From Streptacidiphilus anmyonensis (GTDB lineage Bacteria; Actinomycetota; Actinomycetes; Streptomycetales; Streptomycetaceae): a stretch of DNA of 64,000 nucleotides. Below the pieces are notes generated by a model. It was not told the DNA's origin. It saw nothing but the letters and a program-made list of their open reading frames with translations, and did not search any database. The position numbers were made by a program, and so were the translations under genes. Positions within the stretch are counted from its first letter, which is position 1; each line of letters starts with the position of its first letter. This document shows positions 1 through 64,000 of this stretch, in pieces. The stretch lies in NCBI RefSeq assembly GCF_000787855.1, contig NZ_BBPQ01000004.1, positions 1 to 64,000 of the forward strand, written 5' to 3'.

Positions 1-2
1 CA

Positions 3-123
3 CGTGGTGTGGCGGCTTCCGCCGATCTCGTCGGGGCCCCCGGCCGCCGACGGATCCATTACAGCGCGCGCCGCGTCTCCGATCCCTGCGCGAACCGTCC
101 GGGTTCTGTAACGCCCGGACAAG
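3..123. repeat. Left arm of a 121-bp inverted repeat
   Basis: This stretch is the reverse complement of 1192-1312, with no gaps and about 6 mismatches in 121 positions. The right arm is the promoter and 5' region of the secreted-protein gene at 1332, so this arm looks like the promoter of a second, leftward-reading copy whose coding part lies off the window. The two arms flank the AraC-family regulator. Three of the six mismatches fall together at the TATA of the right arm (GCGC here), which could alter promoter strength. Confidence 0.85.
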
Positions 124-181
124 GCCCCGCTGTGCCCGTCGAACGCGCCCTGAGCCCAAGCCCTCGGACCGGGTGCGGCGG

Positions 182-1183
182 CTACGCGGCCCTGCCGAAG
201 GCCCTGCGGTAGGCCGTCGGCGTGGTCCGCATCGTGCGGGTGAAGTGGTGCCGGAAGGTCGCCGCGCTGTCGAAGCCCACGGCGCAGGCCACCTCGTCGA
301 TGGGGGCGACGCCGCCCTCCAGCAGGGGCAGGCTGGCGGCGATCCGCTGTGCCGTCACCCAGCGCATCGGGCTGGTGCCGTTCCTGCGGGCGAAGTGACG
401 CAGGTAGGAGCGCTGCGACATGCGTGCCACGCGGGCGAGCTCCGGGACCGTCAGCGGCTGGGCCAGGCGTTCCAGCGCCCAGGCCATGCTGTGGGCGACG
501 CCGTCGTCCTCGGCCCGCAGGGGACCGACCGCGGCCTCGATGAACTGGGCCTGGCCGCCGTCGCGGTGGGGCGGGACGACGAAGCGGCGCGCGACGGTGT
601 TGGCGACCTGCGCGCCGTGGTCCGCGCGGACCAGATGAAGGCACAGGTCGATCCCGGCGGCGCTGCCCGCGCTGGTGAGGACGTCGCCTTCGTCGACGTA
701 GAGGACGTCCGGGTCGACGTCCACCTCCGGGTACCGCGCCGCCAGCAGCTCGGCGTAGCGCCAGTGCGTCGTCGCCCGTCGGCCGGTCAGTACGCCGGCG
801 GCGGCCAGCGCGAACGCTCCGGAGCAGATGGAGACCAGCCGGGCGCCGCGCGCGTGCGCGACGCGCAGCGCGTCGACGAGCGCGGGGGAGACCGCGCCGC
901 CCGCATGCGGCACCCCCGGAACGATCACGGTGTCCGCGGCGGCCAGGGCGTCGAGGCCGTGCTCGGCCCGCAGGGTGAACCCGCCGACCGCGCGCAGGTC
1001 CCGGGCGGGCTCCTCCGCGCACACCTTCAGCGCGTACCAGGGCAGTCCGCCGAGCTCCGGTCGTGGCAGGCCGAACACCTCCACCACGACCCCGAGTTCG
1101 AAGGGGGCCATGCCGTCGAAGGCCAGCACGGCCACGGTGTGCGCGGCCTCGGGGGCTCGGCGGAGGACGAGATCGACGGCCAT
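182..1183 (-). CDS. GlxA/FtrA-type AraC-family transcriptional regulator
   Basis: A 333-residue cytoplasmic DNA-binding protein. Residues about 15-175 form a DJ-1/PfpI (class I glutamine amidotransferase-like) domain with a SICSGAFALAAAG elbow. The last ~95 residues are an AraC double helix-turn-helix (VPELARVARMSQRSYLRHF, then VACAVGFDSAATFRHHF). This architecture is typical of GlxA/FtrA-type regulators, whose ligands are mostly unknown. Start is ATG at 1183, with only a weak ribosome site. The gene sits between the two arms of the inverted repeat and diverges from the secreted-protein gene at 1332, so it may control one or both arms; that is inference. Confidence 0.88.
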   Translation of the reverse strand: MAVDLVLRRAPEAAHTVAVLAFDGMAPFELGVVVEVFGLPRPELGGLPWYALKVCAEEPARDLRAVGGFTLRAEHGLDALAAADTVIVPGVPHAGGAVSPALVDALRVAHARGARLVSICSGAFALAAAGVLTGRRATTHWRYAELLAARYPEVDVDPDVLYVDEGDVLTSAGSAAGIDLCLHLVRADHGAQVANTVARRFVVPPHRDGGQAQFIEAAVGPLRAEDDGVAHSMAWALERLAQPLTVPELARVARMSQRSYLRHFARRNGTSPMRWVTAQRIAASLPLLEGGVAPIDEVACAVGFDSAATFRHHFTRTMRTTPTAYRRAFGRAA

Positions 1184-1191
1184 GGCCCGAG

Positions 1192-1312
1192 CTTATCCGG
1201 GCGTTACACAACCCGGACGGTTCGTATAGGGATCGGAGACGCGGCGCACGCTGTAATGGATCCGTCGGCGGCCGGGGGCCCCGACGAGATCGGCGGAAGC
1301 CGCCACACCACG
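1192..1312. repeat. Right arm of the 121-bp inverted repeat (divergent promoter region)
   Basis: Reverse-complement copy of 3-123, about 95% identical. It covers almost the whole gap between the AraC-type gene and the secreted-protein gene. It contains a TTACAC and a TATAGG hexamer in the rightward direction, plus the small dyads CGTCGG/CCGACG and GGCGG/CCGCC. It probably carries the promoters of both divergent genes. Confidence 0.8.
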
Positions 1313-1331
1313 CACCCTGGGGGGTCCTGTC

Positions 1332-1999
1332 ATGCGCGCTCTTCGTTCGTCACGCGTCGCCAAGTTCGCCGCCGTCACCGCCGCCGCGCTCGGTCTGGCC
1401 GCCGGCGCCTCCGGTGCCGCGAACGCCGCAACCTCGCCGTGGCTGACCGGGCAGCCAGATGGCCGGCGAACGCGTACTTCCACTGGCAGGCGGAGCCGCA
1501 GACGCGCTACACCACCACCGGTGACTTCCAGTGGCTCTACACCTGCGGCTCGGGCGACCCGATCCGCGAGCTGCACACCAGCTCCGTCTCGGCCGAGCAG
1601 TTCGGCACCAAGGCGCGCAGCGTGCAGGGCTCGCAGGTCCTGTTCCACTTCTCCAGCACCGCCAAGGCGTCGGCCGCGCTCAAGAAGATCGAGGCCGACT
1701 ACGCGACCTGCGTCAGCCGCATCGACCACGGCGCCGTCGACGAGAACACGGGCAAGGCCGTGCACGCGAGCGTCGAGCGCACCGCCTGGCTGCAGTCCGG
1801 CGTCTCCTACCGGGTGGAGATCCGCAACAACCTGGGCCGCCCGGCGGCCCTCCCCGACCTGCCGTCCGACGCGCAGGAGTTCTTCGTCCAGCGCGGCGAC
1901 ACGATCTCCTTCGTCGACATCGAGGACGGCAACCGCTACATCGACGTGACGACCGGCTCGCAGGGCGTCCTCAAGGCGATGGCCGCGCGGCTCGGCTGA
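1332..1999 (+). pseudogene. Secreted hypothetical protein, frameshifted after the signal peptide
   Basis: The ATG at 1332 opens a clear Sec signal peptide (MRALRSSRVAKFAAVTAAAL, then an AASGAANAA-like cleavage region). The sensible mature sequence (WPANAYFHWQAEPQTRY..., with two cysteines and an IDVTTGSQGVLKAMAARLG end) continues in a different frame from about 1460 to the stop at 1997. The shift lies between about 1449 and 1463. Removing one G from GGG at 1449-1451 and one from GG at 1461-1462 would restore one frame reading TG-SQM-PANAY. It is either a recent pseudogene or two homopolymer base-call errors. The mature part is about 180 residues, of unknown function, resembling small secreted streptomycete proteins. 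Confidence 0.7.
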
Positions 2000-2022
2000 A
2001 CCACGCGGCCATGCCGCGATCG

Positions 2023-2064
2023 ACCCGTTGGGCCGCGGTCCTCATGGACCGCGGCCCAACGGGT
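2023..2064. terminator. Bidirectional terminator hairpin
   Basis: A perfect 19-bp stem (2023-2041 with 2046-2064) closes a 4-base loop, TCAT. It lies between two convergent genes, ending at 1999 (+) and 2095 (-), so it can serve both. There is no T-run, as is common in streptomycetes. Confidence 0.85.
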
Positions 2065-2094
2065 GTGTCGTCCCGGGCGCTCAGTTGTCCAAGA

Positions 2095-2862
2095 TCAGCC
2101 GTCGGCGTTCTCCCCGCGGTCCGCGTTGGCCAGGACGGCCGCGCGGAACCAGGCCGCCGCGCCCGGCGCGACCTTCTCGTAGGTCTCCGTGAAGCGCGGG
2201 TCGGCGACGTACATCTCGGCCATGCAGCGGTGCATGCCGTACGAGACGTCGAAGAACCGCTCGGTGATGTGCTGCCGGTGGTCCTCGGCGATCCGCATCG
2301 CCTGCTCGCTCGAAGGCGTGATCCCGGCCGCGACGGCCTCGGCGATGCGGCCGTTGAGCGCGTCGCCCTCGGCCTTGATCGCCGCCCAGTCCTCCTTGGA
2401 GTACCGGGCGGCACGCCGCTGGGACTGCTTCCAGGCGTCGGTGGCGCCCCAGCGCTCCTCGGCCTCGTCCTGGTAGTCGACGTAGTCCTCGCCGAAGACC
2501 TCGAACTTCTCCTCCGGGGTCAGTTGGATCCCCATCTTCCTCGCCTCCAGTGCGTGTTCCACGGACGCGACCATCTCCTGGAGCCGCTCGATCCGCCCCA
2601 GCAGCAGGCTGCGCTGGCGGCGCAGGTGCTCGCTCGGGCTGACGTCGGAGTCGTCCAGGATGGCCGCGATGTCGTCGAGGGAGAAGCCGAGTTCGCGGTA
2701 GAAGAGGATCTGCTGCAGCCGGTCCAGATCCGCGTCGTCGTAACGGCGGTAGCCGGACGGCGTGCGGTCGCTCGGGCTGAGCAGCTTGATCTCGTCGTAG
2801 TGGTGCAGGGTGCGCACGGTCACCTTGGCGAACCGCGCGACCTGACCGACCGAGTAACTCAT
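2095..2862 (-). CDS. tipA: TipA-like MerR-family regulator (TipAL/TipAS type)
   Basis: A 255-residue regulator, about the length of Streptomyces TipAL. Residues 1-75 are a MerR winged helix (VGQVARFAKVTVRTLHHYDE), residues 76-110 the dimerisation coil, and 111-255 a TipAS drug-recognition domain. TipAL binds thiopeptide antibiotics such as thiostrepton, covalently through a cysteine near position 214; here the only cysteine is Cys213 (HRCMAEMYVADPRF). Met110, the known internal start of TipAS, is conserved and has a GGAGG site 8 bases upstream, so a free ligand-binding domain is probably also made. The upstream DNA carries the matching MerR-type promoter. It is probably a thiopeptide or peptide-antibiotic sensor. 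Confidence 0.88.
   Translation of the reverse strand: MSYSVGQVARFAKVTVRTLHHYDEIKLLSPSDRTPSGYRRYDDADLDRLQQILFYRELGFSLDDIAAILDDSDVSPSEHLRRQRSLLLGRIERLQEMVASVEHALEARKMGIQLTPEEKFEVFGEDYVDYQDEAEERWGATDAWKQSQRRAARYSKEDWAAIKAEGDALNGRIAEAVAAGITPSSEQAMRIAEDHRQHITERFFDVSYGMHRCMAEMYVADPRFTETYEKVAPGAAAWFRAAVLANADRGENADG
2544..2548 (-). promoter_or_regulatory. Internal ribosome binding site for TipAS
   Basis: Reading leftward, GGAGG sits 8 bases before the internal ATG at 2535-2533 (codon 110 of the tipA-like gene), followed by GAGGA. A strong internal Shine-Dalgarno in front of the domain boundary supports separate translation of the C-terminal drug-binding domain. Confidence 0.65.
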
Positions 2863-2892
2863 GGGGCCCCGTTCCTCTCCCTCTCGTCACCC

Positions 2893-2923
2893 AGCCTGCG
2901 GCCTCACGTGGCGTGAGAGTCAA
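2893..2923 (-). promoter_or_regulatory. TipA/MerR-type promoter with 19-bp spacer
   Basis: On the minus strand the -35 is TTGACT (2923-2918) and the -10 is CAGGCT (2898-2893). They are separated by 19 bp, which hold the dyad CTCACG-CCA-CGTGAG (2903-2917). An over-long spacer filled by a dyad is the hallmark of MerR-family targets. As I remember it, the Streptomyces lividans tipA promoter has the same layout and almost the same dyad (CTCACGTCACGTGAG). The regulator probably activates its own gene. Confidence 0.75.
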
Positions 2924-2952
2924 CCGCGTTCCGGCGCGGGAGGCGAGCGGAG

Positions 2953-3498
2953 TCAGGAGGCGTGGGCAAAGGGACGACCACGGCGCTCGCCGTGGTCGCG
3001 GTAGGTGAGGGTCCGGTCGAAGCAGACGCTCGCGCCGGAGCGCGGGTGATTGCGGAACTGGACGCTGTCGGAGAGCGCCCGGATCAGGAAGAGTCCGCGT
3101 CCGCTCTCGGCGCACAGGTCAGGGGCGGTCGGCTTCACCGTCCGGTTGGCGGCGGCCGTCGCGGCGGCCCTGGCCCCCGTGGTCTTCACCCGACGGCGGC
3201 CGCTGCGGCGTACGCGGACCGCGAAGCCCGGACCCGAGTCGGCGACCTCGATGCGCAGCCGGTCCCCGATGATCGCGGCGGTGACCTGGAAACCGTCGTC
3301 CGCGGCGACGTCGCCGCTCTCCTCGCCAGGGCCCGCGTGCTCCACCGCGTTGGCGCACGCCTCGCTGAGCGCGATGCCGACCTCGAAGGAGACGTCCGGG
3401 TCGACCCCGGCCGCCGCCATGGTCTGCAGGAGGATCCGCCGGGCCAACGGGACACTCGCCGGCTCACGCCGCAGGTGCAGAGACCACCAGATGTCCAC
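2953..3498 (-). CDS. Anti-sigma-type ATP-binding protein (RsbW/SpoIIAB-like)
   Basis: A 181-residue GHKL ATPase domain protein. The N box is EACANAVEHAG, the G1 box DSGPGF and the G2 box ESGRGLFLI. Streptomycetes carry dozens of such single-domain proteins, which act as anti-sigma factor kinases or in regulatory partner-switching. No sigma factor or antagonist lies next to it, so its partner is unknown. A basic, Ala/Arg-rich insert of about 40 residues sits between the G1 and G2 boxes. I start at GTG 3498 because GGAGGAG lies 6 bases upstream; longer reading frames have no such site. Confidence 0.8.
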   Translation of the reverse strand: MDIWWSLHLRREPASVPLARRILLQTMAAAGVDPDVSFEVGIALSEACANAVEHAGPGEESGDVAADDGFQVTAAIIGDRLRIEVADSGPGFAVRVRRSGRRRVKTTGARAAATAAANRTVKPTAPDLCAESGRGLFLIRALSDSVQFRNHPRSGASVCFDRTLTYRDHGERRGRPFAHAS

Positions 3499-3526
3499 GA
3501 AAGGCTCCTCCTGGCTGCGGCACCAC

Positions 3527-3540
3527 ATACCAGTAGGTAT
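3527..3540. promoter_or_regulatory. ATACC-N4-GGTAT dyad upstream of the anti-sigma-type gene
   Basis: A 14-bp interrupted palindrome in an otherwise GC-rich stretch, about 30 bp before the GTG of the ATPase gene. It overlaps a possible -10 on the minus strand. It could be an operator or part of the promoter; the binding protein is unknown. Confidence 0.3.
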
Positions 3541-3750
3541 TGCCGACCCGCCCGGGAACGAACCGCTTCGCTCGGATCTTGTCGCCCTCTTGGCGGAAAG
3601 AGGGAGTGCATGGGCGCACAAGGGGCGCGCAGGCGCGCCCTGGACGCCGCCCCACGGCAAGCCTCCGGGGCACGACTCCGGGACACGACCCGGTCAGTTC
3701 CCGACCCAGGGCATCGCCCCTTGCGCGCCTCTGAGAGACTGACGGGCGTC

Positions 3751-4527
3751 ATGGCCACCTCCGGCGCCTCCGGCGCGACCAGCCTCGACCTTCGCGTGGT
3801 GCGGGCTCTGCCCTTCGCGGCGGTCTGCGTCCTGGTGTCCGCGCTCGGCCACGTGTGCGCGGGCGGCGGTCCCGTTCCGCTGCCGACGCTGCTCGTCGGC
3901 CTCGTGCTGGTGGCGCTGCCCGCGGCCGCGCTGGCCGGGCGGGAGCGCGGCCTGCCCGCCATCGCGGGCGGTCTCGCCGTCGGGGAGCTGGGGCTGCACA
4001 CGCTGTTCCATCTGACCGCCCACGGCGGCGGCAGCGGCATGGCGGGGATGCCCGCGATGGCCGGAAACAGCTCCGACCCGATCGCCCGGCTCGCGGCCAC
4101 GCTCCTGTGCGGGCCGCTGCCGCAGGGCAAGACCGCGTGGCAGATCGTCGCCGACGCCGGTCTGGACCCGCACCTCTACGCCGCCTCCGCGGCCGCCACC
4201 GGCGGAACCGCCGCGACCACGCCGTGGACGCTGCTCGGACTGACGCCGGCCATGCTGGTCGGCCACCTGCTCGCCGCGCTCGTCGCGGGCTGGTGGCTGC
4301 GGCGCGGCGAGGCCGCGCTGTTCCGGCTGCTCGCGTTGGCCGTCGAGCCGCTTCGCGCGCTGGTCCGGCAGCTGGTCGGTCTGCTCACCGGGGTGCTCGC
4401 GGGCGCGATACACGCGGCCGGGCCGCGCGCAGCGCGCCGCGCGGACGAGCCGTGGCGACTGCCCGGCAGTCTGCACCTGCGTCACCACCTGGTCCGCCGC
4501 GGCCCGCCGCACGCTCTCCCGGCCTGA
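3751..4527 (+). CDS. Putative copper-related integral membrane protein
   Basis: A 258-residue protein with about five hydrophobic segments (around residues 15-35, 45-65, 70-90, 155-180 and 190-225). After the third segment is a His/Met-rich stretch (LHTLFHLTAHGGG followed by GMAGMPAMAGN), suggestive of copper binding. It precedes ycnI, sco, PCuAC and copCD on the same strand, so a role in copper uptake or delivery fits. A hairpin at 4576 separates it from ycnI. No characterised family is recognised. ATG at 3751 is the first plausible start. Confidence 0.7.
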   Translation: MATSGASGATSLDLRVVRALPFAAVCVLVSALGHVCAGGGPVPLPTLLVGLVLVALPAAALAGRERGLPAIAGGLAVGELGLHTLFHLTAHGGGSGMAGMPAMAGNSSDPIARLAATLLCGPLPQGKTAWQIVADAGLDPHLYAASAAATGGTAATTPWTLLGLTPAMLVGHLLAALVAGWWLRRGEAALFRLLALAVEPLRALVRQLVGLLTGVLAGAIHAAGPRAARRADEPWRLPGSLHLRHHLVRRGPPHALPA

Positions 4528-4575
4528 CGTCCCCGCCGCCGCGCGGAGGACGGCAGACCCTCGCCTTTCTGCACC

Positions 4576-4597
4576 GAGCCCCGCACGCACGGGGCTC
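4576..4597. terminator. Hairpin between the membrane protein and ycnI
   Basis: GAGCCCCG and CGGGGCTC form a perfect 8-bp stem around a 6-base loop, 50 bases after the upstream stop and 115 bases before ycnI. It is probably a weak terminator or processing site. Confidence 0.5.
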
Positions 4598-4712
4598 CCA
4601 CCCACGCCGTCCGCGCGTCGACGTCGCCTCCACCTGTCAGCCGTTCATCGAGGCCGACGACCGACGACGCCGCGGGCCAGGCTTCGCACAGGCTTGAGGA
4701 GAGATCCACACC

Positions 4713-5462
4713 ATGCGCATGCGCACCGACCTTCGTACCCACGTCCGCCGTCTCGCCGTCCCGGCCACCCTCGCCACGGGCGCCGTGCTGCTGATCGCCG
4801 GACCGGCCTCCGCGCACGTCACCGTGCAGCCCGGCGCGGCCGCCGCCGGCGCCGCGGACCAGGTCTTCGCCTTCCGGGTGCCGAACGAGTCGGACACCGC
4901 CTCGACCGTCAAGGTCGACGTCTACTTCCCCACCGACCACCCGATCGCCTCCGCCCTGGTCGGCCCGGCGGCGGGGTGGACCAGCGAGGTCAAGACGACC
5001 AAGCTCGCGACCCCGATCCAGACCGACGACGGCCCGGTCACCGACGCCGTCTCGGAGATCATCTGGACCGGCGGCAAGATCGCCCCCGGCCAGTACCAGG
5101 ACTTCACCGTCGACTTCGGCCAGCTGCCTACGGGCACCAAGCAGTTGGAGTTCAAGACGCTCCAGACGTACTCGGACGGCACCGTGGTCCGCTGGATCGA
5201 CACCCCGGCCACTGCGGGCGGGACCGAGCCGGAGCACCCGGCCCCCACGCTCAACCTGACCGCGGCCGGCTCGGACAGCGGCTCCGGAAGCACCGACGCC
5301 AAGTCCTCCGCCGCCACCACGCAGGCGGCCGCATCAGGCAGTTCCGACGACAGCGACGACGCGGCCCGGGTGCTCGGCGGCGTCGGCGTGGCCGTGGGCC
5401 TCGCGGGCGTCGTGCTCGGCTTCCTCGGCTGGCGACGCGGCGGGCGCGGCAGCGCCTCCTGA
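4713..5462 (+). CDS. ycnI: YcnI-family (DUF1775) copper-binding exported protein
   Basis: A 249-residue protein. It has a signal peptide (residues 1-34, ending GPASA), so the mature protein starts with His35 (HVTVQPG), a copper ligand in YcnI proteins where the free N-terminus, a Glu and a Trp complete the site. The DUF1775 beta-sandwich covers about 35-175, followed by a Ser/Ala/Asp-rich linker and a C-terminal membrane anchor (VLGGVGVAVGLAGVVLGFLG) with an Arg-rich tail. It is therefore displayed on the outer face of the membrane. Start ATG 4713 has GAGGAGAG about 10 bases upstream. It is followed by sco, PCuAC and copCD, the usual company of YcnI. Confidence 0.9.
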   Translation: MRMRTDLRTHVRRLAVPATLATGAVLLIAGPASAHVTVQPGAAAAGAADQVFAFRVPNESDTASTVKVDVYFPTDHPIASALVGPAAGWTSEVKTTKLATPIQTDDGPVTDAVSEIIWTGGKIAPGQYQDFTVDFGQLPTGTKQLEFKTLQTYSDGTVVRWIDTPATAGGTEPEHPAPTLNLTAAGSDSGSGSTDAKSSAATTQAAASGSSDDSDDAARVLGGVGVAVGLAGVVLGFLGWRRGGRGSAS

Positions 5463-5471
5463 TCCCGCGCC

Positions 5472-5513
5472 GATCCGGCACTGACCCGGCACTGATCCGG
5501 GACTGATCCGGCG
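5472..5513. repeat. 11-bp tandem repeat, almost four copies
   Basis: The unit is GATCCGGCACT with small variations (GACCCGGCACT, GATCCGGGACT, GATCCGGC). It starts 10 bases after the ycnI stop and is non-coding. It may be simple slippage or part of a transcript-processing region together with the hairpin at 5567. Confidence 0.7.
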
Positions 5514-5566
5514 CGGACACGCGCGCCGGAGCCGCGAAGCCGCGCGGATCCTCGCGCCGACGACGT

Positions 5567-5613
5567 GGCCGGTGGGCCGGACGGAGGCGAAGTCCCCGTC
5601 CGGCCCACCGGCC
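5567..5613. terminator. 18-bp perfect hairpin between ycnI and sco
   Basis: The arms 5567-5584 and 5596-5613 pair perfectly over 18 bp around an 11-base loop. It ends about 45 bases before the sco start. In the middle of an apparent operon it would reduce read-through or stabilise the ycnI message. Alternatively sco may have its own promoter downstream. Confidence 0.65.
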
Positions 5614-5659
5614 GACCACCCGCCTGCCACGCCCCTTGATCTCCAGGGAAAGCCCCGAC

Positions 5660-6343
5660 ATGTCTTCTTCCACCTTCCCGAACCGCCCGACCCGCCGCTC
5701 CGTCCTGCTCGGCTCCCTCGGCGGCGCGGCCGCGCTGCTGCTGACCGCCTGCGGCGGCTCCTCGTCCTCCGGCGCGTCGTCCACCGACGGCGGCCAGGCC
5801 GTGACCTCGGCGCAGCAGCAGGGCCCCTACCAGGGGGACCCGCTCGGCCGTACCTTCGACAAGCCCGCCGTCACCCTCACCGACACCAGCGGCAAGCCCT
5901 TCGACCTGGTCGCGGGCACCCGCGGCAAGGCGATGCTGCTGTACTTCGGCTACACCCACTGCCCCGACGTCTGCCCGACGACCATGGGCGACATCGCCGT
6001 GGCCGTCAGCAAACTGCCGAAGGACCAGCAGAGCAAGATCGACGTGGTCTTCGTGACCACCGACCCGGACCGGGACACCCCGGCCGAGATCCGCACCTGG
6101 CTGGCCGCGTTCAACCCCACGTTCATCGGCCTCACCGGCGACATCAAGACGATCATCGCGGCGGCGAAGTCCGTCGGCGTCTACGTCGCCGCGCCGGTCA
6201 AGGGCCAGGAGCCGGTGCACGGCGCGCAGACCCTCGCGTTCTCGCCCGCCGACGACAAGGCCCACGTCCTCTACACCAGCGGCACGACCACGGCCGTCTT
6301 CGAGCACGACCTGCCGCTGCTGATCAAGGGCGTGGCGGCGTGA
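5660..6343 (+). CDS. sco: Sco1/SenC-type copper chaperone lipoprotein
   Basis: A 227-residue thioredoxin-fold protein. The N-terminus has TRRSVLLG and a lipobox LLTAC, so Cys31 is the probable lipid anchor. The copper-binding motif is CPDVC (Cys101 and Cys105), and the third ligand is the His in PVHGAQTLAF near the C-terminus. In Streptomyces lividans, Sco receives copper from PCuAC (ECuC), supplies the CuA site of cytochrome c oxidase and influences morphogenesis. ATG 5660 is preferred over an in-frame TTG at 5636 because AGGGAAAG precedes it. The stop overlaps the start of the next gene (GTGA), so the two are translationally coupled. Confidence 0.92.
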   Translation: MSSSTFPNRPTRRSVLLGSLGGAAALLLTACGGSSSSGASSTDGGQAVTSAQQQGPYQGDPLGRTFDKPAVTLTDTSGKPFDLVAGTRGKAMLLYFGYTHCPDVCPTTMGDIAVAVSKLPKDQQSKIDVVFVTTDPDRDTPAEIRTWLAAFNPTFIGLTGDIKTIIAAAKSVGVYVAAPVKGQEPVHGAQTLAFSPADDKAHVLYTSGTTTAVFEHDLPLLIKGVAA

Positions 6344-6861
6344 GGCGGCGGACCGCGGCCCTGGGCGCGGTCGCGCTCGCCGCGCCGCTGGCCCTGGCGC
6401 TGACCGGCTGCTCGTCGTCGGGCGGCGCCACGGGCCCCGCGACCACATCGGGCTCCGCGACCTCGTCCGCCGCCGCGGGCTCCGCAGCCGCCGCGCCGCG
6501 GCTCAGCGTCTCCGGCGCCTACATACCCCTGCCGTCCCTGCCGGACATGGCCGCGGGCTACTTCGTGCTGCGCAACGACGGCGACAAGGCCGCCACCCTG
6601 ACCGGGGTCACCAGCCCGCAGGCGCAGTCCGTCTCCATGCACCAGAGCACGGCGTCCACCATGGTCGACACCCCGACCGTCCGGATCCCGGCCCACGGCG
6701 TGGTGACGTTCGCCCGCGGCGGCCGACACCTGATGCTGATGGGGCTGAAACCGGCGCCGAAGCTCGGCGCGCAGATCGAACTCCAGTTGCGCTTCGACGA
6801 CGCCGCACCGGTGACGGTCCAGGCCACCGTGCAGCCGTTGACATACCAGCCCGGTCAGTGA
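6340..6861 (+). CDS. ecuC: PCu(A)C copper chaperone (ECuC-like lipoprotein)
   Basis: A 173-residue protein with a lipobox (LALTGC) followed by a Ser/Ala/Thr-rich linker. The PCu(A)C domain has the ligand pattern VSMHQS ... HLMLMG (His/Met near the start and H-x-M near the end). It carries Cu(I) outside the membrane and hands it to Sco. It starts with GTG at 6340, overlapping the sco stop codon, the same order as in S. lividans. The usual second Met is present in ASTMVD. Confidence 0.92.
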   Translation: MRRRTAALGAVALAAPLALALTGCSSSGGATGPATTSGSATSSAAAGSAAAAPRLSVSGAYIPLPSLPDMAAGYFVLRNDGDKAATLTGVTSPQAQSVSMHQSTASTMVDTPTVRIPAHGVVTFARGGRHLMLMGLKPAPKLGAQIELQLRFDDAAPVTVQATVQPLTYQPGQ

Positions 6862-6889
6862 GCGGCGCGGGAAGAGGAAGGACCCTCCG

Positions 6890-8917
6890 ATGAAGCGATA
6901 CGCGCGCTCCGCCGCGGCGCTGCTCGCGCTGCTGGTCGCGCTGCTGCTCGGCGGCGCCGGCGTGGCCTCGGCGCACGCCGCGCTGCTGTCGACCGACCCC
7001 GCACAGGGCAGCGTCGTGGCCGTGCCGCCGACAGCGGTCACGCTGCACTTCAGCGAGTCGGTGACACTGGAACCCGACGCGCTGCGGGTCTTCGACCCGA
7101 GCGGCAAGCGGGTCGACACCGGCACCGCCGGACACGCCTCCGGCGACGCGTCGACGGCGCAGGTGCGGATCGACGCGAGCGCGGCCGCCGCGCAGGGCAC
7201 CTACACCGTCGCCTGGCGGGTGATCTCGGCGGACACCCACCCGGTGGCCGGAGCGTTCACCTTCTCCATCGGCCGGTCCTCCGCGCCCGCCACGCTGACC
7301 GGGGTCGCGGGTGTCGGCGACAGCGGGCCGACGGCCACCGGAAGCCTGTACGGACTGACGCGAGGCGTGCAGTACGGGGCGATGGCGCTGCTGGTCGGCT
7401 CCGTCGGCGCGGTACTCCTGTGCTGGCCGGGCGGGCTGCGGCTGCGGGGCGTCCAGCGGCTGATGATCGCGGGCTGGGCCGGGCTGCTGCTGTCGACGCT
7501 GGCGGAGCTGGCACTGCGCGGAACGTACGAGGCGGGGACGGGGCTCGGCAAGGTCTTCGACCTCTCGCTGCTGCGGCAGGTGCTCGGCGAGAAGCTGGGC
7601 GTGCTGCTGGCGGTGCGGGTGCTGCTGCTGGCCGGCGCGGGCGTCTTCCTGGCGCTGCTCGGCGGGCACGCGCACGAGGACGAGAGCGGTGCTCTCGTCG
7701 CGGAGCGGCGTCGCCGAATCGGACTGGGCGTCACCGGAGCACTGCTCTCGATCGCGATCGCCGTCACCTGGCCGCTCGGCGACCACGCCTCCGTCGGCAT
7801 GCAGGTCCCACTCGCCGTGACCCTGGACACCGTCCACATCCTCTCCATGTCACTCTGGCTCGGCGGCCTGGCCACCGTGCTGGTGGGCCTACGCGCCCTC
7901 ACCCGGGCCGGCGGCATCGACGTGCGCGCGGTCGGCCGCTTCTCGACCCTGGCGTTCTGGTGCGTCGCCGCCCTCACCGCGACCGGCGTCTACCAGGCCT
8001 GGCGCGGCCTCGGCTCCTGGTCGGCGCTGACCGACACCACCTACGGCCGCCTGCTGCTGGTCAAGATCGGCGCCGTGCTCGTCATCCTCGGCGCGGCATG
8101 GATGTCCCGTCGCTGGCTCGCCCTGCTGCGCGCCGACGCGTCGGCCGAGGACGCGACCGGATCGGCCGAGGCGACCGAGGTGCTCGAAGCCGAAGCCGGC
8201 GCCGGCACCGGGGTGGTGCTGGCGGAGGTGTCCGCCGCCGCCAGGGGCGGCGAGCAGACGGCCGAGCGCGCCGCGGACGCCGTCGGTGTGGGCGACACCA
8301 CCGACCCCGCCGACCCCGCCGGAGCGGACGCGGACGCGGACCCGGACCCGGAGCGCGCGGCGCAGCTCGCCCGGCAGGCGAGGGCGCGGCAGCAGGCCCG
8401 GCAGCGCAAGGCGCGCGAGGCCGCGCCCGCGCGCGGCATGCTGCTTCGGTCGGTCGCGCTCGAAGCCGTCTTCGCGGTCGTCGTGCTCGGGCTGACCACC
8501 GCACTGACGAACTCCCCGCCCGGCCGCGCCGTCGCCGAGCAGCAGGCGGTCGCCAAGGCCGCCGCGCACGGGCCCGTCGACGTCACCCTGCCCTACGACA
8601 CCACGGGCAGCACCCGCGGGGCCAAGGGCAAGGTCACCATCGACATCGACCCGGCCCGCCCCGGGCAGAACACGCTGCACGCCTACCTCTACGACAGCAC
8701 CGGCAAGCCCGTGGACGTCCCCGAGATCGACATCGCGCTCTCGCTCAAGTCGAAGAACCTCGGCCCGCTCGCGGTGAAGCTGGACCACCTCGACATCGGC
8801 CACTGGGGCACGGCGGACCTGGAGCTGCCGCTCGCCGGACAGTGGACCCTCGCGGTGACCGTCCGATCGGACGACATCGACGAGGCCACCGTCACCACGC
8901 CCGTCACCGTGGGCTGA
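6890..8917 (+). CDS. ycnJ: CopC-CopD fusion copper transport protein (YcnJ-like)
   Basis: A 675-residue protein in three parts. After a signal peptide, residues about 28-125 are CopC: the mature N-terminus HAALLSTDPA and ISADTHPVAG hold the copper histidines. About 150-425 is CopD, with some eight membrane segments. A long acidic, Arg/Ala-rich loop (about 430-520) and one more membrane helix then lead to an exported YtkA-like beta domain (about 555-675). It is thought to move copper across the membrane. ATG 6890 has AGGAAGGA about 8 bases upstream and lies 28 bases after PCuAC, so it is in the same operon. Confidence 0.9.
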   Translation: MKRYARSAAALLALLVALLLGGAGVASAHAALLSTDPAQGSVVAVPPTAVTLHFSESVTLEPDALRVFDPSGKRVDTGTAGHASGDASTAQVRIDASAAAAQGTYTVAWRVISADTHPVAGAFTFSIGRSSAPATLTGVAGVGDSGPTATGSLYGLTRGVQYGAMALLVGSVGAVLLCWPGGLRLRGVQRLMIAGWAGLLLSTLAELALRGTYEAGTGLGKVFDLSLLRQVLGEKLGVLLAVRVLLLAGAGVFLALLGGHAHEDESGALVAERRRRIGLGVTGALLSIAIAVTWPLGDHASVGMQVPLAVTLDTVHILSMSLWLGGLATVLVGLRALTRAGGIDVRAVGRFSTLAFWCVAALTATGVYQAWRGLGSWSALTDTTYGRLLLVKIGAVLVILGAAWMSRRWLALLRADASAEDATGSAEATEVLEAEAGAGTGVVLAEVSAAARGGEQTAERAADAVGVGDTTDPADPAGADADADPDPERAAQLARQARARQQARQRKAREAAPARGMLLRSVALEAVFAVVVLGLTTALTNSPPGRAVAEQQAVAKAAAHGPVDVTLPYDTTGSTRGAKGKVTIDIDPARPGQNTLHAYLYDSTGKPVDVPEIDIALSLKSKNLGPLAVKLDHLDIGHWGTADLELPLAGQWTLAVTVRSDDIDEATVTTPVTVG

Positions 8918-8969
8918 CGCGATGTCACCGAACAACCTGAAGAAGCCCACGAAGGACGAGAGCGGCACC

Positions 8970-10241
8970 ATGAGCTCCGACGCACCCCGCCCGCGGCCGT
9001 CCGGCCCGCAGCTGTCCCGCCGTCGACTCCTCGGCGCCGCGGGCGCGGGCGGCGCCGCCGGTCTGGCCCTCGGCGCGGGCGGCTACGCCCTCGCCGGGCC
9101 GCCGGCTCCCCGCCGGTCGGCCGACGCGGCCGTCCCCGCGACCGCGCTCGGCAGCACGGCAGTGGCCTTCCACGGCGCCCACCAGGCGGGGATCGTCGAG
9201 CCGATGCAGTCCTCCCTCCACGCGACCGCCTTCGACCTCACCCCCGGCACCGCACGTCCCGGGCTGACCGCGCTGATGAAGCGATGGTCCGCGGCGGCGG
9301 CGGCGATGGCGGAGGGCAGGACCCCGCCCGGTCTGACGGACGACCAGGTCGCCCTGGACGCCGGACCGAGCTCACTCACCGTCACCTTCGGCTTCGGCGC
9401 TTCGGTCTTCGCCAAGGCCGGGCTGACCGCGCAGCTGCCGGGCCAACTCGCCGCGCTGCCGCCGTTCCCCGAGGACCGCCTCGACCGCTCCCGCAGCGAC
9501 GGCGACCTGTGGGTGCAGGTCTGCGCGAACGACCCGCTCGTCGCCTTCCACGCGATGCGCACGCTCCAGCGTCTCGCCGCCGGCCAGGCCGTCCCGCGCT
9601 GGCAGATGACCGGCTTCAGCCGCGCCCCGGGCGCGACGGCACGACCCATGACGGGCCGCAACCTGATGGGGCAGATCGACGGCACCAACAACCCCAAGCC
9701 GACCGACGCGAACTTCGCCTCGCGGATCTTCGTCCCGCAGAACGGGCAGCCGCCGTGGATGGCGGGCGGCAGCTACGCCGTCTTCCGGCGGATCCGGATG
9801 CTGCTGGACGTCTGGGACCAGCAGTCTCCGGAGCTCCAGGAGCGCACCATCGGCCGCCGCAAGGCGTCCGGCGCCCCGCTGTCGGGAGGCACCGAGACCA
9901 CGCCCGTCGACCTGGCCAAGCAGAACCCGGACGGCTCGCTGGCGGTCCCCGGCGACGCGCACGTGCGGGTGGCCGCACCCGCCTCCAACCAGGGCGCGGC
10001 GATGCTGCGGCGCGGCTACTCCTACCACGACGGGTTCCGCTCGGACGGAGCGCCGGACGCGGGGCTGCTCTTCGTCTGCTTCCAGTCCGATCCGCAGACG
10101 GGGTTCGTCCCGGTGCAGCGCAAGCTCGCCCGCGGGGACGCACTGTCGCGGTTCATCGTGCACGAGTCCTCGGGCCTGTACGCGGTCCCGGGCGGCGCGG
10201 CGGCGGACGGGTACGTGGGGCAGGCGCTGCTGGAGGGTTAG
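8970..10241 (+). CDS. dtpA: Tat-exported DyP-type heme peroxidase (DtpA)
   Basis: A 423-residue protein with a twin-arginine signal (SRRRLLGAAGAGG) and the DyP signature GxxDG in MGQIDGTNN. The proximal heme histidine is expected in DAHVRVAAP, and the distal Asp/Arg pair is present (Asp of GQIDG, Arg of MLRRGYSYHDG). In S. coelicolor/lividans, DtpA lies next to pheA and the sco genes, is a Tat substrate, and is needed for maturation of the copper radical oxidase GlxA and for normal development. The same order here supports orthology. ATG 8970 (AAGGA 11 bases upstream) is preferred to ATG 8922, which lacks a ribosome site. Confidence 0.93.
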   Translation: MSSDAPRPRPSGPQLSRRRLLGAAGAGGAAGLALGAGGYALAGPPAPRRSADAAVPATALGSTAVAFHGAHQAGIVEPMQSSLHATAFDLTPGTARPGLTALMKRWSAAAAAMAEGRTPPGLTDDQVALDAGPSSLTVTFGFGASVFAKAGLTAQLPGQLAALPPFPEDRLDRSRSDGDLWVQVCANDPLVAFHAMRTLQRLAAGQAVPRWQMTGFSRAPGATARPMTGRNLMGQIDGTNNPKPTDANFASRIFVPQNGQPPWMAGGSYAVFRRIRMLLDVWDQQSPELQERTIGRRKASGAPLSGGTETTPVDLAKQNPDGSLAVPGDAHVRVAAPASNQGAAMLRRGYSYHDGFRSDGAPDAGLLFVCFQSDPQTGFVPVQRKLARGDALSRFIVHESSGLYAVPGGAAADGYVGQALLEG

Positions 10242-10369
10242 GCCTGGGTCAGGCCCTGTCCGACTCGGGAGTCAGCCGGATGTCCGTCCCAGCTCGCAAG
10301 ACCAGGAGTCCTGGTGGGCGGCCAGTCGTTAACGTTACGTCCGTGCCGTATGCAGCTTGGGAGGTCGCC

Positions 10370-11302
10370 GTGTCCGCGAACCGATTCACCTACCTCGGTC
10401 CGGAGGGCACCTTCACCGAGGCCGCGCTGCGGACGCTGCCCGAGGCGGCCACCCGGGAGCTGGTGCCGGCCGTGTCGGTGCCCGCCGCGCTGGACGCCGT
10501 CCGGAACGGCGAGGCCGCGGCCGCGCTCGTGCCGATCGAGAACTCCGTCGAGGGCGGGATCCGCCAGACCATGGACGAGCTCGCCCAGGGCGAGCCGTTG
10601 ATGATCTACCGCGAGGTGCTGCTGCCGATCGCCTTCGCGCTGCTGGTCCGGCCCGGGACGAAGCTCGCGGACGTGAAGACCGTCACCGGTCATCCGGCCG
10701 CCCAGCCGCAGGTGCGCCACTGGATGTCGGAGAACCTGCCGGACGCGCACTGGGAGTCGGCGGCGTCCAACGCGGACGGGGCGCGGCTGGTGCAGGAGGG
10801 CCGGTACGACGGCGCGTTCGCGGGCGCGTTCGCCGCGCCGCTGTACCACCTGGAGCCGCTGGCGACGGAGATCCACGACGCCGCGAACGCGACGACGCGC
10901 TTCGTGCTGGTCGGCCGTCCGGGACGGCCGCCGGCGCCGACGGGGAGCGACAAGACCTCGGCCGTGTTCTGGCTGGCGGACGACCACCCGGGCGCGCTGC
11001 TGGAGCTGCTGCAGGAGTTCGCCGTGCGCGGGGTGAACCTGATGCGCATCGAGTCCCGGCCGACGGGCGAGGGCTTGGGCAAGTACTGCTTCGCCGCCGA
11101 CGCGGAGGGCCACATCACCGACCGCCGGGTGAGCGAGGCGCTGATGGGCCTGCACCGGATCTGTCCGCAGGTGCGGCTGCTGGGCTCGTACCCTCGGGCG
11201 GACGCGGTGCCGGCGACGGTGCGCCGGGGCACCTCGGACGCGGAGTTCGCCCGCGCCTCGGACTGGCTGTCCCGCGCTCTGGACGGCCGCGGCGAGCTGT
11301 AG
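10370..11302 (+). CDS. pheA: Prephenate dehydratase
   Basis: A 310-residue enzyme converting prephenate to phenylpyruvate in phenylalanine synthesis. The catalytic domain (about 1-185) contains the TRF motif (NATTRFVLVG) and VPIENSVEGG. The C-terminal ACT domain (about 205-280) has GALLELL and ESRP, the usual Phe-feedback motifs. Start is GTG 10370 with GGGAGG 6 bases upstream. It is monofunctional, with no chorismate mutase domain, as usual in actinomycetes. An array of DnaA boxes follows directly. Confidence 0.95.
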   Translation: MSANRFTYLGPEGTFTEAALRTLPEAATRELVPAVSVPAALDAVRNGEAAAALVPIENSVEGGIRQTMDELAQGEPLMIYREVLLPIAFALLVRPGTKLADVKTVTGHPAAQPQVRHWMSENLPDAHWESAASNADGARLVQEGRYDGAFAGAFAAPLYHLEPLATEIHDAANATTRFVLVGRPGRPPAPTGSDKTSAVFWLADDHPGALLELLQEFAVRGVNLMRIESRPTGEGLGKYCFAADAEGHITDRRVSEALMGLHRICPQVRLLGSYPRADAVPATVRRGTSDAEFARASDWLSRALDGRGEL

Positions 11303-11321
11303 TCCACCGTGGCCCGGGCGG

Positions 11322-11603
11322 TGGTCCACACCGTCGGCCGAGTTATCCACAGGCGGCCTGGTTATCCACAGCCTGGGGATCGACCGCGAGATCCGACTAA
11401 TCTCCCCTTGCTCATCAAAGCTTGCAGACCAGGCAAGTCGGACATATAGGGATTCCGAGCGGCAGTTTCCCCAAAGTCCCCTTCGTGGACCCAAAAAATC
11501 ACGCCCCCGGCCGCAAACTCGAGGTTTAGCGAGCTCAGGGGCGTGATTACCCACAATCCACAGGGCTTCGAGGCGGCCTGTGGATAAAGGCGGGATATCC
11601 ACA
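11322..11603. promoter_or_regulatory. DnaA-box cluster (about seven 9-mers)
   Basis: This non-coding gap holds three perfect TTATCCACA boxes: 11343-11351 and 11362-11370 forward, 11579-11587 reverse. Four near-matches accompany them: TGGTCCACA 11322-11330, TTACCCACA 11547-11555, CAATCCACA 11554-11562 and ATATCCACA 11595-11603. The perfect 9-mer is expected only very rarely by chance in such GC-rich DNA. There is no dnaA or dnaN here, so this is not oriC. It more likely titrates the initiator DnaA. In S. coelicolor a high-affinity cluster named D78 lies about 78 kb from oriC and restrains replication; the serS-pheA position makes this a candidate counterpart (inference). Confidence 0.8.
11497..11548 (-). 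terminator. Rho-independent-like terminator of the deacetylase gene
   Basis: AATCACGCCCC (11497-11507) and GGGGCGTGATT (11538-11548) form a perfect 11-bp stem. Reading leftward it is followed by a run of six T, so it would stop minus-strand transcripts from the gene ending at 11635. One DnaA-like box overlaps the stem edge. Confidence 0.7.
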
Positions 11604-11634
11604 AGCCTTCCTCGTCAGCCGCCGTCGGCCGTCG

Positions 11635-12435
11635 TCAGGCGTCGGGGAAGTTGACGGAGTAGCCCTGCTGGATCAGCCACGGCAGCACCTGGGCCAGAGC
11701 CGCCACGGTCTGGCTGCGGTCACCGCCGGCGTCGTGCATCAGAATGATCGAACCGGGCCGCACGTTCTTCTTCACGTCGGCCACGATCGCGGCCACACCG
11801 GGGCGCTTCCAGTCATTGGTGTCGATGCTCCACGCGAGCGGACGCAGTCCGTTCTTCGCGGATATCCCGCGGATCTCGGGCGTGAAATCCCCTCCGGGCG
11901 CCCGGAACCAGCTGACCTGCGTTCCCGGGCCGCCCGCCGCCTCGATCATCTGCTTGGCGCCGACGATCTCATTGGTCTCGTAGGCGAGACCGCGCGTCGA
12001 CATCGCCTCGTTGTGGTGGACCGAGTGGTCGCAGAGCCGGTTGCCGCCGGCGAGCACCTGCTTGACCACGCCCGGGGCCGCCTGCGCCTCGGGGCCTATC
12101 TCACAGAAGGTCGCGTGCGCGTTGTACTTGGCCAGCAGTGCGAGGATCCGCGGCGTCCACTGCGGGCTCGGGCCGTCGTCGAAGGTGAGCGCGACGGTCT
12201 TCTCGCCCGCCGGGTGGGCGATGTAGTACTCGAGTTCCTTGCTGACCGTCTCGGCCCCGCTGGACGGAACGGTGTCGCCGGAGGTGCTCTTCGGGTTCGG
12301 CGAGGCACTCGCCGTGCCGCCGCCCGCGGCCCCGTCGTTGCTCGCCCCCCGCGCACCGGCGCCCCCACCGCAGGCGGAGAGAGCCAGCACCGCCGCCAGC
12401 ACCCCTCCAGCCACCGCCACCGCACGCGTCCGCAT
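11635..12435 (-). CDS. Polysaccharide deacetylase lipoprotein (NodB family)
   Basis: A 266-residue carbohydrate esterase family 4 enzyme. The lipobox LSAC follows a signal sequence, and a Gly/Ser/Thr linker leads to the NodB domain (about 75-266). Motifs: TFDDGPSP (catalytic Asp pair), DHSVHHNE (metal histidines), [10 protein letters not shown] and [11 protein letters not shown]. It probably removes N-acetyl groups from peptidoglycan or another surface glycan. The last motif is nearly identical to that of the fusion enzyme at 29451-31955. I start at ATG 12435 so that the protein begins with the signal peptide. Confidence 0.9.
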
Positions 12436-12605
12436 CGCCTGTCCCACCTTCCGTTCACCGTTCGCAGGTTGTCGTCTGCCGAACAACTGTCGCAGCCCTG
12501 AAAGCGTGCTCAGAGCGATCGCACAGCTTTGACGTAGCCCCGGGACGAAGATGTGACAAAGCAGACCCGGCGGTTGTGAGTCCGCTCACCCCTCGCCGCG
12601 CCCGG

Positions 12606-12617
12606 TACCCTCGTACC
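12606..12617 (+). promoter_or_regulatory. -10 element for a leaderless serS transcript
   Basis: TACCCT (12606-12611) lies 6 bases before the GTG start of serS, and no Shine-Dalgarno is present. This spacing makes the start codon the likely first transcribed base. Confidence 0.55.
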
Positions 12618-13895
12618 GTGATTGACCTTCGCCTGCTTCGCGTGGACCCGGACCGTGTGCGTGCTTCCCAGCGCGCCCGAGGTGAGGACGTCGAGCTCGT
12701 CGACGCCCTGCTCGCCGCCGACGAGCGGCAGCGATCGTCCAGTTCCCGCTTCGACGAACTCCGCAACGAGCAGCGGCAGCTGGGCAAGCAGGTGGCGCAG
12801 GCCAAGGGCGACGAGAAGGCCGCCCTGCTGGAGCGCACCAAGCAGCTGGCCACGGAGGTCAAGGCCGCCAACGCGGCGCAGACCGAGGCCGAGGCCGAGG
12901 TGCAGCGCCTGCTGGGCGGGCTGGCCAACCTGCTCGACCCGGCCGCCCCGATCGGCGGCGAGGAGGACTTCGTCACCCTCGAGGAGGTCGGCACCCCGCG
13001 CGACTTCGCCGCGGAGGGCTTCGAGCCGCGCGACCACGTCGAGTTGGGCAAGATCCTCGGCGCGATCGACACCGAGCGCGCTGCCAAGGTCTCCGGCTCG
13101 CGCTTCTACTACCTGACCGGCGTCGGCGCGCTGCTGGAGCTCGCCCTGGTCAACATGGCGATCGCGCAGGCCACCGAGGCCGGCTTCATCCCGATGATCA
13201 CGCCGGCGCTGGTGAAGCCGCGCGCGATGGAGGGCACCGGCTTCCTCGGCCAGGCCGCGGAGAACGTCTTCCACCTCCCGGAGGACGACTTCTACCTGGT
13301 CGGCACCTCCGAGGTGCCGCTGGCCGCCTACCACATGGACGAGATCCTCGACGGCGACCAGCTGCCGCTGCGGTACGCCGGGTTCTCGCCCTGCTTCCGC
13401 CGCGAGGCCGGCACCTACGGCAAGGACACCCGCGGCATCATCCGCGTCCACCAGTTCGACAAGGTGGAGATGTTCTCCTACGTCGCGCCGGAGGACGCGG
13501 AGGCGGAGCACAAGCGCCTGCTGCAGTGGGAGAAGGACTTCCTGAACAAGCTCGGCCTCGCCTACCGCGTCATCGACGTGGCTTCGGGCGACCTGGGCGC
13601 GTCCGCGATGCGCAAGTACGACATCGAGGCGTGGATCCCCACCCAGGGCAAGTACCGCGAGCTGACCTCGACCTCCAACTGCGGTGAGTTCCAGGCGCGT
13701 CGCCTCGGCATCCGGATGCGCGGCGAGGAGGGCAACCGCCCGCTGGCCACGCTGAACGGCACGCTGTGCGCGGTGCCGCGCACCATCGTGGCGCTGCTGG
13801 AGACCCACCAGCTGGCCGACGGCTCGGTCGTCGTGCCGGAGGCGCTGCGGCCCTACCTGGGCGGGCGCGAGGTGCTGACCCCGGTCGGCAAGTAA
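12618..13895 (+). CDS. serS: Seryl-tRNA synthetase
   Basis: A 425-residue class II synthetase that charges tRNA-Ser. The N-terminal coiled-coil arm (about 30-100) binds the long variable arm of the tRNA. Motif 2 is [21 protein letters not shown] and its end, KVEMF; motif 3 is [16 protein letters not shown]. The start is GTG 12618 (V-I-D-L-R-L-L). No ribosome site is visible and a -10 element lies just upstream, so translation is probably leaderless. The divergent gene is the polysaccharide deacetylase; a HAD hydrolase follows 45 bases downstream, as in Streptomyces. Confidence 0.96.
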
Positions 13896-13940
13896 GCGCT
13901 TCAGCGGCACCGAAAGCGAGCCGAAAGAGAGTCAGACCAC

Positions 13941-14762
13941 GTGAGCTCCGCCCCGCGGCCGTTCGACCTGATCGCGACCGACCTGGACGGGACGCTGCTG
14001 CGCGACGACCACACCGTGTCGTCGCGCACGCAGCGGGCCCTCTCGGCCGCGAAGGCCGCGGGAGCGCAGCACATCGTGGTGACCGGGCGCTCGGCGCGCT
14101 GGACCCGGCCGACGCTGGACGCGATCGGCTACACCGGGCTGGCGGTCTGCGGCCAGGGCGGTCAGCTCTACGACGCGGGCGCGCACCGGCTGGTGACGTC
14201 GGTCACGTTGGACCGCCAGGTGGCCGCCCTCGCCCTCGCCAAGGCGGAGGCGGAGGTCGGCCCGATGGCCGTGGCCGTCGTGCAGGACGGTCTGGAGGGC
14301 GACGTGCTCTTCGACCGGACCTACGACATGCCCTCGGCCGGGGAGAACCTGGCCGCGCCGGAGCCCGTCGCCGACGTCGCCGAGCTGTGGGCCGAGCCGC
14401 TGAGCCGGGTGCTGGTGCAGCACGAGCGGCTGACCGACGACGAGTTGGCGGCGGCCGTCAGCGCGGCGGCGGGCGGTCTGGTGACGGTCGTGCTGTCCGG
14501 GCAGGGCTTCGTGGAGCTGTTGCCGCTCGGCCTGTCCAAGGCGACCGGCCTGACCCTGGCCTCCGCGCGCCTGGGCACGTCGAAGGATCGGACCGTCGCC
14601 TTCGGGGACATGCCGAACGACATACCGATGTTCCGCTGGGTCGGGCACGCGGTAGCGATGGCCAACGCCCACGCCGAGTTGAAGGCCGTCGCGGACGAGA
14701 TCACGCTGAGCAACGAGGAGGACGGCGTCGCTGTCGCCCTGGAGCGAATTTTCCAGCTCTGA
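13941..14762 (+). CDS. HAD-superfamily (Cof-type) phosphatase
   Basis: A 273-residue cytoplasmic phosphatase of the Cof/YbiV type. Motif I is DLDGTLLRD with the nucleophile Asp, motif II VVTGRSARW, and motif IV GDMPNDIPMF with Mg-binding Asp residues. Substrates of this family are usually sugar phosphates or cofactor phosphates; the exact one cannot be read from sequence. GTG 13941 starts 45 bases after serS, suggesting co-transcription. A close paralogue lies at 38285-39103. Confidence 0.9.
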   Translation: MSSAPRPFDLIATDLDGTLLRDDHTVSSRTQRALSAAKAAGAQHIVVTGRSARWTRPTLDAIGYTGLAVCGQGGQLYDAGAHRLVTSVTLDRQVAALALAKAEAEVGPMAVAVVQDGLEGDVLFDRTYDMPSAGENLAAPEPVADVAELWAEPLSRVLVQHERLTDDELAAAVSAAAGGLVTVVLSGQGFVELLPLGLSKATGLTLASARLGTSKDRTVAFGDMPNDIPMFRWVGHAVAMANAHAELKAVADEITLSNEEDGVAVALERIFQL

Positions 14763-14814
14763 TCCTTGTTAGCATGGTGACGGAGATACCTCACCAGGAA
14801 GGCAAGGCGGAGCA

Positions 14815-14919
14815 ATGGCGATGAGCGATGTGCTGCTCATGGACGCCGTGACCGTCGACGCCGTGCTGATCGACCTGGCCGAGCTGATCGACGCGAACAT
14901 CAAGCGTCCGGAGAGCTGA
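14815..14919 (+). CDS. Small ORF, 34 residues, unknown function
   Basis: ATG 14815 has GGCGGAG 4 bases upstream. It encodes a short acidic, Val/Leu/Asp-rich peptide (MAMSDVLLMDAVTVDAVLID, then LAELIDANIKRPES) with an amphipathic-helix look. It sits between the HAD gene and the MFS gene with third-position G/C preference. It could be a real small protein or a leader peptide for the exporter downstream (67 bases away). No similar protein is recognised, so the call rests only on ribosome site, length and codon use. Confidence 0.45.
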   Translation: MAMSDVLLMDAVTVDAVLIDLAELIDANIKRPES

Positions 14920-14986
14920 CGCCGCGCGCCCCGTGCGCATGCCGGCCCTCTCCCGCTCCTTCTTCCCGCTCGTCTGAGGCTCACCC

Positions 14987-16240
14987 ATGTCCCGCTCCGT
15001 GCTCGACACGCCCGTTTCGTATGCCTCCGCACCTTCTGCGGCCTCGCGACTGACCCGCGTCCTCGCCCACCCGGCGACCGCGCTCGTCGGCATCCTGCTC
15101 GTCTCGCTCAACATGCGCGCCGCCGTCTCCGCGGTCTCCCCGCTGCTCGGCGACGTCAGCGGCCACTACGGCCTGTCCGCGACCGCGGGCGGGCTGCTGA
15201 CCACGATCCCCGTGCTGATGATGGGTTCGGTCGCGCCGCTCGCGGCCCGCCTGAACCGGAAGGCCGGCCCCGAGCGCGTGGTCGCCCTCGCGCTGCTGAC
15301 GCTGGTGGCCGGGATCGTGCTGCGCGTCCTGCCCGGAACGTGGGCCCTGTTCGCGGGCAGCACGGTCCTGGGCGCGGCGATCGCCCTGCTCAACGTCACC
15401 ATGCCGGGCCTGGTCAAGCGTGACTTCCCCGAGCGCGCGGCGGCGATGACCGGCGTCTACACCACGTCCATGATCGTCGGCGCGACGCTGGCGGCCGCGC
15501 TGAGCGTCCCGCTGGAGCACGCCTTCGGCGGCTGGGCCGGATCGATGGCCTCGTGGTCCGTGCTGGCGGCCTTCGCCTTCCTCGCCTGGCTGCCGCAGCT
15601 CGGCGCCACCGGGCACCCGCGGACCGCGACGGCCGGGGGCTCCGCCGCCGCCACCGCCAAGGTCCCCGGGCTGTGGCGGCACCCGCTGGCCTGGCAGCTC
15701 GCGGTCTTCATGGGCATCCAGTCGCTGCTCTCCTACACCCTGATCGCCTGGCTGCCGACGATCCTCACCACCCAGGGCATGGACCGCGGCACGGCCGGGG
15801 CCGTCTTCGCGGTCAGCTCGCTGGTGCAGATCCCGGCCGCGTTCCTGGTGCCGCTGACCGCCGGACGGACGAACAACCAGCGGGCCCTGGTGGCGCTGAT
15901 GGTGGGCTCCATGGCCACCGGCGTGGCGGGCCTGCTGGTCGCGCCGACGGCCGCCGCCTGGCTCTGGGCGATCCTCATCGGCATCGCACAGGGCGGCGGC
16001 TTCGGCCTGGCCATGGCGATGATCGTGCTGCGCAGCGGATCCGCCCAGGTCGCCGCGCAGCTGAGCGGGATGTCGCAGCTGGTGGGCTACTTCATCGCGG
16101 CCGTCGGCCCGGTGGGCTTCGGCGCGCTGCACCAGACGACGGGCGGCTGGGTGCTGCCGCTGGGGATGCTGCTGGGCTGCTGCGCGATCGGCCTGACCGC
16201 CGGACTCGGCGCGGGCCGGAAGCTGGTCCTCTCCGCCTGA
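14987..16240 (+). CDS. MFS transporter, CynX/NimT family
   Basis: A 417-residue membrane transporter with twelve predicted helices. The first helix carries NMRAAVSAVSPLL, the signature of the CynX/NimT group (cyanate, nitroimidazole and related small-molecule transporters). The direction of transport and substrate are not known. Start ATG 14987 has TGAGG about 8 bases upstream. No regulator lies beside it, although a 34-codon ORF precedes it. Confidence 0.88.
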   Translation: MSRSVLDTPVSYASAPSAASRLTRVLAHPATALVGILLVSLNMRAAVSAVSPLLGDVSGHYGLSATAGGLLTTIPVLMMGSVAPLAARLNRKAGPERVVALALLTLVAGIVLRVLPGTWALFAGSTVLGAAIALLNVTMPGLVKRDFPERAAAMTGVYTTSMIVGATLAAALSVPLEHAFGGWAGSMASWSVLAAFAFLAWLPQLGATGHPRTATAGGSAAATAKVPGLWRHPLAWQLAVFMGIQSLLSYTLIAWLPTILTTQGMDRGTAGAVFAVSSLVQIPAAFLVPLTAGRTNNQRALVALMVGSMATGVAGLLVAPTAAAWLWAILIGIAQGGGFGLAMAMIVLRSGSAQVAAQLSGMSQLVGYFIAAVGPVGFGALHQTTGGWVLPLGMLLGCCAIGLTAGLGAGRKLVLSA

Positions 16241-16370
16241 GCGGATCCGCCTCTTTCGACCGAACCGGTACACGACAGCGCCAAGGGGCCTTCCGCCGTA
16301 CACGGACCCTTCACAGAACCCGGGTAACGTCGCGCGGATCCGTCGCCGGTCGAGTCCGGAGCAGCCCCCC

Positions 16371-17741
16371 ATGAGCGCAGCCGCCACCTTCGTACGCGCA
16401 GCCCTGGCCAGACCCGAGCCCTCCCAGCGGCCGGTCCGCAGCTTCGGACCGGCCGCACTGGCGCTCGGCCTGGCCGTGTTCGGCGCGGCGCTGGCCTCCT
16501 ACGTCCTCGTCGTGCGGGCCCACCCCGACCGGCTGTGGTCCCCGACCGACCTCCAGGTCTACTACTGGGGCGGCGCGACGGCCCGGCACACCCCCCGCGT
16601 CTACGACTTGGACTTCCACATCGGCACGTTGGGGCTGCCGTTCACCTACACGCCCTTCGCGCTGGGCGTGTTCATGGTGCTCTCCCGGCTGAGCCAGAGC
16701 ACGGTCCAGTGGCTCGTCGCCTGCGGCAGCATTGCGACGCTGGTCCTGTCCACGTGGCTGGCCTGGGGTCTCGCCGGCTACCGCCGCAACGCCGGCCGCC
16801 TCGGCGCCGCGCTCACCGTCGCCGGGCTCGCGCTGTGGACCGAGCCGATGATGCAGAACCTGGCGTTCGGCCAGGTCAACGTGTTCCTGATGGTGCTGGT
16901 CCTGCTGGACTTCACCCAGCGGGACCGGTGGTGGTCCAAGGGCGTCGGTGTCGGTCTCGCCGCCGGGTTCAAGCTGGTGCCGGCGATCTTCATCGTCTAC
17001 CTGCTCGTCACCCGCCGCCTGCGGGCCGCCGCCGTCGCGGCCGGGACCTTCGCCGCCACCGTGGTCGGCGGTTACCTGGCGCTGCCGCGCGAGGCCCACC
17101 GCTACTGGCTCGACGGCCTGTTCGACGACGCCTCCCGCATGGGCGTGGCCAGCTATGTCGGCAACCAGTCCCTCCAGGGCCTGCTCGCCCGCACGCTCCG
17201 TCTCGACGTCGCCGGGGTGAAGCCCTACTGGCTGCTGGCCGCCCTTGCCGTCACGGCGGTGGCCCTGCCTCTCGCGGCCCTGGCCCACCGGCGGGGTGAG
17301 GAACTGCTCGGCGTCGCGACGACGGCCCTGCTCGGTCTGCTGGTCTCGCCGATCTCCTGGTCCCACCACTGGGTCTGGATCGCGGCGTTCCTCGTCGCGG
17401 GCGGCTGCCTGCTGCACGCGCGCCGCGCGCGCTGGTGGGCGTGGCTGCTCGCGGGCGGCCTCTACCTGCTCTGCTTCGCCTGGCCGTCTCTCGCCTACTC
17501 GGACCGCCCCGCCGGGCCCGTCCTCCCGAACGGCCTGATCTGGCTGGTCCCCTACGGCCCCCGCGACGTGGAGTACCACTGGCACGGCCTGGACCACCTG
17601 ACCGGCAACCTCTACCCGCTGCTCGGGCTGCTGCTGTTGGCCGGCCTGGCGGTGCACCTGCTGGGGGCGCGGTTCCCCGCGCCCCTGCGTCGTGCCGCTA
17701 CCTCACTCCTCTCCCGCGAGGGTCAGCCGCGTCAACCGTGA
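16371..17741 (+). CDS. GT87-family (DUF2029) polyprenyl-phosphate mannosyltransferase-like membrane protein
   Basis: A 456-residue integral membrane glycosyltransferase-C with about ten to twelve helices. The acidic residue expected for catalysis is in the first outer loop (WSPTDLQVYYWGG). Family members add alpha-mannose from polyprenyl-phospho-mannose to lipoglycans or other cell-envelope glycans. The last 39 bases overlap, in antisense, the end of the convergent ABC permease gene. Near the C-terminus the coding sequence contains a copy of a short intergenic repeat (17664-17687) that also occurs at 56294-56394, so the tail may have been altered by repeat insertion. Confidence 0.85.
   Translation: MSAAATFVRAALARPEPSQRPVRSFGPAALALGLAVFGAALASYVLVVRAHPDRLWSPTDLQVYYWGGATARHTPRVYDLDFHIGTLGLPFTYTPFALGVFMVLSRLSQSTVQWLVACGSIATLVLSTWLAWGLAGYRRNAGRLGAALTVAGLALWTEPMMQNLAFGQVNVFLMVLVLLDFTQRDRWWSKGVGVGLAAGFKLVPAIFIVYLLVTRRLRAAAVAAGTFAATVVGGYLALPREAHRYWLDGLFDDASRMGVASYVGNQSLQGLLARTLRLDVAGVKPYWLLAALAVTAVALPLAALAHRRGEELLGVATTALLGLLVSPISWSHHWVWIAAFLVAGGCLLHARRARWWAWLLAGGLYLLCFAWPSLAYSDRPAGPVLPNGLIWLVPYGPRDVEYHWHGLDHLTGNLYPLLGLLLLAGLAVHLLGARFPAPLRRAATSLLSREGQPRQP
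17664..17687. repeat. Copy of a streptomycete GC-rich palindrome inside a coding region
   Basis: GGGGCGCGG-TT-CCCCGCGCCCC is nearly palindromic. Its right half (17672-17687, 16 bases) is identical to 56380-56395 in the inverted repeat beside hisC. Here it encodes GARFPAPLR at the end of the GT87 gene. Confidence 0.6.
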
Positions 17742-18419
17742 CGCCGCGAGCCACGCGCCGCCCAGGGTGGCGACGAGCAGCAACGGCACGGCGGTCGGCA
17801 GGTGGACCGAGGAGCTGATCACACCCGGGGAGGCGATCTTCTCGCCGATGGACAGCGCCCACTGATGCACGCTCAGTGTCTGCGCTCCGGGCACGTACTG
17901 CCCGACGACCGTCTCCCACAGCAGGGCGTACATCAGGCCCCACACCACCGCGTGCCGGGAGACCACGCCCAGCAGCAGGAAGAGCGCGCTGTAGGCGACG
18001 CCGGCGATCAGCGCGGCGATCGTGTAGCCGAGCGTGAGGTTCTCGTAGGTGCCGAAGAGGATCAGCCCGGCGAAGTACGTCGGCAGCGCCGCGAAGACGA
18101 CCGAGCAGCCGACGGCGACGACCAGCTTGGAGATGATGATCTTCCACCGCGGCTGCGGCTTGGACAGCAGGTAGATGATCGAGCCGTCGTCGATCTCGGG
18201 CCCGATCGCGCCCGTCCCGGCGACGAGGCCGACGAGCGGGACCATCGTGCCCAGGGCGAGGCCGCCGAGGACGTTGGATGCGGTGCTCTCGTCCTGGCCT
18301 GCGATGGCGCGGACCAGGACGGAGAGGGCGAGCAGCAGGACGGGCAGCGCCAGCAGCAGGAGGCCCCGGCGGCGGCCGAGCAGGCCGCGCGCGGTCAGCC
18401 GGGCGACGGTGACGTTCAT
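17703..18419 (-). CDS. ABC-2 type exporter permease
   Basis: A 238-residue membrane protein with six hydrophobic segments, matching the usual ABC-2 permease. It follows its ATPase (start 18419, ATPase stop 18448, gap 28 bases) and is the last gene of a four-gene exporter operon. The substrate is unknown. Its 3' end overlaps the convergent GT87 gene by 39 bases. Confidence 0.87.
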   Translation of the reverse strand: MNVTVARLTARGLLGRRRGLLLLALPVLLLALSVLVRAIAGQDESTASNVLGGLALGTMVPLVGLVAGTGAIGPEIDDGSIIYLLSKPQPRWKIIISKLVVAVGCSVVFAALPTYFAGLILFGTYENLTLGYTIAALIAGVAYSALFLLLGVVSRHAVVWGLMYALLWETVVGQYVPGAQTLSVHQWALSIGEKIASPGVISSSVHLPTAVPLLLVATLGGAWLAASRLTRLTLAGEE

Positions 18420-18447
18420 GGTGGGGTCTTGGCCTTCCCTAGCGTGG

Positions 18448-19368
18448 CTACTTGGCGGCGACGAGGTAGGAGAAGACGCTCTCCAACGACTCGTCGGCCG
18501 GGGAGACGGTCAGCAGGCGGATGCCTGCCTCCTTGGCGACGCGCGGCACCAGCTCGGTGAAGCGGTAGAAGTCGACCGCCTGGATCTGCAACTGCTGCTC
18601 CTTCAGGTCCAGCTCGATACCGGCCGTGGACGCGTCGGCGATCAGCGCCGCGGCCAGCGCGCGGTCGTCGCTGGAGCGGACGGTGTACCGGTGCGGGCGG
18701 TCCGTCATCAGGCGGCGGATCTTGCGGTAGTCGCCGGAGGCGGCGTGGCGGCCTGCCACGATCACCTCGATGTGGCGGGCGAGCTGCTCGACCTCCTCCA
18801 GGATGTGGGAGGAGAACAGGACCGTCCGGCCCTCCGCGCCGAACCGGCGCAGCAGCTCCATCAGCTGCATCCGCTGGCGCGGGTCCATGCCGTTGAAGGG
18901 CTCGTCCAGCAGCAGCACCGCCGGCTCGTGCACGAGGGCCGAGGCCATCTTCACGCGCTGCTTCATGCCCTTGCTGTACGTGGAGACCTGGCGCTCCTGG
19001 GCGTACTCCATCTCCACCGTGGCCAGGGCGCGCTTGGCCGCGGCGCCCGGATCGGGCAGGCCGTGCAGCTCGGCGTTGGCGAGGACGAAGTCCCAGCCGG
19101 TGAGGAAGTCGTACATGGCCTCGCGCTCGGGCACGAGCCCGATCTGCTTGTAGGCCTGCTGGTTCTTCCAGATCGGGGTGCCGTCGAGGGTGACGGAGCC
19201 GGAGGACGGCGGCAGGAAGCCGCTCATCATGTGGATCAGGGTGGACTTGCCGGCGCCGTTCGGCCCCAGCAGGCCGGTGACGCCGGGCTCGATCGTCATC
19301 GAGACGTCGTTGACCGCGACGACGTTGCCGAACCAGCGGGAGACCCGGTCGATGCTGATGGTGGTCAT
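18448..19368 (-). CDS. ABC transporter ATP-binding protein
   Basis: A 306-residue ATPase. The Walker A is GPNGAGKST, the signature STYSKGMKQRVKMA, the Walker B VLLLDEPFNGMD and the switch His is in SSHIL. The C-terminal extension of about 90 residues is typical of drug/lipid exporter ATPases. It pairs with the permeases on either side; the order ATPase-permease-ATPase-permease suggests two half-systems that may form one complex. ATG 19368 lies 11 bases after the upstream permease stop. Confidence 0.92.
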   Translation of the reverse strand: MTTISIDRVSRWFGNVVAVNDVSMTIEPGVTGLLGPNGAGKSTLIHMMSGFLPPSSGSVTLDGTPIWKNQQAYKQIGLVPEREAMYDFLTGWDFVLANAELHGLPDPGAAAKRALATVEMEYAQERQVSTYSKGMKQRVKMASALVHEPAVLLLDEPFNGMDPRQRMQLMELLRRFGAEGRTVLFSSHILEEVEQLARHIEVIVAGRHAASGDYRKIRRLMTDRPHRYTVRSSDDRALAAALIADASTAGIELDLKEQQLQIQAVDFYRFTELVPRVAKEAGIRLLTVSPADESLESVFSYLVAAK

Positions 19369-19379
19369 GTGCTGCCTCC

Positions 19380-20273
19380 TCAGATCTTCCGGTAGCGGCG
19401 GACGAGCAGGACGAAGGCGCCGGCGGCCAGCACCGCGATCTCGGCGAGGAAGGCGACGCCGCCGAGCGTGGTGGGCATCTCCGCGACGTTGCCGCGCAGC
19501 GGCAGGTCGAACATCCACGAGACCGTGGAGTCGATCAGGAAGCCCGGGTTGAGCATGGCGACCCAGAACGACGCGGCCTGGTGGCCGGTCACGTGCATGA
19601 CGCCGCGCAGCGCGCCGGAGACGCCTGCCGAGACCATGAACAGCGCGATGATCGCCGCCACGCCGAAGCCGCGGCGGGGTGTCAGCGAGGCGATCAGCAG
19701 GCCGAGGCCGGCGTAGACGAGCGAGTAGAGCGCGGCGGCGACGACGCCGAAGGCGAAGTGCTTGGTGTTGTAACCGAAGTCCATCGACCCCAGCATCGAA
19801 CCGATCCACATGATCAGCATCGGCAGCATGGTGAGGATGAAGACGGCGGAGACCATCGCCGCGTACTTGGCCCGCACGTAGTCGCTGGAGCGCAGCGGCC
19901 GGGAGAAGTAGAGCGGGACCGTCATGAACCGCAGGTCCCGCGAGAGCAGCACCGGCGCCTGGGCGGCGGTGAACACGGCGGTGACGAACTGGAGGTTGGT
20001 GAGGTACTGCGGGTAGTCGACGGGCAGCTTGCCCATCTTCACGTAGATCGAGACGGCCACGATGATCAGCGCGGGCACCGCCATGATCACGGCCATGGCC
20101 ATCGGCAGGATCTTGGACTTGCCGGACCGGCCCAGGCCGAAGGCGCCGCGCAGGCTCGAGGTGTAGAGCGAGCGGGTGGCGTAGCCGACACCCAGCCGCG
20201 GCCCCTCGTAGTGGCGGTAGCCGATGTCGTGGATGACGTCGAGGCGCCCCTCGGGCGCGTGCGTCTCAGACAT
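19380..20273 (-). CDS. ABC-2 type exporter permease
   Basis: A 297-residue membrane protein with six hydrophobic helices. The hydrophilic N-terminus has GYRHYEGPRLG, a motif common to this actinobacterial permease group. It begins inside the end of its ATPase gene (8-base overlap), so the pair is translationally coupled. Substrate unknown. Confidence 0.88.
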   Translation of the reverse strand: MSETHAPEGRLDVIHDIGYRHYEGPRLGVGYATRSLYTSSLRGAFGLGRSGKSKILPMAMAVIMAVPALIIVAVSIYVKMGKLPVDYPQYLTNLQFVTAVFTAAQAPVLLSRDLRFMTVPLYFSRPLRSSDYVRAKYAAMVSAVFILTMLPMLIMWIGSMLGSMDFGYNTKHFAFGVVAAALYSLVYAGLGLLIASLTPRRGFGVAAIIALFMVSAGVSGALRGVMHVTGHQAASFWVAMLNPGFLIDSTVSWMFDLPLRGNVAEMPTTLGGVAFLAEIAVLAAGAFVLLVRRYRKI

Positions 20274-21237
20274 GAGCGACCTCCTCGGCCTTGTCGGCGC
20301 CGTCCGTGGCGTGGGCGCCCGCGGCGAACACCTCGGAGATGTGGTGACGGCGCTGCTCCAGCCGGACCAGACCGACGCCCAGCTCGGCGACCGCGTCCCG
20401 GATCACGTCGTAGACCTCGTCACCGTTCAGCTCCACCAGCAGCACGTGGCCGGAGTCGGCGCCGACCGTCAGCCCGGCCTCCGCCAGCCGCGCCCGCAGG
20501 GCGGCGTTCACGTCGAAGGCCGGATCGTCCTGGCGCTCCGTCACCTCGACGGCGAGCAGCGAGGTGGCGGCGGTCAGATCGGCGGTGGAGGAGCTGCGCA
20601 GCAGCTTGCCGCCGTCGATCACCACGACGTGGTCGCAGGTGCGCTCCAGCTCGCCGAGCAGGTGCGAGGTGACCAGCACGGAGATGCCGAACTCGCGGTG
20701 GACGCGCCGGATCAGCTCCAGCATGTCGTCCCGGCCGACCGGGTCCAGCCCGTTGGTCGGCTCGTCGAGCAGCACCAGCTGCGGATCGTGCACGAGCGCC
20801 TGGGCGAGCTTGACGCGCTGCTTCATGCCCGTCGAGTACGTGCCGATGGGCCGGTAGCGCTCCTCGTACAGGCCCACGTGCCGCAGGATGTCGGCGGTGC
20901 GCTCGCGCGCGGCCGTGGCGGGCAGGCCCGACATCCGGGCCATGTGCACCACGAACTCCGTGGCGGACACGTCCGGCGGCAGGCAGTCGTGTTCGGGCAT
21001 GTACCCGACCCGCTCACGGATCGCGCCGCCCTCGGTGGCGACGTCGAGCCCGAGCACGCGGGCCGTGCCCTCGGTAGCCGGGGCCAGCCCCAGCAGGATC
21101 TTGATGAGAGTGGACTTACCCGCGCCGTTCGCCCCGACCAGACCGACCACTCCGGGCTGCACCTCGACACTGAGGTGGTCCAGAGCGGTGACCCGGGGGA
21201 ACCTCTTGGTGAGGTTATCCGTAGTGATGACAGCCAC
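20266..21237 (-). CDS. ABC transporter ATP-binding protein
   Basis: A 323-residue ATPase, first gene of the four-gene exporter operon. The Walker A is GANGAGKST, the signature YSTGMKQRVKLAQ and the Walker B LVLLDEPTNGLD. The last ~90 residues form the extra C-terminal domain. The start is GTG 21237 (V-A-V-I-T-T). The gene is separated from the upstream membrane-protein array by a strong hairpin at 21313-21350, so it should have its own promoter in the 75 bases before it. Confidence 0.93.
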   Translation of the reverse strand: MAVITTDNLTKRFPRVTALDHLSVEVQPGVVGLVGANGAGKSTLIKILLGLAPATEGTARVLGLDVATEGGAIRERVGYMPEHDCLPPDVSATEFVVHMARMSGLPATAARERTADILRHVGLYEERYRPIGTYSTGMKQRVKLAQALVHDPQLVLLDEPTNGLDPVGRDDMLELIRRVHREFGISVLVTSHLLGELERTCDHVVVIDGGKLLRSSSTADLTAATSLLAVEVTERQDDPAFDVNAALRARLAEAGLTVGADSGHVLLVELNGDEVYDVIRDAVAELGVGLVRLEQRRHHISEVFAAGAHATDGADKAEEVAHV

Positions 21238-21312
21238 AGGACGACCCTAGCCACACCGTGGCCCCGGTCACATCAGGTTCGTGGCTGACTTTTCCCTAGC
21301 CCAGGGATGTAT

Positions 21313-21350
21313 CCGCGGGGGTGTTTCCCCTAGGGGATGCACCCCCGCGG
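21313..21350. terminator. Double palindrome terminator between the four-paralogue operon and the ABC operon
   Basis: CCGCGGGGGTG (21313-21323) pairs perfectly with 21340-21350. The loop itself contains the perfect 12-bp palindrome TCCCCTAGGGGA. It lies about 20 bases past the stop at 21371 and should end minus-strand transcripts from 25056-21371. Confidence 0.8.
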
Positions 21351-21370
21351 TATCAGGGTTCCACGCAGGC

Positions 21371-22531
21371 TCAGCCGCCGAGCAGCTGCATCTGCAGGGT
21401 CAGCGCCTGCTGGAAGTCGACCTGGTTGACCGCCTTGGGGTTGGTCATCACCAGCAGCCCGGTGATGTCCTCGTTGGAGAAGATCGCCACCCGCACGGCG
21501 GGCCCGACCTTCCCCGCCGGGCGGTTCGCGGTGTAGGCAACGCCGGGGACACGGGCGTTCAGCGACGAGTCCGAGCTGTCCACCGTCAGCTCCGGCGCGA
21601 CCGCGGGATGCATCGTCATCTCGGCGTTGAACACCGCCTGGCTGCTGTCGGCGCTGCGGAACGCCAGGAGGTAGACGGCCGCGTGCGTGCCGTCGGGCAT
21701 CCGCCATGCGGTCGCGGCGACGTGCCGCGCGCCGTTCTCCGCGAACCCTTCGGACGCGTCCGCCGGACTCGTGAAGAGCTTGGCGTAGTCAGCGAGGGAC
21801 ACCCATTCCCCTCCCCTGGCCCCCGGGTAGGCGGGATCCGCGACGGCGCCTGCCGGCCGCGGCAGCAGCAGCTGCCGGGTGTCCGCCGCGTGCATCACGC
21901 TGCCGCCCGGCGCACCGCTCGGCGCACCGCCCGCGTTCGGCCCGAGCGCGCCCGGCGGCAACTCGGGCAACCGGAGCGCAGGGTAGACGTACCGCCCGTC
22001 CGCGGGCGTCGCGAGCCCGGGCACGTCCGTGCGCTCGGGCGCCATCACGGCGAACGCCGTGCCCGTGCCGACCCCGAGGCACAGCACGGCGGCGATGCCC
22101 CAGCGCACCACCGTCCGCGTGCGCCCGCGGGGGCGCAGCCACGAACCTTTCGCCCCGCCGACGAGAAGCTCGGTCGACACCGCCGACGACTCGACGGGCT
22201 GAGCCGACTCGGCGGGCTGAGCCGACTCGGCGGGCTCTTCGGCTGATGCGGGCGCAGCCGACTCGACCGCGGGCGCGGCCACCGCTGCGACGACCGGGTC
22301 GGCGGCAGCCTCCGACGCGGTGCCGGCCGCCTCGGCCGGGCGCTCGGACATCCCGGCCATGGGCTCGGCAGTCGGCTCGCCCGGCTCCTCACCCGACTCG
22401 GGCGCGGCCGACCCAGGTCCGGACGTGAGCACGGCGGCCGGCGCGGCCGACGCCTCGGCCGGGCGATCGGGCGTCTCGGCCGGGCGATCGGGCGTCTCGG
22501 CGGCGGGCTGGTTCTCGATCGGGTCGCTCAT
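21371..22531 (-). CDS. Single-pass membrane protein, paralogue 4 of 4
   Basis: A 386-residue protein of unknown function, last in a row of four related genes. Residues 1-140 are cytoplasmic, disordered, Pro/Ala/Glu-rich, with short repeats (ETPDRPAETPDRPAE; SAQPAESAQPVES). After WLRPRGRTRT one membrane helix (about 143-163) ends GVGTGTAFAV. The exported domain follows, with the family motif DTRQLLLPRP, the strand VGPAVRVAIF and the tail QALTLQMQLLGG. It shares the GxGT helix end, the LLLPxP motif and the C-terminal Leu/Gln helix with its neighbours. Its ATG overlaps the stop of the gene upstream (ATGA). Confidence 0.72.
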   Translation of the reverse strand: MSDPIENQPAAETPDRPAETPDRPAEASAAPAAVLTSGPGSAAPESGEEPGEPTAEPMAGMSERPAEAAGTASEAAADPVVAAVAAPAVESAAPASAEEPAESAQPAESAQPVESSAVSTELLVGGAKGSWLRPRGRTRTVVRWGIAAVLCLGVGTGTAFAVMAPERTDVPGLATPADGRYVYPALRLPELPPGALGPNAGGAPSGAPGGSVMHAADTRQLLLPRPAGAVADPAYPGARGGEWVSLADYAKLFTSPADASEGFAENGARHVAATAWRMPDGTHAAVYLLAFRSADSSQAVFNAEMTMHPAVAPELTVDSSDSSLNARVPGVAYTANRPAGKVGPAVRVAIFSNEDITGLLVMTNPKAVNQVDFQQALTLQMQLLGG

Positions 22532-23289
22532 ATCTGGGCCGCCGGAATCGCGAGTCGGGACAGTTGCTGCTCCATGAGGGACGCGACGGCCTGCTGGTCG
22601 AGCGGCGCGGGGCCGTACGCCTGGACGGTGATGAGGATGTCGCCCACGTAGTCGTCGCAGTCGAGCCGGTCCAGCGGGTCGTTCGGGTCGGTCGCCAGCA
22701 GGTAGCAGTGCGCCTCGGGGTGCCCCGTGATGGTCGGGCCTGCCCGGAAGGCGCCCGTCTGGTCGGCGATGTACTTGCCCAGGCTGGCCATGCCCTTCGC
22801 CGTCTGCTGGTTCTCCTGGAGCAGACTGACCTTGATCACCAGTTGGGCGTTGTCGGTGTAGGTGCGCACCGCGTAACCGAGCACGTGGTCGAGGTCGAGC
22901 TGGTTGGCCAGCTGCCGCCGCTCGGAGGTGCCGAGATCCGCGAAGTCCTTGTTGAACGTCTTCAGGTACTGGTCGTGCGTCAGCACCGTGTTGTCGCCGT
23001 CGCCACCGTCGTCCGGGCCGTATCCGTACCCGTCCGGGACCGGCAGCAGCAGGTCGCTCAGGGAGCCGAAGTGGTCCCCGTCGCTGTGGGCTCCGTAGCC
23101 CGGCTTCGCCGGGGTCGCCGCCGCACGGGCGGTCGGCCGTGCGGTGGTGTGGTCGCGCAGGCCGAAGTAGCCGACGGCGGTTCCGGCGCCCACGGCGGAC
23201 AGGACGAAGGCCGCACCCAGCGCGACGAGCCGGGGCAGGCGCCCGGTCGACGGCTGCGGCGCCGCGGCCACGGCGTGGTCGTCGGTCAC
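22528..23289 (-). CDS. Single-pass membrane protein, paralogue 3 of 4
   Basis: A 253-residue protein with a short cytoplasmic N-terminus, one helix (about 20-43) ending VGAGTAVGYFG, and an exported domain. Family motifs: SDLLLPVPDGYGYG, YVGDILITVQAYG and the closing helix ASLMEQQLSRL. Two cysteines (EAHCYLLA and RLDCDDY) could form a disulfide. The end pattern (a strand after GD, then an Ala/Gln/Leu helix) is reminiscent of PknH/LpqN-like extracellular sensor domains, but this is only a resemblance. GTG 23289 overlaps the stop of the gene upstream (GTGA). Confidence 0.72.
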   Translation of the reverse strand: MTDDHAVAAAPQPSTGRLPRLVALGAAFVLSAVGAGTAVGYFGLRDHTTARPTARAAATPAKPGYGAHSDGDHFGSLSDLLLPVPDGYGYGPDDGGDGDNTVLTHDQYLKTFNKDFADLGTSERRQLANQLDLDHVLGYAVRTYTDNAQLVIKVSLLQENQQTAKGMASLGKYIADQTGAFRAGPTITGHPEAHCYLLATDPNDPLDRLDCDDYVGDILITVQAYGPAPLDQQAVASLMEQQLSRLAIPAAQI

Positions 23290-24191
23290 AGTCGCTCCAT
23301 CTGGTTCTCCAGGAGGGTCAGCAGCGGCCCGGGGGCGATCCGGTTCGGCGATTCCACGTAGATCACCACGCACACGTCGCCGTGGCCGGCGTAGCCGAAG
23401 CCGCGGTAGTAGCCCGAGCCGTCGTCGTGGTGGAGCTCCTTGGGACCGGCGTAGACGCCGAACTCCGACGTCGTGTGCGGGAACGCGAGCGCCTGGGCCG
23501 CGCCGGTGTCCGTCGTGGCGTACTGCTCCTGGTCGAGGATGAACTGGTCGACCGACGCCTCCTGGTCGTGCCGGTACTGGATCAGGTCCACCTCGTAGGA
23601 GACGTCGCCCTGCATCCACGTCTGCACCGCGGCGCGGCGGAAGCCGTGGGAGAGCTGGTACTTCATCTCGGCGTCGGGCTTGGTGAAGTCGGACGACAGG
23701 TCGTACAGGTCGTACCAGCCGTCATCGCTGCGCGGCACGTCCCAGGGCTTGGCGCCCGAGGGGACCGGCACCAGCAGCTTGGTCAGGTCGCCGTCGGTCT
23801 TGACCATGTCGTCCTCGGCCGCGGTCAGCGCCGGGGCGGCCCGGTGCGCCGTCGGGTAGGCGGGCTGGGTCACGGCCAGCGGTGGGAGCGGCGTCGGCTT
23901 GCGCGCGGCCTGGACGGCGTAGCCGGTGCCGGCGCCGCCCAGGACCCCGAGGGCCAGGGCAGCGGCCATGATCTTCACGGTCCGGCCCCGCGGACGCGGC
24001 GCGGACGCGACATCGGGCGCGGGCGCAGCATCGGGCACGGGCTCGACGTCAGGCGCGGCATCTCGCGCGGGCTCGACGTCAGGCGCGGCATCGGGCTCGG
24101 ACCCGGGCTCGGGCTCGGGCGCAGGCGCGGCCTCGGACACGGGCTCGGCCGCCGCCTCCGGGCCCGGCTCGGCGGGCGTGGGAGTGCTCAC
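23286..24191 (-). CDS. Single-pass membrane protein, paralogue 2 of 4
   Basis: A 301-residue protein. The cytoplasmic N-terminus (1-70) is acidic and Pro/Ala-rich with a DAAPDVEP repeat. The helix (about 72-93) ends GGAGTGYAVQ, and the exported domain opens with GDLTKLLVPVPSGAKPW. Later features are GFRRAAVQTWMQGD, GHGDVCVVIYVES and the tail LLTLLENQMERL, all matched in the neighbouring genes. GTG 24191 is chosen because GGAGGAAGA immediately precedes it. Function unknown; the layout suggests a sensor or a cell-surface partner protein. Confidence 0.72.
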   Translation of the reverse strand: MSTPTPAEPGPEAAAEPVSEAAPAPEPEPGSEPDAAPDVEPARDAAPDVEPVPDAAPAPDVASAPRPRGRTVKIMAAALALGVLGGAGTGYAVQAARKPTPLPPLAVTQPAYPTAHRAAPALTAAEDDMVKTDGDLTKLLVPVPSGAKPWDVPRSDDGWYDLYDLSSDFTKPDAEMKYQLSHGFRRAAVQTWMQGDVSYEVDLIQYRHDQEASVDQFILDQEQYATTDTGAAQALAFPHTTSEFGVYAGPKELHHDDGSGYYRGFGYAGHGDVCVVIYVESPNRIAPGPLLTLLENQMERL

Positions 24192-24210
24192 TCTTCCTCC
24201 AGTTCTGTGG

Positions 24211-25056
24211 TCAGCGGCCGGTGCGGAGCAGCTTCTCCTCACGCTGCATCAGCGGCGTGAGGAGGGAGTGGTCGAGGGACCCGGTCCCCTGGATGTCGAT
24301 CTCGTACTCGACGTCGCCGACGTGCGAGACGCCCATCAGGGTGCCGACGCCGCCGCTGTCGGACGGGTTGATCGCCTGTCCCTTGGCGTCGGAGATCCCG
24401 GAGACGTCGAAGCTGTCGCCGTGGCCGAAGGTCAGTCCGCTGACCCAGTCGGCGGCATGGCCCGCGCTGTCGAAGTGGATCAGGTGGGCGGTCACCGTGT
24501 ACTGCCCGTCGTTGGTGCGGTAGATCCGGAAGGCACCGCCTGAGCAACCCAGTTGCTCGAGGATGCTCTTGCTGGTGGAGGCGTTCCCCATCTCCTTCGC
24601 GATGTCCGAGACGCTCTCCTTGGTGCCGTCGGTGTCACCGTAGGCCTCGGCGTCGTCGGGCACCGGCAGCAGGAAGAACCGGACGTCACCGCTGTGGGAC
24701 GAGCCGCTCACGTAACCCTTGACGGTCGAGCTGGGGCTCGGCATCGGCGTGGGCGTGGGCGTACCGGTCGGCAGCGTCGGCGCGGCGCCGGCCGAGGCGG
24801 ACGCGGAGGCCGACGCGGACGCACCCGGCGCGGACGCCGCCACGGCGACGCCGCCACCGCCGGTGTTCGCCGCGACCGCGGCCGAGGCTCCGGCGATGGC
24901 GAGCCAGACCACCGCCCCCACGGCGACCGTGACCCCCTTGCGCCGCTTCACCGGCGAGGCGACCTCGGCGTCGGCCTCGGCCTCGGTGCCAGCCTCGGCC
25001 GCGGCGTTGGAGTCGGCGGCGTTGGAGTCGGAGTCGGATATGTCGTCAGATTCCAC
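24211..25056 (-). CDS. Single-pass membrane protein, paralogue 1 of 4
   Basis: A 281-residue protein and the first gene of the four-gene array. It has an acidic Ser/Asp/Glu N-terminus, then KRRK and a membrane helix (about 41-63). A Gly/Ala/Ser/Thr/Pro linker leads to an exported domain with DVRFFLLPVPDDAEAYG, SHVGDVEYEIDIQG and the tail LLTPLMQREEKLL. These line up with the other three paralogues, although this copy is the most diverged in the helix. A possible promoter lies about 130 bases upstream. No function can be assigned. Confidence 0.72.
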   Translation of the reverse strand: MESDDISDSDSNAADSNAAAEAGTEAEADAEVASPVKRRKGVTVAVGAVVWLAIAGASAAVAANTGGGGVAVAASAPGASASASASASAGAAPTLPTGTPTPTPMPSPSSTVKGYVSGSSHSGDVRFFLLPVPDDAEAYGDTDGTKESVSDIAKEMGNASTSKSILEQLGCSGGAFRIYRTNDGQYTVTAHLIHFDSAGHAADWVSGLTFGHGDSFDVSGISDAKGQAINPSDSGGVGTLMGVSHVGDVEYEIDIQGTGSLDHSLLTPLMQREEKLLRTGR

Positions 25057-25181
25057 GGTTCCCCCAGAGGACAGTCCCCGAAGAACGGGAGCATCCGGGC
25101 ATGAGAAATTCCCCCACAGTGCACGATGTACGACGCAGGGCGGCGTGCGAGCGAGTCGGCAGACAGGGCCTGCGACCTGCG

Positions 25182-25210
25182 AGTATGCCGGTTCTCACAG
25201 GGGAGGCCAA
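25182..25210 (-). promoter_or_regulatory. Possible promoter of the four-paralogue operon
   Basis: On the minus strand TTGGCC (25210-25205) and CATACT (25187-25182) are 17 bp apart. The 319-base gap 25057-25375 is otherwise non-coding. It holds this promoter-like pair, an AT-richer patch around 25213-25232 and the hairpin at 25324. Confidence 0.4.
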
Positions 25211-25323
25211 AGTTGTTTATGTGATCGATATCTGCTGGTCGGTCACATCGCCCAAAGGGGAGCGGCATTCGCTGCAGGAATCTCCGGAAAGTCCTGATAT
25301 CCCGCCCACAGGTGGAAACAGCG

Positions 25324-25363
25324 CGGCCCGGCCCCGGGCGTGGTCGCCGCAAGGGCCGGGCCG
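25324..25363 (-). terminator. Hairpin downstream of the F420-type oxidoreductase
   Basis: CGGCCCGGCCC (25324-25334) pairs perfectly with 25353-25363 around an 18-base loop, 12 bases past the stop at 25376. It is the likely terminator of that gene. Confidence 0.6.
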
Positions 25364-25375
25364 GCCGGGCAAGAG

Positions 25376-26263
25376 TCAGCCGAGTTGGGCCAGGCCCTCG
25401 GTCGCGATCTGCTCGAAGACGGCGAGGTCGTTCTCGAAGATCGAGTCCGGCACCGGCCAGTGGATCACCAGCTCGTCGATGCCGAGGTCCCGGTAGGTTC
25501 CGGCCCAGTCGACGAAGGCGTTCAGCGAGGCGAGGGGCTTCTCCGCCGTAGAGCCCTGGAGCAGCATCTTCTGGATGCCGCCGAAGTCGCGCCCCTCGGC
25601 GTCACAGGCCGCGCGGAGCTTGCCGAGCTGGGCCTCGATCACGGCGGGCGCCTGGTCGACCGGGACGTCGCCCGGACCGCGCGGGTCGCCGTAGGTGACC
25701 CAGCCCTGGCCGTACTTCGCGGCCAGCTTCAGGCCGCGCGGGCCGGTGGCCGCGACGTAGAACGGGACGCGCGGCCGCTGCACGCAGCCGGGGATGTTCC
25801 GGGCGTCGATCGCGGAGTAGAAACGGCCCTCGACGGTGGTCGCGTCCTCCGTGAGCAGCCGGTCCAGTAGCGGCAGGAACTCGTCGAACCGGTCCGCGCG
25901 CTCCCGCGCCGTCCACGGCTCCTGGCCGAACGCCGTGGCGTCGAACCCCGTCCCACCGACCCCGATGCCCACGGTGATCCGGCCGCCGGAGACGTCGTCG
26001 AGCGTCATCAGCTCCTTGGCGAGCGTGACCGGGTGGCGGAAGTTGGGCGAGGTCACGAGGGTTCCCAGGCGGATGCGCTGCGTAGCCGTCGCGGCAGCGG
26101 TCAGCGTGGGGACCGCGCCGAACCAGGGCTCGTCCCGGAACGACCGCCAGGAGAGGTGGTCATATGTGTACGCGGCATGGAAGCCGAGTTCCTCGGCCCG
26201 CTGCCAGATCTTCTGTCCCTCGCTCCACCGGTGGATGGGGAGGATCACCGTGCTCAGACGCAT
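25376..26263 (-). CDS. LLM-class (luciferase-like) F420-dependent oxidoreductase
   Basis: A 295-residue TIM-barrel flavin/F420 oxidoreductase. The start (MRLSTVILPIHRW), AYTYDHLSWRSF, RIRLGTLVTSPNFRHPVTLA and GRITVGIGVGGTGFD are typical of the F420-dependent branch of the bacterial luciferase family. It could reduce or oxidise a small metabolite using coenzyme F420, common in actinomycetes; the substrate is not predictable. ATG 26263 fits the family N-terminus. It stands alone between a hairpin and a divergent toxin-antitoxin-like pair. Confidence 0.87.
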   Translation of the reverse strand: MRLSTVILPIHRWSEGQKIWQRAEELGFHAAYTYDHLSWRSFRDEPWFGAVPTLTAAATATQRIRLGTLVTSPNFRHPVTLAKELMTLDDVSGGRITVGIGVGGTGFDATAFGQEPWTARERADRFDEFLPLLDRLLTEDATTVEGRFYSAIDARNIPGCVQRPRVPFYVAATGPRGLKLAAKYGQGWVTYGDPRGPGDVPVDQAPAVIEAQLGKLRAACDAEGRDFGGIQKMLLQGSTAEKPLASLNAFVDWAGTYRDLGIDELVIHWPVPDSIFENDLAVFEQIATEGLAQLG

Positions 26264-26412
26264 ACTGCCGACCCTACGAGGCGGCCGGCCGCCCCCGCAT
26301 CCCGCCGCAGTACCCATCCAGGTGAACCGGTGGCGTGTCGAAGACCTGTACGGGACCATGCAGTAGCGTCGGGGTGCTAATGACAAGCGCGGATCGGTTA
26401 GGGAGGTGCCGC

Positions 26413-27060
26413 GTGTCGTACGAGCCCAAGCTGGCTGCCGCGTTGTCCGGAGCCACCCTTCGGCAACTGTCACACTGGCGGCGTGCCGCTGGTGTCCGTG
26501 GCGCAGTCCTCGTGCCCGAGATCTCGGCAGCACGGCCGATCCTTTATTCCTTCCGTGACGTGGTGGCGCTGCGTGCCTGTGTGCGCCTGCGCCAGGAAGC
26601 GTCCCTCCAAAAGATCCGGCAGGCCCTGGACACCCTGCGTGACGGAATGGACGAGCGGGAACACCTCTCCACTTACCGCTTGGTAGCAGGCGGCGACACG
26701 ATCTACCTCGCTGATCCCGAGCATGCTGTCGACCTGGTGCACCGCAAGGGCAACATCGTCATCCACGACATGGTCGACGTACTGGCGCCGTTCTACCGAG
26801 GCGGCCGGATGATTCCAGACCTCCTCGAGCCACGGCCGCACGTCTCCATCAACCCGGCTGTGCGCGGTGGCGAGCCGGTGGTCGACGGTACGCGCATCCC
26901 GTCAGCCGAAGTCGCTGCCCTGCTACGCGACGGCGTACGTCCCGAGCAGATCGCCGACTACTATCCAGGCGTCTCGGCGGAAGCGGCCCGGGACGCAGCG
27001 GATTTCGCGAACTACGTGGACAGCTACACCGATGCCGAAATCCGGCAGGTCGCGTCTTGA
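26413..27060 (+). CDS. MerR-like HTH plus DUF433 protein (putative antitoxin)
   Basis: A 215-residue protein. Residues about 5-75 resemble a MerR-type helix-turn-helix (ALSGATLRQLSHWRRAAGV, FRDVVALRACVRLR). Residues about 140-210 are a DUF433 domain (VVDGTRIPSAEVAALL, ADYYPGVSAE). DUF433 genes are very often paired with DUF5615 PIN-like genes as toxin-antitoxin-like modules; the next gene is exactly that and starts inside this stop codon. GTG 26413 has GGGAGG 6 bases upstream. Base composition is less GC-rich than the neighbourhood, suggesting transfer. Confidence 0.82.
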   Translation: MSYEPKLAAALSGATLRQLSHWRRAAGVRGAVLVPEISAARPILYSFRDVVALRACVRLRQEASLQKIRQALDTLRDGMDEREHLSTYRLVAGGDTIYLADPEHAVDLVHRKGNIVIHDMVDVLAPFYRGGRMIPDLLEPRPHVSINPAVRGGEPVVDGTRIPSAEVAALLRDGVRPEQIADYYPGVSAEAARDAADFANYVDSYTDAEIRQVAS

Positions 27061-27515
27061 GACTGCTGCTCGACGAAAACGTCCCACTGCCTATGGCGCG
27101 GATCGTTGGACTGCTGGTGAAGCAGCACGACGTCAACCATGTCGCCGTGCTGGACGGCTGGGCAGGCACGCTCGACGTCGACCTCTATGAACGAGCATCA
27201 GCCGCAGGCTTCGAAGTAGTCCTGACCAATGACACGAAGCAGTTGACCCGGCCGCTGGAGGTCGCCGCCATCGCCAAGTCCGGTCTCCACCGCATCGAGT
27301 ACCGGCACAACCACAAGCACGGCGGCCTCGTCGGCATGGGTGCTGCCATCGCCACCGTCTGTGCCGGCCTACCCCATGCCCTGGACGAACTGGAACACGC
27401 GGACGGCCAGCGGCTCATTTCACTCAACGGCGTTGATCCTTCTCGGCAGAACCGGTTGCGGATCGTGGATCCGACGGCTGTTCCGCCGAAGTTCTGGCCC
27501 TCCTCAGCCATGTGA
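27057..27515 (+). CDS. DUF5615 PIN-like putative toxin nuclease
   Basis: A 152-residue protein beginning MRLLLDENVPLPMARIVG, with TNDTKQL further on; these Asp residues are the PIN-like metal site of DUF5615 proteins. They are predicted RNases of VapC-like toxin-antitoxin modules. The start is TTG 27057, overlapping the antitoxin stop (TTGA). The usual compact DUF5615 is about 110-120 residues, so the last ~35 residues (RQNRLRIVDPTAV...) are an extension. It is followed directly by the decayed RHS region. Confidence 0.8.
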   Translation: MRLLLDENVPLPMARIVGLLVKQHDVNHVAVLDGWAGTLDVDLYERASAAGFEVVLTNDTKQLTRPLEVAAIAKSGLHRIEYRHNHKHGGLVGMGAAIATVCAGLPHALDELEHADGQRLISLNGVDPSRQNRLRIVDPTAVPPKFWPSSAM

Positions 27516-27637
27516 CGGCATACAACGCGCCGATTGGCACAGAGCGATGGACCGCACCTGGAGGACAGCCCAAACCCACTCGGGGGAGCAAGCTACGCGA
27601 CGGGCTATCGACGGCCATGGCTGCGACCGAGCAGTCC

Positions 27638-28243
27638 TCAGCATCCGCCGACCCAGCTCCACCATCTGATCGCCACGCAACGCACCGGCATGGATACATG
27701 CCGGTGCGGGTCTATGCCGCGACCGCTCCTCGTCCGGCGGCCGAGGACGTCCCGGGTCCGGGTCAGCGTAGGGCCGTTGACCGACTCGCTCAGAAGACCG
27801 CCGAAGGCGTCCACCTCGCGGACGACGATCGCATCGGGGTTCTCCGCCCGGACAAGATGGCCTGACTCGTTGTAGTCATAGGAGGTCACGCGACCGCCCG
27901 CATTCTTGCGGACCAGGTGGCCGACCAGGTCGTACGTGTAGTCCGTGGTAACACCCAGCGGCTCGGTGACCGCGGTGGCCTGTCCGGCAGCGTTCAACTC
28001 GTAGGCCAGGCGACGCCCCTGGAAGTCCGCTTGCCGACGAGTCTGCCTGCCTCGTCGTAGATGTACTGCCAGCTTCTCCCGAGCGCGTCGCTCACCTTCA
28101 CGAGGTTCACGTCAGCATCGTGGGCGAAGGTCAAGCGGGAACCGTCGGGCGTGGTCCGCGAGGGTCTCGAAGTGGGTGTACTCGAAGGTGGCAGTCCGAC
28201 CGAGCTGACCCCTGTAGGCGACCGCGTTCCCTTCGGGGCGGTA
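27638..28243 (-). pseudogene. Decayed RHS/YD-repeat protein fragment
   Basis: Reading leftward from just after the argJ stop, three pieces of an RHS protein lie in three different frames. The first has YRPEGNAVAYRGQLG and FEYTHFE. The second has TPDGSRLTFAHDADVNLV and YIYDEAGRLVGKR. The third has LAYELNAAGQATAV, TTDYTYDLVGHLV and TSYDYNESGHLVRAENP. YD repeats of this kind belong to RHS/wall-associated polymorphic toxins or effector carriers. At least two frameshifts and the lack of both ends show it is dead. It fills the gap 27516-28243, which has no other gene. Confidence 0.8.
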
Positions 28244-29407
28244 TCACGTCGTGTAGCCGGAGTTGAGACCCACGTACGCCTCCGTCAGATCGCATCCGTA
28301 GACGGTGAACGCTCCGTCGGCGATGCCCAGGTCGACGCGGATGACGACCTCGTCGCCGCTGAGGTAGCGCGCCGCGCGGGTCAGTTGGGCGTCGTCCGGC
28401 TCCGCCGGGAACATCTCCAGGTCGCCGTAGTGGATGCTGACCCGGGCGGGGTGGATGTCGTGTTCGTCGTGGAGCTTGCCGACGGCCATGGCGACGCGGC
28501 CCCAGTTGGGGTCGGCGCCGTGGACGGAGGTCTTGACCAGCGGGGAGTTGACGACGGCCTTGCCGACGCGCTTCGCCTGGGCGTCGTCGCGGGCGCCGGT
28601 GACCTGGACCTCGACGAGCTTGGCGGCGCCCTCGCCGTCGGAGGCGATGTCGCGGACGAGGGTCAGCGCGGCCTGGTGCAGGACCCGTTCGAACTCGGAC
28701 TCGTCGACCGGTCCGGCCAGGCCGTTGGCGAAGACGGCGGCGGAGTCGCTGGTGGAGGTGTCGGTGTCGATGCTGAGGGCGTTGAAGGTCCGGTCCACGA
28801 CGCGGCGGAAGAGCGCGTCCAGGGTCGCGGGGTCGACTGCGGCGTCGGTGAAGAAGAAGGTCAGCAGCGTCGCCATGTTCGGCTCGATCATGCCGACGCC
28901 CTTGGCGATGCCGACCACGACCGCGTCGCCGCAGCGCAGGTGGACGGACTTGCTGCGGGTGTCGGTGGTCATGATGGCCGCGGCCGCCGCGTCGAAGTCG
29001 GCGGGCGGCAGCGGGGACGGGATGGCCGCGATGCTGGCCCGCAGGGAGTCCATCGGGTAGGGGCGGCCGATGACGCCGGTCGAGCCGATGACCAGTTCCT
29101 CCGGCTTCACGCCGGCGGCCGCCGCGGCGAGGCGGCGGACCTCCTCCGCGTTGGCCGCGCCCACCCTGCCCGTGGCGACGTTCGCGTTGCGGGCGACCAC
29201 GACCATGCCGCGGCTGGCCTGGGCGGCGGCGTCGGCGCGGCTCAGCACCACGCTCGGCCCGGCGAAGCGGGACCGGGTGAAGAGCGCCGCGGAGACCGCG
29301 GGGACCTCGGAGACCACCAGCGCGAAGTCGTGCGCCACGTCCTTGAGGCCCATGTTGGCGGTGTAGGAGCGGAAGCCCAGGGGCAGCGGGGCAGGCGGAT
29401 TCGTCAT
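28244..29407 (-). CDS. argJ: Bifunctional ornithine acetyltransferase/N-acetylglutamate synthase (ArgJ family)
   Basis: A 387-residue enzyme that recycles acetyl groups in arginine synthesis. The self-cleavage site is in GMIEPNMATLLTFF, with the Thr of MATLL as nucleophile. NPNWGR-like DPNWGRVAMAVGK and SDEVVIRVDLG-type motifs are present. It stands alone rather than with argC/B/D/R, so it may be a second copy, such as the Oat2-type enzymes of secondary metabolism. However, the ARG-box-like promoter favours an arginine role. The start ATG 29407 is 7 bases from a -10, so the transcript is probably leaderless. Confidence 0.9.
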   Translation of the reverse strand: MTNPPAPLPLGFRSYTANMGLKDVAHDFALVVSEVPAVSAALFTRSRFAGPSVVLSRADAAAQASRGMVVVARNANVATGRVGAANAEEVRRLAAAAAGVKPEELVIGSTGVIGRPYPMDSLRASIAAIPSPLPPADFDAAAAAIMTTDTRSKSVHLRCGDAVVVGIAKGVGMIEPNMATLLTFFFTDAAVDPATLDALFRRVVDRTFNALSIDTDTSTSDSAAVFANGLAGPVDESEFERVLHQAALTLVRDIASDGEGAAKLVEVQVTGARDDAQAKRVGKAVVNSPLVKTSVHGADPNWGRVAMAVGKLHDEHDIHPARVSIHYGDLEMFPAEPDDAQLTRAARYLSGDEVVIRVDLGIADGAFTVYGCDLTEAYVGLNSGYTT

Positions 29408-29414
29408 GACATGA

Positions 29415-29448
29415 AGAATAGCTATGCATGACTGCGCATGCCCATGCG
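29415..29448 (-). promoter_or_regulatory. argJ promoter with ARG-box-like repeats
   Basis: On the minus strand TATTCT (29420-29415) lies 7 bases before the ATG. Immediately upstream are repeated CATGC/GCATG elements, including the dyad CGCATG-CC-CATGCG (29435-29448) and TATGCATG (29423-29430). Streptomyces ARG boxes are built of such CATGC/TGCATA half-sites and bind the repressor ArgR. Confidence 0.55.
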
Positions 29449-29450
29449 TT

Positions 29451-31955
29451 TCACGAGTCGGGATGCCGCACCTGGTCCCGGTAGTCGTACTGCGTGTAGG
29501 GGTAGTTCGGGCGTTCGTAGGCGAACGCGGAGCGGTCCGCCCCCGCCGCCTCCGCCAGCCAGGCCTCGGCCAGCGGCGGTTCGGCCGGCATCGGGGCCGG
29601 GATCGGGATGTTCGTCAGCCGCGCGCCCGGTGCCGCGTGGGCGGAGCCCGCGACGGGCGACGCGGGGGCCGTCGGAACCTGCAAGGAGCCGTAGCGTTCC
29701 ATCCGCTGCCAGCGCAGCCGGGCCCCGGCCACCGCCGTGACCGCGGACTGGATCACCACCAGGTACATCAACTGCCGGTAGACGAACTGTTGCAGCGGCA
29801 GGCTCCACAGCGGCCCCAGCCGCTCCCCGTCCAGCCGGAACGCGTACCCGCCCATCAGCAGTTGCAGCAGCAGGAAGGCGAACCAGAGCCCGAGCACGTG
29901 CCACGGGTCGAGGAAGACCAGCCCGTACAGCGCGAAGATGTCCACCACCGGTGCCAGCAACGGCAGCAGCACCTGGAAGAGCAGCAGGTAGCCGAGGCCG
30001 CGACGGCCCAGCTTGCCGGCGGCTCCGCGCTGGACGACCGCGCCGCGGTGCTTCCACATCGCCTGCATGGTGCCGTAGCACCAGCGGTAGCGCTGCCGCC
30101 ACAGGGCGCCCAGCGAGGCCGGAGCCTCCGTCCAGGCCACCGCGTCCTCCTCGTAGACCACCCGCCAACCGTCGCGGCAGAGCGCCATGGTGAGGTCGGT
30201 GTCCTCCGCGAGCGTCTCCTCCGAGACGCCGCCGACGCGCTCCAGCGCCCCGCGACGGAACGCGCCGACAGCGCCGGGGACCGTCGGCATGCACTCGGCG
30301 AGGTCGAACAGGCGGCGGTCCAGGTTGAACCCGACGACGTACTCGATGTGCTGCCAACGGCCCAGCAGCCCGCCCCGGTTGACCACCTTGGCGTTGCCGG
30401 AGACCGCGCCCACGCGCGGGTCGGCGAAGGGCTGGACGAGGTGCCGGACGGTGTCGGGCTCGAAGACGGTGTCGCCGTCGACCATCACCAGCAGGTCGAA
30501 GGACGCCTCGGCGATGCCGGTGTTGAGCGCGGACGGCTTGCCGCCGTTCTCCTTGCGGATCACCCGCACCCCCGGCAGGCCCAGCGACTCGGCGAGGTCG
30601 GCCGTGCCGTCCGTGGAGCCGTCGTCCACGACGAGGATCTCCACCGGGTGGTCCTGCGCGACCAGCGAGCGCACGGCCGCCTCGATGCCCGCGCTCTCGT
30701 TGTAGGCGGGCACGATGACGGTGGCCGGCTCGGTCACCGGATCCCCCCAGGCGTACTGCGTCCACCTCTTGTGACGCCGGGCCGCCACGACGGAGACGAC
30801 CGCGCGCAGGACGCTGAGGACACCCGCCGCGATCATGAACCAGCCGATGGCGGTCAGCAGCCAGTGGCTCAGGCGCAGTACCCAGATCAGCGAGAGACCC
30901 AGCCAGTGGTCGGTGGCAGACGCCCTGGTCATCGGCGCGGCCAGGCCCGTCGTCGCGCTGACGGTGCCCACGGTCAGGCCCTCCGCCTGGTACTGCGTCA
31001 GCAGTGCGTCCAGCGCTGCCACGGACTGCGAGCGGTCGCCGCCCGCGTCGTGCATCAGCAGGACCTGGCCGGGCGGGAGCCGCTTCGGGTCGACGCGGAC
31101 GCCGGGCGTCGTGCCGGCGACTGTGCCGTTCCGGATGATCCCCGCGACGCCGGGGCGCTTCCAGTCCTCGGTGTCCTGGGTCGTCAGGACCGTCAGGTAG
31201 CCCTCGCGGCCCGCCTGCTGGATCGCCGCCCAGTCGGCGTCGTCCACGGAGTCGTTGCCGGCCGAGTACGGCGGTCGCAGCAGCGTCGTCGTCTCACCGG
31301 TCGCGCCCGCGACGGCCAGCTGCGCCTCGCGCAGCTGGAGCGTGCGCTGCCACGCCGGGATCAGCCCCAGGTTCGGGTGGGTGAAGGTGTGCACGCCGAT
31401 CTCGTCGCCGGCGGCGAGGACCTGCCGAGCGAGGTCCGGGTGCTCGGCGACGTTCTCGCCGATCTCGAAGAACGTGGCGTGGACGTGGTGCTTGCGCAGC
31501 ACCGCGAGGATCTGCGGGGTCCAGGTCGGGTCCGGGCCGTCGTCGAAGGTCAGCGCGATCGTGCCGGGGCGCGGCCGCGCAGTGCGCGCCGCTCCCCCGG
31601 CGCCGCCCTGCGGGGAGATCACCGGGCCGCCGTCGGCGACCGAGGCCGGCACCTGCCCCGACGGACCCTGGACCAGACCCGCGCCGTCCGGCGTGCTGCC
31701 GAACATGTGCTGGGTGTAGCCCTCGATCAGCAGCGCCAGGGTCAGCGTCACCGCCATGGTCCCGAGCAGCAGCCAGTGCGTGCGCAGCGGAACCCGGCGT
31801 ACCGACCCGCGCCGACCGCCGCGACGGCCCTTGCCGCCCTGGCCCTTGTTGCCCTGGCCCTTGTTGCCCTGGCCTTTGTTGTCCTGACCCTTGCTGCCGT
31901 GGCCCTTGCCGCCGTGGCGCGCCGCCCGGCGGGACGGGGAGGAGTGATGGCTCAT
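29451..31955 (-). CDS. Bifunctional polysaccharide deacetylase - family 2 glycosyltransferase
   Basis: An 834-residue membrane enzyme. Residues 1-50 are basic, with tandem GNKGQ-type repeats. A helix (about 60-80) precedes the NodB deacetylase (about 130-330: [41 protein letters not shown]). Helices near 375-400 lead to a processive GT2 domain (about 425-660: VIVPAYNES, VDDGSTDGT, VDGDTVFEPDT, LAEDTDLT, QRYRWCYG), then three C-terminal helices. It resembles synthases that polymerise and de-N-acetylate a beta-linked amino-sugar polymer. ATG 31955 overlaps the stop of the small gene upstream. Confidence 0.88.
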   Translation of the reverse strand: MSHHSSPSRRAARHGGKGHGSKGQDNKGQGNKGQGNKGQGGKGRRGGRRGSVRRVPLRTHWLLLGTMAVTLTLALLIEGYTQHMFGSTPDGAGLVQGPSGQVPASVADGGPVISPQGGAGGAARTARPRPGTIALTFDDGPDPTWTPQILAVLRKHHVHATFFEIGENVAEHPDLARQVLAAGDEIGVHTFTHPNLGLIPAWQRTLQLREAQLAVAGATGETTTLLRPPYSAGNDSVDDADWAAIQQAGREGYLTVLTTQDTEDWKRPGVAGIIRNGTVAGTTPGVRVDPKRLPPGQVLLMHDAGGDRSQSVAALDALLTQYQAEGLTVGTVSATTGLAAPMTRASATDHWLGLSLIWVLRLSHWLLTAIGWFMIAAGVLSVLRAVVSVVAARRHKRWTQYAWGDPVTEPATVIVPAYNESAGIEAAVRSLVAQDHPVEILVVDDGSTDGTADLAESLGLPGVRVIRKENGGKPSALNTGIAEASFDLLVMVDGDTVFEPDTVRHLVQPFADPRVGAVSGNAKVVNRGGLLGRWQHIEYVVGFNLDRRLFDLAECMPTVPGAVGAFRRGALERVGGVSEETLAEDTDLTMALCRDGWRVVYEEDAVAWTEAPASLGALWRQRYRWCYGTMQAMWKHRGAVVQRGAAGKLGRRGLGYLLLFQVLLPLLAPVVDIFALYGLVFLDPWHVLGLWFAFLLLQLLMGGYAFRLDGERLGPLWSLPLQQFVYRQLMYLVVIQSAVTAVAGARLRWQRMERYGSLQVPTAPASPVAGSAHAAPGARLTNIPIPAPMPAEPPLAEAWLAEAAGADRSAFAYERPNYPYTQYDYRDQVRHPDS

Positions 31956-32443
31956 CAGGCTTGCGCTTTGGCCTTCTTGGTCGGGCGGTGCGAGGCCCCG
32001 GGCGGGACCGCGGTGTGCGTGCTGTGGCCGTGCGAGGCGCCCGTGGCGGGTTGGGTGGCGCTCGGTGTGGCACCCGCCGTCGGCGTGGCGCCGACCGAGA
32101 CGCCGGGCGTCGGCGCGGTCCCGCTCGCGCCCGTCGCCGTCCCACCGGTGCCCGAGCCGGTGCCCGGGCCGCCGGCTCCGTCCTGGCCTTGAGCGCCGCC
32201 GCGAGTGACCGAGTGCGGGCCGCCACGAGGTCCCGGCGCGGCGTGCGGGCCCGCAGGCAGCGGGAGATAGGGGCTGTTGACGGTCGGTCCGCCGAGCAGC
32301 GTGCTCACCAGCAGCCCGACGTAGGCCACCGCCGGAACGACGAGGATCCGTCCGACGCGCCGCACGCGGCGCTGACGTCGCCCGCTCGCGTCGACGAAGA
32401 CCGGCCGCTCCGGGACCCGCCGATCGGGGGGCGTCGGCACCAT
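31955..32443 (-). CDS. Small membrane protein with Pro/Thr/Gly-rich tail
   Basis: A 162-residue protein. A basic N-terminus (RRQRRVRRVGR) precedes one membrane helix (about 32-52, ILVVPAVAYVGLLVSTLLGG), followed by a low-complexity Gly/Thr/Pro/Ala outer segment ending KKAKAQA. Its stop overlaps the start of the deacetylase-glycosyltransferase (TGATG), so it is probably an accessory or assembly subunit. The start is uncertain: ATG 32443 is the best, but its ribosome site is weak. No family recognised. Confidence 0.6.
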   Translation of the reverse strand: MVPTPPDRRVPERPVFVDASGRRQRRVRRVGRILVVPAVAYVGLLVSTLLGGPTVNSPYLPLPAGPHAAPGPRGGPHSVTRGGAQGQDGAGGPGTGSGTGGTATGASGTAPTPGVSVGATPTAGATPSATQPATGASHGHSTHTAVPPGASHRPTKKAKAQA

Positions 32444-32539
32444 GTCGACCGTATCGCCGGCCGGGCTCGTACCCGTCTGCACGAGCCTGGACCTTAGCGT
32501 TCCCGGGCCTGTTTGACCACGCCTGTCCGCACGCGAGGA

Positions 32540-32583
32540 GCCGGGCCTGGCTTCCCCCCGGTCGGGGGGAGGCCAGGCCCGGC
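32540..32583 (-). terminator. 20-bp hairpin downstream of the MFS exporter gene
   Basis: The arms 32540-32559 and 32564-32583 pair with one G-T wobble around the loop GGTC, 30 bases past the stop at 32613. It should terminate the MFS transcript before the gene at 32443. Confidence 0.8.
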
Positions 32584-32612
32584 CGGACGGCGGGGTCCAC
32601 CGCGACCAGCTC

Positions 32613-34313
32613 TCACCCCAGCGGCACGGGCGGCGCGGGCTGCTGCGCCGCGTCCGGACCGACGTCGCGGGCCATGCGCCGTCCCGTCGCCTGCCGGATC
32701 CCCGCGTCCTGACGCTCCAAGCGCTCCAGGCGCTCGGCGTGCCGCTCCTGGTCCTGCTCCCGCCTCTGGTCCCGCTCCACGTCCTGGTCCTGGATGACGG
32801 CCGGGACGCCGCGCAGGCGGCGGACCACCAGGCCCGCGCCGAGCAGCAGCGCCGCCCCGCCTGCGGCGACGACGGCGTGGAAGCCGTCCACGAAGGCCTG
32901 CTGCGCGGCCGCGTCCAGCGCGTGGCCGAGCTGCGCGGGCAGCGTGGGCGCCACGGCGACGGCTCCGCCGATCGACTCGTGCGCGACAGCGGCGGCCTGG
33001 GCCGGGACACCGGCGGGAGGCGTCACCTGGTGCCGGTAGACGGCGGTGAGCAGGCTGCCCAGGACCGCGATCCCGAGCGCGCCGCCGAGCTCCGTCGCGG
33101 TCGACTCGACCGCGCTCGCCGCGCCCGCCCGCTCCTTCGGCGCGCTGGCCAGCATCGTGTCGCCGGCGATCCCGAAGACCAGTCCGATGCCGAGGCCGGA
33201 GACGAACATGACCGCCCCCATGACCCAGTAGTCGGAGGCCACGCCCACCAGCAGGTAGCCGAAGCAGGAGAGCGCCATCAGCACCAGCCCGACGCCGACC
33301 GCCCTGGCCCGGCCGAGCGCCCGCAGGGCCACCGGGCACAGCGGCCCGGTCACCATCGCCCCGAGCGGCCCCAGCAGCAGCGCGAAACCGGTGCCCATCG
33401 GCGAGTAGCCGCGCACGTCCTGGAAGTAGAGCGAGGCCGCGAGCGACTGCGCGGCGAGCGCGAAGATGCTCAGGGTGTTCGCGGCGACCGCTCCGGAGAA
33501 GCCCCGGCCGCGCAGCAGCGCGACGTCGACCAGGGGGTGCGCGGCCCTGCGCTGCCGCAGGACGAACCCGACCAGCAAGGCCGCACCGAGCGCGGCGCAG
33601 ATCCACACGTCGGGCCGGCCCACGCCGTCACGGGCGGCGGTCTTCAGCGCGTAGACGGCGGCGACGACGCCGAAGCAGGACAGCGGGACGCTGCGCCAGT
33701 CGATCGGGCCGGGGTCCGGGTTGCGCGACTCGACCAGCAACACCGAGCCCGCGGCCAGCACCAGCGCCATCACCGGCACGTTGATCAGGAAGACCGAGCC
33801 CCACCAGAAGTGGTCCAGCAACGGTCCGCCGACCACCGGCCCGAGCGCGAAGCCGCCGGCGGCGACGCCACCGGAGATGCCCATCGCCAGGGAGCGCTCC
33901 TTGGGATCGGTGAAGGCGTTGCGCACCAGCGACAGCGTCGACGGCATCAGCGTCGCCCCCGCAACGCCCTGCAACGCCCGCGCGGCGATCAGCCAGCCGG
34001 CACTCGGCGCCTCGGCGGTCAACGCCGAGGCGAGGGCGAAGCCGGCTCCGCCGAGGAGCAGCAGGCGCTTGCGTCCGAAGCGGTCGCCGAGGCTGCCCAT
34101 CACGATCACCAGCCCACCGAGGGCGAAGCCGTAGGCGTCGGCGATCCACAGCAACTGGGTGCTGCTCGGGTCCATGTCCCGGACCAGGTGCGGGAAGGCG
34201 AGGTTGACGACGGTGTTGTCGATCCCGAGCACGAGGGAGGCGACGCAGCAGACGGCGAGCGTGCCCCACTTGCGGGCCGCTCCGAGGTTCTGTGGCGAGG
34301 TTCGCGAAGTCAT
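32613..34313 (-). CDS. MFS drug exporter, DHA2 (14-helix) family
   Basis: A 566-residue transporter. The DHA2 motifs are present: LDNTVVNLAFP-like GIDNTVVNLAFP in helix 1, GDRFGRKR between helices 2 and 3, and GPVVGGPLL in helix 5. It probably exports antibiotics or toxic compounds by proton exchange. The C-terminus has a charged Arg/Glu/Gln tail of about 60 residues (QDQDVERDQRREQDQERHA), unusual for the family. ATG 34313 matches the normal family N-terminus. The upstream gap 34314-34656 (343 bases) is non-coding and holds GC-rich dyads and a 17-bp tandem repeat. Confidence 0.9.
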   Translation of the reverse strand: MTSRTSPQNLGAARKWGTLAVCCVASLVLGIDNTVVNLAFPHLVRDMDPSSTQLLWIADAYGFALGGLVIVMGSLGDRFGRKRLLLLGGAGFALASALTAEAPSAGWLIAARALQGVAGATLMPSTLSLVRNAFTDPKERSLAMGISGGVAAGGFALGPVVGGPLLDHFWWGSVFLINVPVMALVLAAGSVLLVESRNPDPGPIDWRSVPLSCFGVVAAVYALKTAARDGVGRPDVWICAALGAALLVGFVLRQRRAAHPLVDVALLRGRGFSGAVAANTLSIFALAAQSLAASLYFQDVRGYSPMGTGFALLLGPLGAMVTGPLCPVALRALGRARAVGVGLVLMALSCFGYLLVGVASDYWVMGAVMFVSGLGIGLVFGIAGDTMLASAPKERAGAASAVESTATELGGALGIAVLGSLLTAVYRHQVTPPAGVPAQAAAVAHESIGGAVAVAPTLPAQLGHALDAAAQQAFVDGFHAVVAAGGAALLLGAGLVVRRLRGVPAVIQDQDVERDQRREQDQERHAERLERLERQDAGIRQATGRRMARDVGPDAAQQPAPPVPLG

Positions 34314-34602
34314 GCCCCGACGGTCGCGCGCGGCGCGCACCGCACCCTGACCGTCTGCGCACCGCATCCTGACGGGCCTGGCGGCTCCACGCCGGTTCAG
34401 GTCCAGGCACCGCCGAGGGGCAGGCGGGCGGGGACGCCGCCCTGCGCCCGCAAGGCGGTGGGGAGCGCCTCAGACCGAAGGGAGGCGCGGCTGCGGGGCG
34501 CGGGGTGGCGTCCCCGCCCTGCTGCGCCCGCCGACCCTTGCCGATCAGCCGCGACGTCGTGTGGCCCCCGCCATCCGCGCCGAAGGATGTGGAAGGGGGT
34601 GT

Positions 34603-34641
34603 CAAGGGTCGTGGCAGAGCAAGGGTCGTGGCAGAGCAAGG
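34603..34641. repeat. 17-bp tandem repeat, 2.3 copies
   Basis: The unit CAAGGGTCGTGGCAGAG is repeated exactly at 34603-34619 and 34620-34636, followed by CAAGG. It lies between the SARP regulator stop and the MFS gene. The same gap also contains GGGCGGGGACGCC near 34424 and its complement near 34507. Confidence 0.75.
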
Positions 34642-34656
34642 CCGGCGGGCGCGGCG

Positions 34657-37600
34657 CTAGACCCCGCCGATGACCGAGGCCACGAAGGCCACCGCCGCCT
34701 GCGGAGAGCGGGCGGCGCCTCGGGCGAAGGCCTCGGCGTGGGCCGCGTCGACGGGGGCGGGGTCCGGCCGGGGTTCCAGGACCTCGGCGGTGCCGCGCAG
34801 CTCCGCCGCGGTGTCGGGCCTGCCGTCAAGGACGGCCACCTCGGCGAGGACGGACGCGAGTTCGCCGTAGACGGGGAGATTGCGGCCGCCGCGCAGGATG
34901 GACTCCGCCTCGCCCAGGCGGACGCGGGCCGCCTCGGGCCGGGATTCCGCGAGGTCGATGCGGGCGAGCACGAGCAGGACCGAGGTCCGGATGCCCTCGC
35001 CGCTGGACCAGCCGACCAGTCGGCCGGCGAGGGCCTGCGCGCAGAACTCCCGGGCCTCGGCGAACCGCCCGCGGCCGAGGGCGACTCGGGCCAGCCCGAG
35101 GCGCGCGGAGGCGAGGTTGTCGCTGACCCCGAAGGGCTCGACCAGCGCGACGGCACGGTCCAGGTCCGTCTCCGCCGAGGCGAGGTCGCCCGCGTTCAGG
35201 CTCAGTTCGGCACGGCTCCACAGCAGTTCCGCCATGTCCTCCGGGGAGTCCAGCTCCGCGGCCAGCGCCAGGGCGCGGTCGGTGCACGCCGAGGCGCCGG
35301 TCCGGTCGCCCTGCCGGCCGCGGGCGCGGGACAGCTCCATCAGCGCCATCACCATGCCCCAGCGGTCGCCCTGCTCCTCGAAGCCGCGCAGACCGAGCGT
35401 CAGCTCCCGTTCCGCGGTGGCCGCGTCGGCGTGCAGGAACCAGTGCTGGAAGGCCAGCCCGAAGTGGTAGAGCGCCCGGTACCAGGGCTCGGTGAGCGCG
35501 TCCTCGGCCATCCGGTTCTGCTCGACCATCGCCTCCTCGTCCGGCACCCCCACGAACGGCGCCCACAGCACCACCAGGAAGGGGAAGCGCAGCGGATGCT
35601 GGAACATCAGCCGGTCCATCAGCGGGCGGCAGGTCTCGATGTAGCCGACGAGCTCCGGGGTGTCCATGCCGCCGGAGATCGCGGCGATGCTCGCCAGCGC
35701 GAACTGCTGCTCACGGCCCGGCGGCACCTCACCGCCGATCGCGGCGAGCAGCCGCTGCGCCGGAACGCGGCCCTCGGTGCGCAGACCGCGCAGCATCCAG
35801 TAGCTGGACAGGCAGGCCAACAGGTCGAGGGCGCGGTCGGTGTCGGTGGCGATCGCGTGGCGCAGCGCGGCGTCGAGGTTGTCGTGGTCGGCGACGAGGC
35901 GGGCCAGCCAGTCGAGCTGGTCGGCGGTGCGCAGCAGCGGATCCGCCGTCTCGGCGAGCCGCAGGTAGTGCGCGAGGTGCGCGTCCGCGCGCTCGCGCCG
36001 CTCGTCGGCGGCGGCGAGCTGGTCGGCCGCGTAGGCGCGGACGGTCTCCAGCATCCGGTAGCGCATCTCGCCCGCGCCGTCCGGCTGGTAGGCGACGACG
36101 AGAGACTTGTCGACAAGGGCGCCGAGCAGGTCGAGGGTGTCCGGGCCGGTGTCGCAGACGGCCTCGGCGGCGGCGAGCGTCCAGCCGCCGGAAAAGACGG
36201 AGACGCGGCGCAGCAGCGTGCGCTCGGCCTCCGGCAGCAGGTCCCAGCTCCAGTCGACGACGGCGCGCAGCGTCTGCTGGCGCGGCTGCGCGGTGCGGCT
36301 GCCGCCGGTGAGCAGGCGGAACCGGTCGTCCAGGCGGTCGGCGATCTGGCGCGGCGTCAGCAGCCGCAGGCGGGCCGCCGCCAGCTCGATGGCGAGCGGG
36401 AGGCCGTCCAGGCGACGGCAGATCTCGGCGACGGCGGCCGCGTCCTCGGGGCTGCTCCGGCTGCCCGGGGCGAGCCGGGGGGCGACAGCCGCGGCACGCT
36501 CGGCGAAGAGGCGCAGCGCCTCGGGGCCGGGCAGCGGCTCCAGGGGCCGGACGCTCTCGCCGGGGACGGCGAGCGGCTCCCGGCTGGTGGCGAGGACGCG
36601 CAGCTCGGGGCAGGCGAGCAGCAGTCGCTCGGCGAGCGCGGCCGACTCGTCGATGACCTGTTCGCAGTTGTCCAGCACGAGCAGCAGGTCGCCGCGGCGC
36701 GCGAGGGCCGGCGCGAGCCGGTCCACGGCGTCTCCGCCGCCGGGCGCGACGGCGCCCAGCACGCCGGACTCGCGCACCCCGAGCACGCCGAGCAGTGTCG
36801 CCCCGAGCGTCGCGGCGTCGACGACGCGGGAGAGGTCCGCGAAGCAGGCGCCTCCGGCGCCGGGGTAGCGGGCTGCGGCCTCCAGCGCGAGCCGGGTCTT
36901 CCCGGTCCCGCCAGGGCCCGTCAGGGTCACCAGCCGGGCTCGGCGGAGGGCGTCGGCAAGCCCGTCGAGGTCGCCCTCCCGCCCGACGAAGCTGGTCAGC
37001 GGCCTGGGCAGGACCGCGCCCGGCGGCGCGACCGCCGGACCAAGATCGCCAAATGCTCCACGTGGCGCATCTTGTGATCTTGATCCGACGCGCAGCTCGT
37101 CCTCACCACCAGGCCAGGGCTGCGACGCCGAACCCTCCGCATCGGCGCGGAAGGGAGCTCCGCGGGCGGCGGACAGGCCCGCCTCGCCGAACGGCCCTGC
37201 GCGACCCGGCAGCGGGACACCGGCAGCCTCGGCAAAGTCCGGTCCCAGGGCATCGGAGCCTCGGCCCGCGCGGCCGTGCCCGCCCGCCGCGCGGCTCCCC
37301 TCCTGAGCGGCCGAGTCGTCCGAGCCCGGCGCGGCGACGGCGTGCCCGCCGGGACCGTCGCCGTTCATCCTGTCCACCCGGTCCGGCCGGAGCGGGTGGG
37401 CATCGGCGCCAGCCGTGCGCGGACCGCCCGCCGCCGGGCGCGGGGAGCGGAGCGCGGGGTCGGCGCGGAGGACGGCGAGGTGGAGGTCCGCGAGTTCCGG
37501 GCTCGGGTCCGTACCGAGGGTGTCCGCGAGGGTCCCGCGCAGGGCGGCGTAGGCCGCGAGCGCGTCGGACGGACGGTCGGCCGCGTAGAGGGCGCGCATG

Positions 37601-38211
37601 AGCAGCGCCGTCAGCGGTTCACGCAGGGGCTCCTCGGCGACCGCCGCGCGCAGCTCCGCGATCAGCTCGCGGGCGCGCCCGAGCCCTAGACCGGCCTCCG
37701 CACGGGCCTCGACCGCGGCGAGCCGCAGCTCCGCCAGCCGCACCACCTGACCCGCAGCGAACGGCGCACCGCCGACGTCCGAGAGCGGCTCGCCGCGCCA
37801 CAGGCCGAGCGCGGCGGTCAACGCGGTGAAGGCCTGCGCCGCGTCGCCCCGGGCCAGCCCGGCCTCCCCATCCGCGACCAGTCGCGCGAAGGCGTGCGCG
37901 TCCACCTCCTCGCGCGCGGTCAGCACCCGGTAGCCGCCGGGGCCGCCCTCGATGCCGACGCCCACCGGACGCAGCGCGCCGCGCAGGCGCGAGACCTGCG
38001 ACTGGAGCGCGTTGCCGACGTTCCCCGGCGGCTCCTCCCCGTACAGGCCGTCGATCAGCCGCTCGGTCGTGACCGTCCGGCCGGCGTCCAGCAGCAGCAG
38101 CGCCAGGAGCGCGCGACGGCCGGGGCCGCCGAGCGCGAGCTCGCCGCCGTCGTCGTTCCAGGCCTGGGTGGTGCCGAGGATGCCGAATCTCACCTGGTGA
38201 TTCTGACCCAT
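34657..38211 (-). CDS. Large SARP-type (AfsR-like) regulator: OmpR-type HTH, BTAD, NB-ARC ATPase, TPR
   Basis: An 1184-residue regulator. The N-terminal winged helix (about 1-95: LGGPGRRALLALLLLDAGRT, VSRLRGAL) is followed by the BTAD domain (about 100-250). A low-complexity Gly/Ala/Pro linker of some 150 residues leads to a STAND/NB-ARC ATPase starting PLTSFVGRE with Walker A GPGGTGKTRLA and LLLVLDNCEQV. A C-terminal helical repeat region follows. Such proteins activate secondary-metabolite or cell-wall genes in streptomycetes. The adjacent MFS exporter is a possible target. ATG 38211 has GGGAGA about 8 bases upstream; a GTG 18 bases further in is an alternative. Confidence 0.9.
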   Translation of the reverse strand: MGQNHQVRFGILGTTQAWNDDGGELALGGPGRRALLALLLLDAGRTVTTERLIDGLYGEEPPGNVGNALQSQVSRLRGALRPVGVGIEGGPGGYRVLTAREEVDAHAFARLVADGEAGLARGDAAQAFTALTAALGLWRGEPLSDVGGAPFAAGQVVRLAELRLAAVEARAEAGLGLGRARELIAELRAAVAEEPLREPLTALLMRALYAADRPSDALAAYAALRGTLADTLGTDPSPELADLHLAVLRADPALRSPRPAAGGPRTAGADAHPLRPDRVDRMNGDGPGGHAVAAPGSDDSAAQEGSRAAGGHGRAGRGSDALGPDFAEAAGVPLPGRAGPFGEAGLSAARGAPFRADAEGSASQPWPGGEDELRVGSRSQDAPRGAFGDLGPAVAPPGAVLPRPLTSFVGREGDLDGLADALRRARLVTLTGPGGTGKTRLALEAAARYPGAGGACFADLSRVVDAATLGATLLGVLGVRESGVLGAVAPGGGDAVDRLAPALARRGDLLLVLDNCEQVIDESAALAERLLLACPELRVLATSREPLAVPGESVRPLEPLPGPEALRLFAERAAAVAPRLAPGSRSSPEDAAAVAEICRRLDGLPLAIELAAARLRLLTPRQIADRLDDRFRLLTGGSRTAQPRQQTLRAVVDWSWDLLPEAERTLLRRVSVFSGGWTLAAAEAVCDTGPDTLDLLGALVDKSLVVAYQPDGAGEMRYRMLETVRAYAADQLAAADERRERADAHLAHYLRLAETADPLLRTADQLDWLARLVADHDNLDAALRHAIATDTDRALDLLACLSSYWMLRGLRTEGRVPAQRLLAAIGGEVPPGREQQFALASIAAISGGMDTPELVGYIETCRPLMDRLMFQHPLRFPFLVVLWAPFVGVPDEEAMVEQNRMAEDALTEPWYRALYHFGLAFQHWFLHADAATAERELTLGLRGFEEQGDRWGMVMALMELSRARGRQGDRTGASACTDRALALAAELDSPEDMAELLWSRAELSLNAGDLASAETDLDRAVALVEPFGVSDNLASARLGLARVALGRGRFAEAREFCAQALAGRLVGWSSGEGIRTSVLLVLARIDLAESRPEAARVRLGEAESILRGGRNLPVYGELASVLAEVAVLDGRPDTAAELRGTAEVLEPRPDPAPVDAAHAEAFARGAARSPQAAVAFVASVIGGV

Positions 38212-38284
38212 CGTCGGTCTCCCGCGCGGGCGATCAAGGACCGCGGTGCGACGGATCCCGGGCCGGGGATGTGAGGATGTACCC

Positions 38285-39103
38285 GTGATCGACGTACCCG
38301 TGATCCCCTCCCTCATCGCCACCGACCTCGACGGCACGCTGCTGCGCGGCGACGGCACGGTCTCCGCCCGCACCGAGGACGCGCTGCGCCGGGCCGAGGA
38401 GGCGGGCGTGTGCATCGTCTTCGTCACCGGTCGCCCGCCGCGCTGGATGGGGGCGGTCACCGAGGCGATCGGTCCGCACGGGATCGCGATCTGCTCCAAC
38501 GGCGGCGCGCTCTACGACGTGCGGCGCCAGGAGCTGCTGGAGACGCACCCGATGCGCGCGGAGGACGCCCTCGCCACCGTGACGGCGCTGCGCACCGGAC
38601 TGCCGGAGGTGACGTTCGCCTTCGAGTACCCCGGCGGCTTCTCCCACGAGCCCGCCTACCCGCGCACGCTGTGGGACATGGACGCCGCCGACCGGGTCGC
38701 CCCGGCCGAGGAGCTCCTGGCGGGCGCGGCCGGCCACCAGGTCTTCAAGCTGCTGGCCAAGCACCCCACCATGGACCCGGACGCGTTCCTGCGGCTGGGA
38801 CGCGAGCTGGTCGGCGGATTCGGCGAGGTGACCCGCTCGGCGGCGGTCGCGATGCTGGAGATCAGCGCCCCCGGCGTCAGCAAGGCCAGCGCCCTGGCCC
38901 GCTGGTGCGCGGAGCGCGACATCCCGGCGGACCGTGTCGTCGCCATCGGCGACATGCCCAACGACCTGCCCATGCTGGAGTGGGCGGGCACCGCCTACGC
39001 CGTCGCCAACGCCCACCCGGAGGTGCTGGCCGCGACCGTCCGCCACACCGCCAGCCACGAGGAGGACGGCGTGGCGCAGGTCATCGAGGCCCTGCTGGGC
39101 TGA
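38285..39103 (+). CDS. HAD-superfamily (Cof-type) phosphatase
   Basis: A 272-residue cytoplasmic phosphatase. Motif I is DLDGTLLRG, motif II FVTGRPPRW and motif IV GDMPNDLPML. It is clearly a paralogue of the gene at 13941 (same motifs, length and SRT/ART-E pattern), so the two may act on related substrates. Start GTG 38285 has GAGGA 10 bases upstream. A second in-frame GTG lies at 38300 because GTACCCGTGATC is duplicated there. It is divergent from the SARP regulator. Confidence 0.9.
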   Translation: MIDVPVIPSLIATDLDGTLLRGDGTVSARTEDALRRAEEAGVCIVFVTGRPPRWMGAVTEAIGPHGIAICSNGGALYDVRRQELLETHPMRAEDALATVTALRTGLPEVTFAFEYPGGFSHEPAYPRTLWDMDAADRVAPAEELLAGAAGHQVFKLLAKHPTMDPDAFLRLGRELVGGFGEVTRSAAVAMLEISAPGVSKASALARWCAERDIPADRVVAIGDMPNDLPMLEWAGTAYAVANAHPEVLAATVRHTASHEEDGVAQVIEALLG

Positions 39104-39145
39104 GCGGCTGAGGCCCCCTGGGGGCGGGAACCTGGACGGCTGTTC

Positions 39146-39178
39146 GCCCTGGTCCCGCCCTGGTCCCGCCCTGGTCCC
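39146..39178. repeat. 11-bp tandem repeat, three exact copies
   Basis: GCCCTGGTCCC is repeated three times between two convergent genes. It can pair with GGGCGGGAACC just upstream, so it may also work as a terminator for the HAD gene. Confidence 0.8.
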
Positions 39179-39184
39179 GCGCGC

Positions 39185-39793
39185 CTAACCCTGCGAGCCG
39201 GGCTGGCAGCCGCCCCACAGCTTGGCGAGCGCCTGCGGGATCTGCGCGACGCAGCCGCCGTTGTCGGGGAAGCCGGCGCTGCCGATCAGCGTCCAGGTGC
39301 CGTTCGCGGCGAGGGAGAAGTACTTGCGGGTGCTGCCGTCGTCCTGGCCCGCCACCTGGTCGGAGTAGGTCGCGCCCGCCGTCAGGTCGAAGGCGGTGGC
39401 CGCGTAGACGGTGCCGCCGCACTGCCCGTAGAGGAACTGCTGCGGGCGCGGCGTGATGTGGCCGCGGTGCACCTCGGCCCCGTAGTCGCGGGTGACGGCC
39501 GCCTTCACCGCGTCGGTGGCGACCAGGTTGTGGCAGGAGGCGTCGCCCGCCGTCGGCGTGGCCACGGGCGACGCGACGGCGCCCGTCGGCGAAGCCGCCA
39601 CCGTGGCGACGGTCGTCGGCGAGGCGGTGGCCGCCACGGTGGCCGTGGGAGATGCCGCGACCGAGGCCGTGGCGGTGGGCGAACCGCCGCCCGAAGCGGT
39701 GGTGGAACCGGAACCGGAGTCGCACGCGCTGAGCAGCAGCGCGCCGGACAGGACGAGCGCGGCGGAGGCGGCGCGGCGCGCAGTGGAGCGCAT
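39185..39793 (-). CDS. Putative lipoprotein with Thr/Ala/Pro-rich linker
   Basis: A 202-residue protein. The signal peptide ends with the lipobox LLSAC (Cys24 as anchor). Residues 25-90 are a repetitive linker (SPTATVAATASPT and similar) that would span the cell wall. The folded part (about 92-202) has four cysteines (ASCHNL, GQCGG, NGGCVAQ, WGGCQPG) likely to form two disulfides. Function unknown. The first base of its stop codon lies 81 bases from the convergent HAD gene. Confidence 0.72.
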   Translation of the reverse strand: MRSTARRAASAALVLSGALLLSACDSGSGSTTASGGGSPTATASVAASPTATVAATASPTTVATVAASPTGAVASPVATPTAGDASCHNLVATDAVKAAVTRDYGAEVHRGHITPRPQQFLYGQCGGTVYAATAFDLTAGATYSDQVAGQDDGSTRKYFSLAANGTWTLIGSAGFPDNGGCVAQIPQALAKLWGGCQPGSQG

Positions 39794-39905
39794 GGGAATC
39801 CCCCTGGAAGTGCAGATCGATCGGAACGTACGGACTGTAGCGAGGCTTCCGCAACGCCCTGCCTGCCGATCCGCAACAGCCTGGCAACAGCGCAGCGGGC
39901 GCGTC

Positions 39906-41648
39906 CTAGAGCGCGGCCGTCCAGAAGACCCGGGTGCCTCCGCCGCTCAGGCCCGGACCGAACCAGGCGTCGCCGCCGAGGTTGCGCGCCCGCTCGGCCA
40001 GGTTGCGCAGGCCGCTGCGCCGCCCGCCCTCGCGGATGCCGACGCCGTCGTCGGTGACGGACAGCACGACGGCCGGACGGCCCCCTCCCGTGGTGAGCCG
40101 GCCCTCGGCGTCGATGTGGGCGCTGCCGTCCACCGCGACGTCGACCCGCGAGGCTGCGGCGTGCCGGGCCGCGTTGGACAGGATCTCCCGCAGGGCGGCC
40201 ACGAGTTGACGGCCGATGGCCTCGCTGGTCATCGCCTCGACAGGGCCGACGAAGGTCACCGCCGGTTTGAAGCCGAGCGGGCCGGCGGCCTGCGCGCACT
40301 CGCGCAGCACCTGGCTGCGCAGGTCCGCGCCGTCCCCGGCGGTGTCCTCGTGCTGGAGGGCGTAGATGGTGGTGCGCACCTCCTGGATGGTCGCGTCGAG
40401 CTCGTCGACGGCCTTCGAGATCCGGACCTTGACCTCGGGCACCTCGGCCAGCCGGGCGGCGCTCTCCATCATCATCCCGGTGGCGAAGATGCGTTGGATG
40501 ACCAGGTCGTGCAGGTCCCGGGCGATCCGGTCGCGGTCCTGGTAGACGGCCAGGCGCTGCTGGTTCCGTTGGCCCTCCACCAGCCGCAGCGCGAGCGCCG
40601 CCTGGGCGGCGAAGCCCTCGGCGAGCACCCGCTCGGTCTCGGTGAAGGGTGGGGTGTCCCGGCCCCGCCACACGACGACGGCGCCCAGGACCCGGCCGGA
40701 GCTCTTCAGCGGCAGCGCCATGCTGGGCCCGAACGACGCGCGGATGTCGGCGCGCAGGTCCGAGTCGGTGTTCATGTCGACGATCGTGACGGTGTCGCCC
40801 GCGAGCAGCTGCCGGACCCGCTCGGTCGGCGGGACGGGCTCGCCGATGAGCAGGTCGGCGGCCTCGCCGGAGGCGTGGGAGACGCGCAGCCCGCCGTCCT
40901 CGGTCGGCAGCAGGATCATCCCGAGGGCGGCCCCGGCGAGGTCGCGCAGCAGCTCGGCGGTGGTCGTGAGGGCGACGACGGCGTCGTCGGCCGTCAGCAT
41001 CACGTTGGTGACCTCGCGGGACGCGGCGATCCACCGCTCACGTCGGCGACCCTCCTCGTACAGGCGCGCGTTCTCGATCGCGACGCCGGCCGCGGCCGCC
41101 AGTGCCTCGACGACCTGCTGGTCGGCGCCGGAGAACTGGCGTCCGTGGTGCTTCTCGGCGAGGTAGAGGGTGCCGAAGAAGTCGTTGCGGACCCGGACCG
41201 GGACGCTGAGGAAGGTGCGCATCACCGGGTGCCCGTGCGGGAACCCGACGGCGCTCGGGTGCCGGGTGAGGTCCTCCAGCCGCAGCGGCTCCCGGTGGTC
41301 GGTGACGTAGCCGAGCAGCCCCAGCCCGCAGGGCAGTCCGCCGATCTCCAGCTCCTGCTCGGAGGTGACGCCGACCTGGATGAAGTCGGACAGCCCGTGC
41401 ATGTGCGGCTCGAGCACCCCGACGGCCGCGTACTCGGCGTCGACGAGATCGGCCGCGGCGGTGGCGATCCGTTGCAGCGTCGCGTGCAGGTCCAGTCCGG
41501 AACTGACCGCCACGACGGCTTCGAGCAGCTCCCGCATCCGGTCGTTCACGGCGGCGACCGCGTGCAGCCGCTCGGCGACCTCGCTGACCAGGTCGTCGAC
41601 CTCGAGGGAGCCGAGGTCGGGGATGAAGTGCGCGTCACCGGTCGCCAT
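39906..41648 (-). CDS. GAF-domain sensor histidine kinase, DevS/DosS-like (orphan)
   Basis: A 580-residue cytoplasmic kinase. GAF-A spans about 50-185, GAF-B about 215-350, the HisKA_3 dimerisation helix holds the phospho-acceptor His in ARDLHDLVIQRIF, and the HATPase domain closes the protein. GAF-A has HPSAVGFPHGHPVMRTFLSV then VRVRNDFFGTLYL, close to the heme-binding GAF of mycobacterial DevS/DosS. One of His138/His140 is a candidate heme ligand, so it may sense oxygen, NO or CO. No response regulator is adjacent. The cytochrome bd genes 1-7 kb downstream would be a logical target (inference). Confidence 0.85.
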   Translation of the reverse strand: MATGDAHFIPDLGSLEVDDLVSEVAERLHAVAAVNDRMRELLEAVVAVSSGLDLHATLQRIATAAADLVDAEYAAVGVLEPHMHGLSDFIQVGVTSEQELEIGGLPCGLGLLGYVTDHREPLRLEDLTRHPSAVGFPHGHPVMRTFLSVPVRVRNDFFGTLYLAEKHHGRQFSGADQQVVEALAAAAGVAIENARLYEEGRRRERWIAASREVTNVMLTADDAVVALTTTAELLRDLAGAALGMILLPTEDGGLRVSHASGEAADLLIGEPVPPTERVRQLLAGDTVTIVDMNTDSDLRADIRASFGPSMALPLKSSGRVLGAVVVWRGRDTPPFTETERVLAEGFAAQAALALRLVEGQRNQQRLAVYQDRDRIARDLHDLVIQRIFATGMMMESAARLAEVPEVKVRISKAVDELDATIQEVRTTIYALQHEDTAGDGADLRSQVLRECAQAAGPLGFKPAVTFVGPVEAMTSEAIGRQLVAALREILSNAARHAAASRVDVAVDGSAHIDAEGRLTTGGGRPAVVLSVTDDGVGIREGGRRSGLRNLAERARNLGGDAWFGPGLSGGGTRVFWTAAL

Positions 41649-41786
41649 GCAAGCGAGCGTAGTTTGTCCGTTTTAACCCCGACAGCGGACGCGCGTTCGC
41701 ACGAGATCCCGTGCGGGTGAACTCACCGCGATCGTGTCACCGGCGGAGGTTCGCATGCTTACGGTGCGCAACGGAGGGGGTGCGGG

Positions 41787-42629
41787 ATGACAGACGCGAT
41801 CGACATCAACGACTTCGTCCACGCGGCGACGGGAGCACGCGTGCGAAGGGTGACCCTGGCGGACGGGAACCACTGGTTCCCAGCAGTGGACGTATGCCGC
41901 GAGCTCGGCTACGCCAACACGACCGACGCCGTGAAAAGACACGTGCCAGAGGGCATGCGACGCATGGCACATCGTCTCGTTCCACGCGAGGGATGGCTCA
42001 TCATCGCAGGTCAGGGGCTTAAGAAGACGAGCGTGATGCTCAGCCTCCAAGGCCTGATCCGCCTGGTCAACGGCTGCACCAAGGACGACGTGGAACCCTT
42101 CAAGAACTGGGTCACCGAAGTCGTCTGCGCGGTCCAGCGGGACGGCGCCTACCGGATCGGCCACGACAGGTCCGCCGTCGTGCTGCCGGGGTCCGTGATG
42201 GACGTCGTCGTCCGGCTGGAGGAGCGCAACCTCCAGCTCGACGCCGAGTTTGCCGCCACGCAGCGTGAGCAACAGCTGTTGCTCCGCGAGCTCGTCGCCG
42301 GGGTGAACCGCATCGCCACGGCGATGGAACGACAGCCCGCGCCGAGCGTGGCATCCCGACGATCCCGACGGACTACCGAACAGATCCTCGCCGAGTGGCG
42401 CGGCAGGCTGACCGTCACCGAGGACGTGTGGTCCGTGGCCGGGTATCTCGTCCCCCTCCTGCTGGCACACGGCGAAGCGGCGCACAGCATCGAGTCGATC
42501 GGGCTGGGCACCGGGCTGACACAGGAGCGCGTCCGGGACTGCCTGCGGTTCCTGCAGAAGCGCGCGTGCATCCGGCAGGTCGGAACCATGACCGACGGAA
42601 CGCCGAGATATCAGCTCAGCCACCGCTAG
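41787..42629 (+). CDS. BRO-N domain protein (phage antirepressor-like)
   Basis: A 280-residue protein. The BRO-N domain (about 10-125: WFPAVDVCRELGYANTTDAV, KRHVPEGMRR, GLIRLVNGC) is a DNA-binding domain typical of phage antirepressors and baculovirus BRO proteins. The middle is a helical segment (about 145-190), and the C-terminal 90 residues look like a winged helix (GLTQERVRDCLRFLQKRACI). No phage genes surround it. Similar single BRO-N genes occur in streptomycetes as host regulators of unknown role. ATG 41787 is preceded by GGGGGTGCGGG. Confidence 0.8.
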   Translation: MTDAIDINDFVHAATGARVRRVTLADGNHWFPAVDVCRELGYANTTDAVKRHVPEGMRRMAHRLVPREGWLIIAGQGLKKTSVMLSLQGLIRLVNGCTKDDVEPFKNWVTEVVCAVQRDGAYRIGHDRSAVVLPGSVMDVVVRLEERNLQLDAEFAATQREQQLLLRELVAGVNRIATAMERQPAPSVASRRSRRTTEQILAEWRGRLTVTEDVWSVAGYLVPLLLAHGEAAHSIESIGLGTGLTQERVRDCLRFLQKRACIRQVGTMTDGTPRYQLSHR

Positions 42630-42671
42630 CCAAAGCCTAGTTTCCCGCTAGGGTTGCCGAATCATTGCAGG

Positions 42672-45600
42672 TCAGCGGCCCGTGATCACTAGTCCGTCCA
42701 TAGGGATCCCCCGCTCCCGCGCCCACAGCTCCCGCAGCGGGCCGTCCACGGCCACCAGGTCGTCCCACGTCCCGCGCTGCACGACCCGCCCGCGGTCCAG
42801 GACCACGATCTCGTCGACCGCCTCCAGGCCGGCCAGGCGGTGGGTGATCAGGACGGTGGCCCGGCCCTCGGTCGCGGCCAGGAGGTCGGCGGTCAGGGCG
42901 TCGGCGGTCGGGAGGTCGAGGTGCTCGGCCGGTTCGTCGAGGACGAGGACGGGGAAGTCGGCCAGCAACGCCCGGGCCAGGGCCAGGCGCTGGCGCTGGC
43001 CGCCGGAGAGGGACGCGCCGTGCTCGCCGACCAACGTGTCGAGGCCGTCGGGCAGGGCGCGGACGAAGTCCGCGAGGCGGGCGGCGTCCAGGGCGGCGAG
43101 GAGGTCCGCGTCGGTGGCCGAGGGGCGGGCGAGACGGAGGTTCTCGCGCAGGTTGCTGTCGAAGACGTGCGCGTCCTGGGCGCAGAGCCCCACCGCGCGG
43201 CGGACGTCGTCGCCCGCGAGGGTGCGGGTGTCGACGCCGGCGAGGGTCACGTTGCCGGAGGCCGGGTCCAGGAAGCGCAGCAGGGCGTGGGCCAGCGTGG
43301 TCTTGCCCGAGCCGCTCGGGCCGACGACCGCGACACGACGCCCGGGGGTGAGGTCCAGGGAGACGCCGCGCAGCGCGGGCTCCGTCCGGCCGGGCCAGAC
43401 GACGGTGAGGTCGCGGACGCGCAGCGGCAACGGCTCGGCCGGAAGCTCGGCGGGCGAGGCCGGCTCGGCGACGGGCTCCGGCGCCTCCGCGAGTTCGGCG
43501 AGGCGTGCCGCCGAGCGCAGCCCGCGCTGACGGGTCTGCGCGGCCGCGGTCAGACCGGTCACGCCCTCGAACGCCGCCAGCGGCGTCAGCAGCAGCACCG
43601 CGAGCCAGACGCCGTGCAGGTGACCGCCTGTCACGGCCGTGATCCCGACCGCCGCGCAGGCGACGGCGGTCAGGCCGGTGAGCGCGGTCGTGAGTCCCGC
43701 GCCGAGGCCCAGGCCCGCCGCCGAGCGGCGCTGCAGCCCGGTGAGTTCGGCGTCGATCGCGCGCAGCGCGCCCAGTCGGGCGGGCAGCGCGCCGCTGACG
43801 GTCAGCTCGGCCGCGCCGTCGAGGAGGCCGACGACCTCGCCGGTCAACCGCCCGCGCGTCTCGGCCTGCGCGCGCTCGGCGCGGATCGACAGCCGCAGGG
43901 CGAGGCGCGGAACCAGCACACCGGCCAGCAGCAGCCCGATCGCCAGCAGCAGCCCGGCCGACGGCAGCAGCCAGGAGACGACGCCGACGGTGACGGCCCC
44001 GGCCAGCGCGGTCGCGGCCAACGGGAGGCGGTAGCGCAGGTAGTGGTCCTGCATCGCGTCGACGTCGGCGACCATGCGCGCCAGCAGGTCCCCGCGGCGG
44101 AACGTCGCCCCCAGACCCGCCGGGGCGAGGCGCGTGAGCCGCGCGTAGACGGCGGTGCGCAGCGTGCCGAGGCTGCGCAGCACGGCGTCGTGGCTGACGA
44201 GCCGCTCGGCGTAGCGGAGCACGGAGCGGCCGATGCCGAAGGTGCGGGTGGCGGTGACGGCGACCATCAGGTAGAGCACCGGCGGCTGCTGCGAGGCCCG
44301 GGAGATCAGCCAACCCGAGGTCCCCATCAGCGCGGTGGCGCAGACCAGCGCGAGCCCGCCGAGGAGGATCGCGAGACCGAGTCGGGGCCTGGGCCACCGC
44401 GACCAGCTCCCGGAGGCCGCGCCCACCGGGGCGAGCGAGGCCGCGTCGGCTGCTTCCGCGTCGAGTACGTCCGCGTCGACTGCGCCCGTCCCGGGTACGT
44501 CCGTGTCGTCGTGGCGGGCCTGCGGGGGCACGACCACCTCGACGCCGTCCGGCGACAGCTCGGCACCGGGCTCGTCCGCGCCCGGCAGGGCCACGCGCCG
44601 GTCGGCGAGGGCCAGCAGCGCGGGCCGGTGCGAGGTGAGGATCACCGTCCGGCCGGCGGCCAGCTCACGGACGGCGTCCACGACCGCCGCCTCGCTCTCG
44701 TTGTCCAGCCCGGCCGTGGGCTCGTCCAGCAGCACCAGCTCACGGTCGGCGAGGAACGCGCGGGCCAGCGCGACGCGGCGGCGCTGTCCGGCCGACAGGC
44801 CCACGCCGGCCTCGCCGATGCGGGTCGACGCGCCCTGCGGCAGCTCGGCGACGAACTCCCATGCCTGCGCGGCGACGAGGGCCTCGCGCAGCTGCGCCTC
44901 CGAGGCGTCCGGACGCGACAGGCGGACGTTGTCGGCGATCGTCCCGGCGAAGAGGTAGGAGTGCTGCGGCACCCAGGCGATCCGCTCGTGGGCGGGCGCG
45001 GCGACGGATCCGCCGACGGGCGGGACGAAACCCAGCAGCGCCGCGAGCAGCGTCGACTTCCCCGCGCCCGACGGGCCGGTGACGGCGACCGTCTCCCCCG
45101 GCGCGACGTGCAGCGAGAAGTCCTCCAGCGCCGCGCGTTCGCGTCCCGCGTAGCGGACCGTCAGCCCCTCGACCCGCACCTCACCGCCCGCGTCCGACGA
45201 CGGCGTAAGGGTGACGGGGGAGTCGGTCACCGGCGTCTCCAGCACGGCGAAGATCTGCTCGGCGGCGGCCAGGCCCTCGACGCTGGCGTGGTAGTGGGTG
45301 CCGACCTGGCGGATCGGCAGGTACGCCTCGGGGGCCAGGACCAGGACGACCAGACCGGTGTAGAGGTCGAGGCCGCCGTCCACCAGCCGCATGCCGATGC
45401 TGACCGCGACCAGCGCGACCGACAGCGTCGACAGCAGCTCCAGCGCGAACGAGGACACGAAGGCGACGCGCAGCGTGCGCAGGGTGGCCCGGCGGTACTG
45501 GTCGGTGATCCGGCGGATCGAGTCGGCCTGGGCCTTGGCCCGGCCGAAGACCTTCAGCGTCGGCAGGCCCGCGACCACGTCGAGGAAGTGGTGCGAGAGC

Positions 45601-46184
45601 CTGCCGAGGGTACGCCACTGACGGTCCATCCGGCTCTGGGTGGCCATCCCGATCAGGATCATGAAGACCGGGATCAGCGGCAGGGTCGCCACGATGATCG
45701 CGGCGGAGACCCAGTCGGCGAGGACGATGCGGGCCAGCACCGCGATCGGCACGATCACCGACAGCGCCAACTGCGGCACGTAGCGGGCGAAGTACTCGTC
45801 CAGCGCGTCGACGCCGCGGGTGGCCAGGGTGACCAGCTCGCCGCTGCGCTGCCGAGCGAGCCAGCCGGGGCCGAGCGCGGCGGCCCGGCTCAGCAGCTGC
45901 TCGCGCAGCTGGGACTTGACCTTCGCCGAGGCCCGGTGGGCGACGGCCTCGGTCGCCCAGGCGACGGCGCCGCGGCCGAGCGAGACCGCCGCCAGCGCGG
46001 CCAGGGGCCCGGCCAGGCGGCCGAGCCCCTCCCCGTGCTGGAAGCAGCCGACCACGATCTGCGCCACCAGCAGCGCCTGCGCGATGACCAGCCCGGCGCC
46101 GAGCGCGCCGAGCGCCACCGAGGCCAGCAGGAACGTCCGGGTCGCTCGGGCGTACCGCAACAGACGCGGGTCGACGGGCTTCAC
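42672..46184 (-). CDS. cydDC: Fused CydD-CydC thiol/heme exporter ATPase
   Basis: An 1170-residue protein joining two complete half-transporters. CydD-like half (about 1-550): six helices, then Walker A GPSGAGKST and LVLLDEPTAGLD. An acidic linker (about 555-600) leads to the CydC-like half with Walker A GPSGSGKTTLAHAL, signature SLSGGQRQRLALARAL and FPVLVLDEP. CydDC exports cysteine/glutathione and is needed to assemble heme into cytochrome bd. Streptomycetes normally have this fusion directly after cydAB. GTG 46184 follows GAGGAGACG. It ends the cyd operon. Confidence 0.93.
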   Translation of the reverse strand: MKPVDPRLLRYARATRTFLLASVALGALGAGLVIAQALLVAQIVVGCFQHGEGLGRLAGPLAALAAVSLGRGAVAWATEAVAHRASAKVKSQLREQLLSRAAALGPGWLARQRSGELVTLATRGVDALDEYFARYVPQLALSVIVPIAVLARIVLADWVSAAIIVATLPLIPVFMILIGMATQSRMDRQWRTLGRLSHHFLDVVAGLPTLKVFGRAKAQADSIRRITDQYRRATLRTLRVAFVSSFALELLSTLSVALVAVSIGMRLVDGGLDLYTGLVVLVLAPEAYLPIRQVGTHYHASVEGLAAAEQIFAVLETPVTDSPVTLTPSSDAGGEVRVEGLTVRYAGRERAALEDFSLHVAPGETVAVTGPSGAGKSTLLAALLGFVPPVGGSVAAPAHERIAWVPQHSYLFAGTIADNVRLSRPDASEAQLREALVAAQAWEFVAELPQGASTRIGEAGVGLSAGQRRRVALARAFLADRELVLLDEPTAGLDNESEAAVVDAVRELAAGRTVILTSHRPALLALADRRVALPGADEPGAELSPDGVEVVVPPQARHDDTDVPGTGAVDADVLDAEAADAASLAPVGAASGSWSRWPRPRLGLAILLGGLALVCATALMGTSGWLISRASQQPPVLYLMVAVTATRTFGIGRSVLRYAERLVSHDAVLRSLGTLRTAVYARLTRLAPAGLGATFRRGDLLARMVADVDAMQDHYLRYRLPLAATALAGAVTVGVVSWLLPSAGLLLAIGLLLAGVLVPRLALRLSIRAERAQAETRGRLTGEVVGLLDGAAELTVSGALPARLGALRAIDAELTGLQRRSAAGLGLGAGLTTALTGLTAVACAAVGITAVTGGHLHGVWLAVLLLTPLAAFEGVTGLTAAAQTRQRGLRSAARLAELAEAPEPVAEPASPAELPAEPLPLRVRDLTVVWPGRTEPALRGVSLDLTPGRRVAVVGPSGSGKTTLAHALLRFLDPASGNVTLAGVDTRTLAGDDVRRAVGLCAQDAHVFDSNLRENLRLARPSATDADLLAALDAARLADFVRALPDGLDTLVGEHGASLSGGQRQRLALARALLADFPVLVLDEPAEHLDLPTADALTADLLAATEGRATVLITHRLAGLEAVDEIVVLDRGRVVQRGTWDDLVAVDGPLRELWARERGIPMDGLVITGR

Positions 46185-46258
46185 TTTCGTCTCCTCCGGC
46201 GGATCGGACGGGGTCGGGCGGGTCGGGCGGGTCAGACAGATCGGGCGGACCCGGGCGG

Positions 46259-47254
<996 letters not shown>

Positions 47255-47267
47255 GGCGTCCGTCTCC

Positions 47268-48809
47268 TCAGTACGCGAAGGCGAAGGGCTTGTCGGCGTC
47301 CTCGGACCCCGCCGGGGGACCGCCGAGCGTCGGGTTCCGGCGCGGCGGCTCCTCGTCCGTCGGGCCGGCCTTGGCGTACTTGACCATCAGCTTGACCTCG
47401 ATGACGGCGAGCGCGCCGTAGAGCAGGGTGAGGACGATGAGCGAGGTCCACTGCTCGCCTATGGAGACGCCGGGGGAGACCGCGTCGGCGGTGGTCATCA
47501 GCCCGTAGACGACCCACGGCTGGCGGCCCATCTCGGTGAAGATCCAGCCCCAGGAGCAGGCGACCAGCGGGAAGGCGAGCGTCCAGATCGCGCCCCGCCA
47601 GGCCCACTTGGTCAGCGTCGGGCCGAGCTCCCTGGTCCTGGTCAGCATGAACAGCGGCACCTCGTCGCCGGCCCGCCGGAACTCGGGTGCGAGCCAGAAG
47701 CGGCGGCGGGTCAGCCAGAGGCCGACGGCGGCGATCACGAAGGACGTCATGCCGAAGCCGATCATCCAGCGGAACGCCCAGAAGGTGGTGGGGATGTTCG
47801 GCTCGTAGTTCGGCGCCTTGTCGCCGAACTTGGCCTTCTCCGCGGCGTTGGTGTTGTTGATGCCGGGCACCGGGGAGGTGAAGTCGCCCTTGGCCAGGAA
47901 GGAGAGCAGGCCCGGGACCGTGATCTCGACGGTGTTGTGCCCCCTGGCGACGTCGCCGTAGGCGAACACCGAGAAGGGAGCGGGGGATTCGGTGTCCCAC
48001 AGGGCCTCGGCGGCGGCCATCTTCATCGGCTGCTGCTCGAACATGACCTTGCCGAGCGCGTCGCCGCTGATCGCGGTGCCGAGGCCGGCCAGCAGGCAGA
48101 CCACCAGACCGAGCCGGAGCGAGGTCTTCATCGAAGCGATCTTCACCGGCTCGCGGTCCTCCGCGGCCTGGCGCGACGCCTTGCGCAGCTGGTAGGACGC
48201 GATGCCGATGAGGAACGCGCCGCCGACCAGGAACGCCGCGGTGATGGTGTGGAAGACGACGACCAGGGTGGTGTTCTGGAAGAGCACCTTGGGGAAGTCG
48301 GTGAGCTGGGCGCGCCCGTTCTTCAGCTCGTAGCCGACCGGGTGCTGCATCCAGGAGTTGGCCGCCAGGATGAAGTACGCGGACAGCGTCGTGCCGATGG
48401 CGACCATCCAGATCGACGCCAGGTGCAGCTTCTTGGGCAGCCGGTCCCAGCCGAAGATCCACAGTCCGATGAAGGTGGACTCGAAGAAGAAGGCGATCAG
48501 CGCCTCGAAGGCGAGCGGGGCGCCGAAGATGTCACCGACGAAGCGGGAGTAGTTCGACCAGCTCATGCCGAACTGGAACTCCTGGACGATGCCGGTGACG
48601 ACGCCCATCGCCATGTTGATCAGGAACAGCTTGCCCCAGAACTTCGTGGCCTTGAAGTACTTCTCCCGGCCTGTCCGCACCCAGGCCGTCTGCAGGCCGG
48701 CGACGAACGCGGACAGGGAGATCGTCAGGGGCACGAAGAGGAAGTGGTAGACGGTGGTGATGCCGAACTGCCATCGCGCCATCGTCTCGTGAGCGAGCGC
48801 GAGCTCCAC
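47268..48809 (-). CDS. cydA: Cytochrome bd oxidase subunit I
   Basis: A 513-residue heme-carrying subunit. ARWQFGITTVYHFLFVPLT (heme b595 His), VVVFHTITAAF (heme b558 His) and the Q-loop QPMKMAAAEALW with Lys and Glu for quinol are all present, as is GRQPWVVYG. The Q-loop is short, as in actinobacteria. I choose GTG 48809 because AGGAGGA sits 5 bases upstream and the family begins with this sequence. An in-frame ATG at 48875 would add 22 residues (MSHTSATKSALMDRMAADEE...). The operator-like dyads upstream suggest redox control. Confidence 0.95.
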   Translation of the reverse strand: MELALAHETMARWQFGITTVYHFLFVPLTISLSAFVAGLQTAWVRTGREKYFKATKFWGKLFLINMAMGVVTGIVQEFQFGMSWSNYSRFVGDIFGAPLAFEALIAFFFESTFIGLWIFGWDRLPKKLHLASIWMVAIGTTLSAYFILAANSWMQHPVGYELKNGRAQLTDFPKVLFQNTTLVVVFHTITAAFLVGGAFLIGIASYQLRKASRQAAEDREPVKIASMKTSLRLGLVVCLLAGLGTAISGDALGKVMFEQQPMKMAAAEALWDTESPAPFSVFAYGDVARGHNTVEITVPGLLSFLAKGDFTSPVPGINNTNAAEKAKFGDKAPNYEPNIPTTFWAFRWMIGFGMTSFVIAAVGLWLTRRRFWLAPEFRRAGDEVPLFMLTRTRELGPTLTKWAWRGAIWTLAFPLVACSWGWIFTEMGRQPWVVYGLMTTADAVSPGVSIGEQWTSLIVLTLLYGALAVIEVKLMVKYAKAGPTDEEPPRRNPTLGGPPAGSEDADKPFAFAY

Positions 48810-48904
48810 TGGGTCCTCCTCATCGGCGGCCATTCGGTCCATCAACGCACTTTTTGTCGCACTTGTGTGGGACATGCGAGTTGAACACGAAATGATCGTG
48901 CGCT

Positions 48905-48920
48905 TGTGAACGTGAACACG
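48905..48920. promoter_or_regulatory. Candidate Rex operator upstream of cydA
   Basis: On the minus strand CGTGTTCACGTTCACA matches 12 of 16 bases of the Streptomyces Rex site TGTGAACGCGTTCACA, about 95 bases before the cydA start. Nearby are TTGTGA/TCACAA (48904-48927) and CACGA/TCGTG dyads. Rex represses cydABCD in S. coelicolor when NADH is low. The rest of the gap 48810-49171 holds the hairpin at 49121. Confidence 0.5.
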
Positions 48921-49120
48921 ATCACAAGCTAATTATCACCATGTCGTTCCGGAGAGACTGACAGGGGGGTGGGGTGCCTCGACAGCGCCGTCACGCACAG
49001 TCTGACCAGCACTGATCGACAGTTCGTCGATTGCCGCGAGGCCCGTCTCAGACGGGTGTCGGGTGGTGGGCGTGGCGCGCGTCACGTAGGCCGACCGAGT
49101 GATCACGAGCACACCGGAAC

Positions 49121-49164
49121 GCGTGTGCCTGGGTCCCGCGAGCTCGCGGGACCCGGGCACACGC
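49121..49164. terminator. 44-bp palindrome, terminator of the two-component operon
   Basis: The 22-base arms 49121-49142 and 49143-49164 are complementary except for one T-G wobble. It lies 8 bases past the kinase stop (49172) on the minus strand. It should end the six-gene operon and insulate cydA. Confidence 0.82.
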
Positions 49165-49171
49165 GCGGAGG

Positions 49172-50707
49172 TCAGGCGCTCGGCAGGGCCGCGCCCGGCA
49201 GACCGGCGCCCGGCAGGAAGATCCGGAAGACCGCGCCGGCGCCCGACGTGGTCTCCAACTCGACCCGGCCGCCGTGGGCCTGGGTCAGCGCGGAGACGAT
49301 GGCGAGGCCCAGCCCCGCTCCCCCGCCGTCGCGTCGGCTGCGCGAGGCGTCGACGCGGTAGAAGCGCTCGAACACCCGGGCCGCCTGCTCCGGGGTCAGC
49401 CCCGGGCCCTGGTCGGCGACCTCGATCACGCCCTCGCCGTTCACGGTGCTCACGCCGATCCGCACCGGGGTGCCGACAGGGGTGTGCTTGACCGCGTTGC
49501 CGACCAGGTTGGTCACCACCTGGCGCAGCCGCGCCTCGTCGCCCAGGACCAGCGCCGCACCCGGCGTCGCCGCCCCGACCGCGCCGGTCAGGCTGACCGC
49601 GCGGGTCGGATCGAGCGCGGTGGTGTCGTGCAGCGCGTCCGCCGCGAGCGTGCGCAGATCCATCGGCGCGAGCTGCAACGGCCGTTGCTCGTCGAGCCGG
49701 GCCAGCGTCAGCAGGTCCTCGACCAGGCCGCTCATCCGCACCGCCTCGCTCTCGATGCGGCTCATCGTGCGCTTGACGTCGGCCTCGTCCGGCAGCGCGC
49801 CCATCCGGTAGAGCTCGGCGAAGCCGCGGATGCCGGACAGCGGCGTACGCAGCTCGTGGCTGGCGTCGGCGACGAAGGCGCGCATCCGCTCCTCGGAGCG
49901 GGTCCGCGCGGCGAAGCCCGCCTCGATCTGCTCCAGCATCGAGTTGAGCGAACGCGCGAGGCTGCCGACCTCCGTGCGCGGATCCGTCTCGGCGTCCGGC
50001 ACCCGGTGCGTGGGCGGCTGCCCGGCCGCGGTCTGCTCCGCGATCTGGTGCGCGGCCTGCTCGATCCGCCGCAGCGGACCGAGCCCGGCCCGCACCGCGA
50101 AGAACCCCGCGACGGCCAGGACCAGCAGCACGCCGCCGCCGATCGCGAGGAACCCGTTGTTCAGCTTGGCCAGCATCGCGTCGGTGTCGTCGAGCGACGC
50201 CGCCACGACCACCCCCGCGCCCGACTGCCCCGAGCGCGGCAGGATCAGCACCCGCCAGCTCCCGCCGCCGTGGTCGGCCGGCACCGTGAAGGCGTGGCCC
50301 ATCCGCGCCGCCAGCTGGTTCGCGTCCAGCACAGGGAACTTCGGCAGCGGATCGCCCTGCTCGACCGGCTGGGTGAGCAGCGCGCTGTAGTGCCCGTCGG
50401 CGTCGATGTCCGTGACCACGTACTGACTGGGCAGCCAGTTCCGCGGGCGGCCGCCGCCGGTGGTCGGCAGCGGGCGCTTGACCGGGTCCGCGACGCGGAA
50501 GACGGCGGTGTCGCCGAAGCGGTGCAACTGGGTGTCGACCCGCTGCACGAGCTCGTTGCGGACGCTGCCGAGAACCAGGGTGTCGCTCACCACCAGCCCG
50601 AGCGCGACCAGCGCGATCGCGAGGGCGAGCAGCCGCACGCGCAGCGAGAAGCGGCCACGGACCTTCGGCTGCACCGCCCAACGGCGCAGGGACCTGCGGA
50701 GACGCAC
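49172..50707 (-). CDS. HAMP-domain sensor histidine kinase
   Basis: A 511-residue membrane kinase. Helix 1 (about 25-47), an outer sensor domain (about 48-160), helix 2 (about 165-185) and HAMP (about 186-255) are followed by HisKA with His in SHELRTPLSGIRGF. The ATPase has NLVGNAVKHTP, DQGPGL and GGAGLGLAI. It begins with GTG 50707, 4 bases after its response regulator, so they form one two-component system. This probably tunes the MacAB-like exporter genes at the front of the same operon; the stimulus may be an envelope or antibiotic stress (inference). Confidence 0.92.
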   Translation of the reverse strand: MRLRRSLRRWAVQPKVRGRFSLRVRLLALAIALVALGLVVSDTLVLGSVRNELVQRVDTQLHRFGDTAVFRVADPVKRPLPTTGGGRPRNWLPSQYVVTDIDADGHYSALLTQPVEQGDPLPKFPVLDANQLAARMGHAFTVPADHGGGSWRVLILPRSGQSGAGVVVAASLDDTDAMLAKLNNGFLAIGGGVLLVLAVAGFFAVRAGLGPLRRIEQAAHQIAEQTAAGQPPTHRVPDAETDPRTEVGSLARSLNSMLEQIEAGFAARTRSEERMRAFVADASHELRTPLSGIRGFAELYRMGALPDEADVKRTMSRIESEAVRMSGLVEDLLTLARLDEQRPLQLAPMDLRTLAADALHDTTALDPTRAVSLTGAVGAATPGAALVLGDEARLRQVVTNLVGNAVKHTPVGTPVRIGVSTVNGEGVIEVADQGPGLTPEQAARVFERFYRVDASRSRRDGGGAGLGLAIVSALTQAHGGRVELETTSGAGAVFRIFLPGAGLPGAALPSA

Positions 50708-50711
50708 CTGA

Positions 50712-51419
50712 TCACGCAGCCGGTCGGCGCAGGACGTAACCGACCCCGCGCACCGTGTGGATCAGCTTCGGCGTGCCGTCCGCGCCCGAGTCCATCTTGC
50801 GGCGCAGGTACGAGATGTAGGACTCGACGATGCTGAGGTCGCCGCCGAAGTCGTAGGCCCAGACGTGGTCGAGGATCTGCATCTTGGAGACCACCCGGCC
50901 GGTGTTCGTCATCAGGTACTCGAGCAGCTTGAACTCGGTCGGGGAGAGCGAGACCGGCCGCCCGGCCCGATGCACCTGGTGACCGACGAGGTCCAGCTCC
51001 AGATCGGCGACGACGAGTCGGCCGTCGTCGGCCGGACCGCCGGTGCGGCGGAGGATCGCCCGGATCCGGGCGATCAGCTCCTCCAGGCTGAACGGCTTGG
51101 TGACGTAGTCGTCGCCGCCCGCGGTCAGGCCGCTGATCTTGTCCTCCACCCCGTCCTTGGCGGTGAGGAAGATCACCGGGATCTTGTCCCGGTCGCTGTC
51201 GTCCCGCAGCCGCTTCACCAGGGCGAAGCCGTCGACGTCGGGCAGCATCACGTCCAGCACCACCAGGTCCGGGCGGGACCGCTGCACGGATGCGACGGCC
51301 TCGGCCCCGGTCGCCGCGGAGGCGACCCGGAAACCGGCGAAGCGGAGTGACGCGGAGAGCAGCTCGCGGATGTTCGGCTCGTCGTCCACGACGAGCAGGC
51401 TGGCCTCGGCGGTGTCCAT
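50712..51419 (-). CDS. OmpR/PhoB-family response regulator
   Basis: A 235-residue regulator. The receiver has acidic residues VDDEPN, phospho-acceptor Asp56 (VVLDVMLP), Thr in FLTAKD and Lys in VTKPF. The winged-helix output has LSPTEFKLLEYL and HTVRGVGYVLR. The start ATG 51419 is in front of this receiver; the frame is open much further upstream, but that part has no protein-like sequence. A 110-base gap separates it from the DUF5666 protein. Confidence 0.93.
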   Translation of the reverse strand: MDTAEASLLVVDDEPNIRELLSASLRFAGFRVASAATGAEAVASVQRSRPDLVVLDVMLPDVDGFALVKRLRDDSDRDKIPVIFLTAKDGVEDKISGLTAGGDDYVTKPFSLEELIARIRAILRRTGGPADDGRLVVADLELDLVGHQVHRAGRPVSLSPTEFKLLEYLMTNTGRVVSKMQILDHVWAYDFGGDLSIVESYISYLRRKMDSGADGTPKLIHTVRGVGYVLRRPAA

Positions 51420-51529
51420 GGGCGCCCCCGGTGGTTGCAGGTCTGGCAGGGTCGAACGTGCCGATGTCGACGGCAGCGGCAGGCTAGCGGCCGTTGATGA
51501 GGAGTTCATGAGTGAATCCTGTGGACGGC

Positions 51530-52102
51530 TCAGCCGCCCACCTGCGTCACGGTGCTCGCCGCCACGTCGCCGCTTGCGTCGGCGGTGCCGCGCACGGTGA
51601 CCGTCGAACCGGGCTTGAGCTGGCTGACCTTGCCGGACTGGGCGATGCTCACCTTCGTCGAACCGCCGGTGGTGACCTTGACGATGTTGCCGGTGGCGTC
51701 GGTGACGTAGATGGTCGAGCCGTCGACGAGCTTCACCGTGCCGGTGGTCGCGCCACCGCCCCCGGCGCCGCCGCCGAAGCCGCCCCCGCCGAACCCGCCG
51801 CCGCCGAAGCCGGAGGCGCCCGCGGTGCCGCCCGCGCCGCCCGTCCCGGTGCGGCCGGTCCCGCCGAAGGTGCGGCCGGCGGCCCCGAACGGGGAGGCGG
51901 GCGTCTGGTTCTTCTCCACCAGCACGCCGCCGACGAAGCCGGCGCCCGCGACCAGGCCGCCGACCAGCAGCATCGTCAGCCACGGCAGCTTGCGGCGCGG
52001 GGGCGCCGCCAGCTCCGCGGTGATGTCCAGGGCGTCCGGCGGCTCCGCGAGGATGTCCTCCGGCGATTCCACCGCCTCGGCCTGAGCCAGTTCGAGGTCC
52101 AT
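51530..52102 (-). CDS. DUF5666-like membrane-anchored protein with Gly-Phe repeats
   Basis: A 190-residue protein. The acidic cytoplasmic N-terminus and PPRRKLPW precede a membrane helix (about 42-62). A linker of GFGGGG repeats (about 95-120) leads to a DUF5666/OB-like beta domain (TGTVKLVDGSTIYVTDATGN, QLKPGSTVTVRGTAD). Function unknown; DUF5666 domains often accompany MacA-like exporters in actinomycetes. ATG 52102 has an ideal AGGAGG site (GGAGGAAACC) directly upstream, inside the end of the permease gene region. Confidence 0.78.
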   Translation of the reverse strand: MDLELAQAEAVESPEDILAEPPDALDITAELAAPPRRKLPWLTMLLVGGLVAGAGFVGGVLVEKNQTPASPFGAAGRTFGGTGRTGTGGAGGTAGASGFGGGGFGGGGFGGGAGGGGATTGTVKLVDGSTIYVTDATGNIVKVTTGGSTKVSIAQSGKVSQLKPGSTVTVRGTADASGDVAASTVTQVGG

Positions 52103-52127
52103 GGTTTCCTCCTGGGTCGGGAAAAGA

Positions 52128-53345
52128 TCACTCATGACGCAGCGCCTCGATCGGACGCAGGCTGGCCGCCCGGCTGGCCGGGTAGCTGCCGAAGAAGAGG
52201 CCGATCGCCACCGCGATCCCGAACGAACCCCACACGGAGGCCGGGATCACCACCGGCTTGATGCCGACGATGGTGAAGTGGGCGCCGATCAGCGCCGCCA
52301 GCACGCCGAGCCCGGCGCCGACCAGCGAGAGCAGCGTCGACTCGGCCAGGAACTGGCTGAGGATGACGCCCTTGGGTGCGCCGATCGCCTTGCGGATACC
52401 GATCTCCCGGGTCCGCTCGGTGACCGTGACCAGCATGATGTTGGTGATGCCGATCCCGCCGACCAGCAGCGAGATCGCCGCGACCGCGCCGAGCAGCACG
52501 GTGAAGGTCTGCGTGGTGGAGCTGCGGGTGGACAGCAGCGAGGTCTGGCTGCTGACCCGGAAGTCGACCGCCGAGGCGTCCTTGATCCCGTGCGTGCCCA
52601 TCAGGACCGTGGTGATCTCGTTCTGCGCCTGGGTGGTGGCGTCGGCGGAGTTCGCCTCGACCAGGATCTGGCTGAGCGAGCCGAAGCCCGTGTAGGCGTT
52701 CTGGACCGTCGGCAGCGGCGCGATGATCACGTCGTCCGGGTCGTTGAAGCTGCTGGTGCTGCTGCCCTTGGTGGCCAGCTCGCCGACCACGGTGAGCGGG
52801 GTGCCGCCCAGGACGATCTTCTTGCCGATCGGCGAGGCGGTGCCGAACAGGTCGGTCGCCGTGGTCGAGCCGATCACCGCGACCTTGCGCGAGGCCAGCA
52901 CGTCGTCGTTGCTGAAGTAGTCGCCCTTGACGACCTTGCTGTTGGACGCCTCGAAGTAGGCCGGGTAGGTGCCGATGACGGAGCTGACCGTGTGCGAGGT
53001 GCCCTCGTACAGGGCGGTCTGCGAGGTCTGCACCTCGGGCGCGACGCCCTTGATGTCCGGCGCCTTGCTCGGGTCGGCGAGCGCCTGGGCGTCGGCGATG
53101 GTGAGCGGCTTGGTGCTGGTCGCCGTCGACTGCGCGCCGAAGCCGGCGCCCGAGCTGACGGTGAGGGAGTTGGTGCCGAGCGCGTCGATGGAGTCCTTGA
53201 CCGCCTGCGAGGAGCCGTTGCCGACCGCGAGCAGCAGGATGACGGCGGCGACGCCGATCAGGATGCCGAGCATCGTCAGCCCGGAGCGGACCTTGTTGGC
53301 GGCCAGGCCGAGCACCGCGAAGCGCAGTGTCTCCAGCGGGTTCAT
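52128..53345 (-). CDS. MacB-like ABC transporter permease (FtsX family)
   Basis: A 405-residue permease. The first helix (about 20-40, GLTMLGILIGVAAVILLLAV) is followed by a large outer domain (about 45-270) and three C-terminal helices with GGIGITNIMLVTVTERTREI, the MacB/FtsX signature. It starts inside the ATPase gene's last codons (4-base overlap). MacB-type systems do not transport by the usual channel but couple ATP use to extracellular extrusion of peptides or antibiotics. Confidence 0.92.
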   Translation of the reverse strand: MNPLETLRFAVLGLAANKVRSGLTMLGILIGVAAVILLLAVGNGSSQAVKDSIDALGTNSLTVSSGAGFGAQSTATSTKPLTIADAQALADPSKAPDIKGVAPEVQTSQTALYEGTSHTVSSVIGTYPAYFEASNSKVVKGDYFSNDDVLASRKVAVIGSTTATDLFGTASPIGKKIVLGGTPLTVVGELATKGSSTSSFNDPDDVIIAPLPTVQNAYTGFGSLSQILVEANSADATTQAQNEITTVLMGTHGIKDASAVDFRVSSQTSLLSTRSSTTQTFTVLLGAVAAISLLVGGIGITNIMLVTVTERTREIGIRKAIGAPKGVILSQFLAESTLLSLVGAGLGVLAALIGAHFTIVGIKPVVIPASVWGSFGIAVAIGLFFGSYPASRAASLRPIEALRHE

Positions 53346-54094
53346 CGCACGCCTCCCTGGGTGGCGAGCGTGCGGGCCAGCGCGGGCGGCGGGCCCTCGA
53401 CGGGCGCCTGCCGCACGTCACTGATGATCAGGCCGTCGACGAGCCGGATCACGCGCTTGGCGTGCTCCGCGACCTCGTCCTCGTGCGTGATCAGCACGAC
53501 CGTGCGGCCGGACGCGTTGAGCCGGTCCACGATGCCGAGGACCTCCTTGGTGCTGTGGCTGTCCAGGTTGCCGGTCGGCTCGTCCGCCAGCAGCATCGCG
53601 GGCGAGGTCACCAGCGCGCGGGCGACGGCGACGCGCTGCTGCTGGCCGCCGGAGAGCTCGTTGGGCTTGTGCTCGGCCCGCTCGGCGAGCCCGACCATGG
53701 TCAGCGCGGCCATCGCGCGGCGGCGCCGCTCGGCCGCCTTGACGCCGGCGTAGGCGAGCGGCAGTTCGACCTGGGCGAGCGCGCTGGTGCGCGGCACCAG
53801 GTTGAAGGACTGGAAGATGAAGCCGATCTTGCGGTTGCGCACCAGCGAGAGCTGCTTCTCGTCCAGCCCGCCGACGTCGATGCCGTCGAGCAGGTAGCGC
53901 CCGGTGGTCGGGACGTCCAGACAGCCGAGGATGTTCATCAGCGTCGACTTGCCGGAGCCCGAGCTGCCCATGATGGCCACGAAGTCGCCCTGGTGGACCG
54001 TCAGGTCGACGCCGGCCAGGGCATGGACGACGGCGTCGCCCATGCCGTAGGTCTTGATCAGTTGACGCGCCGCGATGACGGGCGTGGGGCTCAT
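53342..54094 (-). CDS. MacB/LolD-type ABC ATP-binding protein
   Basis: A 250-residue ATPase. The Walker A is GSSGSGKSTLMN, the signature LSGGQQQRVAVARAL, the Walker B MLLADEPTGNLD and the switch His is in LITHEDEVA. The LDEKQLSLVRNRKIGFIFQSFNL region is typical of the LolD/MacB group. Its ATG overlaps the adaptor-gene stop (ATGA), and its own stop overlaps the permease start, so three genes are translationally coupled. Confidence 0.94.
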   Translation of the reverse strand: MSPTPVIAARQLIKTYGMGDAVVHALAGVDLTVHQGDFVAIMGSSGSGKSTLMNILGCLDVPTTGRYLLDGIDVGGLDEKQLSLVRNRKIGFIFQSFNLVPRTSALAQVELPLAYAGVKAAERRRRAMAALTMVGLAERAEHKPNELSGGQQQRVAVARALVTSPAMLLADEPTGNLDSHSTKEVLGIVDRLNASGRTVVLITHEDEVAEHAKRVIRLVDGLIISDVRQAPVEGPPPALARTLATQGGVR

Positions 54095-55449
54095 CCCCTG
54101 CCTCCGCCGCCACCGCCGGCGCGACCGCCGCCACCGCCGCCGAAGCCGCCGCCACCGCCGAAGCCGCCGCGACCACCGCCGCCACCGAGGCCGCCGGGGA
54201 AGCCGGTGCTCGGGAAGCCGTTGGTGCCGGACGTCGACACGACGGTGATCTGGACCTTCTGGCCGTCGGTCACGCCGGAGACGATCTGGTCGTCGGTGTC
54301 GCCCTGCACGCCGAGGGTGATCGGGGTGCGCTTGACCGAGCCGTCCGACTGGACGACGTTGACGCTCGCGTTGGCGCCGGTGCCGTTGATCGCCGAGGTC
54401 GGCAGGTAGAGCGCGCCGGACGCCTCACCCGTCACCACCTGCACGCTGGCGCTGAGGCCGGTGCGGAGGTTGGAGGTGTCGCCGGAGATCGCCAGCAGCG
54501 CGGCGTACTGGACGGCGCCGCTGGAGGAGCTGCCGCCACCGCTGCCGGAGCTGGAGACGGGGAGCGAACTGATCGAGACCACCTTGGCGTTGAGCACCTG
54601 GGTGGTGTCGGCGTTCAGCGTCACCGTGGCCGCCTGGCCCCCCTTGAGCTTCAGCGCGTCGCTCTCGGAGAAGTCGGCGCTGACCTCCATCCCGGACGGG
54701 TTGGTGATCACGACGAAGCCGGACAGGCTGCTGGACGACGAGCTCGACGAGGAGCTGCCGGAGCCGGAGCCGCTGCCGCCGCTTCCACTGCCGGAACCGC
54801 CGCTGCCGGAGACCGAGTCGCCGACCTTGCCGCCGACGGAGGCGACGGTGCCGGAGACCGGGGCCTTCAGCACGGTCCCGTCGACGGCGCGCTGGGCCGC
54901 GGCGACGGAGTTCTCCGCGGAGGTGACCTGCTGCTCCGCGTTGGCGAGCTGGGACTGGTTGACGGTCGGCGTCGGGGCGGGCGTCGGCGTCGAGGCGGCG
55001 CCCCGCCCGCTGCCCGAGCCGGAACCGGAACCGGAGTTGGAGCTCGTGGTCGAGGTCTGGCCTTCCTCGACCTGGGTCAGGTTGGCCTGCGCGGCGGTGA
55101 GCTGGGCCTGTGCGTTGCTGAGCGTCTCGTCGGCCGAGGTCGCATCGACCTTGCCCAGGACCTGGCCGGCCGAGACCTTCTGGCCGGGCTTGACGTCGAC
55201 TTCGGTGAGCGTGCCGCCGGTGGTGAAGTTCACCCCGGCGTCCGACGGGGAGGTCAGCGTGCCCGACCCGGAGACCGTCGCGAGGACCGTGCCGCGCGCG
55301 ACGGTCGCGGTACGCGTGGTGGCGGTGGAGCTGGTGCTGCTGGAGCCCTGCGCCACGGTCGCCCACGCGACGCCGCCGACAGCCAGCAGCGCCGTGGCGA
55401 GCACGGAGTTCAACAGGACGGCCTTGCGCCGTCGTGGGAGCACCTTCAT
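54091..55449 (-). CDS. MacA/HlyD-like efflux adaptor with Gly-Phe-rich tail
   Basis: A 452-residue exported protein, first gene of the operon. The signal anchor (about 8-32) is followed by a biotinyl-lipoyl-like hairpin (GVNFTTGGTLTEVDVKPGQK), coiled-coil segments (SNAQAQLTAAQANL, NAEQQVTSAENSV) and beta domains. Two inserted Ser/Gly-only stretches (SGSGSGSG; GSGSGSSSSSSSSS) replace part of the hairpin. The last ~35 residues are a GGFGGGG repeat. It should bridge the MacB-like permease and the outside. ATG 55449 is the second of two close Mets and matches the family. Confidence 0.88.
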   Translation of the reverse strand: MKVLPRRRKAVLLNSVLATALLAVGGVAWATVAQGSSSTSSTATTRTATVARGTVLATVSGSGTLTSPSDAGVNFTTGGTLTEVDVKPGQKVSAGQVLGKVDATSADETLSNAQAQLTAAQANLTQVEEGQTSTTSSNSGSGSGSGSGRGAASTPTPAPTPTVNQSQLANAEQQVTSAENSVAAAQRAVDGTVLKAPVSGTVASVGGKVGDSVSGSGGSGSGSGGSGSGSGSSSSSSSSSSLSGFVVITNPSGMEVSADFSESDALKLKGGQAATVTLNADTTQVLNAKVVSISSLPVSSSGSGGGSSSSGAVQYAALLAISGDTSNLRTGLSASVQVVTGEASGALYLPTSAINGTGANASVNVVQSDGSVKRTPITLGVQGDTDDQIVSGVTDGQKVQITVVSTSGTNGFPSTGFPGGLGGGGGRGGFGGGGGFGGGGGGRAGGGGGGRG

Positions 55450-55641
55450 GGGGCACACCCTGACGGGGCCCGCCCAGCGGGCTCTGGGAGGAAACTGGGA
55501 GTTCCCCGAGAGAAGATAGCGGGCAAAGCATAAAAATTCGGACTTAAGCCCCTTTCGGCATCGCCAGGGCGGTCCACGCTCCCAGCGGATTCGAAGAAAG
55601 CACCCAGCCGGTCACCATGGCTGTGGGGTTCCTTCGAGTCC

Positions 55642-56232
55642 ATGACGAATCACCGCACTCGCGCTCGAGCCGCAGCGGCAGCGGGGCTGCTCGGCCTCAG
55701 CACCCTGCTGCTGTCCGCCTGCGGCTCCAGCTCCTCGGGGGCGACGGCTGCAGGCTCCACCCCGTCCTCGTCCGCGTCCGGACGCGGCGCGGCGATGCAG
55801 GCCTACCGCACCTGCCTCAGCCAGCACGGCGTGAACCTGCCGACCGGCCGCCCCAGCGGCCGCCCGAGCGGTGGCTTCGGCGGCGGCAACGGCGGCGGGG
55901 GCAACGGCGGCGGCGGTTACGGCGGCGGCTTCGGCGGTGGCGGCGGCTTCGGCGGAGCCTCGCCCAACCCCACCATGCAGGCCGCGATGCAGGCCTGCTC
56001 CTCGCTCCGCCCCACAGGCGGCTTCGGCGGCGGCCGCGGCGGCTTCAACTCCACCGCGATGGCCGCGTTCACCAGCTGCCTGAAGGACCACGGGGTCACC
56101 CTCCCGACCAAGGGCGGCCTGCGCGCGCTCAACACGGCCGACGCGAAGACGGCCACGGCCTACAACACCTGCAAGCCGCTCCTCCCGACCCGCTCCCCGG
56201 GCGCGTCGCCCTCGGCGTCCCCGACCGCGTAA
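55642..56232 (+). CDS. Gly-rich lipoprotein with paired CL-HGV-LP repeats
   Basis: A 196-residue lipoprotein divergent from the adaptor gene. The lipobox LLSAC follows a signal peptide. The body has two matching units, YRTCLSQHGVNLPT and FTSCLKDHGVTLPT, separated by long GGFGGGNGGGG-type repeats and a third cysteine pair (MQACSSL, YNTCKPL). Such CL-x2-HGV-x-LP units are found in small secreted actinobacterial proteins of unknown function. Its place beside the exporter operon suggests it is a partner or cargo. ATG 55642 is used; the promoter lies in the 190-base divergent gap. Confidence 0.75.
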   Translation: MTNHRTRARAAAAAGLLGLSTLLLSACGSSSSGATAAGSTPSSSASGRGAAMQAYRTCLSQHGVNLPTGRPSGRPSGGFGGGNGGGGNGGGGYGGGFGGGGGFGGASPNPTMQAAMQACSSLRPTGGFGGGRGGFNSTAMAAFTSCLKDHGVTLPTKGGLRALNTADAKTATAYNTCKPLLPTRSPGASPSASPTA

Positions 56233-56293
56233 CCCGACCCCGGGCGCTTGATTCGCTCCCACAGCAGGCTGCACCACCCAAGCTGCACTACCT

Positions 56294-56394
56294 AGGGGCG
56301 CGGGGAACTGCGCGAGCAACCACCCACCGTGGATGGCCCTGCTCGCCCGGCGACTGACCACACAGTGGCTTGTCGCGCAGTTCCCCGCGCCCCT
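56294..56394. repeat. 22-bp perfect inverted repeat between convergent genes
   Basis: AGGGGCGCGGGGAACTGCGC and the next two bases GA (56294-56315) match 56373-56394 as a perfect reverse complement. The spacer of 57 bases includes GGATGGCCCTGCTCGCC. This GGGGCGCGGGGAACTGCG element is familiar to me as a widespread intergenic repeat in streptomycetes. Here it can act as a bidirectional terminator between the genes ending at 56232 and 56408. Confidence 0.8.
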
Positions 56395-56407
56395 GATGTG
56401 CGCGCGG

Positions 56408-57508
56408 CTACAGCGACTTGCGGAAGACTTCCGCCGTCTGCAGGAAGAGGTCGTTCGCCTCGGTCTCGCCGATCGTGATGCGCGCGCCCTCGCCGGCGAA
56501 GGGACGGACGACCACGCCCGCCGACTCGCAGGCCGCCGCGAAGTCCGTCGTCCGCTCGCCCAGCCGCAGCCAGACGAAGTTCGCCTGCGTCGTCGCCACC
56601 GTCCAGCCCTGGGCGACCAGCGCCGCGACGACCCGCTCGCGCTCCGCGACCAGCGCGGAGACCCGCTCCAGCAGCGCCTCCTCCGACCGCAGGGAGGCGA
56701 TCGCCGCGTCCTGCGCGAGCTGGCTGACGCCGAAGGGGACCGCCGTCTGCCGCAGCGCCTGCGCGACCGGCTCGTGCGCGATGGCGAAGCCGACCCGCAG
56801 GCCGGCCAGGCCGTAGGCCTTGGAGAAGGTGCGCAGCACGCAGACGTTCGGGCGGTCGCGGTAGATCTCGACGCCGTCCGGGACCTCCTCGTCGCGGACG
56901 AACTCGTTGTACGCCTCGTCCAGCACCACGAGGACGTCGCTCGGCACCGCGTCGAGGAAGCGCTCCAGCTCCGCGCGGTGGACCACCGTGCCGGTGGGGT
57001 TGTTCGGGTTGCAGACGAAGATCAGGCGGGTCCGCGGCGTGACCGCGGCGAGCATCGCGTCCAGGTCGTGGGTCTCGTCCGCCTTCAGCGGGACGCGCAC
57101 GGACGTGGCGCCGCTGATCTGGGTGATGATCGGGTACGCCTCGAAGGAGCGCCAGGCGAAGATCACCTCGTCGCCCGGACCGGAGGTCGCCTGGAGCAGC
57201 GACTGCGCGACGCCCACCGAGCCGGTGCCGGTGGCGACATGCGCCTCCGGCACGCCGAAACGCTGCGCCAGCTCGGCGATGAGCGCCGCGCACGCCATGT
57301 CGGGGTAGCGGTTGAAGCTCCCCGCGGCGGCGGTCGCCGCCTCCAGGACGCCCGGGAGCGGCGGGTAGGGGTTCTCGTTGGAGGAGAGCTTGAAGGCGGG
57401 GGCGCCGTCGGCGCCCTGGGCCGGCTTTCCGGGCTTGTAGGCGGGGATGCCCTTGAGGGCCTCGCGCAGGCGCGGGCCGTTCGCGCCAGGGGTGGTTTCG
57501 CTGCTCAC
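56408..57508 (-). CDS. hisC: Histidinol-phosphate / aromatic aminotransferase
   Basis: A 366-residue fold-type I PLP enzyme. The Lys Schiff-base site is [14 protein letters not shown], and [20 protein letters not shown] and VLDEAYNEF are all conserved. It converts imidazole-acetol phosphate to histidinol phosphate. A stand-alone HisC outside the his operon may instead be the aromatic (Phe/Tyr) aminotransferase, which is sequence-close and would suit the nearby pheA. GTG 57508 has GGAGG about 9 bases upstream. It is divergent from the LacI regulator. Confidence 0.9.
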
Positions 57509-57838
57509 CGTGGTCGTCCTCCAGAGAATCGCGACGCCGTCGCGCCCCGCAGGATCCCTGCTCGGGCGGCTCCGTCGCCGTAACCGGTCGAGATCACCAT
57601 ACGAGCCGATCGCGTGAACCTCACCCGTGCGAGTGACATGTGCCGATACGCGCCCGCGAAGACTCGGTGGGCGACAGCGTGAGTGCGTGACCAAAACGCA
57701 GGCGATCGGGGGCGAAACGGTCGTTGGTGCAAGGAGAAAAGGCGCGAATGTTCATGGAGAAACGTATCTCCGACGTCTGTGATCTTTCCGGACAGACCAT
57801 CCCCTTCTGACAGTTCCGCGCCATACGATCGGCCAGAC

Positions 57839-58978
57839 ATGACAGCAGCAGCGAATCACCACGGCCGGCGGACCACCACCCGCACCCGCCGCCTGGAGCG
57901 TGCCGGGATCAGGGACGTGGCGGCCGCCGCCGGGGTCTCGATCACCACGGTCTCCGACGCGCTCAACGGCAAGGGCCGGCTGCCCGACGAGACCCGCACC
58001 AAGGTGCGCGAGGTCGCCGAACGGCTGGGCTACCGGCCCTCCGCCGCCGCGCGCACCCTGCGCACCGGCCGTTCCGGACTCATCGGCCTGACGGTCACGA
58101 CCTACGGCCAGGAGCCCTTCACCTTCACGGAGTTCGCCTACTTCGCGGAGATGGCGCGCGCCGCGACCTCGGCCGCGCTCAACCGCGGCTACGCGCTGGT
58201 CGTGCTGCCGGCCTCGTCCCGTCACGACGTGTGGAGCAACGTCGCGCTGGACGGCACGGTGGTGATCGACCCGTCCGACCACGACCCGATGGTGGCCGAC
58301 CTGTACCGGCAGGGCCTGCCGGTCGTCAGCGACGGCAAGCCGGGCAACTGCCCCGTCACGGCCTGGGTCGACAACGACCACCACGCCGCCGTCCTCGGCA
58401 TCCTGGACCACCTGGCCCAGGCGGGAGCCCGTCGGATCGGGCTGCTGACGGGCACCAGCACGGACACCTACACCCGGCTCAGCACCGAGGCCTACCTCGG
58501 CTGGTGCCGGTCCGTGGGCCAGGAGCCGCTGTACGAGGCGTACCCCGCGCACGACCCGTGCGCGGGCGCCGTCGCCGCCGACCGGCTGCTGGCCCGGCCC
58601 GACCGGCCGGACGCCGTCTACGGCCTCTTCGACCCGAACGGCACCGACCTGCTCGCCGCCGCGCGCCGCTACCACCTGCGCGTCCCCGACGACCTGCTGC
58701 TGGTCTGCTGCAGCGAGAGCGACGTCTACGCCGCCACCGAACCGCCGATCACGACGCTCTCGCTCAAACCCCGCCGGATCGGCACCACCGTGGTGAACCT
58801 GCTGATCGACGCGATCGAGGGCCACACCTCGGAGAACCCGTCCCCGACCGACGAGACGGCGACCGACCGACGCGTCTCGGGCCAGTTGATGCCGACGGAG
58901 CTGATCGTCCGGCGCTCCTCGCAGCGCCGTCCCCCGCGCACCACGGTGTCGGCTCCCCGGCCGCCCGGGGAGGAGTGA
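57839..58978 (+). CDS. LacI-family transcriptional regulator
   Basis: A 379-residue repressor-type protein. The N-terminal 23 residues are basic (HHGRRTTTRTRRLERAG) and precede the LacI HTH (IRDVAAAAGVSITTVSDALN) and hinge helix (RPSAAARTLRTG). The periplasmic-binding-like effector domain (about 85-345) is intact; the tail is Arg/Pro-rich. In Streptomyces a LacI regulator (rstP) occupies this place beside hisC. The effector is unknown, probably a small sugar-like or nucleoside ligand. ATG 57839 is the closest start to the HTH. Confidence 0.88.
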   Translation: MTAAANHHGRRTTTRTRRLERAGIRDVAAAAGVSITTVSDALNGKGRLPDETRTKVREVAERLGYRPSAAARTLRTGRSGLIGLTVTTYGQEPFTFTEFAYFAEMARAATSAALNRGYALVVLPASSRHDVWSNVALDGTVVIDPSDHDPMVADLYRQGLPVVSDGKPGNCPVTAWVDNDHHAAVLGILDHLAQAGARRIGLLTGTSTDTYTRLSTEAYLGWCRSVGQEPLYEAYPAHDPCAGAVAADRLLARPDRPDAVYGLFDPNGTDLLAAARRYHLRVPDDLLLVCCSESDVYAATEPPITTLSLKPRRIGTTVVNLLIDAIEGHTSENPSPTDETATDRRVSGQLMPTELIVRRSSQRRPPRTTVSAPRPPGEE

Positions 58979-59162
58979 GGCGGGGGGATGCGGAGGGGGT
59001 CGCCGTGGGGGCGGTCGCGCGCGCTGCCACGGGAGTTGTGGCCACCGCTCCAGCCTGACCTGCCCTTTTTGCCCACTGTTGCTCCGCGTTGCCCCTTCGA
59101 CCGATGAACGAATTCGCCGGGCTGATCCCTCCCAGGTGCGGACGCCGGGAAGGACGGCTTTA

Positions 59163-59175
59163 TACGATGGGCGTC
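59163..59175 (+). promoter_or_regulatory. -10 element for a leaderless phosphatase transcript
   Basis: TACGAT (59163-59168) is exactly 7 bases from the ATG at 59176. No good ribosome site precedes either this ATG or the ATG at 59167, so a leaderless start at 59176 is likely. Confidence 0.45.
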
Positions 59176-60468
59176 ATGACACCCGTGGACCGTCCCGCCT
59201 GGCCTGACCAGCCGGACCCAGGCCCGCACGCCGCGCAGGCAGCGGACGGGTCCACGCAGTTCGACTTCTTCGCTCCTCCCGCGGCCACTCCCGCTGCTCC
59301 CGCAGTCCCGCCCGCGCCCATGCCTGCGCCCATGCCTGCGCCCGTGCCGCCCACGGCCCAGCAGCAGCCGGTCCAGCCCCTGCCGCCGATGCCGCAGGCC
59401 CAGCCGGTGCAGCAGGTGGCGCAGGTGCAGCCAAGCCAGCAGGTGCAGCACGTGCAGCCGATGCCGCAGGCGGGCGGTCCCCTCGGGTTCGGCGCACCGA
59501 CCGTCCCGGCCAACCCGGGCGTCGCGCCGTCGATGCCCACCGTTCCGCCGCAGGACCCGCCGACGCTGGAGCTGGGGGCGCCCATCGTCGAGCAGCCGGC
59601 CGTCCCCGGGCCCGCCCCGGCGCCCGCGCTCGACTCGCTGCCCGGCGGCCCGGACAGCCCGCTCTACGTGATCGGCGACGTCCACGGGTATCTGCAGGAC
59701 CTGCTGGACGGCCTGCACGAGCAGGGCCTGATCGACGCCGAGGGCCACTGGAGCGCCGGCCGCGCCCGGATGTGGTTCCTCGGGGACTTCACCGACCGGG
59801 GCCCCGACGGGATCGGCGTGATCGACCTGGTGATGCGCCTGGCCGCCGAGGCGGCCGCGGACGGCGGCTACTGCCGCGCCCTGATGGGCAATCACGAACT
59901 GCTGCTGCTCGGCGCCGACCGCTATGGCGAGGAGCCCGTCCACTCCGCCGCCGGCACCGCCTCCTTCCTCGCGGCGTGGCGGCTCAACGGCGGTCAGCCG
60001 CACGACATGGAGCGTCTGGAGGACCACCACGTCGCCTGGCTCTCCCGACTCCCGGCGATGACGGTCGAGGACGACCACCTGCTGGTCCACTCGGACACCA
60101 CCGCCTACCTGGAGTACGGCGACTCGGTGGACGCAGTCAACGACGCGATCCGCGAGGTGCTCAACCAGGGTGACCCGGACGAGTGGTGGGACTGCTTCCG
60201 GCGGATGACCAAGCGCTTCGCCTTCCGCGGCGAGTCCGGCCCGGAGGCGGCGCGCGAGCTGCTGGCGGCCTTCGGCGGCCACCGGATCGTCCACGGCCAC
60301 AGCCCCATCCCCTACCTGCTCGGCGAGGCCCCCACCGAGGACGGCCACTCCGGCGTCCACGTCACCGGCCCGCACGTCTACGCGGACGACCTGGCGGTGG
60401 CCATGGACGGCGGCGTCACCATGGAGGGCGAGGGCAAGCTGCTCATCGCCCGCCTCCCGCTGGCCTGA
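59176..60468 (+). CDS. PPP-family-like metallophosphatase with Pro/Gln-rich N-terminus
   Basis: A 430-residue protein. Residues 1-150 are disordered, rich in Pro, Gln, Ala and Val. Residues 160-425 are a calcineurin-type phosphatase with the exact PPP signature set: GDVHG (167-171), GDFTDRG (203-209), GNHE (238-241), and a late HGHSP. Such proteins are protein Ser/Thr phosphatases or ApaH-like dinucleotide hydrolases. The N-terminal extension could be a docking region. The next gene encodes a membrane protein with Ser-Pro repeats, a conceivable partner. ATG 59176 is preferred (leaderless); ATG 59167 adds three residues. Confidence 0.87.
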   Translation: MTPVDRPAWPDQPDPGPHAAQAADGSTQFDFFAPPAATPAAPAVPPAPMPAPMPAPVPPTAQQQPVQPLPPMPQAQPVQQVAQVQPSQQVQHVQPMPQAGGPLGFGAPTVPANPGVAPSMPTVPPQDPPTLELGAPIVEQPAVPGPAPAPALDSLPGGPDSPLYVIGDVHGYLQDLLDGLHEQGLIDAEGHWSAGRARMWFLGDFTDRGPDGIGVIDLVMRLAAEAAADGGYCRALMGNHELLLLGADRYGEEPVHSAAGTASFLAAWRLNGGQPHDMERLEDHHVAWLSRLPAMTVEDDHLLVHSDTTAYLEYGDSVDAVNDAIREVLNQGDPDEWWDCFRRMTKRFAFRGESGPEAARELLAAFGGHRIVHGHSPIPYLLGEAPTEDGHSGVHVTGPHVYADDLAVAMDGGVTMEGEGKLLIARLPLA

Positions 60469-60536
60469 GCGCCCCGGTCGCTCCCCTCGACCGCCCCAGC
60501 CGCCCTGGTCGCCCGGGTCACCCTGGTCGCGGCCGG

Positions 60537-60564
60537 GTTGCTTCGGGCAATTGCCAGAAGCAAC
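60537..60564. promoter_or_regulatory. 28-bp near-perfect palindrome
   Basis: GTTGCTTC, then GGCAATTGCC in the centre, then GAAGCAAC. Only the bases at positions 9 and 20 fail to pair. It lies 68 bases past the phosphatase stop and 136 bases before the next gene. Without a loop or T-run it looks more like an operator for a dimeric regulator than a terminator. Confidence 0.5.
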
Positions 60565-60700
60565 GCGGGCCACTCCTGACGCGGAAATTCGCGAAACCGA
60601 CTGTCGATCTGTCAGCCCTCGCCCCTAGCATGTCCGTTAACAGCCCATAACCCCCGGCTGAGCCATGAACGGCCGTCACTTCCACGGGGGGAGCAGAACC

Positions 60701-61609
60701 ATGGACATCGCCTCGCCGCTCATGGCCGAGGACAAGCCCGACTACGTGCGGATCCTGGACGAGGCCCTGCAGGCACCGCACATCCGGGACGCGGTGCGCG
60801 CCACCCGTGGCGCCATCACGACCCAGCAGCTGCACGACCGCGCCATGCGCGAGCTGAGCGAGGTCTCGGCCCAGGCCGCGCCCGAGTACGCCCACCTGCT
60901 CGCGCTGCGCGAGCAGGTCGCGCAGGTCGGCACGGGTCCCGACACGGACCGTCTCGGCAGCACGGACCCGGCGCAGTGGGTCGAGCCCGGCACTCCGCTG
61001 GACGCCGGCCGTCGCGCGGGCCTCGGCCCGATGGCCGCCGTGCTCGCCCCGGTCCTCGCCTGGACCAGCGCCCTCGCCCTGTGGCTCATCGGCCTCGCCG
61101 TCCGGGCCGGTTCGCCCTCGCTCGCCCTCGGCCACCAGCTCTTCACCGCGGCAGGCGCGCTGGCAGCGGTCGGCGCGGCGGCGCTGGGCGTCGCGACGGT
61201 CGCCCTCGTGCTCACCGCCAAGCGCGACGCGGCCGTCGAGCCCGACCTCCCCCAGCCGGAGCTGGCCGCGGAGGTCGCCAAGGCCCGCGAGGTCTGGCGC
61301 GCGGCGCTGCGCAGCCGCGGCGTCCTGCCCTTCCTCGAAGCCGAGCTCGCCAACCGCGCCGCGGCGATAGCCACGGAGGCCGCGCAGCGCCACACCCGCG
61401 TCGACCTCGTCCGCCACAGTCCCAAGCTCGGTTTCACCAGCCCGGGCTTCACCAGCCCGGGGGTGGAGGGCATCACCGACGGCCACGGCCAGGAGAAGCC
61501 CGAGGTGGAGCGTGAGGAGGAGGTCTACTTCACCTCGCCCGGCTTCTCCTCCCCCGACTTCACCAGCCCGGGCCCCGCGGGCCGTTTCCTCCCGAACGCG
61601 GACGACTAG
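60701..61609 (+). CDS. Two-helix membrane protein with FTSPG repeats
   Basis: A 302-residue protein. The N-terminal ~105 residues are soluble and helical (DEALQAPHIRDAVRATRGAI, LHDRAMRELSEVSAQ). Two membrane helices follow (about 110-135 and 143-170), then a cytoplasmic helical part and a tail in which FTSPG occurs five times with small changes (FTSPGFTSPG, then FTSPGFSSPDFTSPG). The Thr-Ser-Pro units are possible phosphorylation or docking sites. The gene lies directly after the PPP-like phosphatase. ATG 60701 has GGGGGGAG 8 bases upstream; an earlier ATG at 60665 lacks a site. Function unknown. Confidence 0.72.
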   Translation: MDIASPLMAEDKPDYVRILDEALQAPHIRDAVRATRGAITTQQLHDRAMRELSEVSAQAAPEYAHLLALREQVAQVGTGPDTDRLGSTDPAQWVEPGTPLDAGRRAGLGPMAAVLAPVLAWTSALALWLIGLAVRAGSPSLALGHQLFTAAGALAAVGAAALGVATVALVLTAKRDAAVEPDLPQPELAAEVAKAREVWRAALRSRGVLPFLEAELANRAAAIATEAAQRHTRVDLVRHSPKLGFTSPGFTSPGVEGITDGHGQEKPEVEREEEVYFTSPGFSSPDFTSPGPAGRFLPNADD

Positions 61610-61669
61610 CGAACGCGGACGACCAGCCCGCGACCGCGACCGCGAGCAAGGTCAGGGCGGAGCGGGGCA

Positions 61670-61697
61670 GGGCGGAGCCGATGGCGCGGCTCCGCCC
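61670..61697. terminator. Terminator hairpin between convergent genes
   Basis: GGGCGGAGCCG (61670-61680) pairs perfectly with CGGCTCCGCCC (61687-61697) around ATGGCG. It lies between the gene ending at 61609 (+) and asd ending at 61705 (-). Confidence 0.75.
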
Positions 61698-61704
61698 CGA
61701 CGGG

Positions 61705-63111
<1,407 letters not shown>

Positions 63112-64000
63112 GTGCGGCGACTGTCTGCTCTTCTCGCGACCACCGGAGTACTGGCCCCGCTCGTCGTCGCGGCCTCCACCCTGCCCGCCGCCGCGAGCGG
63201 CCCCTCGGTGACGGTCCACATGACCGGCCGGACCGGGGCCCACGCCAGCGGCCAGGTCCGGGCGGAGAACATCTCCACCTTCATGATCTACTCCGGCACC
63301 GCCGACCATGCCATCTCCCTGCCCAAGGGCCAGTACGCGGTCATCGGCGACGTGCAGGAGAACGCGACCACGACCATCGGCGCCTCGGTCGTCACCATCG
63401 CGGGCGCCAGCACCGTCTCCCTGGACGCCCGCCACGGCAAGGCCGTCAACGTCGGGCTCGACCTGCCGAACGCCGGTTCCTACACGCGCTATGTCGACGC
63501 GACCGTCTGCGGCGGTCAGCAGTCGATGGGCATCGAGGCCTCGGGCGCTCCCGGCTCCGTCTTCGTGATCCCCAACGCGTCCTCGCTGCTGCACTTCGCC
63601 TACCTCGGCGGGTGGCAGTCCCCTTCGTCCAACTACGTCGTCACCGGCCGGACCGGGAGCGGGGTCCCGAGCACCCCCGGCGGCTCCTTCCACCGCTCCG
63701 GGCTGGCCCGACTCGACATCACCGCCCGCACCGGGACGGACGACGAGACCGACGGCCAGCTCACCCTCCAGCCGCAGGCGCCCAACAACGCCTGCGGAAG
63801 CGGGATGTGGGGCACGCTCGGTGAATTCTCGCTGCCGACCGCGACCACGGCCTACGTCTCCCCCGGCACCTGGGGTCCGCGGCTCGACGCGAGCGACGGC
63901 CTGGGCGAGATGGCCGCAGACCGGTCGCTGCTGGCGGGTCGCCACTACTACCAGAGCTTCGGCAACGCGGTGTGGAGTCCCCGGAGCGCCATGCCGGTGA
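63112..64000 (+). CDS. Secreted protein, cut by the right window edge
   Basis: An open frame runs from GTG 63112 (CGGAG about 7 bases upstream) to the end of the window, at least 296 codons with no stop. The signal peptide is clear (VRRLSALLATTGVLAPLVVA, cleavage near LPAAASG). The mature part is beta-rich. It contains VTVHMTGRTGAHASGQV and later YVVTGRTGSGVPSTPGG, so it may have a repeated beta-sandwich module. The known family is not recognised; secreted peptidases and glycan-binding proteins of streptomycetes have similar leading domains. Confidence 0.75.
   Translation, partial: MRRLSALLATTGVLAPLVVAASTLPAAASGPSVTVHMTGRTGAHASGQVRAENISTFMIYSGTADHAISLPKGQYAVIGDVQENATTTIGASVVTIAGASTVSLDARHGKAVNVGLDLPNAGSYTRYVDATVCGGQQSMGIEASGAPGSVFVIPNASSLLHFAYLGGWQSPSSNYVVTGRTGSGVPSTPGGSFHRSGLARLDITARTGTDDETDGQLTLQPQAPNNACGSGMWGTLGEFSLPTATTAYVSPGTWGPRLDASDGLGEMAADRSLLAGRHYYQSFGNAVWSPRSAMPV

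Follow-up and report, generated by a model that had tools for sequence, protein, structure and literature searches.

A 2006 study by Smulczyk-Krawczyszyn and colleagues reportedly described three clusters of DnaA boxes, D78, H24 and H69, together with the affinity of D78 and the phenotype of its deletion. How multigenomic mycelial bacteria decide on re-firing is poorly understood, and to our knowledge a D78-type DnaA sink is one of the few known brakes on origin re-firing. In the available excerpt of a review that cites Smulczyk-Krawczyszyn 2006, a chromosomal DnaA-box cluster of Streptomyces coelicolor that is analogous to datA represses untimely initiation (PMC5742627). The same excerpt gives R1 and R4, which match TTATnCACA, as the strongest boxes of E. 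coli oriC and describes the DARS core as three boxes in plus-minus-minus order (PMC5742627), and an extract of another paper lists the S. coelicolor high-affinity box as TTGTCCACA (PMC4285127). In the accessible parts of two further papers, S. coelicolor pheA is SCO3962 (PMC6585502) and serS is SCO3961 (PMC4595836). The map position of D78 was not found in the literature that we searched, with subscription journals beyond reach. We take cosmid D78 to carry the pheA and serS genes of S. coelicolor.

The window, by which we mean the whole stretch of 64,000 nucleotides that was analysed, is C150:1-64000 of a 9.39 Mb genome in 153 contigs. An earlier note, made from the letters of the window, had proposed a D78-like replication control site in a non-coding gap of the pheA/serS neighbourhood. 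This reading is supported by the boxes at the same junction in relatives and by the distance from dnaA. Judged by its position, the cluster is orthologous to a pheA-serS cluster of most Streptomycetaceae examined, which says more than that it is D78-like.

The box cluster and its surroundings

The earlier note had counted three perfect TTATCCACA boxes and four near-matches in the 282 bases from 11322 to 11603, and our box search of the window found all of them in place (Table 1). The gap that holds them is non-coding as claimed, with 332 bp between the pheA end at 11302 and the pda end at 11635. The direct repeat 19 bases apart (11343 and 11362) and the two boxes that overlap by two bases (11547-11555 and 11554-11562) were likewise confirmed. 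The list of seven stood in part when six genomes, the window included, were aligned: five of the boxes (11343, 11362, 11554, 11579 and 11595) are invariant in all six, as are 140 of the 229 non-box columns, but the near-match at 11322 is unconserved and the one at 11547 partly conserved. The former probably lies outside the element and the latter may not be functional as a site. The weak box at 11554 faces the right box at 11579, with 25 bp from start to start.

Table 1. DnaA boxes and neighbouring features, in window positions
Feature	Position	Strand	Remarks
Dyp-type peroxidase gene	8922-10241		Pfam
pheA, prephenate dehydratase	10370-11302	+	Left flank, 3' end facing the cluster; Pfam PDT, ACT
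Near-match TGGTCCACA, two mismatches	11322-11330	+	0 of 9 columns invariant
Outer left box, perfect TTATCCACA	11343-11351	+	9 of 9 columns invariant in six aligned genomes
Inner left box, perfect TTATCCACA	11362-11370	+	Anchor for the family-wide comparison
Inverted repeat, 11-bp arms	11497-11548	.	Between left and right boxes; folding energy about -31 kcal/mol on one strand and about -34 kcal/mol on the other
Near-match TTACCCACA, one mismatch	11547-11555	+	6 of 9 columns invariant; overlaps hairpin edge and next box
Weak DnaA box CAATCCACA (NNNTCCACA), two mismatches	11554-11562	+	Invariant in six genomes
Right box, perfect TTATCCACA	11579-11587	-	Invariant in six aligned genomes
Weak DnaA box ATATCCACA, one mismatch	11595-11603	+	Invariant in six genomes
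pda, polysaccharide deacetylase gene	11635-12486	-	Between cluster and serS, 3' end facing the cluster; Pfam Polysacc_deac_1
serS, seryl-tRNA synthetase	12618-13895	+	Start codon inferred; Pfam Seryl_tRNA_N, tRNA-synt_2b

With up to one mismatch, TTATCCACA occurs 7 times in the whole window against 1.18 expected, a count that none of 100 shuffles reached, and 5 of the 7 matches fall in 11343-11603. The genome-wide count that the earlier note had suggested gives 19 TTATCCACA in 9.39 Mb, against 2 for the backward control, and 3 of the 19 are in the window cluster; for TTRTCCACA the count is 48, against 16. A simple Poisson model expects about 1e-6 such 282-bp windows per genome. In our list of places in the genome with at least three TTRTCCACA within 300 bp there are only the window cluster and C150:140549-140727. 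The shuffles, the Poisson expectation and the gap-against-flank counts given below rule out a chance cluster.

We also rejected a coding gap, as the ORFs extending into the gap either overlap pheA in a different frame or are antisense, and a known RNA element: the Rfam search of the gap gave no significant match, and the best hit was an animal microRNA at 22.4 bits, below the gathering score of 90. The inverted repeat was recovered as a hairpin in the window and in 4 of the 6 relatives tried (weaker in L022), and the search pattern failed in the other 2. It probably serves as a two-way terminator for pheA and pda, which converge on it.

Conservation and history of the cluster

The earlier note had made its reading depend on relatives holding boxes at this same gap, and most of those examined do. 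We compared 82 loci picked by close PheA matches, 44 from named organisms, 37 further ones and the window, whose PheA is 97% identical to the PheA of Streptacidiphilus jiangxiensis, S. melanogenes and S. neutrinimicus. Two of the 82 stretches are identical, which leaves 81 distinct gap sequences, and serS is the right flank of the gap in loci without an inserted gene. Every one of the 82 pheA-serS stretches has 2-5 perfect TTRTCCACA and at least one TTATCCACA. The gaps, 57,243 bp in all, contain 246 perfect TTRTCCACA, whereas the flanks, at 473,844 bp, contain 9; reversed boxes number 0 in the gaps and 1 in the flanks. The gaps hold 173 copies of TTATCCACA, against a mean of 0.165 and a maximum of 7 for 200 permuted 9-mers.

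The layout of the boxes was compared by anchoring each locus on the plus-strand TTATCCACA, with the nine box bases as the search string. In 80 of the 82 loci a plus-strand TTATCCACA faces a minus-strand TGTGGANAA 185-372 bp away; this layout is not kept in the remaining 2 (L087 and L098). Among the 80 anchored loci, the left box is preceded by G in 79 and followed by G in 77, and 55 have a second minus-strand box 29-33 bp past the right box. A plus-strand TCCACA stands ahead of the right box in 76 of them, at 22 bp in 74 and at 21 bp in 2; of 13,938 random flank positions, 25 have a TCCACA anywhere in the 45 bp before them. The three bases ahead of this TCCACA are variable, so it is a weak box or a half site. 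The window fits this layout with 11362(+), 11554(+) and 11579(-). It departs from it in having an extra left box 19 bp away, and the plus-strand ATATCCACA at 11595 replaces the second minus-strand box.

To correct for the bias of this selection, we fetched the missing genera through serS and then through PheA, which brought out seven negatives. Upstream of serS in 13 further family genomes, 9 of the stretches have at least two perfect TTRTCCACA; these nine come from genera g6, g8, g9, g10, g14 and g15, and none copies any of the 82 loci. The cluster is absent from the other 4 of the 13 serS-upstream stretches, all of them from g2 or g4, where the stretch from G001 carries little weight alone since it precedes a distant serS relative (39% identity). 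On the pheA side of seven g2/g4 genomes, four of them shared with the serS-side set, all seven lack a perfect TTRTCCACA. The exceptions to conservation are thus four misses plus three further genomes, all in two genera. In total, we found the cluster in 91 of 98 Streptomycetaceae loci and in 15 of the 17 genera sampled. Genera g2 and g4 are mostly without a genome-wide box excess too (TTRTCCACA against backward control: 44/35 in G001, 59/34 in G018, 58/41 in G004 and 46/54 in G020).

We placed these genera on a PheA tree of 43 sequences, which is limited by using one short protein, by an outgroup that does not fall on one side of a branch and by some weak forks, and in which the labels g6, g9 and g14 for named rows were assumed from genus names. 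On this tree g2 and g4 form one clade (100/97) that has no cluster and branches first in the family. All cluster-bearing family rows, along with five f18 rows, lie beyond a supported branch (99/97). The simplest history would be a single gain after g2 and g4 had split off, and the alternative would be loss in g2 plus g4. None of the seven g2/g4 genomes carries the element, so the family can live without it.

Outside the family, none of 40 pheA-downstream stretches has a perfect TTRTCCACA; these were hand-chosen from listed pheA places, and one is 2.4 kb long and the others about 3 kb. In three genomes outside the family (G338, G407 and G398) pheA is still about 85-219 kb from dnaA; for G277 the distance is about 134 kb, provided that the contig is circular. 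Tandem TTRTCCACA pairs were found across the class in 67 of 197 genomes, a pattern that misses the window genome with its third box in the opposite direction. Since many of these pairs lie at different places and outside the family, tandem TTRTCCACA as such is not special to the Streptomycetaceae.

Position near oriC and other box clusters

In the window genome dnaA is the ORF at C150:123776-125581 and dnaN the ORF at C150:126399-127541. This puts oriC in the 0.8 kb between them (about C150:125.58-126.40 kb) and the cluster 114 kb away, on the dnaA side of oriC, which is within the approximately 100-200 kb of a D78-type cluster. The guess that pheA and serS would be at about this distance from dnaA also holds more widely: in 27 of 27 Streptomycetaceae genomes that carry the two genes on a single contig, the distance between pheA and dnaA is 75-222 kb, with a median of 100 kb. 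The oriC region itself has several weak boxes, one TTRTCCACA and zero TTATCCACA.

Contig C150 makes up 2.9% of the assembly, yet it carries 16 of the 48 TTRTCCACA and 9 of the 19 TTATCCACA. The binomial p values for this enrichment are about 3e-13 and 1e-9, respectively, and both overstate the enrichment because boxes inside one cluster are not independent.

A second cluster on this contig is at C150:87160-87247 (L066:5161-5248), where a plus-strand TTATCCACA is followed by minus-strand boxes 14, 35 and 79 bp on. It sits between two divergent genes, dnaB (replicative helicase, minus strand) and one for a MatE transporter (plus strand), 38 kb from oriC. A third, at C150:140549-140727 (L064:14550-14728), lies about 14 kb past oriC, flanked by a rhomboid gene and a DUF881 gene, and has four perfect TTRTCCACA. 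Similar triads are on the contig of the pheA-side cluster in six genomes (G006, G032, G043, G055, G084 and G096), and G084 and G096 also have a box pair 80 bp apart between the serS-side cluster and the third cluster. The box layouts of the dense places at C150:87.2 kb and C150:140.6 kb are unlike that of the window cluster. Away from this contig, two perfect TTATCCACA in inverted orientation lie 35 bp apart at C116:33270-33313, next to a gene for a VTT-domain protein. In genus g15, G015 has 209 TTATCCACA and 320 TTRTCCACA genome-wide with low backward controls, and the other 60 family genomes counted have 7-42 TTATCCACA. This is a large expansion of DnaA-box-like sites.

Proposed function and known systems

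We consider it likely that the cluster is a conserved, origin-proximal, high-affinity DnaA-binding element, orthologous by position to the pheA-serS cluster of most Streptomycetaceae examined and most likely to D78, and that it restrains initiation as a sink. The boxes, their conservation, position and layout and their independence from the neighbouring genes can all be read from the DNA, and, as in a D78-type cluster, several boxes of high-affinity type are close together in non-coding DNA outside oriC. We infer that DnaA binds here in the window genome, that this has an effect on initiation and what the sign of that effect is. The boxes of the element would be occupied by DnaA more readily than the weak ones in oriC. 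Since copying of the element would come early after firing, each new round would double the strong sites near the origin, and the doubled sites would draw free DnaA from oriC and delay re-initiation. If this is true, loss of the element should raise the origin-to-end ratio and extra copies should lower initiation.

The accessible part of one paper lists a 28-base site for ScbR, the gamma-butyrolactone receptor, for S. coelicolor serS (PMC4595836). Among the 81 gaps, this 28-mer is matched best, at 22 of 28 positions, inside the element of Streptomyces sp. M41(2017) (L042:5210-5237); 300 shuffles had a mean of 17.7 and a maximum of 21, and 0 of 300 reached 22. As far as the listed site goes, the match supports homology of the S. 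coelicolor gap. A ScbR site inside the element would be a possible link between signalling and replication control.

Against a purely passive sink, the fixed 25- and 30-bp spacings exceed what it needs, and about six sites may be few relative to the DnaA pool of a mycelial compartment. The rigid right core leaves room for more than passive binding. We hold, much more tentatively, a wider reading in which the element could be a built DnaA-handling device that was gained once after the g2/g4 split. It would have a variable-length arm with a GTTATCCACAG site and a rigid core (a weak box, 25 bp, a strong inverted box and, in most loci, one more box after 30 bp) on which a defined DnaA complex would form, to switch or trap DnaA. 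The element would be one of three collinear origin-proximal clusters (pheA-serS, dnaB-MatE and rhomboid-DUF881) and would be touched by ScbR in Streptomyces, linking initiation control to development.

We think it unlikely that DnaA acts here as a transcription factor whose boxes control serS (or pheA) and so couple replication to translation or to the supply of amino acids. Where pda is absent and serS was found (70 loci), the last perfect box is 30-297 bp before serS (median 186 bp), and the ScbR site, which the accessible text puts in front of S. coelicolor serS (PMC4595836), has its best match in the element interior; both would fit such a role. However, pda comes between cluster and serS on the minus strand in 11 of the 82 loci (the window and 10 others), and in genus g15 a DAGK/PAP2 gene does so in the same orientation as pda. 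In all 11 pda loci the perfect boxes are kept between the pheA stop and the pda end (the latter from tblastn). In the window, the boxes are between the 3' ends of pheA and pda and not upstream of a gene, as those of a DnaA-controlled promoter would be.

The cluster also persists where pheA is gone. A whole-genome search at E <= 1e-40 gives no PheA match in G084 or G096, which are otherwise near-complete, and in both the cluster, carrying the same boxes, comes after a Dyp peroxidase gene (G084:C1:4024300-4026900, L158, and G096:C20:297840-300440, L159). Between the peroxidase gene and the cluster, G084 has only a 37% match to PheA residues 231-308, and G096 has no PheA match at E <= 1e-3. The opposite case, pheA without the cluster, is found in f18. 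Five of its six PheA rows (L180-L184) form one clade (100/99) that groups with g1/Streptacidiphilus rows (97/92) and is nested inside Streptacidiphilus rows at forks of 94/84 and 91/68; the sixth row (L185) is outside. Yet eight f18 stretches (L106-L113), from both genera of the five grouped rows, have no perfect box, and in the two one-contig genomes checked (G285 and G332) pheA is megabases from dnaA. The tree suggests that the pheA of these five rows was transferred without the cluster. From the inserted genes and the loss of pheA we conclude that the cluster can persist without pheA and without serS next to it, and since it then lies between two 3' ends or is kept without pheA, a promoter role is unlikely. 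The cluster is just before serS in most loci, so it may have a side role there.

A catalytic DnaA-remodelling site like datA or DARS, in which the inverted pair and the tandem box would join DnaA molecules for ATP hydrolysis or ADP release, seems about as improbable as promoter control. In its favour, the inverted pair keeps a fixed spacing of 25 bp in 74 of 80 loci, and 55 of 80 have another minus-strand box 29-33 bp on. We measured the E. coli DARS1 and DARS2 cores at what we take to be their chromosomal positions, where they hold plus-minus-minus triads spaced 14 and 12 bp, against 25 and about 30 bp in the relatives. The plus-minus-minus order matches that of the E. coli DARS core in the review excerpt, but the third box of the window is on the plus strand, and the effect given there for S. 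coelicolor is repression of initiation, the opposite of DARS (PMC5742627).

A second or dormant replication origin is very improbable: DnaA boxes in both orientations and a GC of 0.63 over the 420 bp after pheA would suit it, but there is no AT-rich unwinding stretch (the top AT fraction among 50-bp steps is 0.48), the flanking genes found are metabolic, and dnaA and dnaN, separated by the usual box-rich gap, are elsewhere on C150 and do not enclose the window cluster.

The element is an old, positionally fixed feature across most of the sampled family and not the oddity of a single strain. Natural rearrangements part its function from the neighbouring genes, and the alignment serves as a box-by-box conservation map. 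The dnaB and rhomboid-DUF881 clusters are further origin-near candidate sites.

Among the known systems, the origin-proximal peak of DnaA-box density in E. coli (PMC12371093) resembles the box excess near the origin seen here, with 16 of 48 TTRTCCACA on the oriC contig. That peak is an extended region of many boxes, whereas much of the excess here is in three compact clusters. The order of the right-side boxes in 55 of 80 loci is like that of the DARS core; the spacings of 25 and about 30 bp in the relatives and the reversed third box of the window are unlike it, as the window does not have three boxes with I opposite II and III at 14 and 12 bp, and DARS raises initiation. Like datA, which limits initiation according to the review excerpt, the element is a non-coding DnaA-box cluster outside oriC and downstream of genes. 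By the same excerpt, datA requires an IHF site and acts through hydrolysis of DnaA-ATP (PMC5742627), and the likeness is drawn with no claim of sequence kinship.

The window cluster differs from D78 in that a deacetylase gene parts it from serS, in that its right side has the plus-strand ATATCCACA instead of a second minus-strand box about 30 bp on, and in its two left boxes 19 bp apart. It is like D78 in having strong DnaA boxes outside oriC in an origin-proximal place. The pheA and serS genes are adjacent by number in S. coelicolor, and the named Streptomyces loci carry the cluster in the gap between these two genes.
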